NCBI GenBank assembly: GCA_019359155.1
Contig: JAHHHV010000066.1
Span: 1 to 64,000 of the forward strand
From: Pegethrix bostrychoides GSE-TBD4-15B
Lineage (GTDB): Bacteria; Cyanobacteriota; Cyanobacteriia; Elainellales; Elainellaceae
Direction: 5' to 3'
Length of the DNA: 64,000 nt
The notes under the pieces are model-generated. The model was not told the DNA's origin, ran no database searches, and saw only the letters and a list, made by a program, of their open reading frames with translations. The position numbers were made by a program, and so were the translations under genes. Shown here one piece after another: positions 1-64,000 of the stretch; position 1 is the first letter of the stretch, and every line of letters starts with the position of its first letter.

Positions 1-1032
1 CAGTACGAGAACCTGGTGCTTTACCCCATCAATCCCCGCACGGTGGCCAACTACCGCAAAGCCTTTCAACCCTCCCGTGCCAAATCTGACCCAGTCGATG
101 CCCGCATCCTGGTCGAGCTATTGCTCAAACATGGCGATAAACTGCCCATCTGGCAGCCAGAGAGCACTGAGATACGAGCTTTGCGGCAATGGGTGGAGTC
201 ACGCCGAATGCTGGTGGGTGAGAAGGTGAGGCTGACCAACCGCATCATTGCAGCCTTGAAGAACTACTATCCGCAGGTGCTCGACTGGTTTGAGGACAAG
301 GACACCCGAGTATTCTGTGACTTTGTGCAACAGTACCCTACCGTCAAAGCAGCGCAAGCAGCATCAGCTGAGGAGTTGACCCAGTTTTTCCGCACGCATG
401 GGGTGGTTCGGTGGTCTGCGATTACCCGACGACTGGAGCAAATTGCCGATGCGGGAATTCCACTCACAGAAGATCCAGGGATTGTCGAGCCAATGCAATG
501 GTTGGTGGAGGCATTGCTGGGGCAACTCAAACTGTTGTTAGTGCGGCTATTGGATTTGGAGGCCAAGATTGAAGCATTGTTTAGCTCACTGCCAGATGCG
601 GAACTCTTTGCAGCGTTACCTGGAGCAGGGCCACATCTAGCACCGAGGCTATTAGCGGCATTTGGAGCAGATCGCTCTCGTTTTAGCAGTGCTCAGGAGA
701 TACAGCGCTATTGTGGGATAGCACCCGTTCGAGAGAGTAGTGGCAAGAAGAATTGGGTGCATTGGCGGTGGAGTTGTCCCATATTTCTGCGGCAGACGTT
801 TGTAGAATGGGCGAACCAGTCTCGACATCACAGTGCATGGGCGCAGGTGTATTACCGAATACAGCGGGATAAGGGGAATAGCCATCCAGCGGCGATGCGA
901 GCGCTAGCGTTTAAGTGGATACGGATTTTGTTTCGCTGCTGGCAGAAGGGAGAGCTATATGATGAAGGGAAGTATGTAGCGGCGCTAGAACGAAAGGGGG
1001 CGCCGATTGCAAAGATTCTAGCGAACAAATAG
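1..1032 (+). CDS. IS110-family transposase, 5' end outside window
   Basis: This is a DEDD/serine recombinase-type transposase that moves an IS110-family element, usually without terminal inverted repeats. The reading frame is open from base 1, so the N-terminus and the first acidic catalytic residues lie outside. The visible part has the SDPVDA segment carrying the last conserved Asp residues of the RuvC-like domain (about residues 29-34 of the visible part). A linker follows, then a Transposase_20-type C-terminal domain with LPGAGPHLAPRLLAAFG and YCGIAPVRESSGKK, the region that holds the catalytic serine in this family. The 344 visible codons compare with usual lengths of about 300-430. The frame is intact, so it may be active. 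The GTG at base 16 is not the true start. Confidence 0.9.
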   Translation, partial: QYENLVLYPINPRTVANYRKAFQPSRAKSDPVDARILVELLLKHGDKLPIWQPESTEIRALRQWVESRRMLVGEKVRLTNRIIAALKNYYPQVLDWFEDKDTRVFCDFVQQYPTVKAAQAASAEELTQFFRTHGVVRWSAITRRLEQIADAGIPLTEDPGIVEPMQWLVEALLGQLKLLLVRLLDLEAKIEALFSSLPDAELFAALPGAGPHLAPRLLAAFGADRSRFSSAQEIQRYCGIAPVRESSGKKNWVHWRWSCPIFLRQTFVEWANQSRHHSAWAQVYYRIQRDKGNSHPAAMRALAFKWIRILFRCWQKGELYDEGKYVAALERKGAPIAKILANK

Positions 1033-1098
1033 TAAACGAAGAATGTACAAAATTACTAAATTCGGTTAAAGCAGAGATAATATAGGTAAGAGTAATGT
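1..1098 (+). mobile_element. Right part of an IS110-family insertion sequence
   Basis: The element comprises the transposase gene plus the short non-coding stretch to the palindrome at 1099. The right boundary is not defined, because IS110 elements lack clear terminal repeats and target duplications. Some subgroups carry a structured bridge RNA in a non-coding end. Bases 1033-1098 are short for this, so any such RNA may lie left of the window or extend across the palindrome. Confidence 0.5.
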
Positions 1099-1144
1099 CC
1101 TTGTGATTGAGTGACTATTTGCAAATAGTCACTCAATCACAAGG
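1099..1144. repeat. Perfect 46-bp palindrome without a loop
   Basis: The two 23-base halves (1099-1121 and 1122-1144) are exact reverse complements. The sequence begins CCTTGTGATTGAG and has ATTTGCAAAT at its centre. It lies 67 bases after the transposase stop. There is no T-run, so it is not a standard terminator. It could be the insertion target of the IS, a dyad for a dimeric regulator, or an end of another mobile sequence. Confidence 0.9.
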
Positions 1145-1244
1145 TAAGTTGACTTGAGCAGTTGATAAGAGCGAGAATTGATGAACAGCAAGATTTCAAA
1201 CCCTACTTGACTTCGTCCGGCTCAGAGATTATTATGTGGCGACT

Positions 1245-1399
1245 AGGTGTACTCCCACCGAAACTACCATTCAGACTCTTGGATTGCCACATCGTTAATG
1301 TTAGCAAACCGATGCATCATCAGACGATTTTCAGTAATGCCCAATTTTCATTGCCATAGGTAAGACGCCAGAAGCCTGAACCATCAGGTGAGGCATCGG
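1245..1399 (-). pseudogene. Remnant of a DUF1348 (NTF2-like) protein gene
   Basis: Translating the minus strand just after the stop of the PNPOx-like gene gives DGSGFWRLTYGNENW in one frame. NRLMMHRFANINDVAIQESEW follows in a second frame, then an in-frame TAG and FRWEYT. DUF1348 proteins (NTF2/SnoaL-like fold) end with a conserved segment of the form W-R-x-Y-G-N-E-N-W, then D-G-L-M-R-R-R-x-A-S-I-N-D-L-P-I-x-E-S-D. The match, from memory of the family, is good, but one frameshift and one nonsense codon break it and nothing upstream remains. It was probably once the next gene of the thiol/flavin cassette. Confidence 0.6.
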
Positions 1400-2362
1400 T
1401 TACCAGGAACCCATATGCGCCAGAAAAGGCGATCGCTCGGGAGATGACCAACGCAAAGGCAGACTCCCTTCTGTCCGATATCCCTGCTCAAGGTGGAACC
1501 GGAATAATCGTTCAGCGCCTTCGTAGGCGGAGATTTCAGCGCCTTCCCAAATGACGTGAGCCATGCCAGTTAGATAGAGCAGGTTGCCTTGATCAAAATC
1601 CACAAACAGCAATCCGGCTCGGGGATTCAGCTCAATGTTGCCGAAGGTATTAAAGTGACAATTGCCAGAAAAGTCGGGAACGGTCAAGGTGTGGTCATCA
1701 TCAATCCGAACAAAGCCGGGCTTGCCACCCCGATGGGAAACATCAACGCCACTGGCGGCTCCGGCTGTTTCAGATTGATAAGCCGTAGCGATGAAAAACG
1801 TATCGGCTGCTGTGATGATGGCTTGTTCCACAGATCCCAACGTGGTGACAGAATGAACGGGTTTTGGCGCAGTCGGATTGGCATCGCCTAGCTCAAACAT
1901 GCGGGCTTGAATGTATTGGGGACAGTTGCCAAAGCTTTGCCCCACCTGCACATCAAAGCCGCTGGAGTGGGTTATGGTGACCGTCCCATTGAGGCGATTG
2001 CGGCGGCGCGTGTGCAGTTCAATGCCAAGAAAGCCAACATCGATACCGTCTGCGAGCGTGGTTGTTAAGGGATCGCCAAACAGCGGCTGGGCAGCAACTT
2101 GCAAGGTGCGATCGTCCGGAGAGGCAAGAAAGCCGGGATTCCCCACCAGAATAGAAGCCCAGGGATTTCCTGTTGCATCTACCGTGCCCACAATCACATA
2201 GGGCAGTTGAGCAAAGAACTGCCGAAACTGATCCGGCAAGTATTCGCGGATCACCCGTCGTCCTTGCTTGTCCATTCGCGCCTGTGCGCCCAGCCGCGCT
2301 TGAATGGCGAGTTCGCCTGCATGAAAGGGCGATTCGGTTCGTGTCCAGCCTGGGTTTGCCAT
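1400..2362 (-). CDS. Pyridoxamine 5'-phosphate oxidase-family flavin-binding protein
   Basis: Predicted product is a 320-residue protein of the FMN-binding split-barrel (PNPOx-like) superfamily. Such long members are general flavin- or F420-type reductases or oxidases, not true vitamin B6 enzymes. Two split-barrel halves are visible: residues about 48-130 (QLPYVIVGTVDATGNPWAS) and about 195-290 (HRGGKPGFVRI, then NPRAGLLFVDF and LYLTGMAHV). The ATG at 2362 was chosen because AGGAG lies 10 bases upstream; the longer reading frame to 2434 has no such site. It is the last intact gene of a minus-strand cassette with GST, YHS, glutaredoxin and a flavoprotein disulfide reductase, which suggests detoxification or redox repair. 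Substrate unknown. Confidence 0.8.
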   Translation of the reverse strand: MANPGWTRTESPFHAGELAIQARLGAQARMDKQGRRVIREYLPDQFRQFFAQLPYVIVGTVDATGNPWASILVGNPGFLASPDDRTLQVAAQPLFGDPLTTTLADGIDVGFLGIELHTRRRNRLNGTVTITHSSGFDVQVGQSFGNCPQYIQARMFELGDANPTAPKPVHSVTTLGSVEQAIITAADTFFIATAYQSETAGAASGVDVSHRGGKPGFVRIDDDHTLTVPDFSGNCHFNTFGNIELNPRAGLLFVDFDQGNLLYLTGMAHVIWEGAEISAYEGAERLFRFHLEQGYRTEGSLPLRWSSPERSPFLAHMGSW

Positions 2363-2512
2363 GGGGCTTTTCTCCTGAGATAGGGTTTCAGACTCATTGA
2401 TCCGACACCACCCGCCCCACCGATTATGATTCATGGACTCGATGGATGATGGGGCGTAGTTTGTGGCTCAATTCTCAATCGTTCAAAATTCCCAATCGTC
2501 CAAACAACGCTT

Positions 2513-3112
2513 CTAGATGCCTGCCATGGGCAGATAGTCAGGGAGTTGCTTCACGCGATCGATCCATGCCAATACATTGTGATAGGCATCCAGCTCAATT
2601 TTGCCATCCCGTGCCAGGGCGATGTAAGGGAAAACGGCGATATCGGCGATTGTGGGTCGCTCAAACTCCAACCAGGTATGAGTACTCAAATGCTGATCCA
2701 GTTGAGTCAGAATATATTCTGCCTTTTGATGGGCACGCTCAATGTTGATGGCGGTCGCACCAAACAAATAGTGCAGTCGCGCATTTTCTGGTCCCTGGCG
2801 GACTTCTCCCGCTGTCGTAGACAGCCAGCGCACGACTTGAGCTAGCGGTAAAGCCTCCAACGGCAGCCATTGATCGCCACCATACTGCCGTGCCAGATAA
2901 ACCAAAATCGCCTGAGCATCGGCCAGTTTGGTTTCACCATCAATCAACAGTGGCACCTGCCCAAAGGGATTGAGCGCTAGGTATTCTGGTGATTTGTGTT
3001 CGCCTGTCATCAGATCAACTTTGACCCATTCGTACTCGATTTTCAGCAGTTCTAGAAGCAGGCGGGCTTTGTAGCTGTTACCAGACATTTCGTGACCGTA
3101 AAGCTTAATCAT
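2513..3112 (-). CDS. Glutathione S-transferase
   Basis: A 199-residue cytosolic GST that conjugates or reduces electrophiles with glutathione. The N-terminal thioredoxin-fold domain (1-80) has LYGHEMSGNSYKARLLLE, with a likely catalytic Ser near residue 9. It also has the cis-Pro loop QVPLLIDG and ADAQAILVYLA, the equivalent of the glutathione gamma-glutamyl contact. The C-terminal helical domain follows (IADIAVFPYIA). The ATG at 3112 is preceded by AGGAG; the longer frame to 3148 adds residues outside the domain. It lies 68 bases after the YHS gene, probably in one transcript. The length is normal. Confidence 0.88.
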   Translation of the reverse strand: MIKLYGHEMSGNSYKARLLLELLKIEYEWVKVDLMTGEHKSPEYLALNPFGQVPLLIDGETKLADAQAILVYLARQYGGDQWLPLEALPLAQVVRWLSTTAGEVRQGPENARLHYLFGATAINIERAHQKAEYILTQLDQHLSTHTWLEFERPTIADIAVFPYIALARDGKIELDAYHNVLAWIDRVKQLPDYLPMAGI

Positions 3113-3180
3113 GATTATTCTCCTACTGTGTAAAGGGATGGTTGACAAAAATCTCTTGGACGCAATTCAAAACTGAGGGC

Positions 3181-3576
3181 TTAAGGCAGAGTGAATGCTC
3201 CTTTTTTCCACTGGGCATCAGCATTGGCGTGGATAATGGCTTCGTCCGCTTCCCATTGAGGTTTGGTATTGCCATGTTCACCGTTGTAGAATAGATACAA
3301 TTTGCCATCTGTGACTTTGTAGGTTTCAGGATCAACCGGGACAAGTTTGCCTTCAGAAACTGCAACGGCACAAAATCCACCGTACTGAGGCAGGTATTGG
3401 TCAGGATTATTTTCAAATTGGGCTTTGTTTTCTGAGGTTGAGAAGTGATAGATCACCCCATTGTGAGTGGTAATGATGCTTGGATTCCCTTTCACCGGGC
3501 GATCGCCAAAATAGGAAATTGGATCGTAGCCTTCAATGGCAACATTTTGGTCATTCGTATTAATGGGATTAGCCAT
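3181..3576 (-). CDS. YHS-domain protein
   Basis: A 131-residue small soluble protein with a YHS domain, a fold related to TRASH/metal-binding modules and often found beside redox or metal-handling genes. Visible signatures are GYDPISYFGDRPVKGNP near the N-terminus, YHFSTSENKAQFENNPDQYLPQYGGFCA in parts at about 43-70, and VDPETYKVTDGKLYLFYN at about 80-97. No signal peptide is seen. The ATG at 3576 has AGGAG eight bases upstream. Only one Cys is present, so a classical Cys-rich metal site is not evident. A scavenging or stress role is inferred from the neighbours. Confidence 0.75.
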   Translation of the reverse strand: MANPINTNDQNVAIEGYDPISYFGDRPVKGNPSIITTHNGVIYHFSTSENKAQFENNPDQYLPQYGGFCAVAVSEGKLVPVDPETYKVTDGKLYLFYNGEHGNTKPQWEADEAIIHANADAQWKKGAFTLP

Positions 3577-3847
3577 TGTGGTACTCCTGGGGTAGATAAT
3601 CTGATAATGGATGTCAATTCAACTAAGTTGAGGATTTATTCAAAAGCGGCTCTTAGATGTTCGTTGAGCACAAGGACAATACATACTGGTTACAAAGGGA
3701 ATCACAAATCCTAAGCTTGCGGAAAACCAACGGTGGAATGTCATCTCACTTTGAAAAGTGCTGTTCCGTGATTGATTGCGAACAAAAAAGAACCAATGAT
3801 GACTGCTGATTTGAGGGCATTAGAGTTGAATCTAGACAATGAATTTA

Positions 3848-4126
3848 TCATCGCGATCGCACCTCATTTAGCCCTAACAATTCATCCAGTTTGCCAGACT
3901 GCTCCAATTGATGAAGATCATCACTGCCACCAATATGTTGATCATTGATGAAAATCTGTGGCACAGTGCGTTGGCCATTCGTTCCCCTCGCTACCATGAC
4001 ATCTCTGGCAGCTTCATCATCATCAATGTTGTACTCGGTATAGGTCACACCTTTTTGATTCAGCAGTTGTTTTGCCCGACGACAAAACGGGCAGGTGCTC
4101 CAGGTGTAAATTTCAACGTTTGCCAT
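3848..4126 (-). CDS. grxC: Glutaredoxin (GrxC type, CPFC)
   Basis: A 92-residue dithiol glutaredoxin that reduces protein disulfides and glutathione mixed disulfides. It has the redox motif CPFC at residues 12-15, the TVPQIFINDQHIGG cis-Pro/glutathione-binding segment, and SDDLHQLEQSGKL at the C-terminal helix. The ATG at 4126 has GGAGG about seven bases upstream, whereas an ATG four codons earlier does not. It is one of three glutaredoxins in the window. It differs from the two others in having IGGSDD where they have IGGCDD, and it sits in the HIP1-rich segment, so it was probably acquired separately. Confidence 0.93.
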   Translation of the reverse strand: MANVEIYTWSTCPFCRRAKQLLNQKGVTYTEYNIDDDEAARDVMVARGTNGQRTVPQIFINDQHIGGSDDLHQLEQSGKLDELLGLNEVRSR

Positions 4127-4164
4127 AGATACCTCCAATAGGGAAACGAAAATGATAAAACCTT

Positions 4165-5166
4165 TCAGGCAGCAGTAATAAGGGGCGATCGCCGAGTTCC
4201 CTCAGCGCGGCGAATATCCCGCCAGATTTGAGTCGCAGCTAATGCGCCATCGGCAGCAGCAATCACGACCTGATTCATGCCCAGCTTCAAATCACCCACC
4301 GCAAAGATACGGGGATGGGAGGTGCGGTTCATGGGGTCGGTCACTAGATTGCCGCCCTTATATTCCAGGTCGATGCCCTTAAGATAATCTGCGTGGTATT
4401 TGGAACCCATTGAAACTAGCCCCGTATCGAGTTCCACCACCGATCCGTCCGACAATTGTACCCCGGTCATTTGGTGGTTCTCACCCAGAAACTTTTTGAT
4501 GGGTTGTTCTACTAATCGATAGCCTTTTTGAGTCAGGCGATCGCGCAATTCTTGACCCACATCAAATTCACCATTTGTGAACAAGGTAATATTCGGTGTA
4601 AACCATCCCAAACTAAACGCGACTTCCAAACTGGATTCACTACTGCCGAAAACGCCTGCCCGTTTATCCCGCATTTCATAGCCATCGCAGATCAAGCAAA
4701 CATGGAGATTATGTCCAGCATAGTCAAACACATTTTGCATATCGTCCAGTTTAGGCAAGTGATCGATAATGCCACTTGCAGCAATTAGATAACGACTGCG
4801 AAATACAGCCTCAGTGGGGGATTTGCGGCCAATCTGCACATGCACCGCGAAGGTTTCGCCTTCATCAATCACCGTTTGCACGTAGCCATTGAGATAATCG
4901 CCCTCTAGGGCGAGATAATGAGCCTTACCTTGTTTCAGCACATCCTGACCGGGCGTATTTGGCGGCAAGCCCAGATAGTTGTGCAATTCCTGCATCCAGT
5001 GCGATCGCGCTTTACCTTTATCGACAATCAAGGTAGAGAGCAGATAGCGTTGTAAGTAGATGCCAGCAGACAAGCCAGCGGCTCCGCCCCCGATCACCAG
5101 AACATCATAAACTTGCTCAATCGGTTGATTTAGAGGTTGATTTAGGGTTTGTTTTGAGAGTTGCAT
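4165..5166 (-). CDS. Thioredoxin-reductase-like flavoprotein disulfide reductase
   Basis: A 333-residue FAD enzyme of the thioredoxin reductase fold. The FAD Rossmann motif GGGAAG is at 26-31, the redox-active CLIC (Cys157/Cys160) lies in the pyridine-nucleotide domain, and AVGDLKLG near 293 is the second FAD site. The nucleotide-binding loop reads VFGSSESSLE where NADPH-thioredoxin reductases have a glycine-rich GGGxSA. The HRRxxxR signature for the NADPH 2'-phosphate is absent (TLFTNG instead). The electron donor is therefore uncertain; related cyanobacterial enzymes are reported to lack normal NADPH use. GGAG precedes the ATG. It is the first gene of the cassette, divergent from the LysR gene, and may reduce the glutaredoxin next to it. 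Confidence 0.82.
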   Translation of the reverse strand: MQLSKQTLNQPLNQPIEQVYDVLVIGGGAAGLSAGIYLQRYLLSTLIVDKGKARSHWMQELHNYLGLPPNTPGQDVLKQGKAHYLALEGDYLNGYVQTVIDEGETFAVHVQIGRKSPTEAVFRSRYLIAASGIIDHLPKLDDMQNVFDYAGHNLHVCLICDGYEMRDKRAGVFGSSESSLEVAFSLGWFTPNITLFTNGEFDVGQELRDRLTQKGYRLVEQPIKKFLGENHQMTGVQLSDGSVVELDTGLVSMGSKYHADYLKGIDLEYKGGNLVTDPMNRTSHPRIFAVGDLKLGMNQVVIAAADGALAATQIWRDIRRAEGTRRSPLITAA

Positions 5167-5558
5167 TTACGTCTCCAGGGCTAAATGAGATGTCTTCTGG
5201 GTTGTGCAAGGGTGAACAATCGGCTGACAAAGATTCACGCTCTAACAAAGGGAATAGGTCTAATATGAACTGAACAAAATCTCGACAGGGTAATCGGCCA
5301 GTCCAATCATTCAGGGTTTTGTAGTTTTGGAGTTCCATGGAGTCTTGCTTAGATTGTGGATGGTTGAAATACCGTTTGTCGTAGATTTCTGTGTTGTTAT
5401 CTTCATCATGCGCGACGCCTGCAAAGCTGTCCAAGACTTGTTTTGTGGTAATCTGATACCCAAAAGGTATCAACGGCGAATCCGATCTTCAAACGCCCTA
5501 GCTTTTCGTTACATCAGATCCAGTAATTGCCAATGAGTAATTTATCCGAAGAATAATT
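5167..5558. other. Divergent intergenic control region
   Basis: These 392 bases separate the flavoprotein gene from the LysR gene. The only clear structure is the inverted repeat at 5454-5472. A minus-strand reading frame across this interval has no ribosome-binding site and no family signature, so I do not call it. Promoters of both directions should lie here. Confidence 0.5.
5454..5472. promoter_or_regulatory. LysR-type operator candidate
   Basis: A perfect inverted repeat, TGATACC-5 bases-GGTATCA, lies 86 bases upstream of the LysR start in the divergent region. LysR regulators typically bind partly palindromic sites of this size and control both their own gene and the divergent operon. 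Confidence 0.5.
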
Positions 5559-6464
5559 ATGGAGCTTCGCCATCTCAAATACTTTATTGCTGTTGCTGAA
5601 GAGCTAAACTTTCGTAAGGCTGCCGAGCGGCTGCACATGGAACAACCACCCCTCAGCCGCCAAATTCACCAGTTAGAGGAAGAGTTGAGTGTAGAACTCT
5701 TTACCCGCGATAAACGGGGCGTTTCGTTAACCGAAGCCGGAGAAGCGTTTCTCGGTGAAGCCCGGTTAACGATCGCCCAAGCTGATCGCACCGCGCGGAT
5801 TGCCCAGCAATTCAATGGGACGCAACCGAAACGATTGACAATTGGGTATTTGATCTGTGCCTTCGATCGCCTGCTTTCCCAAATGATCCAAACCTTTCGT
5901 CAAACATCCCCAGGGGTGGAGATCGTCTTAAAAGGAATGCATACTGCCCCCCAAATTGAGGCTTTGTTCGCAGGCGAAATAGATGTCGGGTTTGTCTACT
6001 TTCCGGTGAATCAGCCAGAGCTTTTAACCCAACTGGTGCTGCGTGAGCCTTTGGTACTCGTGTTGCCCAAAGCTCATCCCCTTGCCGTGTTACCCACCAT
6101 TCCCCTCGCGGTCTTGTCCAGTGAGCCGATGCTAATCTATCCCCGCTTTGTGAAACCTGATTGTTACGACCTGATCATCACTCTGTGTCATGAAGCGGGT
6201 TTCCAACCTCGGATTGTGCAAGAAGCCACACCACCGGAATTACTCGTTAGCCTTGTGGAAGCGGGCGTTGGCATAGCACTGGTGGAAGCCAGTGTGGAAA
6301 GTCGTCACGATCAGGGTGTGGTCTATCGACCCATTGCTGAATCGACCCCTTATTTAGACATGGGAGCGGTCTGGCACAAGGGGCGATCGGGAGCGATCGT
6401 CAATCAATTTATCAGTGTTGTCAGACAGTCCATAAATTTTGATGAACACCATCAGGGCAAATAA
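5559..6464 (+). CDS. LysR-family transcriptional regulator
   Basis: A 301-residue LysR regulator. The N-terminal winged helix-turn-helix has LNFRKAAERLHMEQPPLSRQIHQLE in parts at about 16-42, followed by a linker helix. The periplasmic-binding-protein-like effector domain starts near residue 90 (RLTIGYLICAFDRLL) and ends near 295. Similar length and LTEAGEAFL motif are standard for the family. It is transcribed away from the thiol/flavin cassette and probably regulates it in response to an electrophile or aromatic ligand; this is inferred from position. The ribosome-binding site is weak. The stop is followed 32 bases later by an attC-like hairpin. Confidence 0.92.
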   Translation: MELRHLKYFIAVAEELNFRKAAERLHMEQPPLSRQIHQLEEELSVELFTRDKRGVSLTEAGEAFLGEARLTIAQADRTARIAQQFNGTQPKRLTIGYLICAFDRLLSQMIQTFRQTSPGVEIVLKGMHTAPQIEALFAGEIDVGFVYFPVNQPELLTQLVLREPLVLVLPKAHPLAVLPTIPLAVLSSEPMLIYPRFVKPDCYDLIITLCHEAGFQPRIVQEATPPELLVSLVEAGVGIALVEASVESRHDQGVVYRPIAESTPYLDMGAVWHKGRSGAIVNQFISVVRQSINFDEHHQGK

Positions 6465-6495
6465 TTTCGTCCAGGGGTTCCAAAAGGTGCTAGCT

Positions 6496-6580
6496 GCATA
6501 ACGGTAAAATGCAGCGGCTGTCAGGGACTTTGCTACACCACCAACACGAACCAGCAGTCCGCTGCCATGACGGGTTAGCT
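6496..6580 (+). repeat. attC-like recombination hairpin
   Basis: The ends are GCATAAC (6496-6502) and GTTAGCT (6574-6580), close to the RYYYAAC and GTTRRRY boxes of integron attC sites. Inside, TGCAGCGG (6510-6517) pairs with CCGCTGC-C-A (6559-6567) with one unpaired C, as in attC stems with an extrahelical base. Total length of 85 falls in the attC range of roughly 57-141. No integron integrase is visible in the window. Confidence 0.45.
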
Positions 6581-6730
6581 GGAGGCCGCTATCGATCTCT
6601 CCCAATATCTCTTACCCTTTCTCCGAACCGATCGCCTTCTGGAACTGGCATGGGAGAGCGATCGCCTTCCACCACTGCCTTACCTGCAACCTCCTGGGAC
6701 TGTTGTTTCTAATTTATCCACTGCAAGAAC

Positions 6731-6762
6731 GAGTGCAATACCTGAATGCGAAGCCAGCTAAC
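6731..6762 (+). repeat. Dispersed repeat GAGTGCAATA-N12-GCCAGCTAAC, copy 1
   Basis: Ten conserved bases, a 12-base variable spacer and GCCAGCTAAC recur with identical spacing at 9758-9789. A looser version lies at 10126-10153. The last ten bases, reversed, overlap the end of the attC-like hairpin (GTTAGCTGG). Confidence 0.65.
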
Positions 6763-6866
6763 GGTCGCGCCCACCAGACGCAGATAGTGCGATCGCACTA
6801 CACCCCCAAACCGAATCGCCCCTCAGAGCCTCCAAAGGGCGATCGCTTGACATCATCAGCCTGTAT

Positions 6867-8690
6867 CTAAATCGTGACGAAATCGGCTGCCGTGATTAGG
6901 GTAGAGTTAACGCCTGTGAGCGTGGCTAATGTCTCACTCCCATACTTGATGACTGTGCTGCTGCCGCTAGCGCTGATCGTAACCTGCCTGAAGCGTAGTC
7001 CCACTAAGCCAATTGTGTCACTGCCGTCGGCAAAGTCGGTGATGATATCGCTGCCATCGCCTGCGGTAAATGCAAAGATGTCTCTGCCGTTCCCTCCAGT
7101 CAGTGTGTCGTTGCCTTTGCCGCCATACAAGGCATCTGCACTGTCACCCCCATTGAGTAGGTCATTGCCTTCCCCACCTACCAGCAAGTCGAGGCTGCTG
7201 CCCCCGTTGAGGGTGTCGTTGCCTTTGTTGCCATAGAGTGCATCGGCTCCCCCATTGCCATTGATTAAGTCATCGCGATCGCTGCCCTTGAGGATATCGA
7301 TGCCATTGCCGCCATTGAGGGACAAGCCGACCGAAACAGCAACCGTGGCCGTAGAGGTGAGGCTGCCATCGCTAATGGTGTATTGGAAGCTCGCGTTGCC
7401 GGTGTTGGTTGCAGTGAAGACGACATTGCCACTGCTGTTCAGGCTGACCGTGCCGTTGGTGGCGTTGCTGACCCCAGTAATCTGAAGGGTGGTGCCTGCA
7501 TCCGGATCAGTGTCATTCGCCAGCAGCGTCGAGGCTGCGATCGTGGTTGGAACTCCTCTGTAGGCATTGACGCTGTCGTTGACCGCAGTGGGCGTTCTAT
7601 TTTCTGGCAGATCGTTGATTCCAATGGTGAAGGCTTCTTCGTAGGACAGCCCGCTGGCATCGGTGGTTTTGACGCGGATGCTGTAGCTGGATTTTGTTTC
7701 AAAGTCAGGGGAGGTGTTGATTTTGAGTTGGTCGCCATCGATGGTGAATGAGGCATTGTCGGTACTGCCAGTGCCGGAGACTAAGGCATAGGTGAAGCTG
7801 CCGCCTTCAGCATCGGTGGTCGAGAAGTTGCCTACGGTTGTACCGACTGCCACGTTTTCATTTACCGTGGTGCTGCTGAGGCTCAGGTCTGTTGGCGCAG
7901 TGTTCTCGACTAAATCGTTGACCTGGAGCGTAAAGGTTTTGCTGAGATCGGGGGTGTTGCCCACGGCAGGATCATCGACGTTGACCGTGACGCTGTAGCT
8001 GGTTTTGGCTTCGTAGTCGAGGGTGGTGCCCGCTTTCAAATACAGGGTGGTGCCATCCAGTTCAAACGCCCCGGCATCGCTGCCACTCAAACTCAGATTG
8101 TTGGTGCCCTGTCCGTCGTCGGTGATGGTGACATCGGCGACTTTGATGCGGCTGGTGGTGTCGCTGTTTTCGTCGAGATCAGGGGTTGTGTTGATGAAGT
8201 TGACCGCAGTGGGGGGTTGGTTGGGGGGGAAATCGTTATCGATGAGCGTGCCCGTGATCGCTCCAACATTAACCGTGAGTCCACCTGCATTCGCAAAAAG
8301 TGCTTCGATTTGAGATGGGTTTAAGCGTATCCGTCTACCATCCTCAAGGTCGATGGATAGGTCATTGAGTACCGGTTGCAACGAGAACGTTTCATCTCCC
8401 TCAATAGCGCTATCGTTAATCGTTCCGACTTGGGGCAAACTCACCGAACCATCGAGTCGAACAAAATAAGAGACGATCAAGTTGCTCGCGTTGAAGTCTG
8501 CACCTTCGGCAGTGCCAGACACTGACAAATTAAATGTGAAAATTGTTTTGAATAGATCTGCATTTGGATAACTGTTTAGAATCACTTCTCGAATATTATC
8601 AAACGTGGCGGTCAGCCCTGTCGGATAGCTGAGGCGAGACCCTTCATTCACATTTCCAACGTCTATTCCAGAAACAGTAATGGATGCCAT
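6867..8690 (-). CDS. Calx-beta/cadherin/RTX secreted adhesin-like protein
   Basis: A 607-residue protein, probably exported by a type I system and calcium-binding outside the cell. From the N-terminus there is a Calx-beta-like region (1-150, ending TGTLIDNDF), then two cadherin-like repeats (about 165-262 and 270-362) with LDYEAKTSYSVTV and FETKSSYSIRVKTTD. A VCBS/Ig-like module follows (about 367-460; ANDTDPDAGTTLQITGV), then RTX nonapeptides GNGGADALYGNKGNDTLNGG (about 463-545). The tail ends ITAADFVTI, as is usual for C-terminal type I signals. No Sec signal peptide is seen. It lies in the HIP1-rich segment, far from the secretion operon at 17-22.7 kb, whose exporter could serve it. The role is inferred as adhesion or matrix. 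Confidence 0.85.
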   Translation of the reverse strand: MASITVSGIDVGNVNEGSRLSYPTGLTATFDNIREVILNSYPNADLFKTIFTFNLSVSGTAEGADFNASNLIVSYFVRLDGSVSLPQVGTINDSAIEGDETFSLQPVLNDLSIDLEDGRRIRLNPSQIEALFANAGGLTVNVGAITGTLIDNDFPPNQPPTAVNFINTTPDLDENSDTTSRIKVADVTITDDGQGTNNLSLSGSDAGAFELDGTTLYLKAGTTLDYEAKTSYSVTVNVDDPAVGNTPDLSKTFTLQVNDLVENTAPTDLSLSSTTVNENVAVGTTVGNFSTTDAEGGSFTYALVSGTGSTDNASFTIDGDQLKINTSPDFETKSSYSIRVKTTDASGLSYEEAFTIGINDLPENRTPTAVNDSVNAYRGVPTTIAASTLLANDTDPDAGTTLQITGVSNATNGTVSLNSSGNVVFTATNTGNASFQYTISDGSLTSTATVAVSVGLSLNGGNGIDILKGSDRDDLINGNGGADALYGNKGNDTLNGGSSLDLLVGGEGNDLLNGGDSADALYGGKGNDTLTGGNGRDIFAFTAGDGSDIITDFADGSDTIGLVGLRFRQVTISASGSSTVIKYGSETLATLTGVNSTLITAADFVTI

Positions 8691-8916
8691 TGTGCTTTAA
8701 ACCTCGTTTTTGCTAGTACTAAAGTTGACATTCGTCAGGACAGACACATCCCAATTGCTTGCACCCAGAGCAGAACGCGATCGACTCTCAAGCTCTGATG
8801 CTGTATACCGTTGAATTAGCCATTGCTGCTCTGCTCCACTGCACCGCAGTCATCACACATCCCCACAACAGGAATCGTGCGATCGGGGTTGACGCACCCT
8901 GGCATAAGAAGCATTC

Positions 8917-8944
8917 AGTGGCTCATCTCAGCAGATGAGCCACT
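8917..8944. repeat. 12-bp-stem hairpin
   Basis: AGTGGCTCATCT and AGATGAGCCACT pair perfectly around CAGC. There is no T-run on either strand, so it is not a typical terminator. Confidence 0.75.
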
Positions 8945-9235
8945 CGAGTAACGGTAATCTCGCGTAAGAGTAATCTCGTTTGCAACTTCAAAAGAATACG
9001 AGAGAGACTACGAAATTCCTCTAACTGAGTTTCTAAAGGTGAGAAGAGTCACCTATCAACGTGTTCGCAATTTTTCCAAGTCAATTGCTCTGCAAGGTTA
9101 GAGTAAACCCTGCGTCTGCCCTTACTGACATCAAGTGATATTCATAGAGCAGCATTAATAGAGAGTAATCGTCTAACGCAAAGTGTTCATAGCTTATACC
9201 CATTGAATTAAAGTCCCTCAGTAAATATACAGGGG

Positions 9236-9255
9236 AATTGCTTTTTTTAGCAATT
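9236..9255. repeat. AATTGCT/AGCAATT hairpin with T-loop
   Basis: A seven-base stem encloses a loop of six T residues. It may be a small terminator or a chance structure. Confidence 0.4.
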
Positions 9256-9306
9256 ACTCAACGGAAATCTTTATGTTTGTTTTGTAATAGTTTCTGTAAC
9301 CGTCCC

Positions 9307-9360
9307 CTGAGCGGAGTCGAAGGGGACTTTCGTCTGGGTTTTGGCTTCGACTTCGCTCAG
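9307..9360. repeat. REP-like inverted pair (GAGCGGAGTCGAAG)
   Basis: CTGAGCGGAGTCGAAG (9307-9322) and CTTCGACTTCGCTCAG (9345-9360) are inverted copies that match at 15 of 16 bases. The first also sits inside a GTCCCC...GGGGAC hairpin. Elements of this kind are highly iterated intergenic palindromes in many bacteria. Confidence 0.7.
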
Positions 9361-9757
9361 CCAACATAGTTCTAGGGACGCTTACTGGTTTCTAGCGATC
9401 TTTACCAGCCCAATCAGACTTCAGACTGGTTGCCTGACACAAGTGCTTCAAATGGCGCAAATACGTAACGTAGTTTCAGGAGTTTCATGGAGATGTGTCA
9501 GGACTTCAAATGGCGATCAATGGAAATAGATAGGGAATTCAGTATTACAGATTTTGCATTATTCACAGGGACATCCCCGCTCACTTAAGGAACATTATGG
9601 TTATGCTGATTGCCTCACTAACCGCTAAATATCGATCGCTACTGGGACTTGCCGAAATGAGCGATCGCATCATCACTGTGCCCCTACCGTTGGCGTAGCC
9701 TCCAATTGAGAAAATCGCTCAATGGACTGATGGATAAGGGCGATCGCCTTCATCCAG

Positions 9758-9789
9758 GAGTGCAATAGCTTTGTGCAGAGCCAGCTAAC
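9758..9789 (+). repeat. Dispersed repeat GAGTGCAATA-N12-GCCAGCTAAC, copy 2
   Basis: Same conserved ends and 12-base spacing as the copy at 6731-6762. It is immediately preceded by the last HIP1 site in the window and followed by the palindrome cluster. Confidence 0.65.
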
Positions 9790-9800
9790 TATTATGTATA

Positions 9801-9968
9801 CGGACACAGTCCGCATATCTACCCCTCACAAGCAGTATAGGTGGACTGTGTCCAACGATATCGCCGCTAGAGCTACTTAGGCGGACAACTATCCGTATAT
9901 CTGCCCAAATCGGGTATTTAGACGGATAACTATCTGCATATTAGTCCTCATGTCCATTTGGGTGGACA
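9801..9968. repeat. Cluster of five short palindromes
   Basis: Palindromes are CGGAC-ACA-GTCCG (9801-9813), GGAC-TGT-GTCC (9843-9853), CGGA...TCCG (9882-9895), CGGATA-AC-TATCTG (9923-9936) and TGTCC...GGACA (9951-9968). The first two are also inverted copies of each other. Three share a following (G/T)CATAT or GTATAT tract. Confidence 0.6.
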
Positions 9969-10286
9969 AATTTCAGTATTTCTTCAAAATACCAAAAGTC
10001 GTCAGACGTTAACAATTGCCAATTCCCGCTTGCACAGAGACAAATTTCGGTTTATGATTCTCCAACTGGTTGCAGCGTAACTCAGCCAGTGAGGCAAAGA
10101 TTCGAGGCGAGGTCGCTGACTAGAAGTGTAATCAGCACAACTAGCCAGCTAACCCAACCGGCTGTTTAACCCAGCAGGTAGGGCTGTGTCGATTATAGGG
10201 CACGCCTCCGCAACACAAGCAGCTTGAGAAGCTGTCGCCTTGGGTCTTTGCTTCAGATCAATTCACGCAAAAATGAGGCAAATACT

Positions 10287-10487
10287 ATGTCTATGGAGTT
10301 CAACGAACTGCTGAGAAATCCGCATGGCGATAGAGCGCAGGTTTGGATTGTGGGAAGCCGCGAGCAGGTCAACCACATCATCAGCGAAATGTACGTTAAG
10401 GAGATGATTAGCGACCGCAGCCAGTTCTCACCCTTGCTGCCCGTGCCGATTTCCCCCGGCAAATATATGAGCGTACTCGTGCGGTAA
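10287..10487 (+). CDS. Small conserved-looking protein of unknown function
   Basis: A 66-residue soluble protein starting MSMEFNELLRNPHGDRAQVW and ending ISPGKYMSVLVR. GAGG lies about nine bases before the ATG at 10287; the longer frame from 10224 has a non-ATG start and a random-looking extension. The composition (charged, with a hydrophobic core VWIVGSREQVNHIISEMY) looks like a real folded small protein. I do not recognise a family. It is convergent with the corrinoid adenosyltransferase-like gene. Confidence 0.55.
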   Translation: MSMEFNELLRNPHGDRAQVWIVGSREQVNHIISEMYVKEMISDRSQFSPLLPVPISPGKYMSVLVR

Positions 10488-10498
10488 AACCAACCTTC

Positions 10499-10545
10499 AG
10501 AGGGCGGACGCTGGTTCGCCCAATTGGGTATCCCGCCAGCCCTCT
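10499..10545. terminator. Candidate bidirectional terminator between convergent genes
   Basis: AGAGGGC (10499-10505) and GCCCTCT (10539-10545) form the outer stem, followed by AAAAA on the plus strand. An inner GGGCG/CGCCC stem (10502-10506 with 10517-10521) competes with it. It overlaps the stop codon of the minus-strand gene. Weak T-run support on the plus strand lowers confidence. Confidence 0.35.
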
Positions 10546-11677
10546 AAAAATCCACGCCGCGCTTCAGGTCAACGCCCTTTTCGGCGTAGTGCTTGTGGCA
10601 ATAGACCTCAGAGTGAACGCTGGCGAGATCAAAATAGTCCGGCGGGTTTTTGCAGCGTCCGGTGATGATCACCTCGGTGTCACGAGGTTTGCGGAGCAGC
10701 GCGTGCATAATCGCCTCCTGCGGCAGCAATTCCAAATCCACCGTCGGGTTTAGCTCGTCTAAGATCAGCGTTTTGTAGAGTCCGGAAGCAATCGCCGCCC
10801 GCGCAATTTCCCAGCCGCGCTCCGCCTCCACATAGTCGAGATCCTGCTGCTGCCCTCGCCAAACAATCGCATCGCGTCCGCAGCGCTGATGATCGACCAA
10901 ATTCGGATAGCTCTGACGCAGCGCTGCGATGGCGTTATCTTCGGTGTAGCCCTGGCCGCCCTTGAGCCACTGCATAATCAGCACCCGATGCGACTTATCC
11001 TGGCTGATGCCTTTGCCAATCGCCTGAAGCGCCTTACCCAGTGCGCTCGTTGACTTACCCTTGCCCTCACCCGTATAGATTTCGATGCCCTCAATGCCGT
11101 GCGCCAGCGCGTTTGGGTGCGGGTGCGACTTCATCTCCGAATGCAGGTCGGCAATATCCAACAGCGACTGCGGCGCCGCCCGACCCGTGGCAATCACCTC
11201 CAGATCCTCCGGCTTATGCTGTAGCGTTTTGACAACCTCTTCGGTGGCCAGCAGCCCCAGATCCAACACCGGATTGATCTCGTCTAGCACTACCACCGAG
11301 TACAGCCCGGAAGCAATCGCGCCTTTGGCCACGTCCCAGCCCCGCTGCGCCTCAGAGCGATCAAACCGCGTCACCTCATCAGCGCTAAAAAACTCGGCGC
11401 GTCCGGTTCGCACCTGGTCAATTAAGTGCGGGAACGCCCGCCGCAGTGCCTCAATTGCCGCATCTTCGTCGTAGGTGCGCCCTGGCCCCTTCAAAAACCG
11501 CAGCAGCAGCACGCGGGTCTGATTGCCTGTATTAATCCCCAGGCCAATCGAGCGCAGCACCACCCCTAGCGCGGCCTGCGACTTGCCCTTGCCGTCTCCG
11601 TCATAGATATGAATTTGACCTGTTAGGCGCTCAGAGCGGTTCTGAGCCGTGCGAATTCCAACTCCTGATCTGGTCAT
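10544..11677 (-). CDS. Tandem-domain cob(I)yrinic acid a,c-diamide adenosyltransferase-like protein
   Basis: A 377-residue protein of two CobA/BtuR-type ATP:corrinoid adenosyltransferase domains. These enzymes transfer the adenosyl group of ATP to cob(I)alamin precursors. Domain 1 (about 20-185) has the P-loop GDGKGKS and VVVLDEINPVLDLGLL. Domain 2 (about 195-370) has GEGKGKS and LILDELNPTVDLELL. Both keep the IATGR/IITGR strand and the final L-H-S-E, so both may be functional. Single-domain enzymes are about 200 residues. The ATG at 11677 was chosen because the frame further upstream starts with TTG and encodes a low-complexity Gln/Arg-rich extension that overlaps the divergent fraC start. 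No other cobalamin genes lie nearby. Confidence 0.82.
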   Translation of the reverse strand: MTRSGVGIRTAQNRSERLTGQIHIYDGDGKGKSQAALGVVLRSIGLGINTGNQTRVLLLRFLKGPGRTYDEDAAIEALRRAFPHLIDQVRTGRAEFFSADEVTRFDRSEAQRGWDVAKGAIASGLYSVVVLDEINPVLDLGLLATEEVVKTLQHKPEDLEVIATGRAAPQSLLDIADLHSEMKSHPHPNALAHGIEGIEIYTGEGKGKSTSALGKALQAIGKGISQDKSHRVLIMQWLKGGQGYTEDNAIAALRQSYPNLVDHQRCGRDAIVWRGQQQDLDYVEAERGWEIARAAIASGLYKTLILDELNPTVDLELLPQEAIMHALLRKPRDTEVIITGRCKNPPDYFDLASVHSEVYCHKHYAEKGVDLKRGVDF

Positions 11678-11755
11678 GGGGGACGCTGCCTCTGGTTTGA
11701 GCGGGGCTGAGCCGATTCGTGCTACCACTATATATGCGGGAGCTATAGCAGACTT

Positions 11756-12352
11756 ATGGTAGCGAATCTCTGGCCGTTTCGAGCAATTATGTTGCAGGCG
11801 CTGCTGCTGACGATGGCGATTGCCATTGAGTCGATTGTGCTGCTGCGGCAGATGAACCGCTCCAATCGACCGCAGGTTACGCCGAGACAGAGCATTCAAT
11901 ATGCCGCCTCCATGAATTTGCTCTCAACGGTGCTAGGTTGGCTGACGTTATTTTCGCTGTTTGATCTGGAGGATCTATTGCCGCCGGACTGGACGCGAGG
12001 GGCGCAGACGGCAGTGCTCAATTTCATTTTGTTTAACCGGGTCTCCGACGAAACGCTTAGCTTTTTGATTGTGCTGGCTTTCATCACGTTTTTTGCCAGC
12101 TTTGCGGTGAAGCAGGCGGCGCTCTGGGGGCTGCGCTGGCTGCTGCAATCTGAGTTTCCGCAGTCTGTGCCCGATCTGTCCCCCGATCCAGAGCGCGACA
12201 GGCTGGCCGCAGTGGGCATCCGCGACCTGCGAAAAAATCCGCGCGACAGCAGCGCTTTGAACCTTGGCACCGTGCTGATTGCGAACGCCTGGAGCTATGC
12301 GGCAGTTTCGGCGGTGCTGCTGATTTTGTCCTGGCAGTTTAATTTCAGCTAA
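11756..12352 (+). CDS. fraC: Septal junction protein FraC
   Basis: A 198-residue inner-membrane protein matching FraC, which is needed for filament integrity and for cell-cell septal junctions in filamentous cyanobacteria. There are four predicted membrane segments: about 11-29 (IMLQALLLTMAIAIESIVLL), 50-68 (ASMNLLSTVLGWLTLFSLF), 104-122 (LSFLIVLAFITFFASFAVK) and 176-196. The pattern 'I-E-S-x-V-L...A-x-x-M-N-L-x-S-x-x-G-W...F-F-A-S-F...L-I-A-N-x-x-S-Y' agrees with my recollection of the Anabaena protein. The family is about 180 residues. It is followed 28 bases later by fraD in the same order as in Anabaena. Confidence 0.85.
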   Translation: MVANLWPFRAIMLQALLLTMAIAIESIVLLRQMNRSNRPQVTPRQSIQYAASMNLLSTVLGWLTLFSLFDLEDLLPPDWTRGAQTAVLNFILFNRVSDETLSFLIVLAFITFFASFAVKQAALWGLRWLLQSEFPQSVPDLSPDPERDRLAAVGIRDLRKNPRDSSALNLGTVLIANAWSYAAVSAVLLILSWQFNFS

Positions 12353-12380
12353 CTTCATAAATTCGCTTTAGGGTAGCGCT

Positions 12381-13421
12381 ATGAATCGGCTAACGCAGAT
12401 CCTGCTCGATATTGTTCTCCTCAAAAACGCTGGGCAAATTGTTCGCAACCGCGCCCAGCGCACCCAGGCTTGGTTCACCAGCATCAAGCCGTTTTCCTGG
12501 GAGGCGATGCTGATGCTCAGCCTGTTTTCCTGGTTTGTCTATCTGCTGTTGCAGGGAATCTATGCCAAACAGTTTGTCTCGATCTTTGCCTGGAGCTTTT
12601 TGATCATCAGCAGCGACTGGGCGTTTTTGGGTCAGCAGGCGCAGGTGCCGCTGCTGGGCTTTAAGTTTCAGCAGGGAGCCTGGATTACGGCAGCAATTCT
12701 CTGCGTGGCGCTGCTGAGCAATGATTTTATCCTGACCCAATGGCAGACCGCGCTGACGGCTTGGCCAATTTTTGCCGCGCTATTTGCTGCCTATCCGCAG
12801 TTTCTGCGACCCGGACTGCGCTGGGGACTGCCGGGGGCAGCGGGACGACAAGATCTGGTGCTGCTGGTTTTAGTTCACTGTCTAATTGCCTGCTGGTTTC
12901 AGTTTCATTTTTTGATTCAGGGCAGGCTGGCTGACTATCCCTATCTGCTCAACAACAGCTTTGAGGACAGTCTATTTGTGACCCGGATTCGGCTCAACTC
13001 AGATCGGGCAGTGGGTGAAAATACCGCTAGCCGCCAAGCTGCTACGCTGCTGACGACCGCTGAAGCGACGATTCGCCAAGCGCTGACGGGCAAAAACTGG
13101 AGCGAGGCTTACAGCTGGCTAAGCGATATTAAATCACTTCAGCCGGATCTAAACCAGCAGGTTATGAAAGCGGTCTATGACGAGCAGCCGGAGGGGCATC
13201 TCTGGCAGATGACAGCTGATGTGGGCAGAAACGCGATCAGCAGCAGCAGCCTCGACTTGATTTTGACTGCCCGCTGGCTGGGGGCAAGTTCGCGTCCGGA
13301 GGGCTATGCGCTGCGGCAGCGCTGTTTGGTAAGCGAGACGAGTTTGCCCAATCCTGACAGCTTTGCCCAGATGCAGCAGACTGGCTTTCAGCTCACCTGT
13401 CAGGCTCCAGTTGAGGTGTAG
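12381..13421 (+). CDS. fraD: Septal junction protein FraD
   Basis: A 346-residue membrane protein that in heterocyst-forming relatives is a component of the septal-junction plug module. Five membrane segments are visible between about residues 40 and 180 (AMLMLSLFSWFVYLLL, FVSIFAWSFLIISSDWAFL, ITAAILCVALLSNDF, PIFAALFAAYPQFL, LVLLVLVHCLIACWFQ). A periplasmic C-terminal part starts with LADYPYLLNNSFEDSLFVT, has a helical ASRQAATLLTTAEATIRQAL stretch, and ends with two Cys residues. Size (343 residues in Anabaena) and operon position after fraC agree. The usual third gene, fraE, is not here; the next gene is on the other strand. Confidence 0.83.
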   Translation: MNRLTQILLDIVLLKNAGQIVRNRAQRTQAWFTSIKPFSWEAMLMLSLFSWFVYLLLQGIYAKQFVSIFAWSFLIISSDWAFLGQQAQVPLLGFKFQQGAWITAAILCVALLSNDFILTQWQTALTAWPIFAALFAAYPQFLRPGLRWGLPGAAGRQDLVLLVLVHCLIACWFQFHFLIQGRLADYPYLLNNSFEDSLFVTRIRLNSDRAVGENTASRQAATLLTTAEATIRQALTGKNWSEAYSWLSDIKSLQPDLNQQVMKAVYDEQPEGHLWQMTADVGRNAISSSSLDLILTARWLGASSRPEGYALRQRCLVSETSLPNPDSFAQMQQTGFQLTCQAPVEV

Positions 13422-13507
13422 GAGGGTCATGCTGGACTAGCGAGCCGCTGGATTTGTGGATGCTGGTAGCATTCTGTAGCAGTTGGTGTATATTTTCCCA
13501 CAGTCAT

Positions 13508-15838
13508 TTAGGGTGGGATCAAGCCAACTTCCTTCAGAGCATGGTTTAAGGCATTCAAGTCCAGCCAGATATCTTCAATGAGTGCGCTAGGATACATTAA
13601 TTGGTGAATCGGTGGACAGGAGGGCGCAGCTCCGGTTACGAAATAGTGATTTAAGCCCAGATGATGACTCATCGCCCAGTAATACTGCCGGATATAGCCG
13701 GGAGAGAAAATTTCGATGACTGTCGTTTCTGGGGCGCAAAAGATGATGTTGGTCAGACCGCCACCGTGCGGAGCCAGAATAACTTTGGCCTGAGCAAACA
13801 GACTTACCTGCTGAGCAAAACTCAATTGCTCTAACTCCACGACCCGAAACCCCAACGGCTCCAGAACTTCCAGCACGGCGGCTTCATTCAGCAGGCGGCG
13901 ATGGTGGGCGCTGCGACGGCTGATATAGATGCGTTCGTGACCGGGCAATTCGGCATCCGCCAGCGGCAAAAACTGCTGACGCAGAAACCTCAGCGCCCAG
14001 GGTTCTACCCAGCCCAAACTGCCGGGAAACACCGGAGCCAGCAGCCGCTCAGCCTGAATCCAGGGGTATTGATCGGCAGGCAGAATCTTGCTGCTGGGAA
14101 TCCCTAGCGCCCGCAGTGTCGCCTGCTGAAACTCCGCCTGAGGTGCATTGATCCAGAACCAGTCGATCTCGCTGAGGTGAACGCTCTGCCGCAGCAAATC
14201 CAGACGCGGCAAAATATCCACCATCCAGTGAAAATAGTTATGCCCCGATAGCCCGGTCAAGACAGCAACCGATCCGGCGATTGGCGCAGCCTCAGTCTGC
14301 GGCAGTCGCGTTGGCAACGGCTGATGCAAGCAGTCGGGAAGCTGCCCCGGATATTCGCGGCAGAGATCTGGCAGCAATAGCCCGTCCGGCGTGAGCACAC
14401 CTGTCGAGTTGGCAACCATCCAAGGCGTTTGGTAGGGGGTCATCCAGGCTCGCCCCTGGCGAATCTCTGTCACAGACTGGTCGGGAGCTGCTGTGATGCG
14501 GCACCTAGTGCGGCATCCCTGAACCTGATAGACTCCCCAGCCGAGGTAGCATCGCTCAAATCGCTCAGTCAGCTTTTGCAAACAGGACGGGCAGTTCAGT
14601 CCGGCACAGGCACTGCGCTGCGCTGCTAGATCTGCTGCTTCAGCTAGAGCAGGCGGGTTGTGAGTGAGCGGCTCATCCGCGTCCGCGCCCAGCCCGTTAG
14701 TCAGCGCCTGCTGATGGCACAAGGCTTCTGGCCACCGCTGCTGTTCCAAAATTCTGTCCAGGCTGTGGTTCAGTCGGGCATCTGGACGATCAGCCAGCGC
14801 CAGTCGGTACAGCATCACCGCTGCATTCAGCCGCTTTTGCTGCACCAAGCAGCAGCCCAGCTTCAAATAAGTCTCCACCTGCGGCTGAAGCTGGAGCGCC
14901 TGCTGATAGTAAGCCTCAGCCTGCCGAATTTGAGCCTCGCCGCCATAGCGCAGCAGCAGATCTCCCAGCTTCAAATAGGTTTGGGCAAGCTGTTGTGTAA
15001 CTGGCGCTTGTGCAACTGGCGCTTGTGTAACTGACGCTTGTGCACCTGGCGCTTGCATCACCAGCACCGTCCGCCGCTTGGGCGGCTTGGCTCTAGCCGC
15101 TGGCTGGCGATCAGGTTGCAAAAGCGCCGCCAAAAAACGACCACAGGCTTGGCGCGCCAGCGTTAGCTCATCACTGCCCTGAAGCGTCATCGCCCAGTCA
15201 CAAAACGCGCTGATCTGCGGTCGCTGCGGCCAGAGCGCCTGTCGAAAATGTGCCAGTGCTGATGCAGGTTGCCCCAGTGCCAGATAGTCCAGCCCCAGCG
15301 TCGCATGGGCTGCGCTATAGTCCGGCTCCAGTGCCAGCAGTTGATTGAGGATCTCAATCGAGGTGGCTAACTGCCCCTGCTGCTGCATCAGACGACCCAA
15401 GCCATAGCGAGCGGACAGCAGATCTGGCTGCAAGGCAATTGCCTGTCGGTAGGATGCTGCCGCCCTAGCCGGATCGTCAGCTTCCAAAACTTTGCCCAGA
15501 TTCTCGTAGGGTATGCCCCAGTCGGGCACAAGTTCAATCGCCTGCCGATAGGCTTGGATTGCCGACTCAATTTGACCTTGGCTGACCAGAATGCAGGCCA
15601 AATTGTTGTAGGCTCGCACTGCATCAGGCTGTTGAGCAATCACCTGCCCAAACTGATCAATTGCCGCCTGATACCGCCCCTGTTCACCCAGCAAAATTGC
15701 CAGCGCATGACGCGCCTGCGTCAAACCAGGGGAGAGCTGAATCGCTTCTCGATAAGCCGAAATTGCAGCCGACAGTTTGCCCTGTTTCTGCAAAACATAG
15801 CCTAGATTGTAGGTGAGTTCCGACTGATTCAGCTTCAA
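13508..15838 (-). CDS. TPR-GT61 glycosyltransferase fusion
   Basis: A 776-residue protein. Residues 1 to about 240 form tandem TPR repeats (for example AISAYREAIQLSPGLTQARH, AIQAYRQAIELVPDWGIPYE). A spacer of repeated QAPV/TQAP units follows, then further TPR-like units (270-360) and a Cys-containing linker (ACAGLNCPSCLQ). The C-terminal GT61 (DUF563) glycosyltransferase domain (about 490-760) has SGHNYFHWMVDILPRL, RIYISRRSAHHRRLLNE and ILAPHGGGLTNIIFC. GT61 enzymes act in extracellular polysaccharide or glycoprotein assembly. The neighbouring RTX and secretion genes point to modification of a surface product. The TPR part may bind a substrate or a partner. The acceptor is unknown. Confidence 0.87.
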   Translation of the reverse strand: MKLNQSELTYNLGYVLQKQGKLSAAISAYREAIQLSPGLTQARHALAILLGEQGRYQAAIDQFGQVIAQQPDAVRAYNNLACILVSQGQIESAIQAYRQAIELVPDWGIPYENLGKVLEADDPARAAASYRQAIALQPDLLSARYGLGRLMQQQGQLATSIEILNQLLALEPDYSAAHATLGLDYLALGQPASALAHFRQALWPQRPQISAFCDWAMTLQGSDELTLARQACGRFLAALLQPDRQPAARAKPPKRRTVLVMQAPGAQASVTQAPVAQAPVTQQLAQTYLKLGDLLLRYGGEAQIRQAEAYYQQALQLQPQVETYLKLGCCLVQQKRLNAAVMLYRLALADRPDARLNHSLDRILEQQRWPEALCHQQALTNGLGADADEPLTHNPPALAEAADLAAQRSACAGLNCPSCLQKLTERFERCYLGWGVYQVQGCRTRCRITAAPDQSVTEIRQGRAWMTPYQTPWMVANSTGVLTPDGLLLPDLCREYPGQLPDCLHQPLPTRLPQTEAAPIAGSVAVLTGLSGHNYFHWMVDILPRLDLLRQSVHLSEIDWFWINAPQAEFQQATLRALGIPSSKILPADQYPWIQAERLLAPVFPGSLGWVEPWALRFLRQQFLPLADAELPGHERIYISRRSAHHRRLLNEAAVLEVLEPLGFRVVELEQLSFAQQVSLFAQAKVILAPHGGGLTNIIFCAPETTVIEIFSPGYIRQYYWAMSHHLGLNHYFVTGAAPSCPPIHQLMYPSALIEDIWLDLNALNHALKEVGLIPP
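14996..15055. repeat. Four tandem 15-bp repeats inside the GT61 gene
   Basis: Units of the form TGTAACTGGCGCTTG repeat four times with one to two changes each and encode the QAPVT-type spacer. The in-frame unit length allows spacer length to vary. Confidence 0.9.
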
Positions 15839-15873
15839 GGGACAGGTGGATTGAGGCTTGAGATAAAGGGGCT

Positions 15874-16794
15874 TTAGGTGATCGTAAAGTCAGAGGCGCT
15901 CAGGCCGCTCAGGTTCGGCTGGAGCTGGAATAGAGGCACATCTTTGCCGCCCGGCGCGTTGTAGTAAACAATGCCGCTTTTCTGCTCGTAGATCAGCGTC
16001 GCCGTGCTCTCTGCACCCAGGCTAATTTCTCGCACCACCGCAAAGTCAGCTTCACCCAGTTCACTAATCCCGGAACCGGGCAGCAGCGCTTGGCTCAGCT
16101 CAATCTGGTCTTCTCCCGGATTAAAGTCGAAGATGCGATCTAGCTTGCCTGGCCCAGTTGAACCGGGGCCGAACACAAAGGTATCTGATCCAGGGCCACC
16201 CTTCATCAGATCGCGGCCTGATCCACCCTCAAGAATATCGTCGCCGCCGCCGCCTTTGAGGATATCGCTCTTAGCACCCCCAAATAGCCTGTCATCGCCA
16301 GCGTTGCCAATAATAGTATCATTACCGTTCCCGCCGAAGATCTCGTCATCACCAGGGCCGCCCATCAGCGTATCGTTACCTTGATCGCCGCGTATGGTAT
16401 CGTTGCCAGAACCGCCGTTCACCACGTCGATCCCGTTGCCTGCGCGAATCGTATCGTCACCGGAGCCACCGAGCAGGTTATCTGCCTGTGCGCCGCCGTC
16501 AATAATATCATTGCCGCTATTACCCCGAATCGTATCTTCTCCATCGCCGCCAGAGAGCGTATCGTCGCCAGCTGCGCCAGAGATATCGTCGTTGCCCGCG
16601 TTGCCGCCAATCTGGAAAACGGTTGTGTCCCTGGGCTGAGCTGAGCTGATCGAATCATTGAGACTGCTGCCTGTAGCTACAACTGGCGTGCTAGGCGTTT
16701 CTTGAAATGCTTGGATCACCCCTTCACCGATAATGTTTAGCCCGAGAGGACCTGCGGATGCCTGTCCGGGGTTGACTGTGATAAGCTCCGACAT
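15874..16794 (-). CDS. RTX calcium-binding protein, likely type I secretion substrate
   Basis: A 306-residue protein without a Sec signal peptide. About 14 RTX nonapeptide units (GGxGxDxxx) run from residue 62 to 210, for example GDDTLSGGDGEDTIRGNSG. A C-terminal region of about 95 residues has FDFNPGEDQIELSQALL and ends LSASDFTIT, as expected for a C-terminal secretion signal. AGGAG precedes the ATG. It lies directly downstream of the HlyD gene of the type I system on the same strand, separated by a terminator candidate, and is its best substrate candidate in the window. No catalytic domain is visible, so it is probably structural or an S-layer/matrix protein. Confidence 0.85.
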   Translation of the reverse strand: MSELITVNPGQASAGPLGLNIIGEGVIQAFQETPSTPVVATGSSLNDSISSAQPRDTTVFQIGGNAGNDDISGAAGDDTLSGGDGEDTIRGNSGNDIIDGGAQADNLLGGSGDDTIRAGNGIDVVNGGSGNDTIRGDQGNDTLMGGPGDDEIFGGNGNDTIIGNAGDDRLFGGAKSDILKGGGGDDILEGGSGRDLMKGGPGSDTFVFGPGSTGPGKLDRIFDFNPGEDQIELSQALLPGSGISELGEADFAVVREISLGAESTATLIYEQKSGIVYYNAPGGKDVPLFQLQPNLSGLSASDFTIT

Positions 16795-17130
16795 AGTTTC
16801 TCCTGAGACTCAAGCGTGACTAGAACAGTGAATAATGACCGGGATACGCATCTGCTATTTCAGATGCAAAGCGTAACATCAAAATTAAATTTTGAACGGC
16901 TTCAAATTGCTAATTCAATAAACTTAATCAGTAACTTTCAGTGATCGCGCTAGCTCATCAAAAAGCTAAGCCAAAAACTAAATCTACGTCTATCATTGGA
17001 GACTTTATCTGTGGCTGCACTCAATCTGCTATATTTTGATGAATTTAAGTTTAGCTCAGGTTTCAGATTCAGCACGCAGAATATTGGTCAGCTAGAGAAT
17101 ATTTTGCTGATCGGGTCGCCATCAAGTCAT

Positions 17131-17158
17131 AAAAAATCCCTGACCGCAAAGCCAGGGA
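17131..17158 (-). terminator. Rho-independent terminator of the secretion operon
   Basis: Read on the minus strand, a TCCCTG/CAGGGA stem with a 10-base loop is followed directly by six T residues. It lies about 45 bases after the hlyD stop. Confidence 0.65.
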
Positions 17159-17177
17159 GCAGCAAAGCCAGGGAGCA
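17146..17177. repeat. Two exact 16-bp tandem copies
   Basis: GCAAAGCCAGGGAGCA occurs twice without a gap. The first copy forms one arm of the terminator, so the second offers an alternative arm. Confidence 0.9.
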
Positions 17178-17201
17178 GATAGAGTAGGGCTGAGGACGAG
17201 A

Positions 17202-18776
17202 TTAGCGAACGGTCTTGAGGCTGTCTGCCTTACGCGAGAACTGATCGATAAAGATGCTGAGGACGCTGCGCTTGCGGGTGATGACGTTGGCGCTGATTGA
17301 CATCCCAGACTGGAGCGGTATTTCTTCTCCCTTAACGTTGATGACCTGTCGATCTATTTCAATCCGCACTGGGAAACGCGGAAACTGATATTCCTGATCC
17401 GGCGGCAGGGAATCTGAGCCAATATTCACAATTGTCCCTTTCACGTCGCCGTATTCGCTAAATGGAAAGGTATCAATTCGCACATCTGCATGCATCCCTT
17501 CTGAGATAAAGCCAATATCCTGGTTGGTGATAAAGACTTTGGCAATCAACCCATCTCCAGGCACAATCTTCAAGATTGGCTCGCTGGGGTTGGCCACATA
17601 GCCACGACCTTTGGCCTGCATATCAAAGACAATGCCATCGACCGGAGCACGCAGCTCTTGATAGCGCATAATCAGCTGAGCATCGCTGATCCGCTTTTCG
17701 GTTTCGGCAATTTGGTTTTTGTTATCTAGGATTGCCTTGTTGAGCTGGCTGTCAATATTGGCAATCTGCTTGTTGTTCTCTGAGATTTTGTCCAGCAAAT
17801 CTTTGCCCGAAACCGCTACCGTGTTGGCGAGCCTCTCTTGCGCCTGCGTGATTTGGTACTGAATCCGCGCTCCCTCTTGAGTCAGCCTATCTACTTCGGC
17901 TCGCGCCTCAATTACTGCCTGCTCTTGACGCACCACCTGCACCCGCGAGATGCCGCCGTCATCCAAGAGCGGCTTTAAATCCGCGTAGATTTTTTCGTCA
18001 ATCGTCAGGCTTTGACGGGCTGAGACCAGCTGCGCTTGATTTTGGCTGAGCTGCTGCTGAAGCTGCGAGACTTCTAGCTGAGCAGCGGCGGCTCTGGTGT
18101 CGGATTCGGCTAGCCCTGCCTGAAGCCGCGCCTGTTGATCGGAGGAGAGACTGCCTGAGCTGCCCCCCAGCTGCACCTGATAGAGCCGATTTTCCTCAAG
18201 CAGCGCCGCTCGGTTTTGGGTGAGTGACAGCACTTCTGGCGGCAGGTTGAGCTTTTGCAGCTCGCTAACGCTCAGCGCCGAAGCACCAGAGAGCTGAGAC
18301 TGGTAAAATTGGTTTTGGCGAAGCAGCGAATCGCGGATCTGCTCAGCTGCCCGCAGCTCTGAAGCCCCTTGGCTGGGGTCAAATCGCACCAGCAAATCGC
18401 CCTGCTTCACAGACTGTCCGTCTTTGACAAAGATCTCTTCGACCACCGCACCGCTGATCGGAGCCTGGATGGGCTGGACGGCTCCCTGCGGCTCCAGCTG
18501 TCCCTGACCAGGCACCGCTTCGTCAATCTTGGCGAGCGCCGCCCAGCTAACCGTCACCACCGTCACGCCGACAATCCCCATCGCAATTGCCCGCGACCAG
18601 ATGCTGGGCTGCTGCAAGATCACGGGCTGGTCAAACTCCTCGGCGCGGATCATGCGATTGTCGGAACCGCGATTCGACACAATTTCGGATTTTTTGCCCA
18701 GCGCTAGGCGACCGGGCTGATTGCCGTTGCTGCCTTGCTGCGGCGAGTCTTTGGGAGTGCTGTTTTGTCCATTCAT
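17202..18776 (-). CDS. HlyD-family membrane fusion protein
   Basis: A 524-residue periplasmic adaptor of a type I secretion system. A polar N-terminal part (1-55) is followed by one membrane helix (about 62-82, AIAMGIVGVTVVTVSWAAL). A half-lipoyl segment (QGAVQPIQAPISGAVVEEIFVKDGQ, in parts at about 93-117) leads into a long coiled-coil hairpin (about 140-365, rich in Gln/Glu/Leu). The second lipoyl half reads LRAPVDGIVFDMQ, and the barrel domain has KVFITNQDIGFISEGMHADVRID. GGAG lies upstream of the ATG. It is 70 bases downstream of the ABC exporter on the same strand. The outer-membrane TolC partner is not in the window. Confidence 0.92.
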   Translation of the reverse strand: MNGQNSTPKDSPQQGSNGNQPGRLALGKKSEIVSNRGSDNRMIRAEEFDQPVILQQPSIWSRAIAMGIVGVTVVTVSWAALAKIDEAVPGQGQLEPQGAVQPIQAPISGAVVEEIFVKDGQSVKQGDLLVRFDPSQGASELRAAEQIRDSLLRQNQFYQSQLSGASALSVSELQKLNLPPEVLSLTQNRAALLEENRLYQVQLGGSSGSLSSDQQARLQAGLAESDTRAAAAQLEVSQLQQQLSQNQAQLVSARQSLTIDEKIYADLKPLLDDGGISRVQVVRQEQAVIEARAEVDRLTQEGARIQYQITQAQERLANTVAVSGKDLLDKISENNKQIANIDSQLNKAILDNKNQIAETEKRISDAQLIMRYQELRAPVDGIVFDMQAKGRGYVANPSEPILKIVPGDGLIAKVFITNQDIGFISEGMHADVRIDTFPFSEYGDVKGTIVNIGSDSLPPDQEYQFPRFPVRIEIDRQVINVKGEEIPLQSGMSISANVITRKRSVLSIFIDQFSRKADSLKTVR

Positions 18777-18846
18777 CGGGTTGGTCTCCTAAGCAGGGAA
18801 TCGGGCTGAGCGGTGAGTTGAGGGGCTATGAGTAGTAAATCGGCGG

Positions 18847-21846
18847 CTATACCTCGGTTTCCTGTTGCTGATACAGACAGAAGTAGCGGCCTCGGAGCGC
18901 CATCAGCTCGTCATGCGTGCCCATCTCAACGGGTGAGCCTTTATCCATGAGTACGATAATGTCGGCGTTGCGGATGGTGTTGAGCCGATGCGTAATGAAG
19001 AAGACGGTGCGACCATCAAATTCGTCGGCTAGATTCAGGCAGACGCGCCGCTCCGAGTCATAGTCTAGGGCGCTGGTGGCTTCATCCAGAATCAGCAGGC
19101 GCGGATGCTGAAGCACGGTACGAGCAATCGCAATCCGCTGGCGCTGTCCGCCAGAGAGCGAAGCGCCCCGTTCGCCCACTCTCGTATTGTAGCCATTGGG
19201 CAGCGCCATGATAAATTCATGCGCGGCAGCTACTTCGGCGGCGCGGATAATCTCCTCAGCCGTCGCGCCGGGGCAGGTGAGTGCAATATTTTCTTGAATT
19301 GTGCCTTCAAACAGCAGCGAATCCTGCGGCACAATCCCCACCTGCTGACGCAGCGAGTTCAGCTCTACCTTGGCAATGTCGTAGCCGTCGATCAAGATCC
19401 GGCCTGAGTCAATTGGGTAGAGACGGGGCAGCAGCTTCATCAGCGTACTCTTACCCGAACCGCTCAAACCCACCACGCCGACAAACGCGCCCGTCGGAAA
19501 CTCCAGGTTGACGTTGTTGAGCTGATAGGGGCCGCTGGTGCCAAATCGGAACGAGACATCGTCCACCGTCACCTGCCCCTGGATCAGCGGCATTGGAATA
19601 TTGCTGCGATCCAGCTCGTCGGCTTCAGGTGCAGAATCGACAATATCGCTCAAGCGCTCCAGCGACAGCCCCACCTCCTGGAAGTTTTGCCAGAGCTGTG
19701 CTAGACGCAGCAACGGGCTGGTGACATAGCCGGAAATAATCCGGAAGGCAATCAGTTCACCCAAAGTCAGCTCGCCTTTCAGCACCAGGTAAGCCCCGAC
19801 CCAGAGCACCAGCAGACCAGAGAGCTGGTTAAGGAAGTTACTGGCCGATCCGGCGGTCGTGGAAGTCAGCACAGTTTTGAAACCAGCGCTGACGTAGCGC
19901 GCATAGCGGTTTTGCCACTGCCAGCGGGCGCGTAGCTCCATATTTTGCGCCTTCACCGTCTGGATGCCGGACACCACCTCCACCAGATAAGACTGGGTTT
20001 CGGCATTGCGCTCGGCCTTGACACGCAGCTGCCGCCGAATCAGCGGCGAGGCCACCACAGCTAGCAAAATAAACAGCGGGATCGTCGCCAGCGAAACCAG
20101 CGTCAGCAGCCAGCTGTAGAAGAACATGACGACGATGTAGATCACCGAGAAAATCGCGTCCAGCACCACCGTCAGCGCCGTGCCGGTCAAGAAAGAGCGA
20201 ATATTTTCCAGCTCGTTGATCCGGGTGGCCAGTTCGCCCACAGGCCGCTTCTCAAAGTAGCGCAGCGGCAGCCGCAGCAGGTGATCGATAATTTCTGAAC
20301 CCAGCGCCATGTCGATCCGATTGGTGGTATCGACAAACAGATAGGTTCGCAGGCTGGTTAGCAGCGCCTCAAATACAGCCAATGCCAACAGCAGAATCCC
20401 TAGAACATGCAGCGTGTCAATACTCTTTTGAATAATTACCTTGTCGATGATCACCTGAATCATCAGCGGGTTGGCCAGCGCAAAGAGCTGCACAAAGAAC
20501 GAGGCGATAAACACCTCAATCAGCACCCGCTTGTGCTTCTGCACTGCCGGAATAAACCAGGAGAGGCCAAATCGCGCCTGCGGCGTTTGCTGGGTCTGCT
20601 TCAGCAGCAGCACTTCGCCCCGCTCGCCCCAGGTTTCGACAAAGTCAGCGGGCTTGCGGCGGATGATCCCCATTTCGGGCACAGCAATTACCAGCTCGCG
20701 CTCGCTGATGCTGTAGAGCAGGGCAAAACTATCCTGCCATTGCACCATCGCCGGAGCCTCTAGTCGCCCAACAGCGCTGGCCGGAACGCCCACCAGCTGC
20801 GCCTGTACGCCCATCATCTCGGCTACTGCGCCGCAAAGCTCTAGCGAAATCCCGCCGCTGCGCTCCATCTGATTCACCAGCACCCGCCGCACTACGTCTT
20901 GCCGGAAGGGCATATTGAAATGCTGACAGAGCATCTTGAGGCAGGCAATCGTGGACTCTAGCTCGCCCTTGCCGCGCACAAACGGGAATTTTTGGGGTGC
21001 CTGCTGCACCGACATATGGGTCAGACTGGGATCGGGTTCGGGCGGGCGATCGGGCGCGTAGGGAATTTCGAGTTCAGGGGCGGTGGAGGCCGAAACTGGC
21101 AGATCGTCGCTGAGGGCAATCTCCTCGCGCGCATCCTGGGTGACGGCTTCGGGAATGCCGATGATGCGCGCGGGCAGATTGCCGGTCACTTCCAAATCGC
21201 TCGAACTCATGCTGGAGCGGTTCAGGTTGATGCGGCTGCCGACTGGAAAGTTGCTGATGCCGCCGCCGCCGCTGACTAGCCAAATCCGATCTGCTTCGAG
21301 CTGGTTAATGGGAGTCTTGCCGGGGGGCAGATTACAGACGACGGTTTGCTCTTCTGACCGCAGCGTCAGGTCTTTGAGGTCGGCGCTGCCGTTGGCCTGT
21401 CGGTGCAGCTCGGTGCCTAGCAGGTCATAGATTTCAATCGGCGAGCAGCGGTTGCGAAAGGCATCCGCCAGGGTTGACTCGCGCTTCAGCAGCTCCAAAA
21501 AATCGGTGGCTGAAACCGTGAGGCAGATGCTCTCGCGTGAGGCAATCGCCGTCTCGCAGGGCACGCCCCGCACCAGCCCCGCCCAGCCAATCACCGCACC
21601 GGGCTGCAATAGCGAGAGCGTCACGGGCTTTTGGGTGCGCGGATCGTAGCCCAGCAGCCGAATCTGCCCCTGATAGAGAATCGACACTTGGTTGGGGAGC
21701 CGATCTCGCACCAAAACAGCCTGACCAATCCGGTAGCGCAGGAGCTGAAACTGTGCCGTCATGCTGTCCAGCGCTTCGGGCGCTAGCTGATCAAACGGAT
21801 CGACGCTGGCTAAAAATTCTTGAACGTTTGATTTGGTATAAGTCAT
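18847..21846 (-). CDS. Type I secretion ABC exporter with cNMP-binding-like and C39-like domains
   Basis: A 999-residue exporter. Residues 1-150 are a cNMP-binding-like fold, but the phosphate cassette reads VIGWAGLVRGVPCETAI and lacks the usual Glu and Arg. After a linker, a C39 peptidase-like domain (about 295-425) has ELESTIACLKMLCQHF, with Ser where the catalytic Cys of DCG would be. It should therefore be a non-cleaving domain as in HlyB. The six-helix transmembrane part is about 440-725. The ATPase has GLSGSGKST, SLSGGQRQRIAIART, LLILDEATSALD and the ITHRL switch His. Its start overlaps the upstream PPIase gene by four bases. The likely cargo is RTX proteins such as the one at 15874-16794. 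Confidence 0.93.
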   Translation of the reverse strand: MTYTKSNVQEFLASVDPFDQLAPEALDSMTAQFQLLRYRIGQAVLVRDRLPNQVSILYQGQIRLLGYDPRTQKPVTLSLLQPGAVIGWAGLVRGVPCETAIASRESICLTVSATDFLELLKRESTLADAFRNRCSPIEIYDLLGTELHRQANGSADLKDLTLRSEEQTVVCNLPPGKTPINQLEADRIWLVSGGGGISNFPVGSRINLNRSSMSSSDLEVTGNLPARIIGIPEAVTQDAREEIALSDDLPVSASTAPELEIPYAPDRPPEPDPSLTHMSVQQAPQKFPFVRGKGELESTIACLKMLCQHFNMPFRQDVVRRVLVNQMERSGGISLELCGAVAEMMGVQAQLVGVPASAVGRLEAPAMVQWQDSFALLYSISERELVIAVPEMGIIRRKPADFVETWGERGEVLLLKQTQQTPQARFGLSWFIPAVQKHKRVLIEVFIASFFVQLFALANPLMIQVIIDKVIIQKSIDTLHVLGILLLALAVFEALLTSLRTYLFVDTTNRIDMALGSEIIDHLLRLPLRYFEKRPVGELATRINELENIRSFLTGTALTVVLDAIFSVIYIVVMFFYSWLLTLVSLATIPLFILLAVVASPLIRRQLRVKAERNAETQSYLVEVVSGIQTVKAQNMELRARWQWQNRYARYVSAGFKTVLTSTTAGSASNFLNQLSGLLVLWVGAYLVLKGELTLGELIAFRIISGYVTSPLLRLAQLWQNFQEVGLSLERLSDIVDSAPEADELDRSNIPMPLIQGQVTVDDVSFRFGTSGPYQLNNVNLEFPTGAFVGVVGLSGSGKSTLMKLLPRLYPIDSGRILIDGYDIAKVELNSLRQQVGIVPQDSLLFEGTIQENIALTCPGATAEEIIRAAEVAAAHEFIMALPNGYNTRVGERGASLSGGQRQRIAIARTVLQHPRLLILDEATSALDYDSERRVCLNLADEFDGRTVFFITHRLNTIRNADIIVLMDKGSPVEMGTHDELMALRGRYFCLYQQQETEV

Positions 21847-22739
21847 GACGCAGTGGGGGTAACGGCATTCATCAGCGCAGGGTTCGGCTCAGAATTCTTC
21901 TCAAGGCTGGGCTGCGGGCTGAGCTGTGGAGTTGGAGTCGTGCTAGTCAGGGCAGGTGCGGCATCGGCGGCGGCATCGTTGGTGGCATTGGCGATGGCAT
22001 CGGCTGGCTGGGCAGACTGTATCGGCATATCGAGCTGGCTCAACCGCTCTTGCATCCAGCTATTAAAACATTCGTTCAGCAGCCGTTGCCGCATTGATTC
22101 GTCCATTTGAGCCGGGATAAAGCGCTCTAGCCGCACCAGCACCAGCCAGTCTCCCACCCGCGTCGGCGGGCTGATCTGACCGGGCTGGCTGAGGGTGAGG
22201 ATCTGCGCTAGCGTCGGGTGCGGCACGCTCAGCTCGACTGGACCAATCAGGCCATCTGTCTGTGCTTCTGGTCCCTGTGAATAGGAGCGCGCCAGCTCGG
22301 CAAAAGACTGCTCGCCTTCCAGGATCCGGAAATATAGTTCTTGGGCAATCCCAATATCCTTGGTCCGAATCAGCGAATAGATTACCTTATCCAGCTTATC
22401 TTTGCGAGTTAGAAAATAAGACTCTAGCTTCGCCCCCCAGGTTTGCAGCTTAAATTTTTCGAGCCGCAACTCGCGAGTGGCTACAGCGTCAAGCTGAGTC
22501 TGCGTCATGCCCTGTCGCTGTAACCAAGTCTGACGCTCCTCGTCAGAAGTCAGCTGGTTTTGCGTATAAAACTGCTGAGCGGCTTCTTGAGCCTCCTCCG
22601 GGCTGCATTCAATCGACTGGATCGCCTCGTCAATCAAGATCTCCTGAAGAAACTGAGGCAGCATTTGATAGCCCGCCATCAGAGGCAACAGTTCCTCAGC
22701 CGTGATAGAGCGATTCCCGATTTGCAACACTCCGGTCAT
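21843..22739 (-). CDS. Parvulin-type peptidyl-prolyl isomerase (SurA/PpiC-like)
   Basis: A 298-residue protein, first gene of the secretion operon. An N-terminal SurA-like helical part (1-110; LQEILIDEAIQSIECSPEEA) is followed by a PpiC rotamase-like domain (about 120-215). The domain has AQELYFRILEGEQSFAELARSYSQGPEAQTDGLIGPVEL and VGDWLVLVRLERF, here quoted in parts. A low-complexity Ala/Pro/Thr tail ends it. No signal peptide is visible, which suggests a cytoplasmic action. Cyanobacterial type I clusters often carry such a protein; it may hold substrates or assist exporter assembly. The ATGA overlap with the exporter gene indicates translational coupling. Confidence 0.82.
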   Translation of the reverse strand: MTGVLQIGNRSITAEELLPLMAGYQMLPQFLQEILIDEAIQSIECSPEEAQEAAQQFYTQNQLTSDEERQTWLQRQGMTQTQLDAVATRELRLEKFKLQTWGAKLESYFLTRKDKLDKVIYSLIRTKDIGIAQELYFRILEGEQSFAELARSYSQGPEAQTDGLIGPVELSVPHPTLAQILTLSQPGQISPPTRVGDWLVLVRLERFIPAQMDESMRQRLLNECFNSWMQERLSQLDMPIQSAQPADAIANATNDAAADAAPALTSTTPTPQLSPQPSLEKNSEPNPALMNAVTPTAS

Positions 22740-23195
22740 GTTAGCCGTTTCCTTTCGATGCGTAGTGATTCTGATGGTTCTGGCTAGGGCTAACCCTAGA
22801 CATACTTTGCCTTAATTCCCTAGAGATCGGCAGATTGTTATGATTTATTTAGATCATCTTTAAATTGGCGACAAATCTCTACGGCTGATTCACGGGCAAT
22901 TTAAACCGATTCAACCCGATTTGCCCCAATTTGATCCGACTGGAGCAGCTAGTAATCTAGACATGTTCAAGCCCACTCTATATATACAAGTGTTTTCGAG
23001 CCAGATCCAGACGGCCGGGGTGGGAATTGTCAGACTGAGCCGAAGTTAACCCAAATAATACTGATGCCTCAGCTGTCTTGTTCTCAGCTTCATCCTTGAC
23101 CCCTCATAAATTACCCAGGCATGTGGCGCTAATAACATACCTGATCAGGACTGCGTTTGGTAGGCTGAGAAAGTTCTGTTGGTAAGCACTAAACC
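22740..23195. other. Divergent intergenic region, secretion operon / phosphoesterase
   Basis: This 456-base gap has no gene. Near the secretion operon start lies CTAGGG-CTAA-CCCTAG (22784-22799), a six-base-stem dyad about 45 bases before the PPIase start. A TATATATA tract lies near 22980. Both are only candidate regulatory signals. Confidence 0.4.
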
Positions 23196-24047
23196 ATGCA
23201 TAAGCTGCTGTCAGGTCGATTGACTGTCGAGCATCTCACGGTCGAAATTACCGGCTTGCCAGCATCTCTAGAGGGCACCAAAATCGCCCAGCTCTCCGAT
23301 CTCCATTTTGACGGGCTGCGGCTCTCGGCGGCAATGCTAGCTGAGGCAATTGAGCAGAGTAACGCTGCACAGGTCGATCTGGTCGCCTTGACAGGTGACT
23401 ATGTGACGGATGACCCCACGCCAATTCAGGCGCTTGCTCAGCAGCTCAAGCAACTCACGAGTCGCGCTGGAACCTATGCTGTGCTGGGCAATCACGATAT
23501 CTATCCAGCAGACGCTAGAGCCGTGGTAACAGCAGCACTCACAGAGGTTGGAATCCAGGTGCTCTGGAATCAGATTGCCTACCCGTTTGGTGCAGCGCTG
23601 CCCTTGGTGGGGCTGGCTGATTTCTGGTCGAAAGCGTTCAATCCGGGCGCAGTGCTCGATCAGATCGATCCAGGACTGCCGCGTTTAGTGCTGTCTCATA
23701 ATCCGGATACAGCCGCCCCGCTTCAGCAGTGGCGCGTGGATCTACAGCTGTCTGGCCATACGCATGGCGGCCAGATCGCACTGCCGGGACTAGGGTCGAT
23801 CCCGACGCTATATCAAGGCATTAGACGCTATGTGCCCAAAGCTATCCGCCCCTGGATTCCCTATATGCGAGAAGACTGCTACCGGGTCGTACAGCATTGG
23901 GAATGGGCGAAGGGGCTGCACCGCATCAACCAGAACCAGCTCTACGTCAATCGCGGTCTGGGCACCTATGCGCCGGGCCGGCTGTTCTGTCCGCCTGAGC
24001 TGACGCTGATTACCCTCGTAGCTCAGGCGGATTCTGGAACCGACTAG
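23196..24047 (+). CDS. YkuE-like metallophosphoesterase
   Basis: A 283-residue calcineurin-like phosphoesterase. The dinuclear metal motifs are all present: AQLSDLHFDG (about 31-40), LTGDYVTDD (about 66-74), LGNHDIY (about 98-104), LSHNPD (about 168) and LSGHTHGGQI (about 187-196). Members act on phosphodiesters or lipid headgroups near the membrane; substrate unknown here. No clear N-terminal membrane segment is seen, whereas many homologues have one. It is followed after six bases by the convergent stop of the Wzc-like gene. Confidence 0.87.
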   Translation: MHKLLSGRLTVEHLTVEITGLPASLEGTKIAQLSDLHFDGLRLSAAMLAEAIEQSNAAQVDLVALTGDYVTDDPTPIQALAQQLKQLTSRAGTYAVLGNHDIYPADARAVVTAALTEVGIQVLWNQIAYPFGAALPLVGLADFWSKAFNPGAVLDQIDPGLPRLVLSHNPDTAAPLQQWRVDLQLSGHTHGGQIALPGLGSIPTLYQGIRRYVPKAIRPWIPYMREDCYRVVQHWEWAKGLHRINQNQLYVNRGLGTYAPGRLFCPPELTLITLVAQADSGTD

Positions 24048-24053
24048 GCGGGG

Positions 24054-26384
24054 CTAGTTGGGTAGGGAGGCATCGCGCTGAGTTTGGCTATAGCGACTGT
24101 AGTTGCTGCTGCTGGGGCTGTTGTTTTCCCGCAGATAGTTCACCACAATGCTGATGCTAGGAACCCGCAGCCCCATTAGCTTGTTGAGGACTCGATCCAC
24201 AGCAGTGCGATTGGTTTTACCTGCCGCAATCACCATCAGCACTTCGTCCACCTGAGCGGTAATGAAGCTGGCATCCGTCAGACCAAACAGGTGTGGTGTG
24301 TCGTAAATCACCAGATCAAACATATTCTGGAATTTCTCCATGATCTGCTTCATTTGATCTGAGCCTAGCAGCCGAGCTGATCCCGGCGTGGAAGAGCCCG
24401 CAGGCAGCACAAACAGATTGTCAGCGAGAGGGGAACGTTGAATTAGCTCTTCGGGATTGGCGCTGCTGGTGAGCAAATCGCTCAAGCCCCTAGAGTTTCG
24501 CAGATCGAGCCGAGTGTGAATTTGTGGGAGCCGCAGGTTGGTATCGACGAGCAGAACGCGCTGCCCCGTGCCAGCTGCGGTCTGAGCTAGGTAGAGCGCG
24601 GCGGTGGTTTTACCATCTCCAGGCTCAGCCGAGCAGACCATTAGGGAGCGAATCGGCGGTACGGCTGAGCGAATGCTGGAATAGAGATCGCTGAAAGACT
24701 CGCGGAATGAGGCTGTCTCCAGGCGGCTATCTTCAATTTCGCCGGATGTGCCGAAGGCAGAAGGAAATTCCAGCGACTGCTTTGCCCCACGCGAGAACGG
24801 AATCACGCCCAACATCGGCAGCTTGATTTCTTCTTGAATATCTTCGACGGTGTAGAACACGTTCCGATAGCGCTCTAGCAGCAGCGCCAGCAGCGTGCCC
24901 AGCAATAGCCCCAGACCAACCCCGGCGATCATCAGATTGGACGCCTTGTTGGGCTCAGGCTGAGGGTTGCCGTCTGCATCACGTGGAATCACGGGTTCAG
25001 AGATTAACTCCCAGGGCGGACGGCTCTGAGCAGCTTCAACGCGCAGAGTTTCGCGCTGAGTTTGCAGGCGAGTCAGCGTCTGTGTGGCAATTTCCAGCTC
25101 GCGGGTCAGGTCTGCATATTGCCGCGCCACGACCGGAAACTGCTGGAGCCGCCCGTCAAAGCCTCTGCGATCCTGAGAGATTTTCTGGCTGCGGGTTTCC
25201 AAAACGCGAATTTGGTTGCCAGCCTCCACGAGCTGACCAATGAGCGCAATCCGCACCGAGTTTTGATAGGCCTGCACCTGCGGTCTGGCCGAACCGCTGG
25301 GCAAACTCTGGCCGATCACCTCTTGCGCCCGTCGGGTCAAAAGCTCCTGTGTATTCTCTCGCTTTTGGCTGAGGGATTGCAGCACTGGGCTGCCCTCATT
25401 GAACCGAGCTGACTCGGTGGCAATCTGGGTTTCGAGATCGACTAGGCTGGCTTGCAGGGTCTGATAAGTCGGATCTTCGCTCAGCGCAGAGGCCGCAATC
25501 GCCTCTTCAGGGCTGAGTTGAAGCTGCGCCCTCAGATTTTCATAGAGCGCTCGCTGCTCTTGGAGGGTGCGGTCGGCTTCAAGCTGCTGAGTGTTAATGT
25601 CGTTGACTGTACCTGAGAGCTGTCCGCCCTGAGCGGCTGGATCAAGCAGATCGTAGCGCTGCCGCAGATCCTGAATTTTGTCTTGAATCGTGTTGACCCG
25701 CTCCCGCGCTTCGGGAAGCTGTTCATCGATAAACCGAATCCCTTCGCTAAAGCGATCCTTGCGCTCCTGAATACTGTAGTCGAGGTAGTTTTTGGAGGTG
25801 ACTTGCAGAACTCGCTGCACTAGCGCCGGATTAGAGTCCTGGTAGGTGACTTTGATAATCCGGGTTGGGTCACTTGTATTCTCTGGCTGTAGACGCTCAA
25901 CGGTCAGACCTTGCTGTAGCTCTAGCGTGGTGAAGTCCGCAAAGGGGGGCTTTTCCTGTCCGCCTTCTGCGGGCGTGCGCTGCACTTCTTTGACGATTTT
26001 ATCAAGCCGTCCGGGGCTTGATAAAATCTGGATCTGAGTTGGGTAGTCGAGCGAGAAGACATCCCGATTGGGGATGGCATCCCCTGAACCGCGTGTTACG
26101 GTAATCGGATCGGTGGCGCGGTCAGCATTTGTCAGCGGTTCAACCAAGAGCTGAAAGTTACCCATGTAGACTGGCCGAATGTTTCTGGCTTGAAAAGCAG
26201 CAGCCAAACCCACGATTGTGGCAATTCCGGCAATGAGCAAAATCTGCCGCTGAATGGTTCGGCCCAACGCTTTCAGGTTAAGCCCGCGATTGGGAGTGCT
26301 ATCTAGCTCATCCATCTCAGATACAGCTGGGGCGGGTCGACTCCGCACAATTGGCGCTGCGGCCTGAGCTTGTTCAATCTCCAT
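24054..26384 (-). CDS. Wzc-like polysaccharide co-polymerase with BY-kinase domain
   Basis: A 776-residue inner-membrane protein combining a Wzz chain-length domain with a bacterial tyrosine kinase-type ATPase; it controls exopolysaccharide polymerisation and export. Membrane helix 1 is at about 50-66. The periplasmic part has a long coiled coil (about 200-450), and helix 2 is at about 483-503 (LMIAGVGLGLLLGTLLALLL). The cytoplasmic ATPase has Walker A EPGDGKTTAALYLAQ, Walker A' VLLVDTNLRLP and Walker B LVIYDTPHLFG. The C-terminal tail has few tyrosines (NYSRYSQ), fewer than classical Wzc. It is 149 bases downstream of the Wza-like gene on the same strand. Confidence 0.9.
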   Translation of the reverse strand: MEIEQAQAAAPIVRSRPAPAVSEMDELDSTPNRGLNLKALGRTIQRQILLIAGIATIVGLAAAFQARNIRPVYMGNFQLLVEPLTNADRATDPITVTRGSGDAIPNRDVFSLDYPTQIQILSSPGRLDKIVKEVQRTPAEGGQEKPPFADFTTLELQQGLTVERLQPENTSDPTRIIKVTYQDSNPALVQRVLQVTSKNYLDYSIQERKDRFSEGIRFIDEQLPEARERVNTIQDKIQDLRQRYDLLDPAAQGGQLSGTVNDINTQQLEADRTLQEQRALYENLRAQLQLSPEEAIAASALSEDPTYQTLQASLVDLETQIATESARFNEGSPVLQSLSQKRENTQELLTRRAQEVIGQSLPSGSARPQVQAYQNSVRIALIGQLVEAGNQIRVLETRSQKISQDRRGFDGRLQQFPVVARQYADLTRELEIATQTLTRLQTQRETLRVEAAQSRPPWELISEPVIPRDADGNPQPEPNKASNLMIAGVGLGLLLGTLLALLLERYRNVFYTVEDIQEEIKLPMLGVIPFSRGAKQSLEFPSAFGTSGEIEDSRLETASFRESFSDLYSSIRSAVPPIRSLMVCSAEPGDGKTTAALYLAQTAAGTGQRVLLVDTNLRLPQIHTRLDLRNSRGLSDLLTSSANPEELIQRSPLADNLFVLPAGSSTPGSARLLGSDQMKQIMEKFQNMFDLVIYDTPHLFGLTDASFITAQVDEVLMVIAAGKTNRTAVDRVLNKLMGLRVPSISIVVNYLRENNSPSSSNYSRYSQTQRDASLPN

Positions 26385-26533
26385 GTTGACCTCTGTGTAC
26401 TACTCGCTGTGAGGACTGAATCGACTACAGAATTTGAGCGCCGAAATGATACCTACACCTGCTCTCTCTACTCTCACCATATAGTATTCGGTAAGAGAGA
26501 CCCCTAATATCTTTCTCTGCTCTACGCGCAGGT

Positions 26534-27841
26534 TTACTCAAAGACGTTGAAGATATCGAGAACGCCAAGGAAAGTATCAAATACGCCGGTGATGGCCGTA
26601 ACCGGAGCCAGAGTGTCTTCGACACGCTCCCTCGTTGCTGTTCTGCCGTTGCGGCTGACGATAATCGTGTCGTAGTCTCGCAGCGCCGGATTGCTCGCAT
26701 CATTGATACTAGCCCCTAGATCCATAGAAACAGTGCGCCGAATCGCCGTGCCATTAGAGTTGAGCCGCACCAGATCCACCTCGCTGGTACGCGCCCTGGG
26801 ATTGAGGAAACCACCTGCGGCCATCAGCACTTGATTCATCGGAGTATTAGCTGGAACTTCGATCACTCCTGGTGCGGACACCTCGCCAATTACGTTGACC
26901 CGGATAGTGGTTGGCGAAAAATTGGCTCCGCCGATCACGAGTGCCTCGCTGTCGTTCAGCGCCGTGGCGGTTGGAATTACCAGCGTGTCTCGGTCGCGCA
27001 GCCGCACATCTTGCGCCAGTTCGCCAGTCCGAAGTAGCTCCCAGAGATTAATGTCAATCAGTTCGAGGGAACCATCCGCCAGTGGACGGCGCACCTGCAC
27101 TCGGCGGATATCAGCAAACTGCGTGATGCCGCCCGCTGCCTGTAGCGCTTTCGTCACGGTTGGCCATTGGTTGGCGACACCACCCGGAGCGCCCGCCCCT
27201 GTCACAAAAACCTGGTTATCGGTGGCCCCTTCTGGACTGATCACATAGACCCCTGGACGCTTCACCTCGCCAGCCAAGCTGATCCGCAGCGAGCGAGTAC
27301 TGACCACGCTCACCGTAATCAGCGGATTGCGGATAAACGCCGCGTAGGCTGCCTCAATTCGCTCTTCAGCTTGCCTGAGCGTTAGTCCCTGCACTGAGAC
27401 TGTGCCCGCCCAAGTGAGATTGACGTTGCCATCTAGCTGGACGACGTAGCGGCCTGTGTCAGCACCGCTCAGCTCTGGGACATCAAAGACATCAAGCTGA
27501 ATTTGGTCGCCAGCGCCCAGCGTATAGGCATCTTCTGGCGGAAACCCAGTGGTGGGGGGCGGAATAATCGTGCGGGTCGGCAGGGCAGGGGTGAGAATTA
27601 CGCCTCGGCGCGGGATGACGGGCGGTGGCTGCACCTGCTGCGCGGGCTGGGCATTGGGCGTGCCGGTTTGAGCTAGTTCGGGTTGAATCTCCGTCTGAGC
27701 CAGTTCAGAATTGGGCGAAGAGCCTTGTGCCGGATTGGCCAAACTAGCTGTCGGCAGGCTCAGGGCGGCAAATGTCATAACTGTCGTTAGCAGCAGGGGG
27801 CGATTGAATCGTGCTTCAACCCAGTTTACGCTTAAGCTCAT
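26534..27841 (-). CDS. Wza-like polysaccharide export protein (SLBB domains)
   Basis: A 435-residue periplasmic/outer-membrane export protein. A signal peptide is at about 12-36 (RPLLLTTVMTFAALSLPTASLA), then a Pro/Gln-rich linker. The poly_export domain is at about 105-190 (YTLGAGDQIQLDVFDVPELS; VQLDGNVNLTWAGTVSVQGL). Two SLBB modules follow (SLAGEVKRPGVYVISPEGA, near 210, and NVIGEVSAPGVIEVPANTP, near 310). The start at 27841 fits the signal peptide. No lipobox is visible, so it may not be a lipoprotein like Wza. With the Wzc-like gene it forms an export pair; the assembly genes for that polysaccharide are not adjacent. Confidence 0.9.
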   Translation of the reverse strand: MSLSVNWVEARFNRPLLLTTVMTFAALSLPTASLANPAQGSSPNSELAQTEIQPELAQTGTPNAQPAQQVQPPPVIPRRGVILTPALPTRTIIPPPTTGFPPEDAYTLGAGDQIQLDVFDVPELSGADTGRYVVQLDGNVNLTWAGTVSVQGLTLRQAEERIEAAYAAFIRNPLITVSVVSTRSLRISLAGEVKRPGVYVISPEGATDNQVFVTGAGAPGGVANQWPTVTKALQAAGGITQFADIRRVQVRRPLADGSLELIDINLWELLRTGELAQDVRLRDRDTLVIPTATALNDSEALVIGGANFSPTTIRVNVIGEVSAPGVIEVPANTPMNQVLMAAGGFLNPRARTSEVDLVRLNSNGTAIRRTVSMDLGASINDASNPALRDYDTIIVSRNGRTATRERVEDTLAPVTAITGVFDTFLGVLDIFNVFE

Positions 27842-28218
27842 CTTGGTTAACTGACAGTATTAAATGGGATTAGACGGCAGAAGAGGGCAAAATCTGCGTT
27901 AGCCTGAGTCTGAACAGCAGGCATTTCGTTGCTCTTCTGTTCTATAGCCTGACTCAGCTATCCGGAAAATTATCAAAAAGCAACAGGGCTGCAATTCAGT
28001 CAAGGGAATGAGGCTGAGAGTCAAGCTACCTTGAAAGCTGGACTAAATTTTGGTGCCAGCTCGGTTCAGGTCCAAATCTATCCCATCAAAACTATCATAA
28101 GTTTTTACCAAAACCGCGAGACAGACAGCCAATATCTGCGGGTTTTACAGAGGCGGGTTGATTTCTTTGCCAAAACTTCGCAAAACTCTTCGCCAAACTC
28201 GGCCATCCGGAATTGATC
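27842..28218. other. Divergent intergenic region, wza / recJ-like
   Basis: No gene is seen. CTGAGTC (27904-27910) and GACTCAG (27951-27957) form a seven-base inverted repeat with a long loop. The short plus-strand frame at 28031-28216 has no signature. Promoters for both genes should lie here. Confidence 0.4.
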
Positions 28219-30489
28219 ATGCAAGCGACCTCATGGCGGCCTGCTGCTGCTCCTATACCTGAAGCCTTTAGCGCTCTAGTCAGTCAATTTTGTCCCAGTG
28301 CGTCGCCCCATCTGGTGCCGCTTTTGTGGCAGCGCCAGATTCGGCAGCCGGAGCAGCTAGCTGGCTTTTTAGATGCCGTTCAGTATCAACCCACTGATCT
28401 CAATCACGCGCCAGATCACTTTGGCGCTGAGACTGGTAGAGCAGTGGCTCGCTTGGAGCAGGCTCAGGCAAACGCTGAGAAACTGCTGATTCTGGGTGAA
28501 GCTAGCGCTGCTGGAATTACGGCCACAGCCTTGCTCTGGGAAGGATTGAGCCAGATCTTTGCCGCAACGCAGCTCACCTATCAGGTGGCTCGCCGATTTG
28601 ATCTAGAAGCGCTGGCCGCAGCAGGCTGTTCGCTGGTGATTGGCTGTGGCCGCAGCGAGCTAGTTTCGCAGGCTGAAGCGGCGGGTCTAGAGCTAATTTT
28701 GCTGGATCAATCTTGGCCTACCGATCTGTCTAGTCTGTCTAGCTGCCCCAATGTAGCCCGGTTAAACTCACGCCTGTTACCCATCGAGCATCCGCTAGCA
28801 GGTCTGCCAACTGTAGCGGTGGCCTACAAACTGATGGAAGCCCTTGCCACAGCCCTGAATGCAGGTGACATGACCCACTTACTCGATCTCGTGGCGATTG
28901 GGCTGCTGGCTGGGCCGGTGCAGCTGACGGGCGAGAGTCGCTATCTGGCGCAGATCGGGGTTGCCAGCCTTCAGCGCCACCAAGATCTGGTTAATTCCCC
29001 GCGTCCCGGCTTGGCTCAGCTCTTGCAGCTCTGCCGAATGACGGGCGATCGGCCTAGCGATATTGCCATGGGTCTAGGGCCGCGCATTCAGGCGATTAGC
29101 CGCCTATGGGATGACCCAAATCGCTGCGTCGAGCTGTTGATCAGCCAAGATGCAGATCGCGCCGCTCAGCTCGCGCAGCAGACCGAGCTAGCCAACGCGC
29201 GGCGGCAAGTCTTGCAGCGACAGGTGGTGACTCAAGCCAAAGCCAAGCTCGCTCAGCTAGATCTGTCGACAACCCGCGTGATTCTGCTGAGCGATCCGCA
29301 GTGGCCAACCGAAATTCTGGGGCTGGCCGCAGGGCAATTGGCGCAAGACTATGGCCGTCCGGTAATTTTGTTGAGCGATGCAGAGGAACTAGCTTCCGGG
29401 TCAGCCAGAATCAGTGGTAGAGGTGAATCTGCTTGGCTCTCAGGCGATCTCTGTGCGCTCTTGCAGCCGCAGGCCAACTGGCTCAGCGAATTTTGGGGAG
29501 AGGGTGCGGCGGCTGAGCTGCGCTTGCCCAGCCAGAATATTGCGCCCTTTGCTGAGGCGATCAATCAGCAGGCGCGGGTCATAGGTTTAGAAGTGCAGCC
29601 TCTCACAGCCGATTTAGAAGTCACGGTAGCTGAACTGGGCAAAGCGCTGTTTCAGGAGCTGCGGCGGCTCGAACCCTACGGTATCGGCAATCCCACGCCG
29701 CTGCTGCTGATTCGTGGCGGCTGGTTGACGCAGGTCTGGCATCGCAAAATCCGCGATCTCAGCGGCCAAAAGCTGGACTATATCAAAACCGAGTTTGAGC
29801 TGTGGGATGAGACAGCAGAGCAGGGCTTTCCGGGCGTTTGGTGGGGACATTACAAAGACGAGCTGCCCGTCGGACGCTGCGATCTACTGGTGGAGCTGGA
29901 CTTCAATAGCTACGAAGATGCCAAACGCCGCCGCCGCTATGAGGTGCGACTGATTGCGGTGAGGCCAGCCGCAGATGGCAGTGGAGATGACAGCACCGAT
30001 TTGAACCTAGATTTGAATCTATTCGTGGAGCTGCTGGACTGGCGCGGTGAGGTTCTTGCTCCGGCAGAAGCTGACTGTTTGAAACTCACAGCCTGTCCCA
30101 AGAGTTGGCAGGAGGTTGAGGGTTGGGTAGAGCAGGCGCAGCAGCAGGGCCAAAAACTAGCGCTGGCCTATCAGATGCCTAGCTTGCCGTCGCCTGCAAC
30201 GGTCTGGCAGCAGCTAGTTGAACAGGCCCCTCTCTTGAACCAGGCTCAGCTTCAAGCCCAACTTCAAGCCCAGCTTGGACTCAGCCCACAAACGCTCAAA
30301 CTGGGACTGGCGGCGCTGAGAGAGCCGACCAGCCAGCAGTTCATTCAGGCGGTCGCGCAGGAGCAGTTTATGCAGCGATATTTCTGGCAGGTGTCACTGG
30401 CGACGCTGCAGGCCACATTGCGATCTAGACGGCAGACTGACAGCAGTTTGGCTGGAGTGCTTCAAAAAATTCGGAACAAAAACGGATAG
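28219..30489 (+). CDS. RecJ-like protein with degenerate catalytic motifs
   Basis: A 756-residue homologue of the single-strand-specific exonuclease RecJ (DHH/DHHA1 family). Collinear landmarks remain: IRQPEQLAGFLD, ITATALLWEGL, VAVAYKLMEAL, LDLVAIGLLAG, ISGRGESAW and the C-terminal LEPYGIGNPTPLLLIRGG with an OB-fold after it. The metal ligands are gone: motif I GDYDADG reads GEASAAG, DHH reads DQS, G-T-(I/V)-A-D reads GLLAGP, and the DHHA1 GGHxxAAG reads GEGAAAE. The frame is long and uninterrupted, so it is maintained, probably as a non-catalytic or binding protein, comparable to archaeal/eukaryotic Cdc45. The ATG at 28219 is preferred to the TTG two codons earlier. Function is inferred. 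Confidence 0.8.
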   Translation: MQATSWRPAAAPIPEAFSALVSQFCPSASPHLVPLLWQRQIRQPEQLAGFLDAVQYQPTDLNHAPDHFGAETGRAVARLEQAQANAEKLLILGEASAAGITATALLWEGLSQIFAATQLTYQVARRFDLEALAAAGCSLVIGCGRSELVSQAEAAGLELILLDQSWPTDLSSLSSCPNVARLNSRLLPIEHPLAGLPTVAVAYKLMEALATALNAGDMTHLLDLVAIGLLAGPVQLTGESRYLAQIGVASLQRHQDLVNSPRPGLAQLLQLCRMTGDRPSDIAMGLGPRIQAISRLWDDPNRCVELLISQDADRAAQLAQQTELANARRQVLQRQVVTQAKAKLAQLDLSTTRVILLSDPQWPTEILGLAAGQLAQDYGRPVILLSDAEELASGSARISGRGESAWLSGDLCALLQPQANWLSEFWGEGAAAELRLPSQNIAPFAEAINQQARVIGLEVQPLTADLEVTVAELGKALFQELRRLEPYGIGNPTPLLLIRGGWLTQVWHRKIRDLSGQKLDYIKTEFELWDETAEQGFPGVWWGHYKDELPVGRCDLLVELDFNSYEDAKRRRRYEVRLIAVRPAADGSGDDSTDLNLDLNLFVELLDWRGEVLAPAEADCLKLTACPKSWQEVEGWVEQAQQQGQKLALAYQMPSLPSPATVWQQLVEQAPLLNQAQLQAQLQAQLGLSPQTLKLGLAALREPTSQQFIQAVAQEQFMQRYFWQVSLATLQATLRSRRQTDSSLAGVLQKIRNKNG

Positions 30490-30854
30490 CGATAGGGACG
30501 GTCAGGATTACCCAACACCCTGACCACTGCAATAATCGGCATTACAAACGTCGCGATCCCTAGCAGCACCAGCAGCGGAATGCCAATTAGAAAAAAAATT
30601 AGCAGCGCGAAGATAATCGCATAAATGTAAGTATTGATATGAAAGTTGAGCGACTCGACTGCGTTAGCTTTAACCACCGGGTCGTTGGTGATCAGCAAGA
30701 TGACAATCGGCACCGCAATCGAGACAAACAGCGAGCTAAAAAAGATTGCCCCATGACTGAGAGCCGAGAGCAATTTACGCTGAGCGATACTGGGCTGATG
30801 ATCTTGCTGCATGGCTACTGATAGAAGGGTTTCATCCATCATAAGCGGTGACAT
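30462..30854 (-). CDS. DUF4870-type small membrane protein
   Basis: About 130 residues. Three membrane segments are visible: GAIFFSSLFVSIAVPIVILL, YIYAIIFALLIFFLIGIPLLVLLG in parts, and IATFVMPIIAVVRVLG. The motif VKANAVESLNFHIN and the end RPYRYPFLFRIF fit DUF4870 proteins, whose function is unknown. The start is uncertain: ATGs at 30854, 30842 and 30809 are possible and none has a good ribosome-binding site. The frame further upstream begins with TTG. The last 28 bases overlap the end of the convergent RecJ-like gene. Confidence 0.75.
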   Translation of the reverse strand: MSPLMMDETLLSVAMQQDHQPSIAQRKLLSALSHGAIFFSSLFVSIAVPIVILLITNDPVVKANAVESLNFHINTYIYAIIFALLIFFLIGIPLLVLLGIATFVMPIIAVVRVLGNPDRPYRYPFLFRIF

Positions 30855-30980
30855 ATCAACGTCAAAATCGATTGCAAAAGCAATGGGCTGTCTAGATCGG
30901 CTGGAGCGGGTTGTCAAAACCGCAGATTATATTGAGATTAGTAAAGATTAGTAAAGAGAAGTCAGGCCGGGAGGCTCCAA

Positions 30981-32423
30981 ATGGTTCAAGCAGCACCTCT
31001 AAATCAAGATCAGGATCAAGATCAGGCCCACGTTGATGGTCAGATTGGCAAACTTTTACGCCGCCAGCGTAATTACTTTGATCAAGGCACAACGCAGCCG
31101 ATCGAGTTTCGCTTGGCTCAGCTCAAGGCGCTGAAGCAGGCCATTCTGGATCACCAGCCCGAGATTTTGTCTGCTCTCAAGGCCGATTTGCACAAGCCAG
31201 AGCTAGAGGCATATCTCACCGAAATTGGCGTCACCAAAGAAATCAACTACGCGATCCAGCGTCTGCGTCACTGGGCGAAACCCAAATCCGTCTCGCTGCC
31301 GCTAGAGCAGCTGCCTGCCAAAGGCCGCATCTACGCTGAGCCGCTGGGCGTGGTTTTGATTATTGGCCCCTGGAACTACCCGTTTCAGCTGATGATTTCG
31401 CCGCTGATTGGCGCGATTGCTGCCGGAAACTGCGCGCTGCTGAAGCCCTCAGAGTTGGCTCCCCAGACCTCACGGGTGATTGCCCAGCTGATTCGAGCCA
31501 CCTTTGACCCGGCCTATATTGCCGTCGCAGAAGGCGGCTTAGAAGTGAGTCAGGCGCTACTGGCTGAAAAGTTTGACCATATTTTCTTCACGGGCGGCAC
31601 ACAGATTGGCCGCGTGGTGATGGCGGCGGCGGCTCAGCAGCTCACGCCCGTTACGCTGGAGCTGGGCGGTAAAAGCCCCTGCATTGTAGACAGCGACATC
31701 CAGCTTGAATACACGGCGCGGCGGATTGTCTGGGGCAAATTTTTGAATGCGGGGCAGACCTGTATTGCGCCGGACTATTTGCTGGTGAATCGCCAAATCA
31801 AGCCGGCGCTGCTGGCGGCCATGCAGCAGGCAATCCGCGAGTTTTATGGCGATGACCCGGCGCAAAGCCCCGACTATGCTCGCATCGTCAACGATCGGCA
31901 CTTTGGTCGCTTGAGTCAGCTTCTCCCCGGCAATTCAGCAGGCAATTCAGCAGGCAAGCTGATCGCTGGCGGTACGACCGATGCAGCTCAGCGCTACATG
32001 GCCCCGACGATTCTCGATCAGGTGACGCCGGAAGCTGCCGTGATGCAGGACGAGATTTTTGGCCCCATTCTGCCCGTGCTGGACTACGGCGATATCAGCG
32101 AGGCGATTGCATTGATCAAGTCCCGCCCCAAGCCGCTGGCGCTGTATTTATTCACCCGCAACGCCAAGCTGCAAGCGCGAGTGCTCAGCCAAACTTCGTC
32201 CGGTGGGGTTTGCATTAACGATACGATCATGCAGATTGCGGCTTCTAGCCTGCCGTTTGGCGGGGTGGGCGAGAGCGGCATGGGTCGCTATCACGGCAAG
32301 GCCAGCTTTGATACCTTTTCGCACTATAAGAGCGTCCTCGTGAAAAACTTCTGGCTGGACATTAAATGGCGCTACGCTCCCTATGCTGGCAAGCTAGAGC
32401 TATTCAAGAAAATTATTGGATAG
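30981..32423 (+). CDS. Aldehyde dehydrogenase (class 3 / fatty aldehyde type)
   Basis: A 480-residue NAD(P)-dependent aldehyde dehydrogenase that oxidises aldehydes to acids. It has GPWNYPFQL in the nucleotide-binding region, FFTGGTQIGRVVM, the general-base Glu in LELGGKSP, and the catalytic Cys in NAGQTCIAPDY (about residue 258). C-terminal markers EIFGPILPV and LPFGGVGESGMGRYHG are also present. The type with a hydrophobic C-terminus (WRYAPYAGKLELFKKIIG) resembles cyanobacterial long-chain aldehyde dehydrogenases. The N-terminus has a DQ repeat (6-bp units), and GNSAGNSAG near 315 is an exact 12-bp duplication. A glutaredoxin gene follows after 50 bases. Confidence 0.93.
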   Translation: MVQAAPLNQDQDQDQAHVDGQIGKLLRRQRNYFDQGTTQPIEFRLAQLKALKQAILDHQPEILSALKADLHKPELEAYLTEIGVTKEINYAIQRLRHWAKPKSVSLPLEQLPAKGRIYAEPLGVVLIIGPWNYPFQLMISPLIGAIAAGNCALLKPSELAPQTSRVIAQLIRATFDPAYIAVAEGGLEVSQALLAEKFDHIFFTGGTQIGRVVMAAAAQQLTPVTLELGGKSPCIVDSDIQLEYTARRIVWGKFLNAGQTCIAPDYLLVNRQIKPALLAAMQQAIREFYGDDPAQSPDYARIVNDRHFGRLSQLLPGNSAGNSAGKLIAGGTTDAAQRYMAPTILDQVTPEAAVMQDEIFGPILPVLDYGDISEAIALIKSRPKPLALYLFTRNAKLQARVLSQTSSGGVCINDTIMQIAASSLPFGGVGESGMGRYHGKASFDTFSHYKSVLVKNFWLDIKWRYAPYAGKLELFKKIIG

Positions 32424-32473
32424 ATTTGGACATAAATTTGCATATAAATCTGGCACAAATTTGGATCAAACCT

Positions 32474-32782
32474 ATGCTTAGCTTGATCAAGTCGCTGTTT
32501 AACCAGCCTGATACGAAAGCCAACGTCGAACTCTACAGCTGGCAAACCTGCCCCTACTGCATCCGGGCGAAGCTGCTGCTGCGTTGGAAAGGCGTAAAAT
32601 TCACCGAGTACAAAATTGACGGCGACGGAGCTGCCCGGATCAAAATGGCCGAACGCGCCAACGGTCGGCGCAGCGTCCCCCAAATCTTTATCAACGACCA
32701 GCATATTGGCGGCTGCGACGATCTGTATGCGCTCGACCGCCAAGGACAGCTCGATCCGCTGCTGGTGCAGGCAGAGAGCTAG
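32474..32782 (+). CDS. grxC: Glutaredoxin (CPYC)
   Basis: A 102-residue dithiol glutaredoxin with a short N-terminal extension (MLSLIKSLFNQPDTKA). It has CPYC at about residues 25-28, RSVPQIFINDQHIGGCDDLYAL and the usual fold length. The ATG at 32474 avoids overlap with the aldehyde dehydrogenase; the longer frame starting at 32366 encodes an unlikely extension. The C-terminal half is nearly the same as in the glutaredoxin at 47604-47864, so the two are close paralogues. It ends three bases before the tadA start, which implies co-transcription. Confidence 0.92.
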   Translation: MLSLIKSLFNQPDTKANVELYSWQTCPYCIRAKLLLRWKGVKFTEYKIDGDGAARIKMAERANGRRSVPQIFINDQHIGGCDDLYALDRQGQLDPLLVQAES

Positions 32783-32785
32783 CCG

Positions 32786-33283
32786 ATGCTGCCTGAAATT
32801 CCGCCGCCTGTGCTCAATCATCCTGACTATCTGCGGCACTATCGTTGGATGAAGCAGGCGATTGAGCTGGCAGCAGCAGCAGGCGATGCCGGCGAAGTTC
32901 CCGTCGGGGCGCTGGTCGTCGATGCGGCAGATCGGTTAATTGCGACGGCTGAAAACCGCCGAGAGCGCGATCATGATCCGACAGCTCACGCAGAGATCTT
33001 AGCGCTACGGGCGGCAGGCGCGAATCTCGGCAGCTGGCGGCTTGCAGGCTGTACGCTCTACGCGACGCTTGAACCCTGCCCGATGTGCAGCGGCGCGATC
33101 ATTCAGGCAAGGCTGAAGCTGCTGGTCTACGGAGCCGATGACCCGAAAGCGGGCGCGGTGCGAACGGTGTTGAACCTGCCGGATAGCGCTTGCTCCAACC
33201 ATCGGCTGGCGGTGTTGGGCGGCATTCTGGAGGCTCCCTGTCGAGAGCAGCTCCAGAGCTGGTTTGGCGAGCGTCGCGGCTAG
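32786..33283 (+). CDS. tadA: tRNA-specific adenosine-34 deaminase
   Basis: A 165-residue zinc deaminase that converts A34 to inosine in tRNA-Arg(ACG). The zinc/catalytic motifs are HAE (in DPTAHAEILALR) and PCPMCSGAI (LEPCPMCSGAIIQARL). GEVPVGALVVD and GADDPKAGAVRTVLNL are typical of TadA and not of cytidine deaminases. The length is slightly above the usual 150-160. It starts three bases after the glutaredoxin stop. The gene is essential in most bacteria, which supports this part of the window being chromosomal core. Confidence 0.93.
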   Translation: MLPEIPPPVLNHPDYLRHYRWMKQAIELAAAAGDAGEVPVGALVVDAADRLIATAENRRERDHDPTAHAEILALRAAGANLGSWRLAGCTLYATLEPCPMCSGAIIQARLKLLVYGADDPKAGAVRTVLNLPDSACSNHRLAVLGGILEAPCREQLQSWFGERRG

Positions 33284-33324
33284 TGTCACAGAGCTAGCGC
33301 TACCAAAAAGCATTACAAAAAGCA

Positions 33325-33891
33325 TTACAAAAACAGTCGCGCTACCGCGCAGTCAAATCCCGGCAGCAGCGGTGAGCTGAGCTGATCGGCGGCAAATAGC
33401 GTTGCAGCTAAACTCAAAGCAGCCTGCTGACGACGATAGACTTCCACCTGCTGCTGCTGCCAATCCAAGATCCAATATTCCTGTACGCCTCTGGCTGAAT
33501 AGAGCTTCAGCTTGGCCTCGCGGTCGCGGCGCTCGTTGGCTGCACCCGCAGAGAGCACCTCGACAATCAGCTCTGGAGCCGCTGTCAGATGTCCGGCATT
33601 ATCTAAATAAAGATCTAGGCGCTCGCGGCTAATCCAAACCACGTCGGGAATGACGTTGTCTGCATCGGAAAAGATCACGCCTGGAGCTTGAACCGTTTCG
33701 CCCAGATTTGTCTCCAGTGACCAGGTATCTAATACATTCGCAAGGCGGACGGTTGCTCTTTGGTGTCCCCAATGCAGTGCTTTGGTCACAAACAGCTCTC
33801 CGTCGATAATTTCGTAGCGATTACTGCTCTCTGGCAAAAGCTCCAGATCTGAGGTCGTCCAGCGGATTTGTGCTTCTGTAGTGGGGTTCAT
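33325..33891 (-). CDS. Uma2-family (DUF820) PD-(D/E)XK protein
   Basis: A 188-residue protein of the Uma2/DUF820 family, very expanded in cyanobacteria and with a restriction-endonuclease-like fold. Typical parts are NRYEIIDGELFVTKAL, NVIPDVVWIS (active-site Asp), PELIVEVLS (Glu) and DREAKLKLYSARGVQEYWILD (Lys). The active-site residues are intact. The ATG at 33891 has AGAGG upstream; a longer frame reaches 34032 inside the next gene. The biological role of these proteins is not established; many are linked to mobile DNA. Confidence 0.87.
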   Translation of the reverse strand: MNPTTEAQIRWTTSDLELLPESSNRYEIIDGELFVTKALHWGHQRATVRLANVLDTWSLETNLGETVQAPGVIFSDADNVIPDVVWISRERLDLYLDNAGHLTAAPELIVEVLSAGAANERRDREAKLKLYSARGVQEYWILDWQQQQVEVYRRQQAALSLAATLFAADQLSSPLLPGFDCAVARLFL

Positions 33892-33971
33892 TTTGCCTCT
33901 GATTGGGTTGGGATTCGTCATAGGCTCGCAGCCCGGTAGCCTGACACCACCGGGCTGCTTCCAATCTAGCG

Positions 33972-35072
33972 CTAGCTGCGGATCTCGTTCCAAAGCTGCA
34001 CCCACTGGTCGTAGTTTTTGACGCTCTGCCACATATTGATCTGCGAATGCAGCGACAGGTCATCCATAAATAGCTGATGCGCCTTCTCTGTGCCCACGGC
34101 CTCGGCGCCCAGCGTTGTCGCGCCTGAATAGCCCGTCACGTCCATCACGCCCTTTTGGCCTGCGCCGCTGAGAATATAGTCAATCCACTGGTAGGCGGCT
34201 TCCGGGTTGCGGGCGTTCTTCGAGATCATCCAGGAATCTGTCCAGCCGGTCAGCTGGCCTTTGGGACTGGCCGAAGCTGCCGGAAAGCCCGCCGCGCTGA
34301 GCTGGGTGTAGGTGAGTGGCCAAGCATGCGCCATCACAATTTCGCCCGACTGGAACAGGTTGGCCAATTCGCCTGCGGTCGTCCAAAACTTGCGGATATT
34401 TGGGCGCAGCTCCAGCAGAGTCTGCTTCACCTCAGCTAAATCGGCTGCGCTCAAATCATACGGGTCAGGCTTGCCCAGCCAGAGCGCCACGTCGGCAATC
34501 GTCATCGGGTTGTCGGGCAGCGAGATTTTGCCCGCATAAGTCGGATCAGCTAGCACCTGCCAGGAGGTGGGCGGCGGCTCGACGGCATCGCGGTTGTAAA
34601 CCAGCACGTTCGGCCCCCAGGCAAAGGTGACACCATAGGGCGTGCCGTCAAAGCTGTTCCACTTGCCGCCCTGAAACGAGCTGAAGATGGCGCTATAGTT
34701 TTTTAGTCTATCGGTCTCGATTGGGACAACCAGTCCAGCTTTCGCCAAGCGCTCGGTGATATCGCCCGAAGCCGAAATTAGATCGTAGGTTTTGCCGCCC
34801 CCGGCTCGGAACTTGGCAAACATCTCGTCGCTCGACCCAGCGTAAGTGGCCTGAATTCGGCAGCCCGTCTGCTGCTCAAACGGCTGGGCAAACGACTCGT
34901 CGGTGTAGCCTTCCCAGACGATGGCTGTCAGCGTACAGCCTGAGGTTTTGGCCGCGGCCTGGGCGGGTTGGCCGAGTCCCAGGCTCAGACAGACTGCGAT
35001 TAGCAATCCCAGCAGGCCGGGTTTTAAGCCAAAAGTTACTGTCACGAAGCTGCGAAAATTAGGTGGGATCAT
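33972..35072 (-). CDS. PotD-like polyamine-type ABC substrate-binding protein
   Basis: A 366-residue periplasmic binding protein resembling spermidine/putrescine-binding PotD. A signal peptide is at about 18-40 (LLGLLIAVCLSLGLGQPAQA). The mature part has LTAIVWEGYTDESFAQPFEQ, YDLISASGDITERL, PYGVTFAWGPNVLVYN and GWTDSWMISKNARNPEAAYQWIDYIL in parts. The ligand is not certain; polyamine, iron or other small ligands are possible in this superfamily. No permease or ATPase is beside it, so it is an orphan that must share a transporter encoded elsewhere. Confidence 0.85.
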   Translation of the reverse strand: MIPPNFRSFVTVTFGLKPGLLGLLIAVCLSLGLGQPAQAAAKTSGCTLTAIVWEGYTDESFAQPFEQQTGCRIQATYAGSSDEMFAKFRAGGGKTYDLISASGDITERLAKAGLVVPIETDRLKNYSAIFSSFQGGKWNSFDGTPYGVTFAWGPNVLVYNRDAVEPPPTSWQVLADPTYAGKISLPDNPMTIADVALWLGKPDPYDLSAADLAEVKQTLLELRPNIRKFWTTAGELANLFQSGEIVMAHAWPLTYTQLSAAGFPAASASPKGQLTGWTDSWMISKNARNPEAAYQWIDYILSGAGQKGVMDVTGYSGATTLGAEAVGTEKAHQLFMDDLSLHSQINMWQSVKNYDQWVQLWNEIRS

Positions 35073-35675
35073 GGCAAGCCTTGATGGAAGTTGCTCAGTT
35101 TATTGTCTGTTAGTTTATCGCTTGCATCATCGCTTGGATTTAGCAGTGAGACTCAGCTGGGTTCCATCAGCCTGCCCAAAGTCTCTTAACAAAAATATAG
35201 GAATTATTTTTAACCGGAAGGCAAGCTGACTGAGCTGCAAATAGAGTTAGCGCAGCCCATACAGTCTGGACTTCAGCTGTTTGATCAAATTAACCAATAA
35301 AGTCAATCAAATAAAGTCAATCAAAAGTTTAATCCTGCTTAGTTATCCCTGTCGCCAATTCCGTAAAAACCAGGGTTTGCCGATAAAATAGGTATAAAAG
35401 ATTGAGATTTGACGCAGGCTCAACTCTGGTTTGCTGTAGAGGAAAGGTGTAGAGTTTGAGCAGCTACCTGGCGATTTTTGCCAAAACCAGGTTTATCTTA
35501 GAGACGTATAGCTTTCTGTATATATATACTGACAGCTGCCTGTTGGCTCCCTGTATCTACTGGTAAAGCCTCTCAATCCTTGACGCTAGCAGACCAACGC
35601 ATCAGGTTGACTGAGCTTCTCCTGCCGCTCCACTCGCAGTTTCCTGTGGCTAAAATTTGACAAGATCTCTCCAAC
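35073..35675. other. AT-rich 600-base intergenic region
   Basis: No gene is seen. It contains two exact 14-bp tandem copies at 35296-35323 and an ACCTGG/CCAGGT dyad near 35465-35495. A TATATATATA tract lies near 35520, and the promoter of the kinase gene should be to the right. A small RNA cannot be excluded but nothing specific supports one. Confidence 0.45.
35296..35323. repeat. Two exact 14-bp tandem copies
   Basis: AATAAAGTCAATCA occurs twice head to tail in the intergenic region before the kinase gene. Confidence 0.9.
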
Positions 35676-37700
35676 ATGAGCCGCTCTATGCCCCGGACTA
35701 GCCCAGATAAGCCCTTGGGTGGACGTTATAAGCTGATTAGCCAACTCGGTGTCGGTGGGTTTGGCCGCACGTTTTTAGCCGAAGATTTGCATCTGCCGGG
35801 TCATCCTCGCTGTGTGATTAAGCACCTTAGACCGCAGAGCAAAAACAGCGAAACGCTGCAAATGGCGCGCCGCTGTTTTGACGTGGAGGCGCAGGTGCTC
35901 TATCGATTGGGCAGTCACGATCAGATTCCGCGTCTGCTGGCTCACTTTGAAGAAAACCAGGAGTTTTACCTGGCTCAAGAGTTTGTGGAAGGCGATCCGC
36001 TGACGCGCGAGCTGGCTGACGGCAAGCCCTGGACTCAGGGGCGGGTGGTGCTGCTGGCAAAAGATATTTTGCAGGTGCTGACCTTTGTGCAGCAGCAACA
36101 GGTGATCCACCGTGACCTCAAGCCCTCCAACCTAATTCGTCGTAGGCAGGATCACAAGGTCGTCGTGATTGACTTTGGGGCGGTCAAGCAGGTCAGCACG
36201 CCCAACTTTGATTTAGAAACCGGACTCAGCAATATCACGATTTCGATCGGCACGCAGGGCTATATGCCCAATGAGCAGCTAGCTGGCAAGCCAAAATTTT
36301 GCAGCGATGTCTATGCCGTTGGCGTACTGGCCATCCAGATGCTCACTGGCATTCACCCGCGCCATATTGGTGAAAACGAGCAGGGCGAAATTGCTTGGCA
36401 TGACTGCATCAGCCCAACGGCTCAGATCGATTCCGACTTGATCGAAGTGCTCGATCGGATGGTGCGCTACGACTTTCGGCAGCGCTATGTAGATGCCGCA
36501 GAGGCGCTCAGCGCGTTTGAAGCCCTGCCTGCCGCCCTCACTGAAAACCCAGAGGATCACCAGCCGCTGCCCGTAGCCACCAGTTCCACCAGCTCCAGCG
36601 GCACCGCAATTCAGTCTGCCTCCACCAGTCCTCAGACGCATACAAATTACCAGCTTGAAACGGCAACCAGCTTCAGCGGCCAGCTTGCCAAGGGCAATAT
36701 CGAATACAGCCGGGGGCGGGCGGTGGGACTGCCGGAAGGCGAGCCAATCTCCACTGCCGTCTGGCCGTCTGGCGAGGCGCAGAATCGCGGCATCAAGACT
36801 GGGCTGACGCAGGCAGTCGGCCGACATTACAACCTGGGCACCGATATGACCACCCGCCCCGGCTCAACCGGCTGGCGACGCATCCTGCATCCCTGGTCAA
36901 TCGTCGGTCTGATGTCGGCAGGATTATCGCTGCTGATGGCGCAGAGCCTGCTCTCTCGTTCCGAGCTGCCCCAACGCTCGACCGACAAGGCCACAACCGC
37001 GCTGATTGCCCCACTCGACAAAAACGCTCCTCCCGAACAGCAGGTGGCCTCGCTGCTTGAACAGGCTCAGAACTTTGAGCGCCAGAATCGCGATGATGCC
37101 GCTCTAGAAGCCTATGCCCAAGCCGTCAAGCTCAAGCCCGATCCGGCAACCTTAGTCGCCCAGGCTAACTTGATGCGGCGGCAGCAGCAGTATGACCAGG
37201 CGATCAAAGCCTACGATCAGGCAATTCGGCTCCAGCCAGACACAGCCGAAGCTCATGCCGGACGTTGCGAAACGTTCAACCAGCTCCAGCGTCCTGAAGA
37301 TGCGCTGGTTTCTTGCAGTGACGCGCTGGCCTACCGCCCCAATTATCCTGAAGCGCTCTGGGGGCAGGGCAATGCTCGAATGCTGCAAAGTCGCCCTTAT
37401 GACGCGCTGAAGCTTTACGAAGAGGTGACGGTCAAAAGTCCTAAATTTGCTCCCGGCTGGGTGAAGCGGGGGGTAGCGCTCCAGGCGTTAGGGCGCTCGG
37501 CAGAGGCTTTAGTGGCGCTGGATCAGGGGATTAAGCTGGATCGAGACTCTGCTGAAGCCTGGATTACCAAAGGTGAGGCGCTGCTAAATCTCCAGCGCTA
37601 CGATGCGGCGTTGACGGCGCTGGTCAAAGCCGATCAGCTTCAGCCCGACGACCCGATGGTGCAGAAGCTCAGACAGCAGGCCAAAAATAAGGCAAAATAG
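35676..37700 (+). CDS. Ser/Thr protein kinase with C-terminal TPR repeats
   Basis: A 674-residue membrane-anchored Hanks-type kinase. The kinase domain (about 18-285) has the glycine loop LGVGGFGRTF, VIKHL (Lys), the HRDLKPSN catalytic loop, the DFG in VVIDFGAVKQ, and GTQGYMPNEQL as the activation-segment end. A Ser/Thr/Pro-rich linker follows, one membrane helix near 405-422 (WSIVGLMSAGLSLLMAQSLL), and then TPR units (about 455-670; AIKAYDQAIRLQPDTAEAHA). This is the usual cyanobacterial kinase layout; the TPR part should face the periplasm and may sense or bind partners. Substrates are unknown. Confidence 0.93.
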   Translation: MSRSMPRTSPDKPLGGRYKLISQLGVGGFGRTFLAEDLHLPGHPRCVIKHLRPQSKNSETLQMARRCFDVEAQVLYRLGSHDQIPRLLAHFEENQEFYLAQEFVEGDPLTRELADGKPWTQGRVVLLAKDILQVLTFVQQQQVIHRDLKPSNLIRRRQDHKVVVIDFGAVKQVSTPNFDLETGLSNITISIGTQGYMPNEQLAGKPKFCSDVYAVGVLAIQMLTGIHPRHIGENEQGEIAWHDCISPTAQIDSDLIEVLDRMVRYDFRQRYVDAAEALSAFEALPAALTENPEDHQPLPVATSSTSSSGTAIQSASTSPQTHTNYQLETATSFSGQLAKGNIEYSRGRAVGLPEGEPISTAVWPSGEAQNRGIKTGLTQAVGRHYNLGTDMTTRPGSTGWRRILHPWSIVGLMSAGLSLLMAQSLLSRSELPQRSTDKATTALIAPLDKNAPPEQQVASLLEQAQNFERQNRDDAALEAYAQAVKLKPDPATLVAQANLMRRQQQYDQAIKAYDQAIRLQPDTAEAHAGRCETFNQLQRPEDALVSCSDALAYRPNYPEALWGQGNARMLQSRPYDALKLYEEVTVKSPKFAPGWVKRGVALQALGRSAEALVALDQGIKLDRDSAEAWITKGEALLNLQRYDAALTALVKADQLQPDDPMVQKLRQQAKNKAK

Positions 37701-37747
37701 CGGCATTGAGCCTGAAAGCTTGGCTCTAACTGGCTCTGGAGCATCGG

Positions 37748-38359
37748 GTGCAAATGGGAGAAGATTGGCAGGTGCGCTTTGCAGTTTTGCACGATATTCT
37801 GGTGCTCACCTGGGGGCTCAATGCGTTTAACTGGCTAGTGCTCAACCAGGCGATGAACTGGCTGGGGATTCGGCCTCGGACTCTGGTCGGGCTATTTGGC
37901 ATTTTTTTTGCGCCCCTGCTGCACCGCGATCTTCAACATCTGTTTGGCAACTCGATTAGCTTTATGGCGCTGGGCTGGCTGCTGCTGCTGCATGGTCAAG
38001 CTAACTTTTGGCTGGTTTCTGTCGTGGTAGTGCTGACCAGCGGGCTGGGAGTCTGGCTGTTTGGGCGGGGGGAATATCAGCTCGCGCCCGATCAGCCAGC
38101 CGCCATTGAAATTGTGCATATCGGAGCCAGCGGCGTGATCTTCGGCTATCTCGGCTTTTTGCTGTTTGGCAGCCTGTTTGATCGCAATCCGCTGGCGCTG
38201 CTGCTGTCGCTGACGGTAGGCGTGTTTTACTGGAATCTACTGCCCGGTATTCTCCCCAAGCAGTTTGGGATTTCCTGGGAGGCGCATCTGTTTGGTTTTT
38301 TGGGCGGTATCTTGGCGGCCTGGTTTTTGCCAATCTTGGAGGCGGGCGCTCGCCACTAG
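37748..38359 (+). CDS. Rhomboid-family intramembrane serine protease
   Basis: A 203-residue polytopic membrane protease. The catalytic Ser lies in HIGASGVIFGYLG (GASG at about 126-129) and the catalytic His in SWEAHLFGFLGG near the C-terminus. HRDLQHLFGNSISF gives the conserved H and N of the second helix. Six hydrophobic segments fit the family core. GTG at 37748 is favoured because GGAG stands six bases upstream; an ATG two codons later is possible. It follows the kinase gene by 47 bases and may be co-transcribed. Confidence 0.88.
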   Translation: MQMGEDWQVRFAVLHDILVLTWGLNAFNWLVLNQAMNWLGIRPRTLVGLFGIFFAPLLHRDLQHLFGNSISFMALGWLLLLHGQANFWLVSVVVVLTSGLGVWLFGRGEYQLAPDQPAAIEIVHIGASGVIFGYLGFLLFGSLFDRNPLALLLSLTVGVFYWNLLPGILPKQFGISWEAHLFGFLGGILAAWFLPILEAGARH

Positions 38360-38442
38360 AAGCATCTTCCAGACATCCCCCCTGAGCGCCCAGCTTTCCC
38401 TTAAACTACCTTAAACTAGAGTAGTAACCCGGAGAGAACCTG

Positions 38443-39093
38443 ATGACAGAATCTACAGAAGCTCGCCAGCTCATGCAGTCTGCCTACGAGAACCGCTATA
38501 CCTGGGACAAGAGCTTCCCCGGCTACAGCGCCAACGTGCAGTTTAAGACAGGCGACCAAACTTATCAAGGCAAAGTGCGGGTCAACCCTGACCTCAGCGC
38601 TGAGGTGATGGAAGTTGCCGATGAAGCAGCGCTCAAGGCCATCAAAGGCCAGCTATTTGAGGTGGCGATTCACCGCATCCGCCGCAGCTTTGAAGAAACC
38701 CACGGCAAAAATAGCTTTAGCCTGGGTGAAACGGACGAGACGGGCGCGGTCGAAATTATTGTCGGCGGCAAGTCTGAGGGCGACCGCTACAAAATTCGCA
38801 GCAATGAAGTCTGCATGGTGCATCGCAATATCCACGGCATTGTCGTCACCATCGATACGCAGAGCAGTCACGACACGGGCGCGGGCTACCTGTCGCATCA
38901 GTATCACTCGGTCTATCGCGACCCCAAAACAGGCGAAATCAAAGGCGAGCAGGACTACGAAGATATCTACGAGCCAGTGGGCGGCTACCAGATTTTGACC
39001 AGCCGCACAATCAACTCCATTGAAGACGGCCAGCCCATGGTTTCTGAGTTCAGCTTCTCCAACGTCAAGCTGCTTCAGCCGGCTCTGGTCTAG
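38443..39093 (+). CDS. DUF3386 protein
   Basis: A 216-residue soluble protein of the cyanobacterium/plastid-associated DUF3386 family, whose function is not known. Visible conserved-looking segments are AYENRYTWDKSFPGYSA at the N-terminus, HRIRRSFEETHGKNSF, DTGAGYLSHQYHSVYRDP and FSFSNVKLLQP at the end. There is no signal peptide or membrane segment. GGAG lies upstream of the ATG. The nfu gene follows after 36 bases on the same strand, so they may be transcribed together. Confidence 0.8.
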   Translation: MTESTEARQLMQSAYENRYTWDKSFPGYSANVQFKTGDQTYQGKVRVNPDLSAEVMEVADEAALKAIKGQLFEVAIHRIRRSFEETHGKNSFSLGETDETGAVEIIVGGKSEGDRYKIRSNEVCMVHRNIHGIVVTIDTQSSHDTGAGYLSHQYHSVYRDPKTGEIKGEQDYEDIYEPVGGYQILTSRTINSIEDGQPMVSEFSFSNVKLLQPALV

Positions 39094-39129
39094 TTCATTC
39101 CAGCAGTTTCAGTTAATACGAGGTAAATT

Positions 39130-39369
39130 ATGGAAGCATTAGCGTTAACCAACGACAACGTTGAAAAAGTTCTAGACGATCTGCGCCCCTACCTGATGTC
39201 AGATGGCGGCAACGTGGAGCTAGTCGAGATTGATGGCCCCATCGTCAAGCTCCGCCTGCAGGGAGCCTGTGGATCTTGCCCTAGCTCAGCGATGACGCTG
39301 AAAATGGGCATTGAGCGACGGCTGCGCGAATTTATCCCTGAGATTGTGGAAGTTGAGCAGGTGTTCTAG
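39130..39369 (+). CDS. nfu: NifU C-terminal-type Fe-S scaffold (CnfU/Nfu)
   Basis: A 79-residue protein consisting only of the NifU C-terminal domain. It has [20 protein letters not shown] and the cluster-binding CGSC in [20 protein letters not shown], with one CxxC per monomer; homodimers carry a [2Fe-2S] or [4Fe-4S] cluster. In cyanobacteria this scaffold supplies clusters to photosystem I and ferredoxin. GAGG precedes the ATG. A strong hairpin terminator follows. Confidence 0.93.
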
Positions 39370-39401
39370 ACCTGTCGTTGAGATTAAATAAAGAGATTAA
39401 A

Positions 39402-39441
39402 AAAGGGCTGAGGGAGATAATTCCACTCAGCCCTTTCTTTT
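39402..39441. terminator. Bidirectional rho-independent terminator
   Basis: AAAGGGCTGAG (39402-39412) and CTCAGCCCTTT (39426-39436) form an 11-bp stem with a 13-base loop. It is followed by CTTTT on the plus strand and an A/T-rich tract on the minus strand. It lies between the convergent nfu and permease genes. Confidence 0.85.
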
Positions 39442-39454
39442 AGATCATCCCGAC

Positions 39455-40897
39455 TTAAAGCTCGGCCTCAACAGGCGAAACTTCTTCTTCAGCAATCTCT
39501 TCTTCACCAGAGCTTGGTAGTAGCCAGCTCAGCAGAATCGCCGTCAGGCCGCCCGTTGAGATACTAGAGCCAAACAGGTTCTTGATCAGCGGCGGCTTGT
39601 CGTTGAAGATTTCTGGGGCGTAGATTACGCCTAGCCCCATCGCCAGAGAGACCGCCACAATAATCATTGAGCGCCGATCCAGTTTGGCCGAGGAGACAAT
39701 GCTTAAGCCCGCAACGGCGATTGAGCCAAACATGACGGTGGTTGCACCGCCTAAGACGGGCTGCGGAATTGCCTGAAAAATACCGCCGATAATGGGAGAC
39801 AAGCCCAAGATGGCAAAGATGCCCGCCACGTAGAAGCCGACATAGCGACTGCCCACGCCCGTCATTTGAATTACGCCGTTGTTTTGGCTAAAGGTCGTGT
39901 TGGGGAAGGTATTGAGCACAGCCGCAATGGCTGAGTTTACGCCGTCGCCCAGCACGCCGCCTTTAATGCGCCGCACGTAGGTCGAGCCAGAAACTGGCTC
40001 CCCGGACACGGCTGAGGTGGCTGTCAGGTCGCCGACTGTTTCAATGGCCGTCAGCACGTAGAGCAGAATGAACGGCAGGAAGGCTCCTAGATCAAAACTC
40101 ATGCCATAGCGGAACGGAATGGGCGGGCTGATGATGGCAAGTTTGCCCAAGATACTCAGATCGACCATACCCATAAAAGCAGAGACGATGTAGCCAACCG
40201 TCAGGCCAATCGCAATGGCTCCCATGCGGAGAAACCGATTTTTTGAGGTCGTCAAGAGCACTACAATCAGCAGTACGCCACCCCCTAACAGCAGGTTTTG
40301 CACACTGCCAAACGTGCCGTTCTTTTGAGCTATTGTGCCGCCAGCTAGGCTGATAATGCCAGTTTTGATTAAGCCTAAGCCAATAATCATCACCACTGTA
40401 CCTGAAACGACCGGGGTGATAATCTTGTCCATGAGATGCAGAAAGCGGCTGAGAATAATTTCGACCGCTGCGCCAAAAAAACACACTCCAAAAATCAGCG
40501 CCAGCGCCTGTTCAGGCGTGCGTCCACCCTGAACCGCTACCGTACCGACCCCGATAATTGGCCCCAGAAAGGCAAAGCTTGTGCCCTGCAAGCTGAGCAG
40601 CCCAGAGCCGACCGGGCCAATTTTTCTGCACTGAATGAAGGTACAGATCCCAGATGCAAACAGCGACATACTGATGATGTAGCTGGTGTTGGCTGGATCG
40701 AGTCCCAGACTACCCGCAATGATTAACGGCGGCGTAATAATTCCGACAAAAGCCGCCAGCACATGCTGAAATGCCACGAAAATCGCCTCTGGTACGGGAG
40801 GCTTATCATTGAGGCCATAAATCAACTCGCTAGAGGGGCGTCGCTCAACTCTAGCCGCTCTATCCTCTGTAATCGAACTCTGGTTCAACTCGGTCAT
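39455..40897 (-). CDS. NCS2-family purine/xanthine-uracil permease
   Basis: A 480-residue proton symporter for nucleobases. It has the NCS2 signature (QNNGVIQMTGVGSRYVG) and TAIETVGDLTATSAVSG, in which the Glu binds substrate, and about 12-14 membrane segments. TFSQNNGVIQ with Q-N at this place is typical of the xanthine/urate branch; this is from family knowledge. The ATG at 40897 has AGGTGG just upstream; the GTG two codons earlier is less likely. The C-terminus is acidic (EEEIAEEE). Cyanobacteria use such carriers to salvage purines as nitrogen source. Confidence 0.9.
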   Translation of the reverse strand: MTELNQSSITEDRAARVERRPSSELIYGLNDKPPVPEAIFVAFQHVLAAFVGIITPPLIIAGSLGLDPANTSYIISMSLFASGICTFIQCRKIGPVGSGLLSLQGTSFAFLGPIIGVGTVAVQGGRTPEQALALIFGVCFFGAAVEIILSRFLHLMDKIITPVVSGTVVMIIGLGLIKTGIISLAGGTIAQKNGTFGSVQNLLLGGGVLLIVVLLTTSKNRFLRMGAIAIGLTVGYIVSAFMGMVDLSILGKLAIISPPIPFRYGMSFDLGAFLPFILLYVLTAIETVGDLTATSAVSGEPVSGSTYVRRIKGGVLGDGVNSAIAAVLNTFPNTTFSQNNGVIQMTGVGSRYVGFYVAGIFAILGLSPIIGGIFQAIPQPVLGGATTVMFGSIAVAGLSIVSSAKLDRRSMIIVAVSLAMGLGVIYAPEIFNDKPPLIKNLFGSSISTGGLTAILLSWLLPSSGEEEIAEEEVSPVEAEL

Positions 40898-41076
40898 GGC
40901 CACCTATCTATCTATAGCAATAGTGAATGAACTGAAGTATCATTTCTTGTGCGCAATCTACAGATGAAGGAAAGATTCCCTTAATCGAGACACAGCATCT
41001 AGCCGGTAAAACAGTCTTCCAAAAACCTTGGAGTCATGATTTTCGTATACGGTATACCAGTCTATGGGAGTGTTTT

Positions 41077-41583
41077 GTGTTGAGAGTTACAGTTCTTAAG
41101 TCTTGGTATAAGAATATCTGGGTGCAGCTTCTGGTTAGTTCTATCTTGTTGCTAGTGGCTAGTCCAGTTTTGGCTCAGCCGCTACAGATTGCTCAGTTGT
41201 TGCCCACTCAAGCACCAGCTCAAGCACCAGAAACTGAGGTGGAAGCCGAGGTGGAAGCCAGTGATGCTGATGAAGCTCAGATCGAAGAAATTGCCGAGCG
41301 GTTCATTGATCTCATTGCGGCAGGTCAGGTGGAGCAGGCCAGAGAGCTATTGAACCCAACGCTCAAAGCTGGCTGGACGCTAGATCAGATGCAAGATGAC
41401 TGGGATCGTCTACAGCGGATCACAGGCCAATACCAGCGCAGAGTCAAAACTCAGGTCGCTAGCGGCAATTTAGTGCTGATTGACCTAGAGTTTGAGCAGG
41501 CAACTGACAATCTGTTTGTGATCTTTGATGACCAGCAGCAGATCCAGGGCGTTGACTTTCCGCTCCAGCTGCCGCGCCTCTAA
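41077..41583 (+). CDS. Secreted DUF3887 protein
   Basis: A 168-residue exported protein. A signal peptide is at about 14-34 (WVQLLVSSILLLVASPVLAQ). A spacer made of two 12-bp tandem duplications (41209-41259) encodes QAPAQAPE and EVEAEVEA. The DUF3887 domain is at about 70-168 (AERFIDLIAAGQVEQARELLNP; LVLIDLEFEQATDNLFVIFDD in parts). GTG is used as start with GGGAG six bases upstream. The function of the domain is not established. It stands alone between two divergent or convergent neighbours. Confidence 0.75.
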   Translation: MLRVTVLKSWYKNIWVQLLVSSILLLVASPVLAQPLQIAQLLPTQAPAQAPETEVEAEVEASDADEAQIEEIAERFIDLIAAGQVEQARELLNPTLKAGWTLDQMQDDWDRLQRITGQYQRRVKTQVASGNLVLIDLEFEQATDNLFVIFDDQQQIQGVDFPLQLPRL

Positions 41584-41601
41584 ATCAAGCATTCTGGCAG
41601 G

Positions 41602-42072
41602 CTAATTAACGTTGGTTTCATCCACCGGACTGCTGCCCAACTCCTGCGGCAGCATCGGGAACACCTTACGCACCAAAGCTTTCATGCCGGTGTCAGTATC
41701 CTGGACTTCTTTTTTAGCCTCAGCGACAGCTAGCTCCCAGGCAGGCGCAAAGCCGGGTGAGCTGACAGTCATGATCCGTAGCGCTCTGTCCCAAACTTGC
41801 AAGGTTTTTAGCTCTGCGCGACCGGGTTTATTAGAGAGCGTGCCAACCGTAGTGCGGAGGTTTTCGTTTTCCTGCCGCAAGCGCTTCAAGTCCTGCTGCA
41901 TCTCCTCGTAGCCTCTGGCGTTAATGCTGAGCTGGGTTTGCAGATGCTTTTTGAGATCCTCCAGCTCGCCCTTGAGCGTCGATTTATCGCGCAGTTTGTT
42001 GATCCAGGTGCCGAGCGCGATGATTAGCCCCAGACCCAGACCCGAACCAAAAATTGTGGGATCAAATTCCAT
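41602..42072 (-). CDS. Membrane-anchored coiled-coil protein, unknown function
   Basis: A 156-residue protein with one N-terminal membrane helix (about 9-24, GSGLGLGLIIALGTWI). A coiled coil follows (about 28-80, LKGELEDLKKHLQTQL...LKRLRQENENLRTTV), then a conserved-looking helical C-terminal part (VWDRALRIMTVSSPGFAPAWELAVAEAKKE). I do not recognise a named family. It is convergent with the DUF3887 gene and downstream of the transketolase gene, 100 bases away with a terminator candidate between. Confidence 0.65.
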   Translation of the reverse strand: MEFDPTIFGSGLGLGLIIALGTWINKLRDKSTLKGELEDLKKHLQTQLSINARGYEEMQQDLKRLRQENENLRTTVGTLSNKPGRAELKTLQVWDRALRIMTVSSPGFAPAWELAVAEAKKEVQDTDTGMKALVRKVFPMLPQELGSSPVDETNVN

Positions 42073-42120
42073 GGCTTTACCTCAGCGTTTTGAGCGTCTC
42101 TTGTTGAATATCTGACAGGC

Positions 42121-42149
42121 AAAAGGCTCCGCCGCAGCCAGCAGAGCCT
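42121..42149 (-). terminator. Candidate terminator after transketolase gene
   Basis: On the minus strand AGGCTC and GAGCCT (42124-42129 with 42144-42149) enclose a 14-base GC-rich loop and are followed by TTTT. Confidence 0.5.
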
Positions 42150-42176
42150 CTCTCTCAAAGTAGCGAATCAGCCCGC

Positions 42177-44081
42177 CTAGCCGATCAATTCCTTGACTTT
42201 CTTCATAATTCCAGCCGGGTCAATGCCCTGATGCGGAAACTGCTCCCACAGTCCCCCGCAGCCTTCCTCATGCGTGCCCAGGTATCCAAATTTGGGGCTA
42301 TAGCCGCGCTCCAGTAGCCAGGTGCCAAAGCGGCTACCCAACCCCGTTTTGCGGTTAAAGGCTTCCACCGTCAGCACAAAGGGAGCCTTGCCAATCTTGG
42401 CCATCATCTCTTCGTCCACCACGTTCAGAGTTGACTTGTTGACCACGCCCACCTCAATACCCTCTTGCTTCAGGCGCTCCGCCGCATCCACAGCCCGGTA
42501 CAGTGCATCGCCAAAGGCTACGATATAGCCCGCGCTGCCTTCGCGCACCAGCTCATCTTTGCCAGGAACGAAGCTGTAGCCTTCACCATGCAGCAGGTTG
42601 CCGCTGCCGTCTAGCAAGTACGGGGTTTTGGAGCGGGTGGAAAAGATGAATCGCAGTCCAGGCTGGTGGAAGACGGCCTCAACGCAGGCTTTCATCTGAC
42701 CCGCATCGGCTGGGAAGTAGAGCTTGGTGTCATAGCCATCGTCTAGGCCGTTATCGGCAAAGAAGTTGTTGATGCCGAAGTGGCAGGTGTTGTCGGCCAT
42801 ATCGTCAATGCCGGAATGCGAGAAATGGCAGAGCAGATTCGAGAAGTTGAGCCGCGCCATTGTGATCTCGGAGATGCACATCTCTAGGAAGGCCGCAAAG
42901 GTGGCAAAGATGCCCTGCTTGCCCTGCTCCATGCCGAAGCCTGCTGCCGCCGAGAGGTTGCCGCGCTCCATGATTCCAGAGGGAATGAATACTTCTGGAT
43001 GCGCGTCGTGGATTTTCTTGAGGCCGCAGGAGCCTTCTAGGTCGCTGTCCACCACCAGCACCTTTGCCTTGCGATCAGCCTCGCTCATCTTGCCCAGCAT
43101 CCCCACCACTGCGTCCCCAAAGACGTTGCGATTCGAGTCCCACTGGTCGCTAGAGCCTTGGAATGCATAGTCCTGCTTCGGCTTTTCGATGCCCTTCAGA
43201 TATTCAACGGCGGCAGTATGACCCCGCTTTTCCAGGTACTCCAGCGCCAGCTTCACTGAGATGACATCATGGCCGTGGTTGGAGCCTTCTAGCCCTTCAA
43301 TGCCGGGGCACATCGGACGCTTACAGATCACCGCCACCGGGCCGGGGGTGCTGATTGCCTCGCAGATCTGAGCGTAAAGGCTGTCGATATCTTCGCCGTC
43401 CACCGTCAGCACCTTCAGGCCGTGACCCGTCAGGGTTTTTTCGACGCTGTAGCCGGGGAGATATTTGGAAGGATGTCCGGCAATCGTCACGTCGTTGTCG
43501 TCGATGATCAGCTTGACATTGATATGCTGCGCTACGGCTAACCGCGCCGCTTCGGCATCGTTGCCTTCCTGCTGCGAGCCATCCGAGCCGAGACAGAACA
43601 CAGCCTTGCCAGGGTTGGCCAGCGCCACGCCGTTGACGTAAGGCCACATATGCCCCAGCCGCCCTGAGCTGAACTTGACACCGGGAGTTAAGCCGAGTTC
43701 GGGGTGTCCCGGCAGCTTGGAGTTGGCCTGCCGATAGTGCATCAGCTGCTCGGCAGGCATGGCTTTAGCCAGCACCGACATGAGATACTGCGTGCCCACC
43801 CGATGTCCGGCTTCGTCAAAGAAAATCGGCACGAACTGATCAGGCTGGCTGTGAAACAGCGCGTCGAGAATCATCACTTCGGGCACGGTGTCGTAAGGGC
43901 CACCCGTATGGCCACCCACGCCGCTGGCGGCGCCCGTCGCGGTGAAGAACACAATCGCGTCGCGGCAGAGCTGGATATTGGCCTTGAGGCTGCTGCGCTG
44001 CTCGTCGGTTAGCTTTGAGACGCTGGGGTCAAGCTTGACAGGTTTGTAGGCGCTGAGGTCGATGGGGAAGCGGGTCGTCAT
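42177..44081 (-). CDS. Transketolase-like thiamine diphosphate enzyme
   Basis: A 634-residue enzyme transferring two-carbon units between sugar phosphates, as in the Calvin cycle and pentose phosphate pathway. The ThDP motif reads GSDGSQQEGNDAEAARLA...LIIDDND. The N-terminal HTGGPYDTVPEVMILDALF and the pyrimidine domain (SGIMERGNLSAAAGFGMEQG; FATFAAFLEMCISEI) are visible. Length and several motifs differ from canonical cyanobacterial Tkt (about 670 residues, with more typical H-P-x-x-x), so a second, non-Calvin enzyme is possible; I cannot decide. No other central-carbon genes are adjacent. Confidence 0.85.
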   Translation of the reverse strand: MTTRFPIDLSAYKPVKLDPSVSKLTDEQRSSLKANIQLCRDAIVFFTATGAASGVGGHTGGPYDTVPEVMILDALFHSQPDQFVPIFFDEAGHRVGTQYLMSVLAKAMPAEQLMHYRQANSKLPGHPELGLTPGVKFSSGRLGHMWPYVNGVALANPGKAVFCLGSDGSQQEGNDAEAARLAVAQHINVKLIIDDNDVTIAGHPSKYLPGYSVEKTLTGHGLKVLTVDGEDIDSLYAQICEAISTPGPVAVICKRPMCPGIEGLEGSNHGHDVISVKLALEYLEKRGHTAAVEYLKGIEKPKQDYAFQGSSDQWDSNRNVFGDAVVGMLGKMSEADRKAKVLVVDSDLEGSCGLKKIHDAHPEVFIPSGIMERGNLSAAAGFGMEQGKQGIFATFAAFLEMCISEITMARLNFSNLLCHFSHSGIDDMADNTCHFGINNFFADNGLDDGYDTKLYFPADAGQMKACVEAVFHQPGLRFIFSTRSKTPYLLDGSGNLLHGEGYSFVPGKDELVREGSAGYIVAFGDALYRAVDAAERLKQEGIEVGVVNKSTLNVVDEEMMAKIGKAPFVLTVEAFNRKTGLGSRFGTWLLERGYSPKFGYLGTHEEGCGGLWEQFPHQGIDPAGIMKKVKELIG

Positions 44082-44338
44082 AGCAGGCTCCTAGTATGAG
44101 GCAAAATTAGCTGTGGTGCGATATGGCAGGGGGCACCATCAGCTTCGGCAGTCAGCTCAGGCAGAGTGAGCCTACGCTGATGGTAGGAAATAGGCTGTGC
44201 AAATGCAAGGCTACTGGACTACAGAGACTTGTCTAGCTTTATTAAATCAAGCTTCTGTCACTGGCGCTGAAAGCGTTTGGGTTGAACTGATGTCTCTGGC
44301 TAGTCTCAGTGGAGCACAAGTCCTAACGACTGATCCCC

Positions 44339-45112
44339 CTAGCCTTTCACCTTTGTTGTCAGCTTACCAGGGGTTCGGCGCGCCATGCGAACCGTGTAGG
44401 GCAGTACGCCCACCATCAACGCAAAGGCTTCGTCGGGAATCCGGGCAATTGTGTCTTGGTCAAAGTAGGTTTCAAACTGGGTCAAAATCATCTGCGCGCG
44501 CTGAATGGGCAGTGATTTATCGGTGACCTGCTGGGTGAGCTTGATCCACTGCCGCCGAATCAGGTAGGCGTTCTGGCGCTCTTGATTGCTGTCAGGACGG
44601 AGCAGCGACAGCCTGCCCATCGGGATGACGCGCTGACAGTCCATATCGAGTAGACCACCAATTGCCGCACCTGGCCCTGCAAACTCGGTGTGAAATGGCT
44701 TGCATAGAATCACGCCGTTGCGCTGGCGACCGTTCACCATCCAGACTTGGCCGCTACGAATGCAGTCTAATAGTTCTTCAGTAGTCACGCCTTCAAGGGT
44801 TGACGGCAAGGAATCGGCATCTAGCGAGTCTTTTGATCGGGATAAGGCTGAGGTTGGAATAGCTTTTCCTGACTCGGCACTGGACAAATCTTGGGGCAAA
44901 TCTTGGGGCAAATCTTGGGGCGAATCTTGATTCAGGTCTGTGGAACCCATCTGAGTCTGCCCTGCTCGCAAGTCTTTGACCTCAGCCTCAGATGCTGACG
45001 CTTGGGTGGATGCTTGAGCTAATTCAGTCGCCAGTTTAACTTGGGTCACTTCAGCCAGGTTGTTCGCGAGGTTAATCAAGATTGATTTAGAAGCGGCGGC
45101 AGAGGCGCTCAA
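44339..45112 (-). CDS. Protein of unknown function with repeat linker
   Basis: A 257-residue protein I do not recognise. An Ala/Ser/Thr-rich N-terminal part (1-65) is followed by a QDLPQDLPQDL linker made of 12-bp DNA repeats. The C-terminal domain (about 105-257) has TTEELLDCIRSGQVWMVNGRQRNGVILCKPFH in parts, DMDCQRVIPMGRLSLL and MVGVLPYTVRMARRTPGKL. No signal peptide or membrane helix is visible. The mixed helical/beta pattern suggests a compact domain. It is isolated, downstream of a 420-base gap that carries another 12-bp repeat array. Confidence 0.6.
   Translation of the reverse strand: MSASAAASKSILINLANNLAEVTQVKLATELAQASTQASASEAEVKDLRAGQTQMGSTDLNQDSPQDLPQDLPQDLSSAESGKAIPTSALSRSKDSLDADSLPSTLEGVTTEELLDCIRSGQVWMVNGRQRNGVILCKPFHTEFAGPGAAIGGLLDMDCQRVIPMGRLSLLRPDSNQERQNAYLIRRQWIKLTQQVTDKSLPIQRAQMILTQFETYFDQDTIARIPDEAFALMVGVLPYTVRMARRTPGKLTTKVKG
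44881..44928. repeat. Four tandem 12-bp units in coding DNA
   Basis: Units GGGGCAAATCTT, with one or two changes in the first and last, repeat in frame and encode DLPQ on the minus strand. The unit shares the core GGGCAAAT with the array at 45275-45334. Confidence 0.9.
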
Positions 45113-45535
45113 TCAACTCATTGGGCAGGAGGGGGGCGAGAGGGGAAAAGATGAACGAGTAGCTACATTTTAGGGTATTCACCTGAAGCGCGCTCAGTAG
45201 AAGCATCAAGAGATGTTGAAGAGCAGATGAAGATCGATTTGTTTTTGGTCTCAACTGTGAGTTAGAGATGAAGAGGGCAAATTTCTGGGCAGATTTCTAG
45301 GCAAATTTCTGGGTAAATTTCTGGGCAAATTGCGAAATCAATGCTGCGGCTACTCCCGAAGATTGAGCCACCGGATGACTTCTCGTCGGCATCCTCGCCT
45401 ACAATTATGAAGAAATTGTGTGAAAGAATCTTGTGAAGAAAACTGTGGAGAAAACCGTGCAGAGCCAAATCTATGCGGAAGTTCTGCCCAGAATGCTCTC
45501 AAGCGTTCTCTCCAGCAGACAGCGGAGTCAAAACT
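45113..45535. other. Intergenic region with 12-bp repeat array
   Basis: This 423-base gap between divergent genes holds a five-unit 12-bp array (45275-45334). The frame that runs through it on the minus strand is only a product of the repeat. The promoter of the homoserine dehydrogenase gene should be in the AT-rich part near 45400-45450. Confidence 0.5.
45275..45334. repeat. Five tandem 12-bp units, intergenic
   Basis: Units of the form GGGCAAATTTCT repeat five times with one or two substitutions each. No interspersed spacers are present, so it is not a CRISPR. Confidence 0.9.
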
Positions 45536-46870
45536 GTGGTGTTTAAGGTGGGGTTGCTGGGGTTAGGCACGGTCGGAACAGGCACGGCTGAGATTTTGCT
45601 AAATCCGGCGGGGCGGCATCCGCTGCTGCAAGAGATCAAAATTCATCGGGTGGGACTGCGTCAGCTCGACAAGCCGCGTCAGATTCAGCTGCCTGCTGAC
45701 CTGCTCACCACCGATCTAGAGGCAATTGTGACCGATCCTGAAGTCGATATTGTGGTTGAGGTGATGGGCGGACTAGAGCCAGCCCGCTCGCTAATGCTGC
45801 AAGCGATTGCCCAGGGCAAGCATGTCGTCACGGCCAACAAAGCCGCGATTGCCCGATACGGCGACGAGATTTTCACGGCGGCGAATGCGGCGGGAGTCTA
45901 TGTGCTGCTAGAGGCAGCAGTCGCGGGCGGCATCCCGGTGATTGAGCCATTGAAGCAGTCGCTCTGCGCCAACCGGATTCAGGCCATCACGGGCATCATC
46001 AACGGTACTACAAACTATATCCTGAGCCGAATGCAGGCCGAGGGCAGCGATTTTGAGCAGGTGCTCGCTGACGCGCAGGCACTTGGCTATGCTGAAGCCG
46101 ACCCGACCGCCGACGTGGACGGACTCGATGCGGCTGACAAAATCGCGATTCTGGCCTCGCTGGCGTTTGGCGGCAGGATCAAACTGCCAGAAGTTTACTG
46201 CGAAGGCATTGGCAAGATTAGCGCGGCAGATATTGCCTACGCCGAGCGCCTAGGCTTTGTGATCAAGCTGCTGGCTACAGCCCGCCGTGCCGCGATCGAC
46301 GCGCCAGCCGACGCGCCGCTGCAAGTCCGCGTTCACCCAACGCTGCTGCCCAAAACCCATCCGCTGGCCAGCGTCAACGGCGTTTATAACGCGATTTTGA
46401 TTGAAGGCGACCCAATTGGTGAGGTGATGTTTTTTGGCCCTGGAGCCGGAGCCGGACCAACCGCCAGCGCTGTCGTCGCTGATATTTTAAACGTGGCCGC
46501 CATTCTCAAGGTCGGTCGAGCGGCAGGCTCAACGGCAGCGCTCCCTGACGGCACGCCGCTGCTCGATCCGCTGCTGGCTTGCTCGCACCAGAGCTACTGC
46601 GAAATCGCCCCGATCGAAGCGCTCGTGACGCGCTTCTACGTGCGGTTTTTGGTCAAAGACAGCCCCGGCGTGATTGGCAAGCTAGGCAGCTGCTTTGGTG
46701 AGCATCAGGTCAGCCTCGAATCGGTCGTGCAGATTGGCCGTCGCGATCAGATGGCCGAAATTGTGGTGATCACGCATGACGTGCGCGAAGCCAACTTCCG
46801 GCAGGCGCTAGCCGCAATCGAACAGTTTGATCTGCTGAGGCAGATTTCTAGCGTGCTGCGCGTGCTTTAG
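45536..46870 (+). CDS. hom: Homoserine dehydrogenase
   Basis: A 444-residue NAD(P)H enzyme converting aspartate semialdehyde to homoserine in the threonine/methionine pathway. The Rossmann motif is GLLGLGTVGTGTAEIL near the N-terminus. Catalytic-domain markers are VVTANKAAIARYG, GGIPVIEPLKQSL, ITGIINGTTNYILSRM and DPTADVDGLDAADKIAILA. A C-terminal ACT domain (about 365-440; VKDSPGVIGKLGSCFGEHQVSLESVV in parts) suggests feedback regulation by an amino acid, usually threonine. GTG at 45536 follows GGAG and fits the domain start; the longer frame from 45473 adds a Cys-rich tail unlikely to be real. Confidence 0.95.
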   Translation: MVFKVGLLGLGTVGTGTAEILLNPAGRHPLLQEIKIHRVGLRQLDKPRQIQLPADLLTTDLEAIVTDPEVDIVVEVMGGLEPARSLMLQAIAQGKHVVTANKAAIARYGDEIFTAANAAGVYVLLEAAVAGGIPVIEPLKQSLCANRIQAITGIINGTTNYILSRMQAEGSDFEQVLADAQALGYAEADPTADVDGLDAADKIAILASLAFGGRIKLPEVYCEGIGKISAADIAYAERLGFVIKLLATARRAAIDAPADAPLQVRVHPTLLPKTHPLASVNGVYNAILIEGDPIGEVMFFGPGAGAGPTASAVVADILNVAAILKVGRAAGSTAALPDGTPLLDPLLACSHQSYCEIAPIEALVTRFYVRFLVKDSPGVIGKLGSCFGEHQVSLESVVQIGRRDQMAEIVVITHDVREANFRQALAAIEQFDLLRQISSVLRVL

Positions 46871-46896
46871 CGAGGCTGACACTCAGTTTTCGCTGG

Positions 46897-47412
46897 CTAC
46901 TCTGCGCGCAGGCGCGTCACCTTCAGCGTAAACTGCCCCACGCCCTGCCCAGCATAAGGATTGACTCGGATAATGTAGTTGCCAGGTTGGGTGATGCGGG
47001 CGAACAGCATTGAGTTGGTTGAGCCATCTGGCGCATCGTCGTTTTCAGCCGCCGTGGTGCCATCCGGCCCTAGTAGCGTAATAATGGTGTCGAATTGCTC
47101 GGAGGTCAGATCCATCACCACCTGCTCACCGCCCTTAAAGCTAATCAGATAGTCGCGCGCAAAGCCACCGCTGCCTGTCGGGATATCTTTGTCGGTCAGA
47201 CTGTCTGTCACCTGGCCGTTTTCAGGTAGCGGAATCGGATTGTAAAGCGCCTGAGCGCCAGCAGTTTGGGCAATGGCGACTGCACCCACCAAACTCAGCA
47301 GGCTGGTCAGTAGGCGACCTGTCAGCCCGGTTGCTGTCACGACCGGAGCGCGGAAAGAAGCAGGGAGAGCCACTAAGGGAGCGTTGAGCTTAGACACCAC
47401 AGAATTCCTCAT
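46897..47412 (-). CDS. Secreted PPC-domain protein
   Basis: A 171-residue exported protein. The N-terminal hydrophobic segment (about 29-53, LTGRLLTSLLSLVGAVAIAQTAGA) is a long signal peptide. A bacterial pre-peptidase C-terminal (PPC) domain follows (about 75-170). Its signatures are VVMDLTSEQFDTIITLLGPDG, AENDDAPDGSTNSMLFARI and GNYIIRVNPYAGQGVGQFTLKV. Such domains are beta-sandwiches attached to secreted enzymes; here it stands alone, so it may be a small periplasmic or surface protein. It is convergent with hom, 26 bases apart. Confidence 0.78.
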   Translation of the reverse strand: MRNSVVSKLNAPLVALPASFRAPVVTATGLTGRLLTSLLSLVGAVAIAQTAGAQALYNPIPLPENGQVTDSLTDKDIPTGSGGFARDYLISFKGGEQVVMDLTSEQFDTIITLLGPDGTTAAENDDAPDGSTNSMLFARITQPGNYIIRVNPYAGQGVGQFTLKVTRLRAE

Positions 47413-47440
47413 ATATAACGGCTATATTTTGCCAACGTGA

Positions 47441-47470
47441 AAATGCTAAAAGCAGAAATGCTAAAAGCAG
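47441..47470. repeat. Two exact 15-bp tandem copies
   Basis: AAATGCTAAAAGCAG is repeated head to tail in the divergent spacer between the PPC gene and the glutaredoxin gene. Confidence 0.9.
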
Positions 47471-47603
47471 AAATCGCTTGTCAATTATGACCGATCTACC
47501 CGGTTCTGCCGACTCTGCCTCACCTGATTGCGGCCAAAGCTGACTACACTAGAGATGCTGTTTCGCTCTCGTCTCTGCTATTCTGTTTTGCCGAGGAACC
47601 CCT

Positions 47604-47864
47604 ATGTCCCACACCGTTGAAGTCTATACCTGGAGCAGCTGCCCCTTCTGTATCCGCGCCAAGGCTCTGCTCGATAAAAAAGGCGTGACGTACACTGAAC
47701 ACTGCATTGATGGCGATGAGCCAGCCCGCGCCAAAATGTCTGAGCGAGCCAACGGCAGGCGTTCAGTGCCGCAAATCTTCATTGACGATCAGCATATTGG
47801 CGGCTGCGACGACCTCTATGCGCTAAACGCCAAGGGTGGACTCGATCCGCTGCTGGCTGGCTGA
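47604..47864 (+). CDS. grxC: Glutaredoxin (CPFC)
   Basis: An 86-residue dithiol glutaredoxin with CPFC at residues 14-17 and RSVPQIFIDDQHIGGCDDLYAL. It is upstream of glutathione synthase, a common cyanobacterial pairing that links glutathione supply and use. Its C-terminal half is nearly identical to the glutaredoxin at 32474-32782. The stop codon lies inside the first copy of a 14-bp triple repeat, so the last residues (LLAG) are set by that repeat. Confidence 0.94.
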   Translation: MSHTVEVYTWSSCPFCIRAKALLDKKGVTYTEHCIDGDEPARAKMSERANGRRSVPQIFIDDQHIGGCDDLYALNAKGGLDPLLAG

Positions 47865-47898
47865 TTTGGGCTGGCTGATTTGGGCTGGCTGATTTGGG
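47857..47898. repeat. Three exact 14-bp tandem copies spanning a stop codon
   Basis: CTGGCTGATTTGGG occurs three times from the end of grxC into the spacer before gshB. The TGA stop of grxC is within the first copy. Each copy adds 14 bases, not a multiple of three. Confidence 0.92.
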
Positions 47899-47914
47899 TT
47901 AACTGGAGAACCGC

Positions 47915-48883
47915 GTGAATCTGATTTTCATCATTGATCCCATCGAACGGCTGGATCCCGGCCATGACAGCAGCGTTGCCATGATGGAGGCAGCGCAGGA
48001 AAAAGGTCATCAAGTCTGGATCACGCAGGCTGAGCATCTGAGCGTGATTGACGGCAAGGCTTGGGCGCTGGCTTGCCCAGTGCAGCTTCAGCCCGTCGAG
48101 CTAGTGGCAGGACGGTGGGTCGCGCCACAGCCCTGGTTTAGCCTGGAGCCAAGCCGCCTGATTTGCCTGGAAGAGACTGGCGCAGTGTTCATGCGGACTG
48201 ACCCGCCCGTGAACATTCCCTACCTCTACGCCACCTACATCCTGGATGCCGTAGACCGCACCAAAACGCTGGTGGTGAATGCGCCAGCTGGCCTGCGTGC
48301 CGCCAACGAAAAGATGTATGCGCTGCAATTTAAGGACGTAATGCCTGAAACTATCGTCAGCCAGGACAAGCAGGTGATCCGGCGATTCGTGGAGCAGCAT
48401 GGGGCGGCAGTGATCAAACCGTTGGGCGGCAAGGCGGGCGAAGGCATTTTGCTGATTACCCCGGAAGATCGCAACTTCAATTCGCTGATCGAAATCAGTA
48501 CGCTTGGCCGCATCCCTGTCATGGTGCAGGCTTACCTGCCCGCTGCCAAAGAGGGCGACAAGCGGATTATTTTGCTGGACGGTGAGCCAGTTGGAGCCGT
48601 CAACCGCGTTCCGACAGGCCAAGAGTTTCGCGGCAACATGGCGGTGGGCGGCAAGGCCGATAAAGCTCAGATCAGCGAGCGTGAACGCCTGATCTGTGAG
48701 CATGTGGCTCCTGCCCTCAGAAGGGACGGCCTGTATTTTGTCGGTCTCGACGTGATCGGCGGCTATCTCACCGAGATCAACGTCACTAGCCCGACCGGTA
48801 TCCGCGAAATCGATCGGCTCGATGGCCTGCGACTTGGCCTGCGGGTCATCGACTGGGTCGAGCAAAACCTCCCCAAACCGTAA
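47915..48883 (+). CDS. gshB: Glutathione synthase
   Basis: A 322-residue ATP-grasp ligase that adds glycine to gamma-glutamylcysteine. The family start LIFIIDPIERLDPGHDSSVAMM in parts, MRTDPPVNIPYLYATYIL, VIKPLGGKAGEGILLI and GLDVIGGYLTEINVTSPTGIREI are typical GshB motifs. GTG is the start, with GGAG eight bases upstream. It lies 50 bases after the glutaredoxin gene and is probably co-transcribed with it. The length is normal. Confidence 0.95.
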   Translation: MNLIFIIDPIERLDPGHDSSVAMMEAAQEKGHQVWITQAEHLSVIDGKAWALACPVQLQPVELVAGRWVAPQPWFSLEPSRLICLEETGAVFMRTDPPVNIPYLYATYILDAVDRTKTLVVNAPAGLRAANEKMYALQFKDVMPETIVSQDKQVIRRFVEQHGAAVIKPLGGKAGEGILLITPEDRNFNSLIEISTLGRIPVMVQAYLPAAKEGDKRIILLDGEPVGAVNRVPTGQEFRGNMAVGGKADKAQISERERLICEHVAPALRRDGLYFVGLDVIGGYLTEINVTSPTGIREIDRLDGLRLGLRVIDWVEQNLPKP

Positions 48884-48912
48884 CCCAAGCAGCCCCGATT
48901 GTAGAAGTATCA

Positions 48913-48918
48913 TATAAT
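48913..48918 (+). promoter_or_regulatory. Consensus -10 element candidate
   Basis: TATAAT lies 103 bases upstream of the substrate-binding protein start, in the gap after gshB. No good -35 hexamer is at 17 bases, so it is only a candidate promoter. Confidence 0.3.
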
Positions 48919-49020
48919 ACGATCTCTCGATTTTGCTTCGAGTAGCTTCGTAACAGTCGAGGGCTTTTCTGGCGCTTTCTGCTGGGAATGATATCTTCAT
49001 GGAATCTAGAGGACAATCAG

Positions 49021-50178
49021 ATGAGCCAGTCGCCTGATGATCTGCTGAGAGATGATTTGCTGAAACCAGCCCTGCTGAATCTGGATCGAGCGAGCCTGAA
49101 TCGGCGCAGGTTTATGAGCAAGCTGATTCAGTATGGCGGACTCGCCGTCGGCAGCGGTGTGCTAACAGCCTGCGCTGGCCAACCTACGAGTCAAACTACG
49201 AGTCAAGCCCCTGATCCGGCGGCCAGCAGTCCGGCAGCTAGCCCCAGCGGCGAACTCAAAAAAATCACCTACGGCACCAACTGGTATGCCCAGGCCGAGC
49301 ATGGCGGCTTCTACCAGGCAGTCGCTACCGGCATCTATAGAGACTATGGGCTGGACGTGACGATCAAGATGGGCGGGCCGCAGGTGAACGGCACGCAGCT
49401 TTTAATGGGCGGCGCGATTGACTTTTTTATGGGCTATGTCTCGGATGCAATCAAGGCCGTGCAGGAAAACATTCCGAAAGTCACCGTCGCGGCCATGTTC
49501 CAAAAAGACCCGCAGGTGCTGCTAGCGCATCCCGAAAGCAAGGCCAAGTCGCTGGCCGATCTCAAAGACCGACCGACCTTTATTGGCGCTGCCGCCAACA
49601 CAACCTTCTGGCCCTTTTTAAAGGCTAAATTCAGCTACAGCGATGCCCAGAAGCGCCCCTACAACTTCAACCCTGCCCCGTTTTTGGCTGATAAAACTGC
49701 GGTGCAGCAGGGCTATCTCAGCTCTGAACCGCTGGCGATTAGAAAAGAAGGGGGCTTCGAGCCGCTAGTTTTTTTGCTGGCCGACTACGGCTACGATCCC
49801 TATTCCACCACCATTGAATGCAAGCAGTCGCTCGTTGACCAAGATCCTGATCTGGTGCAGCGCTTTGTTGATGCCTCGATTAAAGGCTGGTACAGCTATC
49901 TAAATGGCGATCCGGCTCCAGCCAATGCACTGATTAAGCAAGATAATCCAGAAATGACGGATGAGCAGATTCAGTACAGCATTGAGAAAATGAAAGAGTA
50001 TGGAATTGTGGTTTCTGGCTCGGCAGAAACGCAAGGCATTGGCTCGATGACCGACGAACGCTGGAAGTCGTTCTTTGACACCATGTCTGGAGAGGGAATT
50101 TTCCCCAGCAGCCTAGACTACAAAAAAGCCTACACGCTGAAATTTGTGAACAAAGGCGTGGATGCCTACAAGAGCTAG
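49021..50178 (+). CDS. ABC transporter substrate-binding lipoprotein (NMT1/SsuA-like)
   Basis: A 385-residue binding lipoprotein. The N-terminal RRRFMSKLIQYGGLAVGSG with the lipobox LTAC (Cys at about 43) looks like a Tat-type lipoprotein signal. The NMT1/THI5-like domain has TYGTNWYAQAEHGGFYQAVATGIY in parts, GLDVTIKMGGPQVNG and GGAIDFFMGYVSDAIKAVQ. Family members bind pyrimidine precursors, taurine, sulfonates or nitrate; substrate cannot be told here. The ATG at 49021 has GAGGA seven bases upstream. The ABC ATPase gene follows after 55 bases. Two exact 12-bp copies near 49184-49207 encode TSQTTSQ in the linker. Confidence 0.87.
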   Translation: MSQSPDDLLRDDLLKPALLNLDRASLNRRRFMSKLIQYGGLAVGSGVLTACAGQPTSQTTSQAPDPAASSPAASPSGELKKITYGTNWYAQAEHGGFYQAVATGIYRDYGLDVTIKMGGPQVNGTQLLMGGAIDFFMGYVSDAIKAVQENIPKVTVAAMFQKDPQVLLAHPESKAKSLADLKDRPTFIGAAANTTFWPFLKAKFSYSDAQKRPYNFNPAPFLADKTAVQQGYLSSEPLAIRKEGGFEPLVFLLADYGYDPYSTTIECKQSLVDQDPDLVQRFVDASIKGWYSYLNGDPAPANALIKQDNPEMTDEQIQYSIEKMKEYGIVVSGSAETQGIGSMTDERWKSFFDTMSGEGIFPSSLDYKKAYTLKFVNKGVDAYKS

Positions 50179-50233
50179 CGCTAAGCAGGTGGTTTAGTTC
50201 TTCGGCGCGCTTTCTAGTTTCAGAGGCCTTGAG

Positions 50234-51001
50234 ATGACAGCGGCAATTACGCTCAGCAACGTCAGCAAGATCTATAACAACGGCACAACGGCGCTGCAAG
50301 ATCTGAATCTCAGCGTTGAGGACGGCCAGTTTGTGAGTTTGCTGGGGCCTTCAGGCTGCGGCAAGAGCACCGTGCTGCGGATCATTGCGGGGCTGGGGCA
50401 GATGAGCAGCGGTACCCTCTACTGGGGCGATGACCGGATCAAGCAGCGTCTTGCCTTTGTGTTCCAGGAAGCGGCGCTGATGCCTTGGGCGACGGTGGAA
50501 AACAACGTGCGACTGCCGTTGAAGCTGGCTGGCGTTTCGCAGGCGGAGGCGACAAAACTGGTGGCAGAGACGCTGCGGCTAGTTGAGCTAACTGGCTTTG
50601 AGCGCGCCTATCCCCGCCAGCTGTCGGGCGGCATGAAAATGCGGGTGTCGATTGCGCGGGCGCTGGTGACAAAGCCGGAGCTGCTGCTGATGGATGAGCC
50701 GTTTGGAGCGCTAGACGAAATGACCCGCAGCCGCCTCAACAGCGATCTGCTGGCGCTTTGGCAGCAAAAGCAGTGGACGGTGGTGTTTGTCACCCACAAT
50801 ATCTATGAGGCTGTCTACCTCTCAAATCGGGTGGTGGTGATGGCGGCGCGTCCGGGGCGAGTGGTCGCTGATTTGCCGATTGACGTACCCTACCCGCGCA
50901 CCGAAGCCTTCCGCACCACGCCCAGCTTTAACGCCTACTGCCGCCAGATTTCAGCAGCGCTAGCTGAAGCCGCAGAGCCAGCGACAGCCGAGTTTAGCTA
51001 G
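50234..51001 (+). CDS. ABC transporter ATPase (SsuB/TauB/NrtD type)
   Basis: A 255-residue ATPase that drives import with the binding protein encoded upstream. It has Walker A GPSGCGKST, Q-loop FQEAALMPWATVENNVRLPL, signature LSGGMKMRVSIARAL, Walker B LLLMDEPFGALDEMTR and switch VTHNIYEAVYLS. These sequences place it in the nitrate/taurine/sulfonate/bicarbonate group. A TauC/SsuC-like permease would be expected next, but the following gene is an unrelated minus-strand gene two bases later. The permease must be elsewhere. Confidence 0.92.
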   Translation: MTAAITLSNVSKIYNNGTTALQDLNLSVEDGQFVSLLGPSGCGKSTVLRIIAGLGQMSSGTLYWGDDRIKQRLAFVFQEAALMPWATVENNVRLPLKLAGVSQAEATKLVAETLRLVELTGFERAYPRQLSGGMKMRVSIARALVTKPELLLMDEPFGALDEMTRSRLNSDLLALWQQKQWTVVFVTHNIYEAVYLSNRVVVMAARPGRVVADLPIDVPYPRTEAFRTTPSFNAYCRQISAALAEAAEPATAEFS

Positions 51002-51002
51002 C

Positions 51003-51404
51003 CTAGGCAGGATTGCGGACTCTAGCTTCAATTTCTGCAAGCGTGGTCAGTACTAGCCGCTTGGCTTCTAGCTTCCAGCCCCATTTCTGTACGCCAATTG
51101 CGACCGCTGTGCCGGTGACGGTCGCCAGCAGATCAATGGGCTGCATGAAAGAAATCCCCAGCAGCAGCCCCAGTCCGGCAATCCCCCAAAACGGCAGCGC
51201 CACGGTCTGTCGCTGAGTTTCGATCAGTTTAGCAAGGCCGCCCGTGGGCAGCTCGGCCTCCAGCTGAGCCTTGACCTGTTGCTGCTCGGCTGCACTCACT
51301 GAAAGGCCAATTTTCTGGCGCAGCTTCTCAATTTTGCGAGCCTCCGTGCTGTATTGCGTCAGCTCATCTTCTGCCATTAGAATCAGCCGTTCGTATTGTC
51401 CCAA
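51003..51404 (-). CDS. Small two-helix membrane protein, unknown function
   Basis: About 133 residues with an acidic helical N-terminal part (YERLILMAEDELTQYSTEARKIEKLRQKIGL in parts). Two membrane segments follow (VALPFWGIAGLGLLLGISF and IDLLATVTGTAVAIGVQ), then an amphipathic C-terminal helix. I do not recognise a family. The start is uncertain: TTG at 51404 has AGAGG seven bases upstream, while ATG at 51377 is simpler. The frame continues to a TTG at 51497, but that would nearly abut the divergent NurA gene. It may be an integral inner- or thylakoid-membrane protein. Confidence 0.6.
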   Translation of the reverse strand: MGQYERLILMAEDELTQYSTEARKIEKLRQKIGLSVSAAEQQQVKAQLEAELPTGGLAKLIETQRQTVALPFWGIAGLGLLLGISFMQPIDLLATVTGTAVAIGVQKWGWKLEAKRLVLTTLAEIEARVRNPA

Positions 51405-51502
51405 GGCTTTACCTCTTGCAAGTTGCGTCTCTTCTAGCCTATCGCCCCATCTCGCCTTAAGATCAGCAAGATGCCTTTGATTTACCAGTCGCTCCAATCC
51501 CT

Positions 51503-52672
51503 ATGTCCCTTAAAGCCTCCCAGATCCACGAGATTCTCAACAGCAAGCGCGACGAATTTGCGGCCTTTAGTCAGGCGACAGGGCGACAGTTGCAGAACTA
51601 CCGTGCCGTGCTGGAGAGCTTTTGTGCGGAGGGAGAGCCAGAACTTCAGGCGCGCTCCGCCCAGCATCCGGCCAACTTGGGGGCAAGATTGCTAGAGCCG
51701 CTGAGCGAGGCCAAGATGGGGATTATGCCGTTTGGCTGCATCTGGCAAAATCGGGAGCAAAGTCTGGCCTGGGTGAAGCAGCGGCTGACTGGCATCACCA
51801 CCTTTGCAGTGGACGGCTCGCAGATCTATCCCGGCAAAGACCTGTCCATTCCAATTGCGTTGGTGCAGATTGGCTGGTTTGAAAACCCGCATTTACCCAC
51901 GGGCGAATACGAGAAAGACGTGGCGATTGACGTGATGACCCCCACCGATCTGCGCGCCGGACATAGCGGCGATCCGGTTGATCGGCAGGTGAACATGCGC
52001 CGCTTTCAGATGGAAACTGAGCGGCTGATGGACTATATCCGGACGCATCCCCAAGCCACCGATCGGCTGGTCTTTCTCGACGGTTCGCTGGTGGCCACCT
52101 TCGCGCAGCTCTTTGAGGAAAAGGTGCGGCGCTTCTACGTCGAATGCCTGCTTGATCTGCTGGAGGCCAGCCAAACCTATCGCGTTCCCCTCGTGGCCTA
52201 TATCGACACTTCATATGCTCAAGATCTGGCCGTGATGCTGCGAACGCTCTACGATCTGCCGGAATCACAGTCGATTCATGACGCGCAGCTTGTCAATAAA
52301 TTTATGAAATGGGGCGACCGAACGGCGATGCTGCGCTGCCAGCGGTCTGGCATTTTGGCAGACTACGAAAACCAGGCTGACCAGATTGCCTTCACCTACC
52401 TCAAAACCAACCGCGATAGCTATCCTGCCCGTCTGGAGATGCCGCTCTGGATGGTGGAAGCGGGTCTGACCGAGCGCGTCATCGACTGGGTGCGGGGCGA
52501 GGTAATTATCGGCAGCGGCTACCCCTACGTGATTGAAACAGCCGATCAGACTGCCGTTTTGCAAGCTGACGACCGCCAAAACTTCTTTCGCGTTTTGCAA
52601 GACTGGGCGGATGAAGCGGATCTGAACCTGCGCTTCTCCCGCAAAATGATTAGCAAAGTTCGGCGCAGATAG
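51503..52672 (+). CDS. nurA: NurA-domain 5'-3' nuclease
   Basis: A 389-residue protein of the NurA family, best known from archaeal double-strand-break repair, where it works with the HerA ATPase. Motifs are TFAVDGSQIYPG (about 100-111) and LVFLDGSLVATF (about 188-199), each with a metal-binding Asp. VAYIDTSYAQDL and the C-terminal GSGYPYVIETADQTAVL are also typical. All acidic positions I can compare are kept. No HerA-like gene is in the window. It is divergent from the small membrane protein gene. The exact role in cyanobacteria is not established. Confidence 0.87.
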   Translation: MSLKASQIHEILNSKRDEFAAFSQATGRQLQNYRAVLESFCAEGEPELQARSAQHPANLGARLLEPLSEAKMGIMPFGCIWQNREQSLAWVKQRLTGITTFAVDGSQIYPGKDLSIPIALVQIGWFENPHLPTGEYEKDVAIDVMTPTDLRAGHSGDPVDRQVNMRRFQMETERLMDYIRTHPQATDRLVFLDGSLVATFAQLFEEKVRRFYVECLLDLLEASQTYRVPLVAYIDTSYAQDLAVMLRTLYDLPESQSIHDAQLVNKFMKWGDRTAMLRCQRSGILADYENQADQIAFTYLKTNRDSYPARLEMPLWMVEAGLTERVIDWVRGEVIIGSGYPYVIETADQTAVLQADDRQNFFRVLQDWADEADLNLRFSRKMISKVRRR

Positions 52673-52792
52673 AGCTGATACCCGCGCAAACAAAATAGTG
52701 CGACGGATAGTGCGACGGCTACAATCTACTGCTTTACAAAACTTTAGATTGATCGAGCGTCGTTTTTAGCAAACCTTGCTATCCTCCCAAGG

Positions 52793-54901
52793 ATGCATCG
52801 CTCTGGTGCATTCGGCTTTCTCTTTTTGCCCGGATATTTAGCCGGATTGCGATTGATGGTTGCTCAGCTTGACAATGCCATGACTGCCTGTGAGCAAGCG
52901 CTGCAAGATGGCTTAGGGCTGGCCGAAGCCTGCCGGGCGCTGGGCTATCTGCTGCAAAGCTTGGGCTGGTTTCGGGAGGCTGTGCTCTGGCAGAGTCGCT
53001 CAGTCGAGCGGCAGATCAACCCGGTGCGGCTCTACACCGACTTGGGGGCGCTGCGTGCCAAACAGCGACAGTGGCCAGCCGCCATTGCCACCTACGAGCA
53101 GGCGCTCAGGCTGAATGCCAAAGACGCTGAGGCGCATCGCAGTTTGGCTGGCATCTACGCCCAGCTTGGCCAGCGCCAAGAAGAGGTCGCCTATCGCTAT
53201 CGAGCGGTGGTGCTGAAGCCCGCTTGGGCAACCCCCAGCAATCAGCTCACACTTGGAAATGCCCTGATTCAACTCGATAAAATGCCTGAAGCCATTGACT
53301 GCTACCAGCGAGCGATCCGCCTCCAGCCCGATCTCTACGAAGCACATTACAATTTGGCCGTTGCCGAAACCTACCGAGAGAACTGGCAGGCGGCCAAGCA
53401 GGCGTTTCAGCAGGTGCTCAAGCTCAACCCCAACCATGCGGAATCCCACTATGGCCTGGGTAAATTGGCTGAGCGCACTGACCAGCTCAAACCCGCTGCG
53501 GCTTACTACTGGCGCGCCATTCAGCTCAACCCCAACTTTGCCGCCGCTTATTTTAGCCTGGGCGAGATCCTGGTGCGACTGCGCTACTGGGACAAGGCTC
53601 TGCCCGTCTGCTACCGAGCGGTACAGCTCAATCCTGAACTGTCTTGGGCTTATTACAATCTGGGCTATGTGCTGCTGAAACAGCAAAATTGGCGGCCTGC
53701 CTTTGCAGCGCTGTACCGAGCCCAAAAGCTCAACCCGGACTTTGTTTGGACTTACTATTACTTGGCTCAAGTCTTGCTGCACCAAAAGCAGTGGGAGAAG
53801 GCCACTGCGGTCTTGATGACGATGCTGCAAATGCAGAGCGATTTGGCAGCCATCTATCCCAAACTTGGCTACGCGCTGCGCGCTCAGGCCGATCAGCTAG
53901 GCTTGAAGCCGATGATCCTGGCCTATCGACAAAATATGCCGCTTCAGGCCCAATATCGCCAGCCTGAATTTTATGTCGAGATAGCGGGCAAGTTCATGCA
54001 GTGTAAGCAGTTTGCGGCAGCGACAATTTTCTACAGCCTAGCGCTGCTGAATCGTCCGCAGGATGCCGATCTGCGCCTGAAAGCTCAGCAGGCGCTGGCT
54101 GAGCAAAAGCAGCTGGAGCGAGAAATTGCCGACCACCGCCTGCAAATTGAGCAAAATCCGGGCTATCACTGGCTCTGCTCGCATCTGGGCAATTTGCTAG
54201 CCGATCAGGGTGAATTGGAAGAGGCGGTCGAGCTGCATCAGGGCGCGATTGTGATGCGGGGTTGGCGGGCAGCGGCTTATCGCAACTATCAGTTTACGCA
54301 CGACTGGTTTACGCATAATATTGCGAGCTGGGAAACGCAGCTGCAACCCTATGTGAATCAGCCGGTGCATGGTCTGGAGATTGGCAGCTTTGAGGGGATG
54401 TCGGCCTGCTGGCTGCTCGACCATCTGCTGACGCATCCTCAGGCCAAGCTCACCTGCATCGATCTATTTTTTCAGGAGAGCTTTGAGGCCAACGTGCGGC
54501 TAACGGGTTCAGCCCAAAAGCTAATCAAGCAGATTGGCGACTCGCATCAGATTTTGGCGAAGCTGCCGTCCGAAACCTACGATTTCATCTATATTGATGG
54601 CTGTCACCTGGCAGATCACGTGCGTCGGGATGCGGAGCTAGCTTGGCGCTTATTAAAAGTGGGCGGCATCCTGATCTTCGATGACTATCAGTATATTGAT
54701 GGCAATCATCCGGGGCAGGAAACCTATCGCGGCATTAACGCCTTCCTGGAAACAGCCAAGCAGCAGCTCGCGGTCGTTCACCAGGACTATCAGGTGATGG
54801 TTCGCAAATTGAAGCTATCCCGAAAATTAGTTGCCAAACCGACTAAAACTCTGTATCCTGCTAATTCAAAATCAGATATCCCAGTTTTGATAAATTCTTA
54901 A
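52793..54901 (+). CDS. TPR protein with C-terminal SAM methyltransferase domain
   Basis: A 702-residue protein. Residues about 70-440 are TPR repeats (AIATYEQALRLNAKDAEAHR; AIDCYQRAIRLQPDLYEAHY; and more). The C-terminal domain (about 500-690) is a class I methyltransferase of the Methyltransf_24 type. It has HGLEIGSFEGMSACWLLDHL (SAM motif I), KLTCIDLF, FIYIDGCHLADHVRRDAELA and GGILIFDDYQ. Such enzymes modify sugars or small hydroxylated groups in surface glycan clusters. The start is open: the ATG at 52793 has a weak site, and the ATG at 52856 is also possible. It heads the glycan cluster with the TPR-glycosyltransferase next to it. Confidence 0.85.
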   Translation: MHRSGAFGFLFLPGYLAGLRLMVAQLDNAMTACEQALQDGLGLAEACRALGYLLQSLGWFREAVLWQSRSVERQINPVRLYTDLGALRAKQRQWPAAIATYEQALRLNAKDAEAHRSLAGIYAQLGQRQEEVAYRYRAVVLKPAWATPSNQLTLGNALIQLDKMPEAIDCYQRAIRLQPDLYEAHYNLAVAETYRENWQAAKQAFQQVLKLNPNHAESHYGLGKLAERTDQLKPAAAYYWRAIQLNPNFAAAYFSLGEILVRLRYWDKALPVCYRAVQLNPELSWAYYNLGYVLLKQQNWRPAFAALYRAQKLNPDFVWTYYYLAQVLLHQKQWEKATAVLMTMLQMQSDLAAIYPKLGYALRAQADQLGLKPMILAYRQNMPLQAQYRQPEFYVEIAGKFMQCKQFAAATIFYSLALLNRPQDADLRLKAQQALAEQKQLEREIADHRLQIEQNPGYHWLCSHLGNLLADQGELEEAVELHQGAIVMRGWRAAAYRNYQFTHDWFTHNIASWETQLQPYVNQPVHGLEIGSFEGMSACWLLDHLLTHPQAKLTCIDLFFQESFEANVRLTGSAQKLIKQIGDSHQILAKLPSETYDFIYIDGCHLADHVRRDAELAWRLLKVGGILIFDDYQYIDGNHPGQETYRGINAFLETAKQQLAVVHQDYQVMVRKLKLSRKLVAKPTKTLYPANSKSDIPVLINS

Positions 54902-55001
54902 ATTTTTTCATTCCCTGGAATTTAATTCAGCTCATAGATTACTGTTTTCCAGATTGCTTTGCAGCTACCTGACCTAGCGTATCGTCCAACGCCGCTTTAT
55001 C

Positions 55002-58000
55002 ATGATGAATCCTTTCCGCACTGCATCTCCCAGAGCCTCTTTGCTCACAGCCCTTGCGCCTCCAGTCAGAGTTGTTCGACCCAAATCGCCGCCTCAGCGC
55101 GGCTTCTTGCGAGGACTCATGGATCTCGGCGAAGTCTTTCGGAATGCGGCGGCCCTCAGCGAGCAGGATTTAGCCGTCTTAAATCAGGCTGAAGAGGGCG
55201 ATCAGGTGATTGCTGGTACAGCGACTGGCACTCCCACCAGTAGACCAACAGTCGCCGAATATCTCCAGCAAGGGCACGCACTGCGCGAACAGGGCAATTT
55301 GGGAGACGCGATTGCCCAATATCGACAGGCGATTGCGCTCAGCCCCGACAGCGAAGCCTATCAGTGCTTGGCCGCTGCCCTGACGCAGCAAGGCGACCTA
55401 GAATCAGCGGCGAGCTACTATCGGCTCGCTATTGCTTTAACTGAACAGGTTGCCCAGCGCCATCAACTCCCTCAGCCGCCATCACCCCCGCCATTGCCCC
55501 CGCCATCGCCACGTAAATTAAAAGCAGTCAAAGCCAAGCCGCGCAGCATTCCCTGGTTTGAGCAGGCCAGCTTTCATCTCCAGCAGGGGGCAGTCAGCTG
55601 CAAGGCGGGTGACTGGGCAGAGGCCGTCACCGCCTGCCAAGCCGCGCTCCGGCAGCTAGAGCCAGAGGCTGCTACCGCCTGCCTGATTCTAGGGCGTTCG
55701 CTCCAGAATCAGCAGCAGTTTGCCGCCGCTGAGCAAGCCTATCGCAAGGGGCTGCTGCTGCAACCCAGTGCCGAACTCTATGCCCGACTCGGCAGCCTCT
55801 ACGCCGAGCAGCAGCAGTTTGAGCAGGCCGTTCAGCCTTATCAAATGGCGATCCAACTCAACCCAGAGTTTGCGGGAGCCTACTGGAAGCTGGCCGAGGT
55901 TTGGCAGCAGCTAGGCCGCGAAGCAGCAGCGCTGACCTGCTTAGATCACGCCTATCGACTTCAGCCAAACTGGGGCAGCGCCGCCGCCTATGAGCAGCTC
56001 GCCCATCGATTTTTAGCCGACGAACAGCCAGCCTTAGCCCAGGATTATTTCACGCAGGCCACAGCGCTCCAGCCCGATCTGCTCTCCGCGCATCTGGGCA
56101 TTGCGGTAGCGCTCAGCCAGCAGGGCAATCGCGAGGCGGCGCTATCAGCCTATCTCGATCTCTTGGCCCGCCAGCCCCCAGATCAGCCCAGAGATCCGCA
56201 GCTTTGTTTGCAGTTAGGCGATGCGCTGCTCGACCTCGAACAGTGGCAGGCTGCTCTCGATGCCTATGAGTCCTGCGAGCCGCAGGCAGTCACGGCGGGT
56301 CGACTCAAGTGTCAGGTTGAGCTAGAGCAGTGGCCGGAAGCCCTAGTTTCTAGTCAGCAGCAGGTGGGTCAAGCTCCTAGCATTGGGCAGCACTGGCATC
56401 AGCTGGCCGATATCCTGAGCCGACTGAATCGCTGGACAGAGGCGATTGCGGCTTACAGACAGGCTATTGATTTAGATGCCGAGTTTTCCTGGTCGCATCA
56501 TAATCTGGGTGCGGCTTGGCTACAGCTGCAAAATTGGCCAGAGGCGGTGACAGCCTTCCGAGCGGCAATTGCCCTCAACCCAGATTTTGCCTGGTCGCAC
56601 TACAATCTGGCCGAGGCGCTGAGTCAGTTGGGCAACTGGAATGAGACGATTGCGGCCTATCAAGCGGCGCTGCACTGTCAGCCGGATCTGCCCCATGCTG
56701 CTGTCAAGCTCGCCGAAGCGCTCCAGCAGCGAGTCGCCGCTGACCGGATGAATTCGTTTACGCTCTATCGGCAGGCCATTGAGCAAGCCCCCGACAACCC
56801 GGAGCATTACCACAAGGCGCTAGAGCTAAATCCCGATGCGGTCGAACTCTATCCCGGCTTGGTGAACGCACTATTACTGCATCAAAAATTCGACGAGGCG
56901 CTGGTCTGCGGCCAAATTGCCCAACATCTGCGACCAGACTGCCCGGAAACTGCCGCCCAGCTTCAGCAGGTATTGCGCCAGCGCGAGCAGTTCCGCCGAC
57001 CGCGCGATCTCGATGCAGACTATAAGCGCTGGATGCAGCAGTATACGCCGACCGAGGCAGATCTGCATCAGATGCAGTCCACCGCCAAGACGCTGACCTA
57101 CCAGCCCTTGATCAGCATTTTGATGCCTGTCTACAATGCCCCCGAAGCTTTCTTGAGAGCGGCGATTGAATCTGTACTGGCGCAGGTCTATCCGCACTGG
57201 GAGCTTTGCATTGCCGACGATGCCTCTACCGATAAGCAGCTCCAGGCTGTGCTTAGCGAATACGTGATGCAGGATTTGCGGATTAAAGTGCTGTATCGCA
57301 GCGAGAACGGCCATATCTCGGCAGCTTCTAATTCAGCGCTGGCGCAGGCTACTGGCGAATATGTGGCGCTGCTGGATCATGACGATCTGCTGGCTCCCGA
57401 AGCGCTTTACGAAATTGTGACGCTGCTCAATCAGCATCCCGAAGCGGACATGATCTATTCGGATGAAGACAAGCTGAACGCACAGGGGGAGCGGGTGATG
57501 CCGTTCTTCAAGCCAGACTGGTGCCCTGATTCCTTCCTGTCGCGGATGTACACCTGCCATTTGGGAGTCTATCGGCGGTCGCTGGTGGAAGAAATTGGCG
57601 GTTTTCGAGGCGGCTACGAAGGTAGTCAGGACTACGATCTAGTGCTGCGGCTGACGGAGCAAACCCAGCAGATTTTTCATCTCCCGAAGGTGCTCTATCA
57701 CTGGCGCAATCACGGCAATTCAGCCTCAGCTAATTCTGACGCAAAGCCTTATGCCAGAAATGCGGCGATCCAAGCTATCACCGAAGCCCATCAGCGGCGC
57801 GGTGAGCCGATCCGAGCAGTGGTGACGAATCCTAAAAATCCTGGGGTCTACATCACGCGGTATGAACTTAGCGAATATAAACGAGTCAGCATTCTGATTC
57901 CGACCCGCAATCTGGGGGAAGTGCTGAATCAATGTCTAGGATCTATCTTTACCAAAACGACCTATCCAAACTACGAAGTCATCTTGATCGACAACGGCAG

Positions 58001-58709
58001 CGATGATCCATACACCCTAGATTCGATTCAGCGATGGCAACAGCAGCAGCCCGACCGCTTCCGCTGCTGTTCGCTGGATATTCCCTTTAACTATTCAACG
58101 CTGAACAATTTTGCGGTCATGCAGGCGAGCGGTGACTATCTGCTGTTTCTCAATAACGATATTGAAATTATTACCGCAGACTGGATCGAAGCGCTGGTTG
58201 AGCAGGCGCAGCGCCCTGCAACCGGTGCTGTGGGCGGGCTGCTGCTCTATCCTGATGATACCGTACAGCATGCGGGCGTTGTGCTGGGTGTTGGGGGCGT
58301 AGCCAGTCACGGTCACAAGCATTTTGCGGCAGATGCCCAGGGGTATTTCTCACAGATCGTTTCAATTAATAACTACTCGGCGCTGACGGCGGCTTGCCTA
58401 ATCTGTCGGCGCGAGCTGTTTGAGCAGGTGGGAGGCTTCGACGAGTCGCTAGCTGTCGCCTATAACGACGTGGATCTTTGCCTGAAAATTCAGCAGTTGG
58501 GATATCGCAATCTCTATCTGCCGCATGTGCAGCTCTATCACCACGAGTCGAAAAGCCGAGGCGCAGAAGATACGGTTGAAAAACAGCAGCGCTTCAAGCT
58601 AGAGCAAGATCTGATACAGAAACGTTGGCGCAAAGAGCTGCAACGCGATCCCTGCTACAGTCCGCATCTGACGTTGGAACGTGAGGACTATAGCCTCAAC
58701 GTTTACTAA
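55002..58709 (+). CDS. TPR protein with two GT2 glycosyltransferase domains
   Basis: A 1235-residue protein. An N-terminal TPR region (about 80-670) includes a Pro-rich linker made of 12-bp repeats (55479-55513). Two GT-A, family 2 domains follow. GT2-1 (about 704-930) has ISILMPVYNAPEAFL, LLDHDDLLAP (DxD), IYSDEDKLN and FFKPDWCPDSFLS. GT2-2 (about 965-1215) has VSILIPTRNLGEVLNQCL, LFLNNDIEI, HAGVVLGVGG and AYNDVDLCLKI. It is similar to the next gene over both GT domains, so they are tandem paralogues. It probably builds a surface polysaccharide or glycosylates a protein. The TPR part is a candidate for binding partners. Confidence 0.92.
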   Translation: MMNPFRTASPRASLLTALAPPVRVVRPKSPPQRGFLRGLMDLGEVFRNAAALSEQDLAVLNQAEEGDQVIAGTATGTPTSRPTVAEYLQQGHALREQGNLGDAIAQYRQAIALSPDSEAYQCLAAALTQQGDLESAASYYRLAIALTEQVAQRHQLPQPPSPPPLPPPSPRKLKAVKAKPRSIPWFEQASFHLQQGAVSCKAGDWAEAVTACQAALRQLEPEAATACLILGRSLQNQQQFAAAEQAYRKGLLLQPSAELYARLGSLYAEQQQFEQAVQPYQMAIQLNPEFAGAYWKLAEVWQQLGREAAALTCLDHAYRLQPNWGSAAAYEQLAHRFLADEQPALAQDYFTQATALQPDLLSAHLGIAVALSQQGNREAALSAYLDLLARQPPDQPRDPQLCLQLGDALLDLEQWQAALDAYESCEPQAVTAGRLKCQVELEQWPEALVSSQQQVGQAPSIGQHWHQLADILSRLNRWTEAIAAYRQAIDLDAEFSWSHHNLGAAWLQLQNWPEAVTAFRAAIALNPDFAWSHYNLAEALSQLGNWNETIAAYQAALHCQPDLPHAAVKLAEALQQRVAADRMNSFTLYRQAIEQAPDNPEHYHKALELNPDAVELYPGLVNALLLHQKFDEALVCGQIAQHLRPDCPETAAQLQQVLRQREQFRRPRDLDADYKRWMQQYTPTEADLHQMQSTAKTLTYQPLISILMPVYNAPEAFLRAAIESVLAQVYPHWELCIADDASTDKQLQAVLSEYVMQDLRIKVLYRSENGHISAASNSALAQATGEYVALLDHDDLLAPEALYEIVTLLNQHPEADMIYSDEDKLNAQGERVMPFFKPDWCPDSFLSRMYTCHLGVYRRSLVEEIGGFRGGYEGSQDYDLVLRLTEQTQQIFHLPKVLYHWRNHGNSASANSDAKPYARNAAIQAITEAHQRRGEPIRAVVTNPKNPGVYITRYELSEYKRVSILIPTRNLGEVLNQCLGSIFTKTTYPNYEVILIDNGSDDPYTLDSIQRWQQQQPDRFRCCSLDIPFNYSTLNNFAVMQASGDYLLFLNNDIEIITADWIEALVEQAQRPATGAVGGLLLYPDDTVQHAGVVLGVGGVASHGHKHFAADAQGYFSQIVSINNYSALTAACLICRRELFEQVGGFDESLAVAYNDVDLCLKIQQLGYRNLYLPHVQLYHHESKSRGAEDTVEKQQRFKLEQDLIQKRWRKELQRDPCYSPHLTLEREDYSLNVY
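55479..55513. repeat. 12-bp tandem repeats encoding a Pro-rich linker
   Basis: CCATCACCCCCG, CCATTGCCCCCG and a partial third unit repeat in frame and encode PSPPPLPPPSP. Confidence 0.85.
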
Positions 58710-58777
58710 ATTCTACTCGTTTTATCGCTCGGTTATTTCATCAGTTCAGTCTGCATCACCCCAAACTCAGCAACCCC

Positions 58778-61700
58778 ATGACTTCTAGATATATTCCTAA
58801 ATCGGTCACGCCATCAGCCACGCTCAAGATTGCGGCTCAGTTCAAACATATCCCCAACTTCTCTAAATTCTGGGCGCAGGCGCAGGCCAAAGAGCCGGAG
58901 TTTGACTGGCAGTTTTATCTGGAGTACTACAGCGATCTGGGATATTTGACCACGCATCAGGAAGCCTATGAGCACTGGGTTTTGTTTGGTCAAGCGGAGA
59001 ATCGGCAGCCTAACTTAGCGGCTCTGATTGCCTATCTTGAAGCGAGTCAGTCAGAGTTGCCGTCAGATTTTGATGCTGAGGGCTATCGGTTGCTAAATCC
59101 AGATTTGCGAGGTCGGATCACCGGGAGATATAAAGAATACAAGGCGACCGAGCATTTTCTACAGCGCGGTAGATCTGAAGAGCGAGCTTATAAAAATGAC
59201 TTTGACTGGCGATTTTATCTAGAATTTTACGATGACCTGCCTGAGCTGTCGAGCTACGCCGAAGCCTACGAGCACTGGCTGACGGTAGGCTACTTAGAAG
59301 ATAGGTTTACCTCACCCGCAGCAATGGCCCATTCGCTTCAGCAAAGAGGCTCAGAGCTGCCGTCAGACTTTAACAGTGAGGCATATCTCAAACTCAACCC
59401 AGATCTGCAAGAGCGATTTGGCAGATCCCGCTATCGAGCAGAGCTAGCTATCAACCATTTTCTCCAGATTGGCCAGGCAGAAGGTCGCCCCTACTATACT
59501 CAGCTCACCTGCGCGAGTCACGAAATTGCCAGCTCTGCGCTCGATCTTTGTAGAGCTTTGTCAGCTTGCTCGGAATATCTACAGCCAGCCTCGGCAATTG
59601 TTCAGGGTCAGGAGAACCCTTTAGTTTACTTTGCCCACCATGAGGCGCATAAAAATCAGGCCTCTGTTGACAGGCTCAAAGCTCATCCAGTTTTTGTAAA
59701 TGAAGCAATTGCGTTTTACCAAGCTGCATTGCAAATTCAAGCGAGATCCCCAGATGTGATTGTGCGTCTAGGACGATGCTTTGAAACTCAAAAAATCAGC
59801 AGTTGGACGAGTGCCTGCGGTCGTTATGAATGCTTTGACGAACGCTATGGCCAATGGCTGAGAGAGAATGCACCTGATGGTGAGCAGCTATGCGATATGG
59901 CCAAGCAAATTGCGTCATGGCGCTATCAACCAACCATTAGCGTTATTTTTCCGGTCTACAACACGCCTGCAGAGTTCTTAAAAGAAGCGCTAGATTCTGT
60001 CATTAATCAGATCTATCCCTACTGGGAGCTATGTATTGCAGATGACCGCTCCACCCAGCCGCATGTTCGGCAGATTCTAGAAGCCTATGCAGCTCAAGAT
60101 GCACGAATTAAAGTTTGCTTTCGAGAGACGAACGGTCATATTTCAGCCTGCTCGAATTCTGCCATTGCAATTGCATCTGGAGAATTTGTCACGCTACTCG
60201 ATCACGATGATGTGATCACGCCTGATGCGCTATACGAAGCCGCAAAGCTTTTAAATCAGCATCCTGAGGCCGATATGATCTACTCAGATGAAGATAAGCT
60301 GACTGAAAACGGGCATTTAATCAATCCTTACTTTAAGCCAGACTGGTGCCCAGATGCTTTTCTATCCCGGATGTATATCTGCCATCTGGGCACCTACCGC
60401 CGCTCTTTAATTAACCAAATCGGCGGATTTCGGCTGGGCTACGAAGGCAGTCAAGACTACGATCTGGTGCTGCGGCTAACGGAACAGACCGAACAGATCT
60501 ACCATATTCCCAAAGTTCTCTATCACTGGCGAATGCACGCCGAGTCTACGGCAGGAAGCGCAGCCGCAAAGCCCTATGCCTATACGGCTGCGATTAGAGC
60601 CATTGAATCTGCGCTGCAACGCCGCAACGAGCCGGGTGAGGTGATTTCTCACGCCAGATTCCCCGGTTTACATGTGATTCGATACCAAATTGTTCGTCCC
60701 GGCCTGATTAGCATCATTATTCCCACCAAGAATCTGAGCGCTGTACTCGCCAAATGCCTGGAGTCAATTTTTACAAAGAGCACTTATCTCAACTACGAAG
60801 TGATCGTGATCGACAACGGTAGCGATGAGCCTGAACTTGCAGAGCTGCTCTTAGATTGGCAGAGTCAATATCCTGAGCAGTTCAGGTTCTATTCGCTAGA
60901 TCTGCCGTTCAACTTTTCTTTGATCAATAACTATGCGGTTGGGAAAGCGCAGGGTGATTACCTGCTGTTTCTCAATAACGATACAGAGGTGATTACGCCT
61001 GACTGGCTAGAAAGCCTACTCGAGCAGGCTCAAAGGCCATCAATTGGCGCTGTTGGGCCGCTGTTGGTCTATCCTGACAATTCGGTTCAACATGCTGGGG
61101 TAGTGATGGGCATACAGGGTGTGGCGAATCACGGGCATCGTCATGCGGCATCTGAGCTTCCAGGCTACTTCGGTCAACTCGCAACGCCCAACAACTACCT
61201 GGCAGTCACCGGAGCTTGCTTGCTCTGTCGGCGGGAGGTATTTCTGGAGGTGGGCGGGTTTGACGAAAGCCTCTCGGTAGCTTACAACGATGTGGATCTC
61301 TGTCTCAAAATGATTGAGAAAGGATATCGTAATGTTTTCATTCCTCATGCTAAACTCTGTCATTATGAATCCAAAAGTCGCGGCTATGAGGATTCGGCTG
61401 AGAAGAAGCAGAGGCTCCAGCAAGAGTCCAGCATTATTGCTCAGAGATGGGAAAAATATATTGAACATGATCCCTGCTATAGCATCAATCTAACCAGAGA
61501 ATCAGAGAACTACGACTACCGCTTTGCCAAGACTGTTTCAATGAAGCTACAGTCAGTTGCCTATTTTGAGTCTCAGCTGAAGCGGTTTGATGACTTTGCC
61601 ATAGATGATCTAGAACCAGGCAACATCTACAGAAACTTTATGCTGATCCGAGGCTGGGTGCTCTGCCAGGAAGCAGTGGTGGTTGGCATAGAGCTGGTGA

Positions 61701-61930
61701 GCAGTCAGCAACAGCAGTTTGTCCCCATTGATGAAGTTCGAGCTGATATTGCTAATCATCGCCCTGATATCGTAGGAGCTGAATATAGCGGCTTTAGAAA
61801 AGTGATAAATTTTGTAGATTTGACGGCGACTGAGCTGGTGTTACAAGCAGTCTTGGCCAACGGCAGCCGCATTTTATTCTGCAAACTACAGCTAGAACCT
61901 GTCCTCAACTCAAATCACGAAATTTCTTGA
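58778..61930 (+). CDS. Double GT2 glycosyltransferase with N-terminal NPDL-type repeats and C-terminal GW domain
   Basis: A 1050-residue protein. The N-terminal part (1-250) carries alternating repeats FDWQFYLEYYSDLGYL...EAYEHWVLFGQAENRQP and LPSDFDAEGYRLLNPDLRG...HFLQRGRSEERAY. They resemble the NPD(V/L)...HYLxxGxxEGR motif common in glycosyltransferases. GT2-1 is at about 387-610 (ISVIFPVYNTPAEFL, LLDHDDVITP, MIYSDEDKLT) and GT2-2 at about 645-905 (ISIIIPTKNLSAVLAK, LFLNNDTEVITPDW, AYNDVDLCLKM). The C-terminal domain (about 960-1050) has RGWVLCQEAVVVGIE and HRPDIVGAEYSGF, also seen in the next genes. Only the GT parts match the preceding gene. Confidence 0.9.
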   Translation: MTSRYIPKSVTPSATLKIAAQFKHIPNFSKFWAQAQAKEPEFDWQFYLEYYSDLGYLTTHQEAYEHWVLFGQAENRQPNLAALIAYLEASQSELPSDFDAEGYRLLNPDLRGRITGRYKEYKATEHFLQRGRSEERAYKNDFDWRFYLEFYDDLPELSSYAEAYEHWLTVGYLEDRFTSPAAMAHSLQQRGSELPSDFNSEAYLKLNPDLQERFGRSRYRAELAINHFLQIGQAEGRPYYTQLTCASHEIASSALDLCRALSACSEYLQPASAIVQGQENPLVYFAHHEAHKNQASVDRLKAHPVFVNEAIAFYQAALQIQARSPDVIVRLGRCFETQKISSWTSACGRYECFDERYGQWLRENAPDGEQLCDMAKQIASWRYQPTISVIFPVYNTPAEFLKEALDSVINQIYPYWELCIADDRSTQPHVRQILEAYAAQDARIKVCFRETNGHISACSNSAIAIASGEFVTLLDHDDVITPDALYEAAKLLNQHPEADMIYSDEDKLTENGHLINPYFKPDWCPDAFLSRMYICHLGTYRRSLINQIGGFRLGYEGSQDYDLVLRLTEQTEQIYHIPKVLYHWRMHAESTAGSAAAKPYAYTAAIRAIESALQRRNEPGEVISHARFPGLHVIRYQIVRPGLISIIIPTKNLSAVLAKCLESIFTKSTYLNYEVIVIDNGSDEPELAELLLDWQSQYPEQFRFYSLDLPFNFSLINNYAVGKAQGDYLLFLNNDTEVITPDWLESLLEQAQRPSIGAVGPLLVYPDNSVQHAGVVMGIQGVANHGHRHAASELPGYFGQLATPNNYLAVTGACLLCRREVFLEVGGFDESLSVAYNDVDLCLKMIEKGYRNVFIPHAKLCHYESKSRGYEDSAEKKQRLQQESSIIAQRWEKYIEHDPCYSINLTRESENYDYRFAKTVSMKLQSVAYFESQLKRFDDFAIDDLEPGNIYRNFMLIRGWVLCQEAVVVGIELVSSQQQQFVPIDEVRADIANHRPDIVGAEYSGFRKVINFVDLTATELVLQAVLANGSRILFCKLQLEPVLNSNHEIS

Positions 61931-61949
61931 GCAATTCTTTTTGAGCAAT

Positions 61950-62591
61950 ATGGACGATCTCACAGGACTAAACAGCCTGCATTCGGCTCCGCAGCCAGTT
62001 ATGGCCAGCTCTCCCAGAAAAAGCCCCGGCCCCAGACGGCCTATATCCCAAGCGCTGGATGTGACAGGTGATCAACTGGAGATTGAGCTGAAGCCAGAGC
62101 GGCAGATTGGGCTGGACACAAAGCGACCGATGCCTTCACGATTTAGCGAGAGTCCCTTGCGCCGCTGGCTGAAAAGAATTCACAGCCAGATCAATCAGCA
62201 GTGCTCCATTGAAATCCTGAAGGTGACTCACCTCTGTCAGCGTGACAAAGACAACTTTATTGACGGCTGGATTACCCAATATAAGCGCGGCGACGAAATC
62301 CTCGGATCGGATCTGGTGCTTCAGGGCTGGCTAGTCGGCAGGGACTCACAGGCCGTGATGATTCAAGTCATGCATGGCTCAGATTTAGTGCTGGAAACAC
62401 CAGTTAATATTTCTCGCCCCGACGTGTTGAAAGTTGTCCCCTGCTATTCTTCAGCCTGCAAGTTTGGCTATCAAGTGGTGCTAAATATTGAACGACTACC
62501 TGCTCAATCAGAGCTGCTCTTGTACAGTATTTTTCAAGACGGGAGACGCATTCCAACTGGCTCCATCTACTATTATAAATATGGATCTTAA
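61950..62591 (+). CDS. GW/RPDV-domain protein of unknown function
   Basis: About 213 residues. A basic, Pro/Ser-rich and probably disordered N-terminal half (1-80) is followed by a domain with LVLQGWLVGRDSQAVMIQVM, ISRPDVLKVVPCY and CKFGYQVVLNIERL. This matches, in motif order and spacing, the C-terminal domain of the preceding glycosyltransferase and the N-terminus of the sulfotransferase at 63541. A standalone version suggests an accessory or glycan-binding role, but I know no function. The ATG at 61950 is chosen over the TTG at 61941; the ribosome-binding site is poor in both cases. Confidence 0.65.
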   Translation: MDDLTGLNSLHSAPQPVMASSPRKSPGPRRPISQALDVTGDQLEIELKPERQIGLDTKRPMPSRFSESPLRRWLKRIHSQINQQCSIEILKVTHLCQRDKDNFIDGWITQYKRGDEILGSDLVLQGWLVGRDSQAVMIQVMHGSDLVLETPVNISRPDVLKVVPCYSSACKFGYQVVLNIERLPAQSELLLYSIFQDGRRIPTGSIYYYKYGS

Positions 62592-62674
62592 ATTGTTTTT
62601 ATGCGGTTTCTCAAAGTAAAAATATTCCTGGCGTGAGCTATCTCAATTTAAATTAATCAAATTAAACCGCAACT

Positions 62675-63451
62675 ATGGAAATTCTTGATCAGTATCTTCA
62701 CTGTGCACCTGCTGACCAAAACTGTCTAGATATTTTCAAGGGAGAATGGGCTTCAAAGATGCCCTTAGAGCTGACTCATCTCAATGCTGGCACCTCGCCT
62801 CTATTTGAAGATTCTCGGATTCACTGGATATCTGAACAGTTCGGGGGATTTCAGAACAAGAAGATTCTGGAGCTAGGGCCACTAGAAGCAGGTCATACCT
62901 ATATGCTGGAGCGCATGGGCGCAGCAAGCATCACCGCTGTCGAAGCTAATATACGCGCTTACCTAAAGTGCTTAGTGATTAAAGAAATGCTGGGGCTGAA
63001 GTCTGCTCATTTTTTGTTGGGAGATTTTGTAGAATATCTCAAACAGCAAACTCAGAAATTCGATATCTGCGTAGCTAGTGGCGTTTTATATCATATGAAA
63101 AATCCTGCTGAGCTACTGTTCCTGCTCTCCCAAGTTTCAGAAAGAATATTTTTGTGGACTCATTACTACGATGCTGCTATTTTGCAAGCCTCACCTCAGA
63201 TCGCTAGCCGATTTTCTGACGAAGTAACCGTCAACTACAAAGGATTTTGCCATTCACTGCATCGCCAGGAATATCGAGAGGCGTTAGGCTTTTCTGGTTT
63301 CTGTGGCGGCAGTCTGCCGTTCAGTTCCTGGATGGAGCGCAGCGATATTATCGCCTATCTGAAGCTTTTGGGCTTGACCAATATTCAGATTGAGTTTGAT
63401 CATCCAAATCACCCGAATGGCCCCTGCTTTGCAATTGCTGCAAGTCGGTAG
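62675..63451 (+). CDS. SAM-dependent methyltransferase (DUF1698/CmoB-like)
   Basis: A 258-residue class I methyltransferase. Motif I is KKILELGPLEAGHTYMLERMG, followed by ITAVEANIRAYLKCLVIKEML, then FLLGDFVEYL and FDICVASGVLYHMKNPAELL (post-I and motif IV region). This resembles methyltransferases of surface-glycan clusters more than the true tRNA enzyme CmoB. The upstream gap has an AT-rich stretch. The gene lies between the GW-domain gene and the sulfotransferase, suggesting a role in decorating the same glycan. Confidence 0.82.
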   Translation: MEILDQYLHCAPADQNCLDIFKGEWASKMPLELTHLNAGTSPLFEDSRIHWISEQFGGFQNKKILELGPLEAGHTYMLERMGAASITAVEANIRAYLKCLVIKEMLGLKSAHFLLGDFVEYLKQQTQKFDICVASGVLYHMKNPAELLFLLSQVSERIFLWTHYYDAAILQASPQIASRFSDEVTVNYKGFCHSLHRQEYREALGFSGFCGGSLPFSSWMERSDIIAYLKLLGLTNIQIEFDHPNHPNGPCFAIAASR

Positions 63452-63540
63452 AGAATTTAATATTACAGCGTGAAAATTTTTGAATGAGAGAGTATACGTT
63501 GGTTGATGCCGAGCATCTTGCAGTCTAAGAGATTAAGACT

Positions 63541-64000
63541 ATGAACAGTCGTGGATTCCTTGATGTTGTCTCACCTGAGCGATTTTATGGGTGGGCTATT
63601 ATTGAGAACCAAACCATCACGCCTGAGATCACAATTCATTTAGATACGCAGGAGCTATGCAAAGTATCGGCCTCTCTACATCGTCCAGATGTTGCTGCAC
63701 TGGAGCGGCATCCCACAGGCTTATGCGGTTTTGAAGCAACTGAATTTGACCAGGCTGTCTACGATCAGGCAACGGTAGTCAGAGCTTTTATTGCTCAGAC
63801 TGGTGTTGAACTCGCGAATAGTCCCTTCTATTTGAGACACAAGATGTCTGACTTTGAGGTGGATTTTGAGCCGCTGGTTTTTGTGCATCTTCCTAAGACC
63901 GCAGGCACATCATTTCGATATGCCATAGAGTCGGTGGTCGGGGCTGAACATGTTCTAAAGGACTATGAGCGAGAGTCTTCAGAAACCTCGGCGCTAATTC
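63541..64000 (+). CDS. Sulfotransferase-like protein with GW domain, 3' end outside window
   Basis: The frame is open from ATG at 63541 to the end of the window (153 codons). The N-terminal domain (1-100) has ERFYGWAIIENQTITPEI, HRPDVAALERHPTG and LCGFEATEF, the same GW...RPDV...GF pattern as in the two genes to the left. From about residue 118, FVHLPKTAGTSFRYAIESVV is the 5'-phosphosulfate-binding motif of sulfotransferases that use PAPS. It is therefore probably a carbohydrate sulfotransferase. The acceptor and the C-terminus cannot be seen. Confidence 0.8.
   Translation, partial: MNSRGFLDVVSPERFYGWAIIENQTITPEITIHLDTQELCKVSASLHRPDVAALERHPTGLCGFEATEFDQAVYDQATVVRAFIAQTGVELANSPFYLRHKMSDFEVDFEPLVFVHLPKTAGTSFRYAIESVVGAEHVLKDYERESSETSALI

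Follow-up and report, generated by a model that had tools for sequence, protein, structure and literature searches.

A RecJcy orthologue with a dismantled active site appears to be kept under selection in the cyanobacterium Pegethrix bostrychoides

RecJ nucleases and their inactive relatives

Catalysis by the bacterial RecJ protein drRecJ (structures 5F54-5F56) depends on six metal ligands, D79, D81, D83, D135, H159 and D223, and on the general base H160. Three further residues, Arg280, Ser371 and Arg373, hold the 5' phosphate; Arg313 acts as a gateway, and Arg280 doubles as a helical gateway. Alanine at metal-binding residues leaves drRecJ almost fully inactive (PMC4846377). RecJ has been inactivated independently in the Crenarchaeota, in the Halobacteriales, and as Cdc45 (PMC3307487).

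The cyanobacterial lineage has its own recJ paralogue, recJcy, for which Synechocystis sll1354 is the seed (PMC5101192). RecJcy is known chiefly for impeding transformation and the maintenance of plasmids, and it has been assumed to do so as a nuclease. In S. elongatus, disruptions of recJcy, of a cas4-like gene and of the PD-(D/E)XK gene Synpcc7942_0992 share a plasmid and transformation phenotype (PMC10653904).

A RecJcy orthologue at its original locus

The window analysed here is a stretch of 64,000 nucleotides from Pegethrix bostrychoides GSE-TBD4-15B (contig JAHHHV010000066.1, positions 1 to 64,000). It contains the following gene and domains:

28219..30489, plus strand: recJcy orthologue, catalytically dead, encoding P0001 (756 aa); assigned by open reading frame, homology and locus order
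29608..29943, plus strand: OB domain; all 14 residues that are invariant in the family are retained, and the two species with the dead protein are 90% identical here
29944..30486, plus strand: C-terminal helical domain, helices predicted at residues 659-755

The reading frame runs from an ATG at 28219 to a stop codon at 30487-30489 and has no internal stop, just as a sequence-only reading of the window had described it. That reading also proposed homology to RecJ over the full length, which several comparisons bear out. P0001 matches the NCBIfam recJ model TIGR00644 (E 1.8e-71) with 241.1 bits, under the curated equivalog cut-off of 396.9 bits that the intact orthologue L007 clears with 460 bits. 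The RecJ_OB domain exceeds its Pfam cut-off; DHH and DHHA1 score beneath theirs. P0001 matches drRecJ 5f54 at 4e-29 (phmmer), and its AlphaFold2 model (mean pLDDT 83) finds drRecJ 5f55 as the best Foldseek match, full-length, with E 3.1e-36. The DHH-DHHA1-OB fold is therefore present in the model. Cdc45 structures match it much more weakly (1e-9 to 1e-5 versus 1e-36). A C-terminal domain of the PF10141 type found in Firmicute RecJ was considered and gave no Pfam match in P0001.

Sequence, tree and locus all identify P0001 as the orthologue of RecJcy, still in its place, and not of RecJec. In the tree, P0001 and its sister sequence are nested within the RecJcy clade of the genus Elainella (support 0.964), apart from RecJec. 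The intact RecJcy genes of Elainella saxicola (L009) and Elainella sp. Prado103 (L013) have the same neighbours as P0001: a BY-kinase and an SLBB gene upstream; aldehyde dehydrogenase (ALDH), glutaredoxin and tadA genes downstream. RecJcy is intact in three genomes of the same genus (G010, G011, G012), at the same locus in two of them. A duplicate or horizontally acquired copy is thus ruled out, the locus being shared with the intact RecJcy of the genus. P0001 resembles RecJcy in sequence, locus order, tree position and layout (DHH, helices, DHHA1, OB, C-terminal helical domain); it differs in having lost all of the catalytic motifs, and in DHH and DHHA1 domains that fall short of the Pfam cut-offs.

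The genome (99.97% complete) encodes one other RecJ, a RecJec of 1077 aa on contig C84, in which every motif is intact and which is 31% identical to P0001. A second, active-looking recJ, for which the sequence-only reading had advised a check, therefore exists. C77 encodes a third member of the DHH family, a distant one of 452 aa. The RecJec of this group (L003, 1846-5079, minus strand) owes its 1077 aa to a long extra C-terminal region, which is missing from many other cyanobacterial RecJec (frames of about 600-700 aa).

Within the order of the window genome, 35 of 36 genomes contain at least one match to P0001; mostly there are two, one per paralogue. The search across the phylum found no strong RecJcy match in picocyanobacteria-sized genomes (f19) or in out-of-class genomes (f31 and others). 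Four genomes of family f5 (G104, G108, G121, G123) yield one P0001 match each, RecJcy, at the threshold used; with three candidates scored per genome, these may rely on RecJcy without RecJec.

Loss of the two-metal site

The correspondence between P0001 and drRecJ was read from the phmmer alignment. The motifs lie as follows:

28495..28515, plus strand: former motif I, GEASAAG versus family GDFDADG; ligands D79, D81 and D83 replaced
28642..28650, plus strand: former motif II, G-C-(two-residue deletion)-G versus TCDTG; ligand D135 deleted
28705..28713, plus strand: former DHH motif, DQS; the metal-ligand and general-base histidines lost
28900..28926, plus strand: former motif IV, GLLAGPVQL versus GLIADLVQL; D223 replaced by G, D in the sister species
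29071..29103, plus strand: motif V, GLGPRIQAISR; Arg280 equivalent kept, N replaced by Q (Q291)
29398..29409, plus strand: motif VI, GSAR kept; it contains the residues equivalent to Ser371 and Arg373, which bind the 5' phosphate
29491..29517, plus strand: former motif VII, FWGEGAAAE versus FGGHPFAAG

The two-metal site (DxDxD, D135, DHH and D223) is absent: all six ligands are substituted or deleted (D79 to E94, D81 to S96, D83 to A98, D135 deleted, H159 to Q164, D223 to G232). The general base has also gone (H160 to S165), and H397 has become E428. The claim that every metal-binding motif is lost thus holds, with two qualifications: DHH retains its Asp (drRecJ D158, P0001 D163), and D79 to E94 is a conservative replacement.

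Residues that contact nucleic acid fare better. The equivalents of drRecJ R109, R280, R313, S371 and R373 are all present (R126, R295, R329, S395 and R397), R126 being Ser in the sister species. Two contacts are weakened or lost: the loop that carries the Tyr114 equivalent is deleted, and the Phe269 equivalent is Met. Family-invariant residues are kept most fully in the OB domain, as listed above, then in the helical region (28/32), the DHH domain (40/57) and DHHA1 (18/26). P0001 thus shares with bacterial RecJ and RecJec, including the copy on C84, the overall fold and several DNA-contact residues; it differs in lacking the metal ligands and the general base, and in its rewritten motif VII.

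Constraint after the loss

The sister genome PMM_0073 (G013; locus L006, the same as L086) encodes a RecJcy whose motifs are dead in the same way (DQS, the deletion in motif II, Q291 and WGEGAAAE) and which lies amid the same neighbours. Sequencing or assembly error is ruled out, since a second genome carries the same replacements. Within the lineage the loss is common to P0001 and this one sister species only. The motif VII stretch is near-identical in the two, whose longest identical run is 29 residues; their motif I sequences differ, and so does the D223 position, still D in the sister. This indicates that the former active site kept changing after the shared loss. A TGA in the sister gene trims the final codons relative to P0001. 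In the window, a DUF4870-like gene on the minus strand, listed at 30462-30917, shares 28 bases (30462-30489) with the 3' end of recJcy; its L006 counterpart lies just beyond the earlier recJcy stop.

The dead pair is 70% identical, compared with 80% for RecJec and 82-88% for the neighbours of the same two genomes. The protein sequence has thus changed more quickly than that of RecJec, chiefly in the N-terminal and DHH domains, which are 59-62% identical. In a branch codon model, omega is 0.123 for the background, 0.408 for the stem of the dead pair and 0.190 for its tips (about 0.15-0.24 by profile); synonymous divergence is near saturation, so these values are approximate, and the conclusion is independent of their exact size. 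Fixing the tips at omega = 1 is worse by 125 log units, and every domain separately rejects 1. (The stem omega of the C-terminal domain alone is unstable: 12, on a near-zero branch.) Between the same genomes, omega is 0.07-0.10 for the neighbours, 0.146 for RecJec and 0.184 for RecJcy. With 1.8 unselected substitutions per codon, neutral drift should have introduced about 26 stops (simulated range 13-45), and P0001 has none. The codon model excludes wholesale relaxed selection. The sequence-only reading would have yielded to a loss confined to this strain with high dN/dS; instead, the sister shares the loss and dN/dS is 0.19.

Parallel losses and a possible partner

All catalytic residues are kept in about 197 of 214 RecJcy rows, in which some genomes are entered twice; one further row deviates solely by a conservative R to K. 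Orthologues are thus overwhelmingly intact, and a conserved inactive cyanobacterial family was rejected. The earlier suggestion of a cyanobacterial scaffold family defined by motif loss is not supported either: around P0001 the loss is recent and spans two species, and motif loss elsewhere takes the form of independent parallels.

Family f12 contains degraded RecJcy, to varying degrees, in eight genomes of three genera: g52 (G137, G147); g65 (G173, G215, G330, G331, G332); and g133 (G333). RecJcy is intact in genus g36 of that family, and the search gave no RecJcy match in genus g66 (G179, G329). In family f20, RecJcy of G139 is dead and that of its congener G151 is intact. The frame is kept in all of these dead genes except that of G333, which has a stop (in an assembly that is 67% complete). 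In the tree, the f12 dead clade is sister to intact g36 (support 0.998) and L229 is sister to the intact L225 (support 1.0). Judged from these sequences, at least two further groups of cyanobacteria have each lost RecJcy catalysis on their own. A smaller f12 tree places one g65 sequence closer to the intact genus, which makes the number of losses inside f12 uncertain. Constraint persists there too: omega within the dead clade is 0.136 over seven diverged sequences, and omega = 1 is worse by 455 log units. GSAR has gone from the dead copies of f12, those of g52 and g65 among them, so retention of the 5'-phosphate pocket does not extend to all dead RecJcy; the g65 copies still have DHH.

Of the 54 intact loci that have long flanking sequences, 32 encode a PD-(D/E)XK protein (PF12705) upstream of RecJcy, on the same strand (for example L027, 267 aa; L014-L085). 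Many members have Cas4/AddB-like cysteines. A GNAT-like acetyltransferase, so named from the appearance of its sequence, occurs at 25 of the 54. Across 46 genomes, RecJcy and the nuclease occur together in 34, neither in 8, RecJcy alone in 3 and the nuclease alone in 1 (Fisher p 5e-6, uncorrected for relatedness); RecJcy presence was taken from the earlier genome searches with P0001, and G080, with a fragment match only, was scored as lacking PD-(D/E)XK. One may guess that the S. elongatus cas4-like gene or Synpcc7942_0992 is this co-occurring gene. In one genome the reverse case is seen: in G023, the PD-(D/E)XK active site (L258) is degraded (QILVWST for QILDWKTYP) and RecJcy (L088) is intact.

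The three genomes with RecJcy alone are the window genome, in which a genome search found no PD-(D/E)XK gene, the sister PMM_0073 (77% complete) and the intact G011 (91% complete). This distribution suggests that the window lineage probably lost the nuclease no later than about the time when RecJcy catalysis was lost. As an explanation for P0001 the partner is accordingly weakened, because a retained role cannot depend on a gene that the genome lacks. The dead RecJcy proteins of f12 and of G139 belong to the same family as P0001 and show the same degradation of catalytic motifs; they differ in that their losses are independent and in that their genomes do have the PD-(D/E)XK gene, whose active-site residues (D and DWK) are conserved in the copies that were read.

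Why keep a dead nuclease?

Purifying selection on the frame after the loss makes a non-nuclease task, as the sequence-only reading had proposed, the best reading. P0001 is probably a lineage-specific pseudonuclease that selection retains as a non-cutting nucleic-acid-binding protein. Two-metal catalysis would have been lost from RecJcy, at the original locus, in the ancestor of the window species and PMM_0073; purifying selection would then have kept the dead protein for binding. The kept OB domain, the fold and most phosphate-contact residues suggest that P0001 may still bind, but not degrade, single-stranded DNA, with 5' ends as the probable site. It might protect or mark such ends, or serve as a DNA-binding or scaffold subunit, with the intact RecJec, encoded at another place in the genome, taking care of digestion.

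More tentatively, RecJcy at large may have a second, catalysis-independent role, with at least three lineages having turned it into a purely structural DNA-binding subunit, parallel to the path from RecJ to Cdc45. The protein would normally partner the co-occurring Cas4/RecB-like PD-(D/E)XK nuclease against foreign DNA. This is possible rather than probable.

Alternatively, the gene may be decaying: catalysis would have gone by chance once the partner nuclease had vanished or RecJcy was no longer needed, and the frame would not yet have broken. The burst on the stem (omega 0.41), divergence of the dead pair beyond RecJec and the neighbours, the continuing differences in motifs I and IV and the missing PD-(D/E)XK gene all fit such decay. 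It is nevertheless unlikely, given a tip omega of 0.19 with 1 rejected in each domain, a frame free of the expected stops, in-frame indels, a nearly unchanged OB domain, and another dead clade retained for long under constraint.

A structural subunit of the replicative helicase or fork, akin to Cdc45 or GAN, has a fair precedent in the inactive RecJ proteins of archaea and in Cdc45 (PMC3307487), itself among the fold matches of P0001 and named as a precedent by the sequence-only reading. As in those proteins, catalysis was lost independently within the RecJ family and the protein was retained. P0001 differs in its separate origin, its full-length bacterial RecJ architecture with OB and C-terminal domains, and its lack of a GINS/MCM context. 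To our knowledge, GINS and MCM are absent from bacteria altogether. Moreover, the nearest relatives and the fold are those of bacterial RecJcy and RecJ, far closer than Cdc45 or archaeal RecJ, and the flanking genes are not replication genes, so a replisome role of this kind seems improbable.

Equally doubtful is a modulating role, directed at RecJec or at incoming DNA, in which the dead copy would compete for 5' ends or partners, damp resection and favour the uptake or retention of foreign DNA. Gains of RSF1010 maintenance and transformation in S. elongatus recJcy mutants (PMC10653904), and the rise in Synechocystis transformation on deletion of sll1354 (PMC10667661), accord with the idea; plain loss of the gene, however, would give equal relief without the constraint that is seen.

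A hydrolase with a rebuilt metal site (E94, D163 and E428, for example) is very improbable: acidic residues do lie near the former site, and the two species of the dead pair share a fixed new motif VII that contains E428 and E433, but D135, D83, both DHH histidines and D223 are gone, alanine at such ligands nearly abolishes drRecJ activity (PMC4846377), and motifs I and IV are not the same in the two species.

Implications

The open-licence literature searched yielded no description of a bacterial RecJ that is catalytically dead. Inactivated RecJ is already familiar from archaea and Cdc45; what is new is the recurrent evolution of pseudonucleases within RecJcy. An active site that is repeatedly lost from a protein that is kept points to a second role, separable from catalysis. 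Dead RecJcy proteins are natural separation-of-function variants, and would provide a bacterial example of the path from RecJ to Cdc45. For RecJcy itself, the co-occurring PD-(D/E)XK gene offers a concrete candidate partner.
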